From Monoplex corrugatus (taxonomy: Eukaryota; Mollusca; Gastropoda; Littorinimorpha; Ranellidae), in contig CM060307.1 in NCBI GenBank assembly GCA_030674185.1, forward strand, positions 69,746,905-69,810,904: a stretch of DNA of 64,000 bases. Reading direction: 5' to 3'. The notes beneath the pieces were generated by a model. It was not told where the DNA came from. It saw nothing but the letters and a program-made list of their open reading frames with translations, and did no database searches. The position numbers were made by a program, and so were the translations under genes. The stretch's first letter is position 1; each line of letters begins with the position of its first letter. Below are positions 1-64,000 of the stretch, piece by piece.

Positions 1-363
1 TTGGCCAGATTTTTCTCCCTATGCCATAAGAGTCTTTGAGTGGTGGTCTGGGTGCTAATCTTTCAGATGATGATCTTTGATAATGTGTGAAGTATGCACT
101 TAGTACATGCTGTCCTTGCCAAAATTCTGTGGGAAAATCCACTTTGATAGGATAACAAAAATATATGCATGCATGGGAAAACGGTAGAAAATGATTGGTA
201 CCATACTGTGGCAACATGCTTTTCTTGGAAGATCAATCTGCATCTCATGTGGAAAAATCCAATTTAATGCAATCCAACAGTGACATGAAAAATTCTTTGT
301 CCTTTTTGACTTTCGTAAGTGTAACCATTCTTCATGTATTCAACAACTTTGGTAAATGCCTAG

Positions 364-365
<2 letters not shown>

Positions 366-394
<29 letters not shown>
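366..394 (+). repeat. poly(A) run
   Basis: Uninterrupted run of about 29 A. It may be the tail of a retroposed sequence, but no recognisable retroposon body lies to its left, so this is only a simple repeat. Confidence 0.6.
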
Positions 395-396
<2 letters not shown>

Positions 397-447
397 AAGA
401 GGCCAAAAATTGCTGGAAGATGTTTACACACACATTATAGTTCAGTT

Positions 448-1322
448 AGAGAAAATGTGGTTACTTGTTAATACAAGAAAAATGTGGTGATTTCTTAAAT
501 GTATGCAGTCATGATTTCCTGTTGAACTGGTCCTAAGTTAACAAGAAATACCAGAGGGTGCTCGATGCGACCCAGAGCAACAATACCTTACCACTGACTG
601 GACAATCACCTCCTAGTTCCTGACAACGCATGGTGCCATTTTACCAGGAAAGGGGGCTGTCCATGTATTGCATGGCCCATCAGGACCCAGTCATCAAATA
701 TCTTGCTTATGAGCTGAATGGCAAGGTGGGGAGATGACAAACTCTGGAACATAGACGCACAATACGCATCAGCCAGGTCCAGCCCAGCCACTAGACCAAC
801 AGAGAATGAAAGCCCTCTTTTTCTTTATTCTGGCCCCTTATTTCCCTATTTGGCAGTTGCTAGCTCGCATAGTTGCCAGCTCTTTTTACCTTATTACAGT
901 CTTGACATTAGCAATCAGAAGCTCTATCTTGCTTTACTACAATCATAGCAGGTGTTCATACAATAGCAAAGCGGCCAGGCATGATGCTCCAGACACAGTC
1001 TGTTTTTGCTTTTCAGCTAAGCCTGACATGCTTCCCAAAAGATTCCCAAGTTTGCCATTTTTCCAACCTGTCACCAAGCCGGATTTCTGAAACCAGCAGA
1101 CAAGTTGCAGGTCAAAATAAACAAGAAACATCTGAGGGTGATCGATGGGACCCAGACCACAATGCCTCACCACTGACAGGACAGTCACCTCCTAGCTTCT
1201 GACATGGTTTAGTTTACGTCATGGTGCATAGTTAGAGAAAAATGTGATAATTTTTTGATGTGAGAAAAATGTCATGACTTCTTACATGTATGCAATCATG
1301 ATTTCCTGTTGTATTGGTCCAA
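448..1322. repeat. two diverged direct-repeat blocks in swapped order
   Basis: Block A (448-535, an AGTTAGAGAAAATGTGG-like start ending in CATGATTTCCTGTTG) recurs at 1230-1322. Block B (540-624, containing CACTGACTGGACAATCACCT) recurs at 1118-1202. The order is A-B, then B'-A', all in the same orientation. The sequence between (625-1117) has no recognised gene; open frames there are short and lack family features. This looks like a decayed, rearranged repeat family. Confidence 0.6.
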
Positions 1323-1524
1323 ATATGGAAGTTTTTTTTCCTTGAGATTTTTTTTGATAAATGTGATTTCTTAGATGTATACATATATTATTTCCTTTAA
1401 TATTACATCAGTCTAAAAGTACAGTGAAGGTGGGAGTTTGTTTGTTTGTTTGTGTTGTTGTTTATTTGTTTGTTCATTGGTTGGTTGGATGGTGGGCTGT
1501 TGTTGTTGTTGTTTCACTTTGTTT

Positions 1525-1621
1525 TAATATATAATTGTATATGATGTGCTCTCTGTGGTTTTCCATTGGTTTTATTCTTGCTTTTATTGCTTTTATTCTT
1601 TTCTCCCCATTTGTGGCCATG

Positions 1622-1703
<82 letters not shown>

Positions 1704-1791
1704 CGTGCGTGCGTGTGTGCGTGTGTGTCTTTTCGGCGCTTGGATTTGATTTTGTCGAGATTTGCGCTATATAAATATTGTAATTATTATG
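1525..1791 (+). mobile_element. CR1-like LINE 3' UTR fragment carrying a GT microsatellite
   Basis: The stretch matches the 3' UTR of the better preserved LINE at 60229-60462 in order: an AATATATAATTGTATAT start, a TTTTCCATTG segment, a CTCCCCATTT block, a GT/GC microsatellite, then TTTGATTTTGTC and GCGCTATATAAATATTGTAA. No coding part remains, so this is a heavily 5'-truncated insertion. The microsatellite (about 1624-1728) sits at the same internal position in both copies. Confidence 0.7.
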
Positions 1792-1795
1792 TATG

Positions 1796-1965
1796 CATGT
1801 GCGTACGTATGTATGTATGTATGTATGTATGTATACGCTTAGATTTATGTATGTATGTGTGTGTGCATGTATACGCTCAGCTTAGATTTATGTATGTAAG
1901 TATGTAAGCATGTATGTATCCATGTATACGCTCATATGTATGTAGGTATGTGTGCATGTATACGC
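1796..1965 (+). repeat. GTAT-rich minisatellite
   Basis: Imperfect tandem units with GTATGTATGT stretches alternate with a CATGTATACGCTCAG-type core, which appears about four times up to 1965. It lies between two LINE 3' ends and probably expanded from the LINE tail. Confidence 0.6.
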
Positions 1966-2033
1966 TCAGCGCTTAGATTTGATTTTGTCAAGATTTTGCG
2001 CTATATAAATAAAATATATTATTATTATTATTT
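1966..2033 (+). mobile_element. CR1-like LINE 3' end (very short)
   Basis: Only the last ~65 bases of the family are present: CAGCGCTTAGATTTGATTTT, then GCGCTATATAAAT and an ATT-rich tail. Same terminal sequence as the LINEs ending at 1791 and 60462. Confidence 0.65.
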
Positions 2034-2036
2034 TCT

Positions 2037-2580
2037 CTTTGCTGCCTCGTCAACTGCGCCGCCTCAGTGTCACTGCCCCTCACTTCTCATTTTGGCTTTC
2101 CAACACATTTCCAAATCCACAGAAACTAGGACATTTTCCCCAAAGATTTATTTGTTTGTTCATTTTTTAAAAATCAGACTGCTCAACAGAGTTGTGTCTA
2201 TGTTTATTATTATTAGATATCCTGATGTTAACCAGGCCCGATTGATACAGACACATTAGATATGAACAAAACGCTCAATGATGCATCATTGATGTGGATG
2301 AGACTCAACTGTGTGGTCCCAATGAGCCCATAGCATGCTCAATTCTGGGCAAGAACCAGTTAGGGCAGAAAAATCCCACAATGATTTTGAAAGCCCTGAT
2401 GGGGATTCAAACCATAACCTTCCAATCGGTAGTCTGTTGCACTAACCACTGCATCATGATGATTATTTGTTTATTTTGCTTTTCGCTGCCTTATCGTCAG
2501 CACCATCTCTGTGTCACTATCCCTTACTGGACTTTTAGCTCTTGAACACACATCCAAATCCACCAAAACTGAGGTCACCA
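2037..2580. repeat. direct repeat pair flanking a SINE
   Basis: 2037-2130 and 2471-2580 are diverged copies in the same orientation; each has a GCTGCCT-TCGTCA-C block, a GTGTCACT block and a CATCCAAATCCAC-AAACT block. The inverted SINE at 2205-2462 lies between them. The repeat itself is unrecognised. Confidence 0.55.
2205..2462 (-). mobile_element. tRNA-derived SINE (same family as 53458 and 61500)
   Basis: On the minus strand it reads a tRNA-like head (CAGTGGTTAGTGCAACAGAC, then a B-box-like GGTTTGAATCCCCATC), a body with ATCATTGTGGGATTTTT and GCTATGGGCTCATTGGGACC, and a GGGCCTGGTTAACATCAGGA tail block ending in an AAT run. The order matches the two plus-strand copies farther right. It is a retroposon, not a functional tRNA gene. 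Confidence 0.8.
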
Positions 2581-2861
2581 CGACAGCAAGTCATGAAGGG
2601 CCATAAAATTTTTGATTTTTTTTTTCACAATGCTAAAAATGAACGAGAATGGCGATAATTGTGCCAATGCTATGGAATTTTATTTAAGACTGAGACTAAA
2701 CAACAAGGCTGTACATATTTTTTGCCTCCTTTTGTGACAGGGTAAAGTCACAGTATAAACCCCAGTGATTTTTTCTCTCGCTCACTTTCTGTTGAGGTTT
2801 ATTTTGGCTCTTTGCCATCCACTGTCCTTTCAGCAAATCAACTCTGTTATGTATATATGCC

Positions 2862-2971
<110 letters not shown>

Positions 2972-3099
2972 AAGGGTATGGGGGTTATTTTGCTTTTTGG
3001 AGTGAGTAATTTCTGGCCAAAAGATATGTAATCTGAGTTTGAACTTCCAGTTTAATTTTGATTCGTGGTTGAGGAGCATTCATGATAATGACTGGAGAT

Positions 3100-3339
3100 A
3101 ATTCGGAGACGAATCTCTAATATACTGGACAACAATTGTGTATGTAAGGTATGGAGTTCTAAATTGAGGCAGCTATTGTGTATATAAGCACTGTTGGATT
3201 ACTTTACCACAGTTTGAAGAACACAGGCTATCCCAGCATTCCATTGAAACTACGTAAGGAACTATTGATCGTCATCCTTACGGTGTAGCTCGTGGTTGGT
3301 AGACGTTCTGTGCAGTCCGCCATATCGATGCAATACGAC
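3100..3339 (+). promoter_or_regulatory. DHX15: presumed DHX15 promoter / 5' UTR
   Basis: These 240 bases precede the DHX15 start codon and contain few repeats, unlike the surroundings. A TATATAA word sits at 3181-3187, about 155 bases before the ATG. Its spacing would fit a TATA box with a short 5' UTR, but housekeeping helicase genes usually lack one. The transcription start cannot be placed from sequence alone. Confidence 0.3.
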
Positions 3340-35534
<32,195 letters not shown>

Positions 35535-36314
35535 TTGATCTGTGAACACTGGGACCAAATCACAGCTTCTCTTCATTTCGTTTTGAGTTGTGTTGAAACT
35601 ATATTCATAGTCACGGACACTGTCATTTATTAGGCAAACTGCAAAATTTGTTAACTTTGATCGTAACTGCATTGCATCCTGTCATTGTCAGGCTGTGGTA
35701 TAGTTTGATCTACAACTGTAACAAAAACAGATAAAGCAAAACAGAACCTGTCACTGAGAGTAAAGGTACAGGAATTGTACATAAGTTTTCATCAGCAGAA
35801 ATAGGATGAGCAAGATGAAAACATTAAGCTGTTCATCAGAAATCAGAAAAGGTAATGTGCTGAAATGAAGGGACATGCTTCATCAAGAAGTTTTCACAGT
35901 TATCAGTTATGAGTTTTGTGGACGTCGAGATGTAGTTAAGAATTTCATGTGGTCAATATGCAAGCTGTTTTTGTGTGGTTGTCATGTGATGTCTTCTTTT
36001 ATGAAGTTCGGCATTTACTGATAGACATTACATTTGGTTGTTATTGAAGTTTCTTTACGTGTGTATCATATGATGCCTGCTTTTCTGAAGTTAGACATCC
36101 TCTGATACACATGTATTGTCTTGCAGCTGTTTTTAAGAAAACTTTGGTGTTCTTATTTGTATTAAAAAATGTATAGGAAAATATGAAAAAAAATCTAATC
36201 AGCTTGATATGTTTCGTTTGCAATGTCTGTTTTGAAAATGACAGGTACTTTCTTGTGTTTTAAGGTAATGGTCACTGAATGAATTGAATATATGGCTGTG
36301 CATGTGTGCGCGTG

Positions 36315-36351
<37 letters not shown>

Positions 36352-36612
36352 TTTATGTTGCTATGGTGACGTGGTACTTTTAACTGTGTGCTTCAGGGTT
36401 TTGTCCTAGATTTAGCATCCGTTTTCCCAGAACTGTGAATTAAAATCTTGTTTCCATTCACAACATTGGCCTGTGTACGAGTATTTTGTTTATTTGGAAA
36501 GAAGTCTCTGGGCATTTGTTTTCAAACCCTGTCCATCCTCCTCCCCCCAATCAATTATCTGCACAGTTATCTGTTGCAGAAGTTTGAATAAATGTACCAA
36601 GCTTGTTCCTGT
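35535..36612 (+). other. DHX15: DHX15 3' UTR
   Basis: About 1.07 kb of non-coding sequence from the stop codon to just past the best polyadenylation signal. A (GT)~17 microsatellite lies at 36317-36350. The end is inferred from the AATAAA position. Confidence 0.6.
36587..36592 (+). terminator. DHX15: DHX15 polyadenylation signal AATAAA
   Basis: Canonical hexamer in GTTTGAATAAATGTACC, followed within ~25 bases by a T/G-rich stretch (TTGTTCCTGTCTATGGTCTC) that could serve as the downstream element. Confidence 0.6.
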
Positions 36613-36632
36613 CTATGGTCTCTGAATTAAAC

Positions 36633-37064
36633 ACATTTTTAATAGCACATAACATAACCATACCTTACAAGTGCATTAGCTCAACTGATGCGACAGCCCA
36701 TTCTCTGCAAAATACTTGAGAAATCGGTGAAAGGATGTCCATCGCCAGGTGCTGCTGTCTTGTCCATCCCTTGATACCTGGTTTCATATCTTACAACTAG
36801 TTCCTGCGTACCTATCTCACTCTCCTCAAACTGGCAGTTGGCAACAGGTATTTCTGTTCTACTTACTTGACCAGAAGGATGGTCACTCAAGCCAGAACAG
36901 AATATAGGGATAGCGGTGGGCATGACTGTGGCACCTGACAGTGGACATCTTTCCACTGATTTCACAACCACATGGTCGATTATTTTGCAGATAGCATGGT
37001 CTCGTGCATTGAGCTAATGCACTTGTAAGATATGATTAGTATGTTTTATTAAAAGGGAATTTAA
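36633..37064. mobile_element. TIR transposon family, short 430-bp copy
   Basis: Left arm ACCTTACAAGTGCATTAGCTCAA and, inverted, right arm ATCTTACAAGTGCATTAGCTCAA are near-identical. Complementarity continues, diverged, through TCTGCAAAATA to about 60 bases and outward into TTTTAATA. The interior matches both ends of the composite element at 26320-27785. It begins just after the DHX15 polyadenylation signal. No coding capacity. Confidence 0.7.
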
Positions 37065-37261
37065 ATTAAAATCCAATGATGAATAGGTGGTGCATGTTTT
37101 TTTGTTTTTATTGTCAAAGGATGGTCTTTACCACACACAAGCTCCAGCCCTGTGCAACATTATGATAGCATCAGTTAAATTTGTTTAAAGTCCATGCAAC
37201 TGAACTGTGTCGATCCTTTTGTTATCCTTGATTGTCAGGTGTTTGATCAACAGAGTTGAAG

Positions 37262-37881
37262 CTATAAAGTTTGGACTAATAATAAAGTATCAAACTGTTT
37301 CAATTAAGAAGGGAAATTGTCCAATGCTTAAAATTTAAATGCAATAAATATTGCAATTGTACATGGTCACCAAGTAAATGTAGACAACAAAACGGTCACT
37401 ATTTCAATATACTGAAACATCAAAACAAGACGTCAACATTGTCACATGCACACCATAAGCAGGATGTTACACAAGCTTACAATTTTTCAAAACAGAATGG
37501 AATGAACTTTATGCCTTCAGACGTACATCCACATGAAGACATGCGCACTCTGTGACATGAACATGACATCAGGCTGTCAGAGAGGTTTACAGACTAAACA
37601 ATTTGTGAATTTAACTTTTTGCCAAAATGCAAAGTGTGAAACATAATCTCCATTTAAAGATGATGTGATTGTAATCTTCAATTGGGTGGTAAAGGTATAA
37701 AGTTTGGACTAATAGTGAAGTATCAAACTGTTTCAATTAAGAAGGGAAATTGTCCAATGCTTAAAATTTACATGTTTACAATTTTTCAAAACAAAATGGA
37801 ATGAACTTTATGCCTTCAGACGTACATCCACATGAAGACATATGCATACTCTTGTGACATGAACATGACATCAGGCTGTCT
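37262..37881. repeat. local direct duplication downstream of DHX15
   Basis: 37262-37344 (CTATAAAGTTTGGACTAATA, CAATTAAGAAGGGAAATTGT) recurs at 37691-37773. 37475-37583 (ACAATTTTTCAAAACA-AATGG, ACGTACATCCACATGAAGAC) recurs at 37776-37881. The second copy lacks the ~125-base spacer between the two parts. High identity indicates a recent event. Confidence 0.85.
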
Positions 37882-38239
37882 TCATTCTGTGTAAGAAGCA
37901 TGGGCAACAACTATATATGCATTTAGCGCACAACGGGAATTCCTGTTCTTTCTAAGTTTGTAACTAAAGTAGATTGTGTTGAAGTGGAAGTCTCTTTTCC
38001 TTGCTATAAAGATTCTTTACTTTCATACGCTTGGAGCATTTTCAGAACAGCAAATATTCACATGTGGCTTTCTTCAAACTTAAAGAGGGTAAAACAGTGA
38101 GTCAGATGAGCACTCACAATGCTGACTTGAGAAACATTCTGAAGTGTTGGCCATTTCTAAGACTTGGAAAAAAAAAAAAAGAGAGAGAAGTGGGTGGATA
38201 ACAGTAACCTGCTTTCTGTACGGTTAATGTTACTTTCAT
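37882..38239. other. intergenic, no gene seen
   Basis: Unique-looking, AT-rich sequence with a short A/GA run at 38168-38187. Confidence 0.45.
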
Positions 38240-38781
38240 GGGTGCAACTTTTTCCGTTTGACAACGGAATCCGTTTTTTCAAAAGCGTCAGAAACGGAAA
38301 ATCCGTTTTTTTGAAAAAATTGCTGAGCTGGGGTTGTTTTTGTTTTTTTGTTGTTGAAAAAATCGTTTATTGAACGTGAATGTTTCATGACGGTTACTCT
38401 CTGGTGTAGAAAGGAAAGCGGAACCTCGCATCAACTTCCGTGAAATTGCCACCATTTTCGAGCTTAGCATGTTGAGCAAACTTCACGTTGCCAGCGGTGA
38501 AAGAAGGCGAATATGTTGCCTTAATCGACGCAACTGTCAAGAATAAATGGCGTTTGGAATGGCTAGAGGAGAAAGATACAGACAAAGATAATTCCTGTCG
38601 CCTGTGGTGTGTGAAAAGCATCTGCTGTTTTTCTTGAATCTAATTGCAGGAGAAAGCTTAAAATTCAGTTTTATTTTTACAAAAGCTTCAGCGTCTGGGG
38701 GGCATAGCCCCCCCAGACCCCCCATACAAAGCACTGCCCCTGGATCCCTTTCCATTTTTTGACTTTTTCTAAGTTGCACTC
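38240..38781. mobile_element. MITE-like element with G/C hairpin
   Basis: Ends GGTGCAACTT and, inverted, AGTGCAACTT. The left part has runs of TTTTTCCGTTTGACAACGG and AAACGGAAAATCCG. The right part has CTGGGGGGCATAGCCCCCCC followed by AGACCCCCC, the same design as the hairpins at 19063 and 22387. A short minus-strand frame here has no recognisable domain. Confidence 0.5.
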
Positions 38782-38917
38782 TTGTACTTTAATGTAACAT
38801 TCTTGGCTAGGTTGTGACTTTGAAAAATGGCCCACACATATTCAAAGTTGAATCATGTTATGGCTTAACAACATCAACAAAAATGTATGAAGTGTTATTA
38901 AATATGTCTTCAATCCT

Positions 38918-38971
38918 TTTACTCCCTCACTGTTGGAAGCTGGTGGATGGGGTGAGGGAGTCGAAGGGATA
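38918..38971. repeat. TTAA-type terminal motif, inverted pair
   Basis: CCTTTTACTCCCTCAC faces GTGAGGGAGTCGAAGGG across AGCTGGTGGATGG. The right half matches the orphan ends at 40393, 48560-48657 and 63778. Confidence 0.5.
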
Positions 38972-40392
38972 ATAATCCTTTATGAATCACACACACATAT
39001 ACAAATACCCACATAAATTATAAATCTGAATAAATGTCCAGTTAGGTAAACACACAAATGCTACAATTCGGTATAAAACAGTCCACATAAGAATGGGAAA
39101 TGTAGATTAAAAAGATAATTAACACACTTCAGATTATGTAGAAACCAAAGTTCAGTTAACAGATTTCTGCAGTTTTGTAGGATTTTCATCATCTTCCATG
39201 TTGCAGGACCAGACTGTTGAAGAGCTGTGAATGTGCTGTGTTTTATTCCGAGCAGTGTTGTTTTCTTGGATGTGTATATGCATGTTTTTTGGCCCATACT
39301 GCAAATACATGTTGCTGCACACTTTGCATACTCCATCTTTGATGTGTGTGCATGCTGTGCTGTGTATTTTTGTGTTTTCATAAGTCACCTAACATTGACA
39401 TGGCTTACAGGATCTTTGATATGTGTGTTTGATATTCTTTGTATACCATTAAGGGAATTCAGGTATTAGCAGTCTGCACACGAGTTTGCTAGTAGTTTTC
39501 TGGTGGTATCAAGTTCTTCCAGTACACTTTCATTAGTTCTTTTATCTGTCCATTTGACACATAGTCGTCTCCAATGAGGCCACATCTCTGCTGCCTCAAT
39601 TCTTCTGCAATCAGTTTTTCTGAGTCCAGACTTTGCAGCCCAAAATCATGACTGACCAGATCAAACATTTTAAAAGTCTAATTTTCAGGCCATTTGGTAT
39701 GCCTCTATCATTCCAGACATTGTTGAACCAGTGTAACCAGAAACACAAAAATAGAAAGAGACCACACATTTTATTACAAAACAAGATGGGCGCAAAGTTT
39801 CCATCAAATGGTCTTTGTCAAGCACACAAAAGACAACAAAGAAACAAATACACAAAACTTGGAAGTTGGGGGGGTGGGGGTGGCGGAGATTGGCAACAGA
39901 TCTCAGATGTTTTGTTCAGCTGGAGAAAATAACAGATTGGAAACATTTGCACCCTTAATTATGAGGAAGGGTGGAACTCGGATCTGGCTGAAGTCTGACA
40001 TCCCAGCAATTAAGATATCACGTTCATCAAATAATTACTTTGATTAATGAGCATGACCAAGTTTTAGGATCATGGTTATCCCTCCAAACACAAAATGTGT
40101 CACCATTGATGTCATTGCTAGTAAAAACCTCAGTTTCAGTAAGAACTTGCATATGAGTGGGCATAACTCATGTTTGAGGTTTTATGGTGGCATTTGCAGG
40201 AGAAAAAAAAAGGAATGCTCAGTCATGTCTAGATAGTTTTACAGAACTGAGAAATCTATTGTGAGATCTGTTTTGGAATACAGATATGTATTTGAAGTAT
40301 ATTTCAAGACCTGCTTTGATAGAAAAAGAGAGAGACATATAGGCCTATATGCAAAGAACAGTTAATTCATAGTTAAAGTAACTAGAATTGTG
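38972..40392. other. intergenic, no supported gene
   Basis: A minus-strand frame at 39152-39388 has a CKVC...H-I-H pattern faintly like a BED zinc finger (KDGVCKVCSNMYLQYGP); too weak to call. The remainder is AT-rich, with one CpG-poor poly-G patch near 39868. Confidence 0.35.
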
Positions 40393-40436
40393 TTAACCAT
40401 TTGACTCCCGCACCCTATCCACCAGCATCTTGAATT
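40393..40436. repeat. orphan TTAA-family terminus
   Basis: GTTAACCATTTGACTCCCGCACCCTATCCACCAGC, here in two parts GTTAACCATTTGACTCCC and GCACCCTATCCACCAGC. It matches, inverted, the motif near 63778 and 48618. It directly abuts the 3' end of the RTE-like LINE. Confidence 0.55.
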
Positions 40437-40442
40437 GTTAAC

Positions 40443-41569
40443 CATATTCATCATCATCAGGTGCCTTGCCGCATGGCGTTGGCGATTATGGACTTCCATC
40501 TGTCTCCATCTCTTGTTGCCTCAAGCATCTCTTCCACCCTCCTTGTCTTCAGCCACTCTGCAAGTCCGTCTAGTATTTTCTCCCTGGGTCTACCCGGTGC
40601 TCTCCTTCCCTCCAGCTTTCCCGTTGTGACCAGGTGTTCCAATCCCCCTTTCCTCATAAAATGGCCTATGGATATTGCCTGCCTTTTCCTAATCTTCCTT
40701 ATGAATGATCTACTTGTGTCTGCCTCCATCAAGACTGTCTCGTTTGTTTTCTTTGCTGTCCATGGAACTCTCAACATCCTTAGAAACCACATCTCGGCTG
40801 CTTCAATCTTGTTCTGGCTTTGCTTGTTGACTGTCCACGCCTTACAATCCTACAACAGTATTGGTTCTATATAGCATTCAAGAATTCTCTTCCTGATGTT
40901 AATTGATAAGCATTTGTTGGTAAAAATGCTTTCCATCTTCTTGAATGTTGTTTTGGCTTGGCCGATTCTGCTGGCTATTTCTAATGTGCATCTGCTGTCT
41001 GGTGAAATGATCAATCCCAGGTATTTAAATCTAGCAACCTGTCTCAAGGTTGTGCCGTTTGCTGTTATTTTGCATGAGGGGATTTCATGTTTTCTACTGA
41101 TCACCATACTTCAATCTTCCTGCTGTTTAGTTCCAACCCCTTACCTTTGCTTTCTATTTCGAGTATATTCACAAGGTTTGGTAGGGCCCTTTCACTTTCT
41201 GCAATTAGCACGGTGTCATCTGCATATCGAATGTTGTTTATCATTTTTCCTCCAACCTTTAATCCAGGGTCTTCCTCTAGGTTTCTCATGATGTTTTCGC
41301 TGTAGAGTGAAAACAGATCTGGTGACAAAACACAACCCTGTCTGACTCCTCTTTTGATGTTTTGGAAAGAGCTTATATCGTTTAAAAATCTCATTGCAGC
41401 TGTTTGTTCCCAATACATATTTCTGATTATTCATAGATCTTTTCCATCAATATTGAGTCTTTCTAGTTGGTTGATCAATTCTTCATGTCTTACCCGATCG
41501 AAAGCCTTGGTATAGTCAACAAAGCATAAATATAAATCCTTGTTCACCTCGATTGAACTGTCTATGATA
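40443..41569 (-). mobile_element. RTE-like LINE, 3' part (split by the Tigger element)
   Basis: Minus-strand non-LTR retrotransposon. The 3' end at 40443 has an ATG/ATC-type microsatellite tail just after the stop (AMRQGT, TGA), as in RTE elements. It is cut at 41569 by the TA-flanked Tigger element and continues at 48254-48546. Confidence 0.85.
40457..41418 (-). pseudogene. RTE-like reverse transcriptase, broken by frameshifts
   Basis: Three minus-strand frames join in order. 41418-41101 has KRGVRQGCVLSPDLFSLYSE (motif B) and NNIRYADDTVLIAESERA (catalytic YADD). 41107-40850 has ARFKYLGLIISPD and a CYIEPILL segment. 40792-40457 has MWFLRMLRVPWTAKKTNETV, IGHFMRKGGLEHLV and GRPREKILDGLAEW. This layout is that of RTE/BovB-type ORF2 C-termini. 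At least two frameshifts make this copy dead. Confidence 0.88.
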
Positions 41570-42046
41570 CAGTGAAACCCGGCTATATTGAAGTGGGCTA
41601 TATTGAAATCCCGGCTATATAGAAGAATTTTTCAGGTCCCGGCCGAAGCTCTACTTTTTTTTTGTTAAAAAATGTTGGCTACATTGAAGTCGGCTATATT
41701 GAAATCCCGGCTATATTGAACCAAAAATTCAGCCCACGGGACGTTTTTACCTGGCTATATTAAATGTTTGCTCCAAAGATTTTTTTAAACTTTTTATTTT
41801 TAAGAACAATGACTGCGCGGGCGCCGAATGATATGACACGCCTCTGACAGCGCAATCAGTTGAGGAAGGGGAGAGGCCAGATCAGCATCAACTTTCGAGT
41901 CAGGAGGTCTCTGATAACAATTACGGTCTAACAATGCCGCGGGCCTCTGACAACCACGCCATGTAGTCTTGTGGTGCGTAGATCTCCCCGACTTAATTTC
42001 TCTTGTTCATGCGAGTACAGTAGTTTCCCTTTGTACACTAGCAAAA

Positions 42047-43014
42047 ATGGCTGCAAAACAAAAAAGGGTGAGTCTGACAATTAAAAGAAAAATCGAGCTT
42101 ATTCAGAAGCTGGAAACTGGCTGCAAAAAAAGAAAGGAAGTAGCTGAGGAATATGGAATTTCGGCAGGTTGTGTGATCAAGATTATGAAAGAAAAAGAAA
42201 CATTGAAAAGTCTTTACTACAGCGGAGAAATAGATCCAAAAATCCAGAGACCACATAGAGTAGCTCGACAGGAAGAAATAGAGCATGCACTTCTTCAGTG
42301 GTTCAAAGGTGCCAGGAGTAATGCCATTCCTATAAGTGGGCCTGTGCTGAAGACGAATGCTGAAGAGTTTGCAAGAAAACTCGGCTTAAATGACTGGGAG
42401 TGCACGAACGGTTGGCTTAGCCGATTCAACAAGCGACACAACATCAACTGCCGAAAAGTGTGCGGCGAACGTGAAAGCGTAGATGAAGTGTCCACAGATG
42501 CATGGGTTAGCGAAGTGCTGACCCCAACTCTTCAAAAGTATAAGGAGAAGGACATCTTCAACATGGATGAATGCGCTCTATTCTTCCGTATGCTGCCTGA
42601 TAGAACCTTTGAGTTCAAATCTAAGAAGTGCCATGGAGGAAAGCAGTCTAAGGAAAGAGTAACTGTGAGTCTTTGCTGTAACATGGACGGGTCAGAGAAA
42701 CAGTCGCTTTTGGTCATCGGGAAGTTTGCCAAACCCCGGTGCTTCAAAGGCATTGAGTTGCCACTTCGCTATACATCGAACAAGAAAGCCTGGATGACAT
42801 CCGACCTATTCGAGAAGTGGTTGCGCGATTTTGACCGGTCCATGGACAGTGCAAACCGAAAGGTCTTACTTGTGATCGACAATTGCACTGCTCATGTCAA
42901 AGTTCAAGGCCTCCTGGCAACAGAAGTGCTTTTCCTCCCACCAAATGCCACATCCAAACTCCAACCTTTGTACTGTGGTGTGATCAAGAATTTGAAATTC
43001 TTCTACAGGTGAGT

Positions 43015-43081
<67 letters not shown>

Positions 43082-43293
43082 CTCTCTCTCTCTCTTTCCC
43101 TCTCTCACATACACACTCTCTCTCTCTCTCTCTCCACACACACACACACACACACACACTCACAATCACTCACAATCACTCACACATACACACTCTCACA
43201 CACATTTGAAATTCTTCTACAGGTGAGTACGTGTGTGTGTGTGTGTGCTCTTTCTCTCTCTTTCCCTCTCTCACGTACACACACATACACACA

Positions 43294-43353
<60 letters not shown>

Positions 43354-44794
43354 ATCACTCACACACTAGCACACAATTAAGGTTTGAAATTGGTATTTTT
43401 TCAGAACACGGATGCTCTCCAGGCTCATTCTTCACGTTGATTCAGGCCTGCCCTTGGGTGAGTTCAGCGTCACCCTCCTCGATGCCGTCAGGAACCTGAA
43501 GCACGCATGGGACAATGTCAGACCATCCACAGTCCGAAACTGTTTCCGGAAAGCAGGATTTAATCGAAGTGACCTTGATGAAGGAGAAGCCTGCACTGAG
43601 ATGCCATGCGACGTGGGAGCTGACATTGAGGCTGCTGACATGGAGCCGCTCCTGTTACGACTCTACAAGGAGCTGGATGTGTCCCTGGAAGAGTTTTGTG
43701 ACGTTGACAATGATGTTGCTACATGCGCGGTTCCTTCAACAGAAGACATCTTGTCCTCACTTAGCTCTACCAGAGGTGACACCGATGAGACCATCAACGA
43801 CAAAAACGACTCTGATGGGGATGACTGTGGGGAGCAACCTCCGTCTATCTCAAAGCTGGAGGCTTTGTCTGCTCTTTCAACTATTGAGCTGTATCTGTTG
43901 CAAACGGGAGCAAATGAAGAGATCAGAAGAGGACTTCAAAAATTCAGCGGTCAATTCGAACATTTGCTTCTAACAACTTCCACAATACAAAGCAGAATCA
44001 CAGATTTCTTTTCGTCACCATCAAAGCCTGAACAGGCAAGTCATTCATTCACTTGGAGCCATTCCACTTCTCCCCCCTCAACCAGTAAGGACACGCCTCG
44101 TCCGTCAACCAGTAAGGACACGCCTCGTCCGTCAGCCAGTAAGGACACGCCTCGTCCATCAACCAGCAAGGACATGCCTCGTCCGTCAACCAGTAAGGAC
44201 ACGCCTCGTCCGTCAACCAGTAAGGACACGCCTCGTCCATCAACCAGTAAGGGTTCCACCAGGCATACAACAGATGACTCTTTCGTGTTTTTTGACAATC
44301 TTGCAACACTGATCAAAGATGCATCATCCTACGAGGAACTTGAGAACATTGTTGCTGCAGAAACGCTTTCCTTGTTCGCACAAACGCCCATCACATACAA
44401 ACCATACCTGCCAGAAAAACCAAACGTGGACTATGTGTCCCTCGAGCTGTATCCTGATGATGCTTCGCAGTGTCTTCCAGTGCAGGTGCGTGGTGACGGA
44501 AATTGTCTGCCGCGGTGCGGGTCTCTCCTAGCATATGGAGATGAAGATCATCACACTGAGATGCGGGTCCGTATCATTTTTGAGATGGTTCAAAATTCAG
44601 ACCTGTATCTTTCTGATGATTTCCTTGCATCGGGGACGGATCTTCAGAATTTGGTGAAGACTTACATCTCATACTCAGACCAGACATTTTCCATCAACGT
44701 GACGGAAGAAGACATGAAAAACCTTTTTCAGAATGACGTGATGAACTGCCGATGCCCAGGAGCCTACATGAGTATGTGGGGAATCCATGGTTGA
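42047..44794 (+). CDS. Tigger-type transposase fused to OTU-like protease domain (2 exons)
   Basis: Exon 1 is 42047-43008 and exon 2 is 43405-44794; the join AG|A restores Arg and gives FFYRTRMLSRLILHVDSGLP, the normal Tigger continuation. Residues ~5-55 form a CENP-B-type helix-turn-helix (LTIKRKIELIQKLETG), ~70-135 the second HTH, and ~165-320 a DDE domain: FNMDE with D174, LLVIDNCTAH with D278. At residue 309 SKLQPLYCGVI has Tyr where Tigger enzymes have Asp (a DD30D position). A PIP-box QSRITDFF lies at 516-523, nine-residue PSTSKDTPR repeats at ~546-605, and an OTU-like domain with GDGNC (D685, C688) follows. One lost T (~44793) truncates the protein at 783 residues; copy 2 shows the rest. 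It probably binds its TIRs in the nucleus, but cutting is doubtful. Confidence 0.88.
43009..43404 (+). other. intron in the transposase gene, made of microsatellites and a tandem duplication
   Basis: Donor CTACAG|GTGAGT and acceptor TTTTTTCAG|AACACG. The 396 bases are GT, CT and CA tracts. The exon end TTTGAAATTCTTCTACAG plus GTGAGTACGTGTG recurs at 43204-43236, so the unit (exon end + donor + GT + CT + CA) is tandemly duplicated. The second copy forms an AG|GT site that could act as a recursive splice point. Confidence 0.75.
44083..44251 (+). repeat. 27-bp coding minisatellite in the fusion linker
   Basis: About six to seven copies of a 27-base unit (CAGTAAGGACACGCCTCGTC core) encode PSTSKDTPR repeats. 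The same array with the same copy number is in copy 2 at 46517-46685. Confidence 0.9.
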
Positions 44795-45524
44795 GTAGTG
44801 TACTGGGTGTGCCTGTCCAGTCTGTGTACCCACAGTATGGAGGTTTCATGTTAGAAAGGACCTCCATATGAGTTGTGCAGCCTCGCATCTGTCGACAAAG
44901 TGAGATCAACACTTCCCAGGAAAGCTTGCCGACTATCATGTGGACGTCCTGTCTGGGGAAAGACAAACCTGCGTCAACCTGGGTTCAACCACTTTGTGGT
45001 TTGTGTACCAACTTTTGAACCGCGTGTCTTGTCAGTGCTGATCCGAAACTTTCGGAAAGGGTTATCAACATAGCGTAATGGCATGATGGCCTTCTTGTGT
45101 TGTGTGTGTGTGTGTGTAGGGGTGGGTGGGTGGGTATTTTTTTCGTATTCGACATTGAACTTTTGAACAGCAGTTATGTAATTTTTTCTTGAAATGTTTA
45201 ATGTGTCTCGTATTCAGAGAGATCAGTTCAGTTTTCGCTTTTCAAGGATGCTACATTGCCTATGGAACAACTCCGTCGACGCGATACCACAGGTACAAAG
45301 GTCCAGACGATGCTGTCTTTTTTTTTTGCTTTCAGATACACCGGACATATGTCTTCTTTTTCATTAAAGTTTTAATCAAATGTTAATTTGGCGTCGGTCT
45401 GATAGTTTTGAATGGCTCTGTGTGTTTGTGTGTGTAAGGGAGGGGGGGGGCGTGCGTGTGGTGCCGTGGGGTGTAGTGTGTTGTTGTGTTGTGAGTGTGT
45501 GTCCGTGTGTGTGTGTGTTTTTGG

Positions 45525-45560
<36 letters not shown>

Positions 45561-45723
45561 CAGAAAAAAAAGCAAGGAGGGGTCGAAGAACAACAGCCAA
45601 CAGGTGAAAGATTAATGGGAATATATTCACATCAAACGCAATGTGTGGACACGGAAATAAGAAACCTATAGTGAAAAAAAAAGTTCGGTTAAAATTGAAT
45701 TTTTTGAAGGGGAAAAAGGAGGG
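44795..45723 (+). other. decayed end of OTU frame and 3' UTR of Tigger copy 1
   Basis: 44795-45017 still matches the C-terminal OTU region of copy 2 (ending HFVVCVP) but with several one-base indels. After 45073 come GT tracts (45100-45118, 45480-45560) and a stretch without coding. The right subterminal repeats begin at 45724. Confidence 0.7.
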
Positions 45724-45819
45724 GAATTCAATATAACCGAGAATTGGCTATATTGAAGTTCCGGCTATATTGAAGGTCTTCCCGGTCCCGTGCCACTTCA
45801 ATATAGCCGGGTTTCACTG

Positions 45820-46350
45820 TAGGAGTAGGAGCCTCAATAAAAATACAGGAAAATATGGAGATCCGAGATGACTGGTTGCTTTTGTAAAAGTTAGATCAAG
45901 TTATGCTTGAGGAAGCATCATCAAAAACAACATAATTGTGATCAAGTTGGTAATTGTAAGAATGGGTGTCTAGTTACTCATAGGTATTTTAATATGCAGT
46001 AAAACAGAAATATGCACCACAGAAGTTACAGACAAGCATCATTGAAGCCTTCATCTTGATGGACAATAGACACTTTAGTGTAGTAAAGAGCCTCGAGCTC
46101 ATCTTTGTACCGGAACATGTATTAAAAAGGTCTGCATTTGAAAATAGAAAGATATGGGCAGAGCATCTGTTAAAAAGAATAATAGAGAGCATGGCTGGCA
46201 CCAGTGTAATTCCCATGTCACCTAAAACTGGGGCCTGACATGAAGCAGAGGTGTACACATGACAACGAAAAGTGAAACATCTGACCTTTCAAAAGCACTT
46301 TTCACAATATCAAATTTATTTGAAATCCACACAGCATGGATGAGAAAATG
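45820..46350 (+). repeat. duplicated flanking block S' (copy of 49253-49738)
   Basis: Starts at the TA right after Tigger copy 1 with GGAGTAGGAGCCTCAATAAA and matches 49253-49738 throughout, with small indels mostly in short homopolymers. The right junction to Tigger copy 2 has 5-bp microhomology AAATG; the left junction shares TAG. Confidence 0.88.
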
Positions 46351-47952
46351 AAGAGATCAGAAGAGGACTTCAAAAATTCAGCGGTCAATTCGAACATTTG
46401 CTTCTAACAACTTCCACAATACAAAGCAGAATCACAGATTTCTTTTCGTCACCATCAAAGCCTGAACAGGCAAGTCATTCATTCACTTGGAGCCATTCCA
46501 CTTCTCCCCCCTCAACCAGTAAGGACACGCCTCGTCCGTCAACCAGTAAGGACACGCCTCGTCCGTCAGCCAGTAAGGACACGCCTCGTCCATCAACCAG
46601 CAAGGACATGCCTCGTCCGTCAACCAGTAAGGACACGCCTCGTCCGTCAACCAGTAAGGACACGCCTCGTCCATCAACCAGTAAGGGTTCCACCAGGCAT
46701 ACAACAGATGACTCTTTCGTGTTTTTTGACAATCTTGCAACACTGATCAAAGATGCATCATCCTACGAGGAACTTGAGAACATTGTTGCTGCAGAAACGC
46801 TTTCCTTGTTCGCACAAACGCCCATCACATACAAACCATACCTGCCAGAAAAACCAAACGTGGACTATGTGTCCCTCGAGCTGTATCCTGATGATGCTTC
46901 GCAGTGTCTTCCAGTGCAGGTGCGTGGTGACGGAAATTGTCTGCCGCGGTGCGGGTCTCTCCTAGCATATGGAGATGAAGATCATCACACTGAGATGCGG
47001 GTCCGTATCATTTTTGAGATGGTTCAAAATTCAGACCTGTATCTTTCTGATGATTTCCTTGCATCGGGGACGGATCTTCAGAATTTGGTGAAGACTTACA
47101 TCTCATACTCAGACCAGACATTTTCCATCAACGTGACGGAAGAAGACATGAAAAACCTTTTTCAGAATGACGTGATGAACTGCCGATGCCCAGGAGCCTA
47201 CATGAGTATGTGGGGAATCCATGGTTTGAGTAGTGTACTGGGTGTGCCTGTCCAGTCTGTGTACCCACAGTATGGAGGTTTCAATGTTAGAAAGGACCTC
47301 CATAGAGTTGTGCAGCCTCGCATCTGTCGACAAAGTGAGATCAACACTTCCCAGGAAAGCTTGCCGACTATCATGTGGACGTCCTGTCTGGGGAAAGACA
47401 AACCTGCGTCAACCTGGGTTCCCAACCACTTTGTGGTTTGTGTACCATACTTTTGAACCGCGTGTCTGTCAGTGCTGATCCGAAACTTTCGGAAAGGGTT
47501 ATCAACATAGCTTAATGGCATGATGGCCTTCTTGTGTGTGTGTGTGTGTGTGTAGGGGTGGGTGGGTGGGGTATTTTTTCCGTATTCGACATTGAACTTT
47601 TGAACAGCAGTTATGTAATTTTTTCTTGAAATGTTTAATGTGTCTCGTATTCAGAGAGATTCAGTTCAGTTTTCGCTTTTCAAGGATGCTACATTGCCTA
47701 TGGAACACTCCGTCGACGCAATACCACAGGTACAAAGGTCCAGACGATGCTGTCTTTTTTTGCTTTCAGATACACCGGACATATGTCTTCTTTTTCATTA
47801 AAGTTTTAATCAAATGCTTAATTTGGCGTCGGTCTGATAGTGTGAATGGCTCTGTGTGTTTGTGTGTGTAAGGGAGGGGGGGGGGGGCGTGCGTGTGTGT
47901 CCGTGTGTGTCCGTGTGTGTGTGTGTGTGTGTGAGTGTGTGTCCGTGTGTGT

Positions 47953-48001
<49 letters not shown>

Positions 48002-48251
48002 AAAAAAAGCAAGGAGGCTCGAAGAACAACAGCCAACAGGTGAAAGATTAATGGGAATATATCTCACATCAAACGCAATGTGTGGACACGGAAATAAGAA
48101 CCTATAGTGAAAAAAAAGTTCGGTTATATTGAATTTCTGAAGGAACAAGGAGGGAAATTCAATATAACCGAGAATTGGCTATATTGAAGTTCCGGCTATA
48201 TTGAAGGTCTTCCCGGGTCCCGTGCCACTTCAATATAGCCGGGTTTCACTG
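46346..48251 (+). mobile_element. Tigger-OTU element, 5'-truncated second copy
   Basis: Nearly identical to 43912-45819 of copy 1 (about 1.9 kb), including the PIP box, linker repeats, OTU domain, 3' UTR and right terminus ending GGGTTTCACTG at 48251. It lacks the left end and the transposase core. After TA at 48252 the interrupted RTE-like LINE resumes (GTTCTTATGATGTATATGG). Confidence 0.92.
46352..47456 (+). pseudogene. C-terminal fusion fragment: PIP box, linker and complete OTU-like domain
   Basis: The open frame enters from the truncated side and runs to a stop at 47454-47456. It gives the intact C-terminus missing from copy 1: VSLELYPDDASQCLPVQV, then RGDGNCLPRCGSLLAYGDED (catalytic Asp and Cys region), HTEMRVRIIFEM, SVLGVPVQSVYPQYGG, and the likely catalytic His in WVPNHFVVCVPYF. 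There is no start codon or promoter of its own, so it would be silent unless spliced to another exon. Confidence 0.82.
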
Positions 48252-48253
48252 TA

Positions 48254-48546
48254 GTTCTTATGATGTATATGGCATTGATAGTTCTTTTCCCTTCCACAAA
48301 TCCACACTGTTGATCTGGCTCTGCTATTTCTCTTTTGATTCTATTCCTTGTCCTCATCATGAATATTCTTAATATGATCTTGGTTACATGACTCATCAAA
48401 CTGATTATGTGATGGAGTTCGCATTCTATAGCCCCTGTCTTCTTTGGAAGTGCAATGAAAATTATATTTGATTTTGACATATCTTTGGGGATTTTTCCAG
48501 TGTCGTAAATTTTATTTAGGAGGACTGTTATTTTATGGCGAAGCAA
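48254..48546 (-). mobile_element. RTE-like LINE, upstream part after the Tigger insertion
   Basis: Continues the minus-strand LINE of 40443-41569. It reads KITVLLNKIYDTGKIPKDMS, then ALPKKTGAIECELHHIISLM and CGFVEGKRTINAIYIIRT, the fingers/palm start of an RTE-like reverse transcriptase. It is 5'-truncated at about 48546. Confidence 0.88.
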
Positions 48547-48557
48547 AAAAGTAATCT

Positions 48558-48657
48558 TACTTCCTCACCCTAACCACCAGTGAGGTAGTCAAAGGATGAG
48601 GGAGTCAAAGGGTTAAGTTTTGGCAGTTGGCGGATAGGGTGCGGAAGTCAAAGGGTT
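48558..48657. repeat. orphan TTAA-family termini, clustered
   Basis: GAGGGAGTCAAAGGGTTAAG at 48597-48616 and GGCGGATAGGGTGCGGAAGTCAAAGGGTTAAG at 48628-48659 (two parts), plus an inverted TTCCTCACCCTAACCACCAG at 48560-48579. Same terminus as at 40393 and 63778. Confidence 0.55.
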
Positions 48658-49252
48658 AAGCATCATATGTGTGTGTGACAAGCATGTGATGAAAAGAGAA
48701 AAGGAGCAGGTGAATTCCCTTTTCTTGTTTTCCGTGATGAATATGAAAGTGTATATGTATGTACGAGCTATATATATGCATATGTGTGTGTGTGTGTGTG
48801 ACAACTGGAGAATCGGACACATGTGACTGTTTCTGTGTATGTTAGAGGGACAAAGTTGACTGCAAACATGCATGCATATGTGTGTGTGTGTGTGTGAAAC
48901 ACATTCATGCACCACTGTATGTGTATGAGAAAGAGAGATGCGCTAAATGTGTTTTCTGAGTGCCAAAAAAGCATACATGCATGCATGTTGGTGTGTGTAT
49001 GCATATATATGAGTGTGTGACATATGCATCAGAACGTATGTGTGTATGAAAGAGAGCGGTACACTCGGCGTGTTTTCTGAGTGTCATAAAAATGTGGAAC
49101 AAACTGAAATCTCATCGTTATTCCCAGTTAGCTCAAAGTATGACACTTATGATACTTTTCCATCCAGAGACCGATTATTTGCTGTCAATAACTACCAGTA
49201 AACTATGAAGGTGCACAACGTACCCAGGGTTGTATACTGAGGAAAAAAAAGC
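48658..49252. other. intergenic, no gene seen
   Basis: Short GT tracts and CATGCATGCATG words. Two diverged repeats carry GTATGAAAGAGAGNGNTNCACT-like and GTTTTCTGAGTG blocks (48915-48960, 49040-49085). Confidence 0.45.
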
Positions 49253-49738
49253 TAGGAGTAGGAGCCTCAATAAAAATACAGGAAATATGGATCGAGATGA
49301 CTGGGTTGTTTTGTAAAGTTTGAGCAAGTTTATGCTTGAGGAAGCATCATCAAAAACAACAGAATTGTGATCAAGTTGGTAATTGTAAGAATGGGTGGCT
49401 TAGTTACTCAGAGGTATTTAATATGCAGTAAAACAGAATAGGCACCACAGAAGTTATCAGACAAGCATCAGTGAAGCCTTCTCTGATGGACAATAGACAC
49501 TTTAGTGGAAAGAGCCTCGATCATTTGTACCGGTACTGCATTTGAAAATAGAAATGATAGGGCAGAGCACTGTTATAAGAATAATAGAGAGCATGGCTGC
49601 ACCAGTGTAATGCACAGCACCTAAAACTGGGCCTGACATGAACAGAGGTGTACACATGACAAAGAAAATGAACATCTGACCTTTCAAGCACATGCACATA
49701 TCATGTGTATTGAATCACTCAGCATGGATGAGAAAATG
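49253..49738 (+). repeat. flanking block S (source or sister of 45820-46350)
   Basis: Begins TAGGAGTAGGAGCCTCAATA and ends AGCATGGATGAGAAAATG. No gene is recognised in it. Its copy at 45820 is ~45 bases longer owing to scattered small indels. Confidence 0.85.
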
Positions 49739-49884
49739 GACGGAAAAGAATTGCATGAAGAAAGAATATAGACACTGAAGTAACTGATTCACAGTGCAAC
49801 AGCCATTTGATGTTTCACCTTCAAATCTTCTCTGAAGATTCTTTTTATTTTCAACTGTAGTCTGTGTGTATGCGAGAGAGGATG

Positions 49885-49980
49885 GGAAATGTGCCTGCAG
49901 TGACAAGGGATAGATTCGTATGGAGGGCCATGATCGCCAACGCCATGCGACAGGGCTTATGATGATAACGATGATGTGAG
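49885..49980 (+). mobile_element. RTE-like LINE 3' end, plus strand
   Basis: Reads RDRFVWRAMIANAMRQGL then stop, followed by a TGATGATAACGATGATG tail, the same C-terminus and tail as the LINEs ending at 40443 and 59201. The rest of the element is absent. Confidence 0.75.
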
Positions 49981-50137
49981 TGAAAGTGTGTGTGTATGTG
50001 TATGTTAGTGTGTATGTATATGTTGTGTGTATATCTGTATGTGTGGGTGTACATGGGCGTGCATGTGTATGTGTCTGTGTTGTATATGCTTTAAGTAAAT
50101 GTGTTTGTCTATGTTGTAGACCTATTGTTTATATGCA

Positions 50138-50184
50138 ATGTACCATACCATACCATACCATACCATACCATACCATACCATACC
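50138..50184. repeat. ATACC pentanucleotide microsatellite
   Basis: About nine copies of CCATA/ATACC. Confidence 0.95.
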
Positions 50185-50301
50185 GCTGCAGACTGGTTTA
50201 GGCTATTCAGCCTTTAGTCTGGTCTTTTTCACGAAAAACTTAGTCAATCTTACAATTTAAAACTTCTTGTGTAGGTATTGATGGTGCAACAGTCTGGAAG
50301 T

Positions 50302-51185
50302 CTACCTAATCGAATATATGCAGTCTGCCCAGTGGCGATCCAGACTGGCCTTGAAGCTGTCGAGAGATGGTGCGGTGACCACTTTTTCTGGGAGCGCGTT
50401 CCAGGGATTCACCACTCGATAGGAGAAAAAGTGCTGGCGCAGTGAACTATCGCAACTCCTTTTCTTGAGCTTTAGATTGTGCCCACGGATCTGCTTAGCA
50501 CTGTTTTCCAGTACAAGAGGACTCTTCGTGTTGCACAACCCGTGTGTGAACTTGTAGGTTTCAATCATGTCACCCCTGTCCCTTCGGTACTCCATGCTGG
50601 GGATCTTCATTCTGATAAGTCGCTCTTCATAGGGACAGTCAACCAGACCAGGAACCAACTTTGTTGCTCGCCTGAGAACGCCCTCGATGATGTCCTTATC
50701 TTTCTGATATCTTGGTGACCACACATTGTTGGCAAACTCCAGGTGAGGGCATATCAATGCAATGAACAGCTGTCGCATGGTCTCGGTGTCAAGGTACTGG
50801 TAAGAGCGCCTGATCAGCCCTAGAATTCTGTGTCTCAACATGGTGGCTGAATTAGAGTTCCTGATCTACCAATACTCCCAGATCTTTCTCTCCCTTTGAT
50901 GACTCCAGCATCACTCTCTCTTCGCTGTTGTGTAGTCTCATGCTATATTCTGCCTTGGGGTTACTGTGTCCGAGGTGTAGAACCTGACATTTTGTCGCAT
51001 TGAACCGCAGCTGCCAACAATCTGCCCAGTCAACAAGGTTATCTAACTCCTATCCCTCTTGTTTTGCTCCTCTACTATGTCAAACACTTTTGTATTGTCT
51101 GCATACATCTGACAGATGCAGTTCACCACCTCTGGCATATCATTGATGAACACAATAAACAGCATTAGCCCCAAGACGTTTATAC
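50302..51185 (-). pseudogene. CR1-like LINE reverse transcriptase remnant
   Basis: Minus strand. 51185-51040 reads MLFIVFINDMPEVV and MYADNTKVF, where the catalytic YADD is changed to YADN. After a frameshift come DWADCWQLRFNATKCQVLHLG and EKDLGVLVDQEL. From 50841 a 179-codon frame (MLRHRILGLIRRSYQYLDTE, LICPHLEFANNVWSPRY, RRATKLVPGL, VVNPWNALPEKVV) ends at 50302. This is palm-thumb order for a CR1-type ORF2. It is dead: frameshift, altered catalytic Asp and no 5' half. Confidence 0.88.
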
Positions 51186-52171
51186 GTGATGTGCAAGAGA
51201 TTTTTTTTCAATGATTGACATATGAAATGGGTATGTTACAAATCTTTTATTGCTTCCTTAACATTGTCTTACCATGGTTCATCTGTTTTCATTGGAGGCA
51301 GGGGCTGACATTTATTTGCTTCACGTGTATCTGCCTCTGTCTCTCATGCTTTGTAACGCACTTAGGGCTGTTGCATGATGAGGTGCTGCGCAAGTAGTTT
51401 TTTTTTTTTTCTATTCTTCTTCTTGTAACTAATATTGTTATCATTACTATTAATTATCATCATTATTATTGCTGTTCTTGTTGTTGTTTATTACTATTAT
51501 GAGTAGTATTATTTCTATGATTAATGTATGCTAGACTGGTTTGTGTGATCATCTGCAAAACTGGGATGACCGCCTCTACATCATACGTATTGCACGGGGT
51601 TAACTGGACTGGGGTTTCAGTTTGGGCCCGCGAAAAGGAGATACGACGAATTTATCAATTGAATTCTTCCTCCATTTCTTTTCGGATCTTGTCCCTTGCT
51701 GACTCTGACGATAAAACAGTGCCATTGCTGAAATGCGATCTTGCGGTTTTGGATTCCCGCCAGACAATGCTCATTAAATTATCATGTGATATGGCGTCGC
51801 CGTTGCTAAGCGATATCTTCCAAAAGAAAACAGAGTAGCGTCCCATGATCAATGGCATCTTGAATAAAGCAGTGGACGGGCCACAGAAGCTACATTCTCT
51901 GTGTACTGGCCTTCGGTGATCATTCTGTGGATCAGTTCCCGCATCCATCATGACCAGCGGCCAGTCAAAGGCCAATAGTAAGTTGACATTAATATAATGT
52001 TGTGTGGTTAGACCAATTGAAAGCGGCCGGCATTTATTAGTTTCGAGATACCAACATTCACTGTACTGTGATTGTGATTGTTGCATTCAGAGTCTTTCAT
52101 TCAACATTGAATCCTCATGACCACGTAACATTATGATTGTCGTGAATCAAGATGATGATGATCGATATTAA

Positions 52172-52176
<5 letters not shown>
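51186..52176. other. intergenic, GC-richer patch, no supported gene
   Basis: 51540-52090 is richer in CpG and open in several frames (104 codons plus, 143 codons minus), but neither product is recognised. It could be a promoter region or an old element upstream of the THEG-like gene. The flanks are AT-rich with ATT/TAT tracts. Confidence 0.35.
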
Positions 52177-52251
<75 letters not shown>

Positions 52252-52268
52252 TGTGCGCGCGCGCGCGT
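52177..52268. repeat. GT microsatellite ending in GC
   Basis: About (GT)39, then GCGCGCGCGCG, a potential Z-DNA tract. Confidence 0.95.
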
Positions 52269-52516
52269 GTGTAAAGTGAATGCACGTTTGCTGATTTATG
52301 ATTGTGTTGTGTTGTTGTTGATACTTGAATTGATACATTATTAGATATGTGTGTATGTCACAATGTGTGCATATATAAGTATTATGTGTAAACCGTCACT
52401 CAAAGTCACTGTTTACCAACACATCCCTTGTCATGGACCCAATCCTTCCAACATCACAAGGCAATGCAACTAAAAAAATAGTATCTGTATCTGTCTTTAT
52501 ACATTGCTACATCCAA

Positions 52517-52579
52517 AGATCTGGCATTAACACAATGGATCTGGCATTAACGCAACGAATCTGGCATTAACGCAACGAG
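52517..52579. repeat. 20-bp tandem repeat, 3 copies
   Basis: ATCTGGCATTAACGCAACGA units at about 52518, 52538 and 52558 with two base differences in the first. Confidence 0.85.
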
Positions 52580-52617
52580 TATCCAAAAACGAAAAAAAAA
52601 TTTCACTCTGATTTAGC

Positions 52618-52908
52618 TTGCCTGTGGCATTAATTCATTTACTTGACAGTAAACATCAGAAGGTGTTGGTCTGTGAGAGTCACAGGGTAGGAATGAGGAG
52701 TGCTTATAGTTTTAAGTGCATTCTTTGTAAACTGGGGGCTCATGAGACACATGACATAGAATTGAAGAGTGCCTATGTTTTCACTTTTTGCAAAGTATGG
52801 GGTGAAAATCCAGACCATAAGTTAAGGACTGCCAAAACTAAGCAGCTATTTTTTGATTTACTCAGTTATAAACAAAAAGAAAGAAATATGAGTGTAATGT
52901 TAGAATGA
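52618..52908 (+). other. open frame of unknown nature, possibly a transposon remnant
   Basis: A 96-codon frame (SAYSFKCILCKLGAHETHDI, FTFCKVWGENPDHK) with two CxxC-like spacings. The preceding 40 bases read like a degraded upstream part in another register. Composition is protein-like and unaffected by microsatellites, but I recognise no family and see no splice context. Probably decayed transposon coding sequence. Confidence 0.3.
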
Positions 52909-53220
52909 TTACAATCGGGATTTGAGACATTTCAAAAGTTTTTAAAAATTCTTAAAGTTTTTCTTTTTCTTTATTTTTCATAACATGGGGTAGTGGTGGG
53001 TGGGTTGCTTTCCAAATGACCAAACAGAAAATTAAGTTTGCCAGACCTATGAGTTGTATGTTGGTGAAAAATGACTGGTGGTAGTGGTTGTAGCGTTAGC
53101 TTGTGTGTTTGAATCATAGGTGTGCTGTTCCTATTGCATGTGTCAATTATTTACAATATGTCCTGCAGTGAAGGTGTCTCTGTGTGAATTATGGATGGAC
53201 CTGTAGATGGTGGTGATAGT

Positions 53221-53448
<228 letters not shown>

Positions 53449-53457
53449 AAGAGAGAG

Positions 53458-53845
53458 ACGAGTTGCCATGGTGTAGTTATTTGCACAACAGACTACCAAC
53501 TTGAAGATTGTGGGTTCGAATACTGAACGGTCCATTAAAAAAATCATTGAGGGATTTTTGGGCTCCAGTCACCTCCCACCCAGAGTTGAGAATGCTATGG
53601 GCTCATTGGGACGACACAGTCAAGTCTCATCTAATTCATGGGTGCATCAGTGAGGGTATTGCTGACATTTTTTTTACCAAAACCACAGGTGTCTGTAACT
53701 CTCGGGCCTGGTTGATGGCAGCCCTGTCATGCATTCTCAGTCCTAAAAGGAACTCCATAACATCATGATTATCATTTGTATTGTATCATCATCATTGTAT
53801 CGTAAAAACTTTGGCAGCTTCTGTTGCTGTTAATGAGGCATAGAA
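53458..53845 (+). mobile_element. tRNA-derived SINE, second copy
   Basis: The head is GTTGCCATGGTGTAGTTATT with B-box GGTTCGAATACTG. The body has TCATTGAGGGATTTTTGGGC, CACCCAGAGTTGAGAATGC and GCTATGGGCTCATTGGGACG. The tail has CGGGCCTGGTTGATGGCAG and ATCATCATTGTATCGTAAAA. It parallels the copy at 61500 over ~390 bases. Confidence 0.85.
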
Positions 53846-53852
53846 AATGAAT

Positions 53853-53871
53853 GGGGGGGGGGGGGGGGGGG
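53853..53871 (+). repeat. poly(G)19 run
   Basis: Nineteen consecutive G, quadruplex-capable; length is prone to sequencing error. Confidence 0.9.
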
Positions 53872-53912
53872 AGTAAGCAGAAATGTAATCTCCCCAAGTG
53901 TGATGATTCTGA

Positions 53913-53967
53913 AAAAAAAAAAAAAAAAGAAGGAAAGAAAAGGAGAGCGAGCGAGGAGAGAGAGGAG

Positions 53968-54019
<52 letters not shown>
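53913..54019. repeat. poly(A) then GA microsatellite
   Basis: A run (53913-53928) followed by GA-rich sequence and pure (GA)~24 to 54019. Confidence 0.9.
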
Positions 54020-54024
<5 letters not shown>

Positions 54025-54230
54025 TACAGGTGTTTTGTGGTGTGGTTGTGTTGATGGTATGCATGTTTCTTTTCTGTGTTGATAACACAGATGAGTATGT
54101 TCATGCCTGAATTTACAGAGTTCTGTTTTTTAAAAGTATTATTTCCTATGCAGCAAAGCAATTGTCACATTTTATAAAGCATGATGCTCAGAGAATGAAA
54201 AGTATTCTGTTTTTCACATGAAAAATTATA

Positions 54231-54368
54231 CCTTTGCTGCTGTTAATTCTATTAGTAAATATTCATTTAGTTATCTTATAGTTGACAATTATTTATATAC
54301 CTTTGCTGCTGTTAATTCTGTTAGTAAATATTTATTCAGTTATCTAACAGTTGATAAATGTTTATATA
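54231..54368. repeat. 69-bp tandem duplication
   Basis: CCTTTGCTGCTGTTAATTCT occurs at 54231 and 54300, followed in each by TAGTAAATATT and AGTTATCT-ACAGTTGA-like sequence. Confidence 0.85.
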
Positions 54369-54561
54369 TTTATGGGTTTATTTGTGTTTATTTAGGTATC
54401 TTTTGTTATTTTGTTATATTTGTTGTTGACAGCTATTAAATATGCTGACATGTTATATTATTTTTTTTCTTTTATTTCATGATAATAACAGTATTAATAT
54501 TTATCAATATCATTGATGTTGTTGTGGTGGTAGTATAGATTGTGATGAAAGATGACAAATA

Positions 54562-63075
<8,514 letters not shown>

Positions 63076-64000
63076 GTGTGTATGTAGACATTTGTGTGGT
63101 ATGTATCTATAAACATGTAGGTGTATTCCAGTAGATTCGTGAAGGTAGATGTTGTTGATATACAGTCCTGTTAAACAAGTCTGGATTTGAGGGGTACTTT
63201 TCACATTGTGTTCTTCCCTTATTATTTCTTTCCGTTTTTTTTTCCCCTTAACATTTGAACTATTTTCTCTGCAGTGTGACTTGTTATTGGTGGTGGTGTT
63301 GATAAATAAATGGTGAATAGTCATAAGCGACACATGTTATGAAACCAGTGCTAACTCACTGGGGCAGAACAGCTGTTGAGGTAGAAGTTCATGAGGGTCA
63401 GCCTGCATGATTTACAGTTTTCAGCAGAAAAGCAATCCTTAGACATCAAACTTTTGTTAGTATAGATTTTGTTTGAAATGTGAATCAAATTGTTAAAAAA
63501 AATAGCATTTATTCGATCTACATAGTCAAACTTAAGTTGTTCCTTCAATCAGACTGCATATTTTGACTGCATAAACAGGCAGTACAACTCTTGCACACTC
63601 TACATGTTGCACATCACTGGAAAGATCTTTGTCTTGGTTTTCCCATGCTATGTGATTGACCTAAAAGTAGCCTTACTACAGAAGGGAAGTGGGGTTGCTA
63701 AGGAATATGTGAGATCAAAGAGTGGGAAAGTGGGAAAGGTTCAGAGGCTGTTTTTTTCCAAGCCACTGCCTGCAGGAAGCTGGTGGATAGGGTGAGAGAG
63801 TCAAAGGGTTAACTTTTTGCTTTGCTGACATGGTTGACAATCCATGATGCTGGTGAGCTGGGTGCGGGAATCAAAAGGTTACTTTACTATTCAGTTTTAC
63901 ATAAAATTTGTAGGAAAAGATTGTAGACTTCAAAAATACACATATATCACAAAACACTCAAAAACTGAGTTTTGTACTGATTGGTCACATGTGGCACATG
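63076..64000. other. start of THEG-like intron 4; no further exon seen
   Basis: No frame here continues the THEG repeats. 63778-63880 holds two orphan TTAA-family termini (GGTGGATAGGGTGAGAGAGT then CAAAGGGTTAA; and GGGTGCGGGAATCAAAAGGT). Confidence 0.5.

What the first reader, a model, noticed from the sequence alone, without database searches (positions are those of the whole stretch)
42047..47456. A Tigger transposon that encodes a transposase joined to an OTU-type protease domain resembling vertnin
Seen: after a normal Tigger transposase (CENP-B-type HTH, DDE domain, C-terminal tail) the same open frame continues through a nine-residue-repeat linker into a ~270-residue domain with GDGNC and a late NHF histidine, the OTU cysteine-protease signature; two copies share it. 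Known: OTU enzymes cleave ubiquitin chains. Inference: the order of blocks (VSLELYPDDA, GDGNCLPRCGSLLAYGDE, SVYPQYGG, RICR, MW, HFV-VP) recalls the N-terminal half of vertebrate vertnin, where, as I remember it, the catalytic Cys is lost. A selfish element carrying a deubiquitinase could stabilise its transposase or PCNA-linked partners, and could be the source from which vertnin-like host genes arose.
Basis: partly seen in the sequence, partly recalled or inferred. Interest (0 to 1): 0.88.

Follow-up and report, generated by a model that had tools for sequence, protein, structure and literature searches.

The report
Jumping gene fused to deubiquitinase-like domain
A family of Tigger-type jumping genes in this animal makes its transposase in one piece with a domain shaped like a ubiquitin-cutting enzyme, and the same kind of domain sits in several unrelated jumping-gene families and, in a dead form, in the vertebrate gene vertnin.

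The parts
41570..45819 (+). Tigger/pogo element, copy 1 (TA at 41568-41569 and 45820-45821)
   Evidence: perfect 27-nt TIRs and TA; same layout in 15 of 20 loci
41570..41596 (+). left TIR CAGTGAAACCCGGCTATATTGAAGTGG
45793..45819 (-). right TIR of copy 1
42047..43008 (+). exon 1: CENP-B_N, HTH_Tnp_Tc5 and most of DDE_1; third catalytic Asp replaced by Tyr in this copy only
43009..43404 (+). GT-AG intron full of simple repeats
   Evidence: sequence; frame joins; the L. saxatilis protein P0091 reads straight across
43405..44266 (+). exon 2: end of the DDE_1 domain, tail and linker
43988..44011 (+). PIP box QSRITDFF
   Evidence: fits Qxx[I/L/M]xxF[F/Y] of PMC5371812
44075..44260 (+). 27-nt repeats coding PSTSKDTPR-type units
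   Evidence: 5 to 40 units in other copies
44267..45020 (+). OTU domain of copy 1, frame broken after ~44780
46342..48251 (+). copy 2: 3' half of the element only
   Evidence: 97.1% identical to 43908-45822
46701..47456 (+). intact OTU-type domain of copy 2
   Evidence: predicted structure
45822..46341 (.). filler, indel-rich near-copy of 49254-49737

Best explanation
It is a recently mobile Tigger/pogo DNA transposon family whose transposase gene gained, through a repeat-rich linker, a C-terminal OTU cysteine-protease domain. Shown by sequence and prediction: the fusion, its spread, the OTU fold, the kept Cys and His. Inferred: the protein binds the element ends by its CENP-B/HTH part, cuts and joins by its DDE part, and removes ubiquitin or a ubiquitin-like modifier from itself or from host proteins near it, which protects the transposition machinery from ubiquitin-dependent removal or eases repair and chromatin steps. 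The domain belongs to an OTU subfamily shared by unrelated animal transposons; vertnin is a host member of that subfamily that has lost the Cys.
For: Fifteen of 20 fetched loci have TIRs, TA, transposase and OTU, at sites with different flanks. P0091 (Littorina saxatilis) has DDE_1 at 1.2e-43 and the OTU in one protein with all three Asp. OTU fold: pLDDT 93.1, pTM 0.92; VCPIP1 12.4, OTUD3 12.0, TRABID 11.8, A20 11.7, Cezanne 11.6 (Z); profile to OTUD1 4.4e-8 and OTUD7B 9.3e-8. All 143 non-vertnin hits of 167 that cover both sites keep Cys and His. Tigger copies from three other records are as conserved in the OTU (92-96%) as in the transposase tail (93-95%). The same OTU subfamily in psq-pogo, hAT, MULE and integrase-fold proteins. 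Helitron deubiquitinases of another class are active in vitro (PMC9741609, passages). Vertnin: hhalign E 9.3e-35 over 240 columns.
Against: No activity data. Four insertions share one 4-base OTU deletion, so the OTU is dispensable in cis or supplied in trans. None of 15 loci tested for both has exon 1 and OTU in frame. Shared polymorphisms are too few for a selection test (OTU 0 replacement to 3 silent; exon 1 5 to 0). The window domain itself hits no Pfam model, and 5 of 20 scanned relatives pass the Pfam OTU cut-off. Hits were gathered by shared exact words, which favours kept motifs.
Confidence: 0.6

Rival explanations
1. The OTU is a passenger: gained by chance exchange with another transposon and carried along without benefit to this element.
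For: Four copies at four sites share an OTU frameshift; many copies are broken in the OTU (9 of 20 in frame).
Against: Cys and His kept in 143 of 143 covering hits over several transposase types; OTU as conserved as the transposase tail between records; independent-looking recurrence in other families.
Confidence: 0.22
2. The domain binds ubiquitin or acts on the host (silencing, damage or immune signalling) rather than protecting the transposase itself.
For: The same domain serves transposons with quite different transposases, and an OTU-broken sublineage still spread, as expected if the effect works in trans.
Against: Fusion to the transposase suggests action where the transposase is; no direct data either way.
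Confidence: 0.15
3. Local accident or assembly artefact in this window.
For: The window's second copy and the stretch 44780-46341 look unpolished or mis-assembled.
Against: Fifteen full copies elsewhere; P0089, P0090 and P0091 in other records.
Confidence: 0.01

Closest known systems
Ginger1 DNA transposons (PMC2836005, passages)
   Same: DDE-type transposase with a C-terminal OTU domain; introns in the transposase gene
   Different: Gypsy-integrase-type transposase and CCGG/CCGT target sites, not DDE_1/CENP-B and TA; whether the OTU subfamily is the same was not compared
Tigger/pogo transposons (PMC9219625, PMC7386202, passages)
   Same: TA duplication, TIRs of ~20-30 nt, CENP-B_N / HTH_Tnp_Tc5 / DDE_1, 30 residues between the second and third Asp (published DD29-36D), PIP box
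   Different: 859-residue joined protein against a published range of 300-685 aa (molluscs 532-575); extra OTU domain and repeat linker
Helitron/Helentron deubiquitinases, VTD and OTU (PMC9741609, passages)
   Same: transposon-borne deubiquitinase-type domain, with inactive relatives in host genes
   Different: rolling-circle elements; the tested enzymes are of the VTD class, and that paper says transposon OTUs were untested
Vertnin (PMC10318531, passages)
   Same: same OTU subfamily over the whole domain
   Different: Cys lost, OTU at the N-terminus followed by HTH-like repeats, no DDE transposase

Membership tests
Tigger/pogo transposon | TIRs with TA target duplication | tested here: met
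   15 of 20 loci
Tigger/pogo transposon | CENP-B_N, HTH_Tnp_Tc5 and DDE_1 domains | tested here: met
Tigger/pogo transposon | DD29-36D catalytic triad | tested here: met
   30 residues between the last two; Asp in 15 of 16 copies, Tyr in the window's own
OTU cysteine protease | OTU fold | tested here: met
   predicted structure; profile
OTU cysteine protease | catalytic Cys and His | tested here: met
   Cys 20 of 20 and His 19 of 20 copies; 143 of 143 covering relatives
OTU cysteine protease | Pfam OTU (PF02338) cut-off | tested here: inconclusive
   window domain no hit; 5 of 20 scanned relatives pass
OTU cysteine protease | cleaves ubiquitin chains | not testable with these tools
   needs the protein
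Vertnin | vertnin-type OTU domain | tested here: met
   hhalign probability 99.9, E 9.3e-35
Vertnin | OTU first, then a C-terminal half with HTH-like repeats | tested here: not met
   the Tigger protein ends with the OTU; vertnin order
Vertnin | Cys replaced | tested here: not met
   Cys kept here; 0 of 105 covering vertnin rows have Cys
Ginger1 transposon | Gypsy-type integrase core | tested here: not met
   DDE_1/CENP-B instead

The most novel reading that the evidence does not exclude
One OTU deubiquitinase subfamily has become a module that DNA transposons of unrelated superfamilies (Tigger, psq-pogo, hAT, MULE, an unnamed integrase-fold family) repeatedly take from one another because removing ubiquitin helps them jump or evade the host; vertnin, a gene tied to vertebra number, is a host-captured member whose protease was switched off.
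Probability: 0.45. Interest if true: 0.85.

Novelty: new variant of a known kind. Interest (0 to 1): 0.68.

Why it matters
It adds Tigger to the short list of DNA transposons joined to a deubiquitinase-type domain and shows one OTU subfamily recurring over several transposase types with its catalytic residues kept. That makes the older suggestion that the ubiquitin pathway takes part in transposition testable in a single-protein cut-and-paste element: mutate one Cys and count jumps. It also gives vertnin a set of close relatives, many of them joined to transposases, and so a testable origin.

Full report
What is there. The window holds a Tigger/pogo element at 41570-45819 with 27-nt perfect TIRs and TA on both sides. 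It lies in a reverse-transcriptase element on the other strand: joining 41569 to 48254 restores that element's frame over the site (IYIIRT|IIDSSIEVNKD), so the whole stretch to 48251 sits at one TA. Exon 1 carries CENP-B_N, HTH_Tnp_Tc5 and DDE_1. A GT-AG intron of simple repeats separates it from exon 2, which finishes the transposase and carries a PIP box (consensus from PMC5371812, passages), a nine-residue-repeat linker and the OTU domain. The joined protein is 859 residues.

The second copy. 46342-48251 repeats 43908-45822 at 97.1% and has no transposase. The two differ by one substitution over the first ~870 nt, then mainly by single-base indels; the filler 45822-46341 is an indel-rich near-copy of 49254-49737. 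I read this as an unpolished or mis-assembled stretch. The frameshifts in copy 1's OTU may therefore be sequence errors; this was not settled.

The fusion elsewhere. The own-genome OTU search (3.02 Gb, 7,621 contigs, organism not named) was answered once: 437 candidates, 150 scored, 151 matches, the list not complete. Thirteen listed rows, the window among them, are at least 98% identical over at least 235 of 251 residues; more than 100 listed rows lie at 29-49%. I fetched 20 loci with near-identical matches. Fifteen have both TIRs, TA outside each, and transposase and OTU sequence inside; their flanks differ and they span about 4.1-5.1 kb. The other five lack one or both TIRs in the fetched stretch; L009 and L011 hold masked bases, and masking in L015, L018 and L021 was not printed. 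Loci were chosen by their OTU, so they cannot tell how many TIR copies lack it. In other records P0089, P0090 and P0091 keep the same tail-linker-OTU order; P0091 (Littorina saxatilis, 730 aa) also has DDE_1 at 1.2e-43. That the host is a mollusc is inferred from this.

State of the copies. All three Asp are present in 15 of 16 exon 1 copies; the window alone has Tyr at the third. Exon 1 is in frame in 7 of 16 copies and the OTU in 9 of 20 (window copy 2 and 19 loci); none of the 15 loci tested for both has both in frame. Cys is kept in 20 of 20 and His in 19 of 20, counted column by column, broken frames included. Four copies (L023-L026) share one 4-base OTU deletion at four sites: that sublineage spread after losing the end of its OTU, helped in trans or because the OTU is not required. 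The linker has 5 to 40 repeat units.

The OTU domain. By itself it hits no Pfam model and the PDB only at E 0.089. A profile of 49 sequences finds OTUD1 at 4.4e-8 and OTUD7B at 9.3e-8; 5 of 20 relatives scanned pass the Pfam OTU cut-off. The predicted structure has pLDDT 93.1 and pTM 0.92; Foldseek's best hit is Cezanne at 2.1e-5, and VIA-align gives VCPIP1 12.4, OTUD3 12.0, TRABID 11.8, A20 11.7, Cezanne 11.6. Of 167 hits of two searches, 165 are not vertnin; the 143 of these that cover both sites all have Cys and His, with the bias that hits were gathered by shared exact words.

Other transposons. Flanks of the hits cluster into psq-pogo (P0144, P0145: DDE_1 and HTH_psq), hAT (P0162 solid; P0092/P0100 weak), MULE (P0165) and a large family C1. 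A model of C1 member P0111 ends in an OTU and has before it a core like retroviral integrases, with invariant D355 and D389 and near-invariant D270 in 36 sequences. P0100 comes from a transcript set, the only hint of expression. The window's genome itself holds hAT-like and C1 fusions (L029-L032). The window OTU groups with hAT-like OTUs and two L. saxatilis C1 OTUs (98/81), and less well with the psq-pogo OTUs (p-AU 0.047). This suggests exchange between transposon families; it does not prove the direction.

Vertnin. Profile comparison joins both families over 240 columns (probability 99.9, E 9.3e-35, 27% identity). None of 105 vertnin rows with a letter at the Cys column has Cys; some of those letters may be misaligned. 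Vertnin finds no OTU in the PDB at E up to 10, while the window OTU scores 99 bits against a vertnin profile, so these OTUs are closer kin of vertnin than the solved OTUs are. PMC10318531 (passages) already lists vertnin as an inactive OTU homologue; its main text does not contain the words transposon or transposase. Vertnin's branch is long and the tree unrooted: domestication from a transposon is plausible, not shown, and a direct pairing with the Tigger OTU is rejected.

What is known. C-terminal OTU on Ginger1 and OTU in Helitrons are published (PMC2836005, passages). PMC9741609 (passages) shows active VTD deubiquitinases in Helitrons and says transposon OTUs were untested. Three pogo/Tigger papers (PMC7325037, PMC9219625, PMC7386202) contain neither OTU nor protease in their main text (term search). 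Paper searches for Tigger or pogo with OTU and related terms, and for vertnin with OTU or transposon (listings), gave no report of this fusion or of a transposon origin of vertnin. Subscription journals, Repbase and preprints were not searched.

Mechanism. Shown: fusion, spread, predicted fold, kept residues, recurrence. Inferred: deubiquitination by the transposase protein. Local protection of the transposase or its partners seems to me likeliest; the OTU-broken sublineage fits an effect that also works in trans. The PIP box is a Tigger trait, not shared by the other OTU-transposases, so a PCNA-specific role is not favoured.

Noticed in passing
window 45822-46341 against 49254-49737: Filler between the two Tigger pieces is an indel-rich near-copy of a stretch about 1 kb downstream of the element, starting at TA; probable assembly fault or a trace of ectopic repair.
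   Followed up: partly
L023, L024, L025, L026 (OTU nt 342-345): Four Tigger insertions at different sites share one 4-base deletion that truncates the OTU.
   Followed up: yes
L009-L028, linker: The 27-nt coding repeat between transposase and OTU varies from 5 to 40 units between copies: a coding minisatellite.
   Followed up: partly
L030, L031, L032; proteins such as P0102, P0111, P0117: Large transposase-like family without a Pfam transposase match (DFAEN / FSDGC / HGKG..D motifs, integrase-like core predicted) ending in the same OTU subfamily and, in some, a further C-terminal domain.
   Followed up: partly
L029:364-2169: A hAT-like OTU protein of the same genome ends in QDIRDFFAKKAKQ, which resembles a PIP box but does not fit its consensus.
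   Followed up: no
proteins P0096, P0097, P0098: The same OTU subfamily in one protein with a B-box zinc finger (two of them scallop), possible further host capture.
   Followed up: no
window 8504-9625 (-), 50302-50841 (-), 59191-60171 (+), 60420-60986 (-): Several reverse-transcriptase-like open frames: the window is rich in retroelement pieces (by eye, no family search).
   Followed up: no
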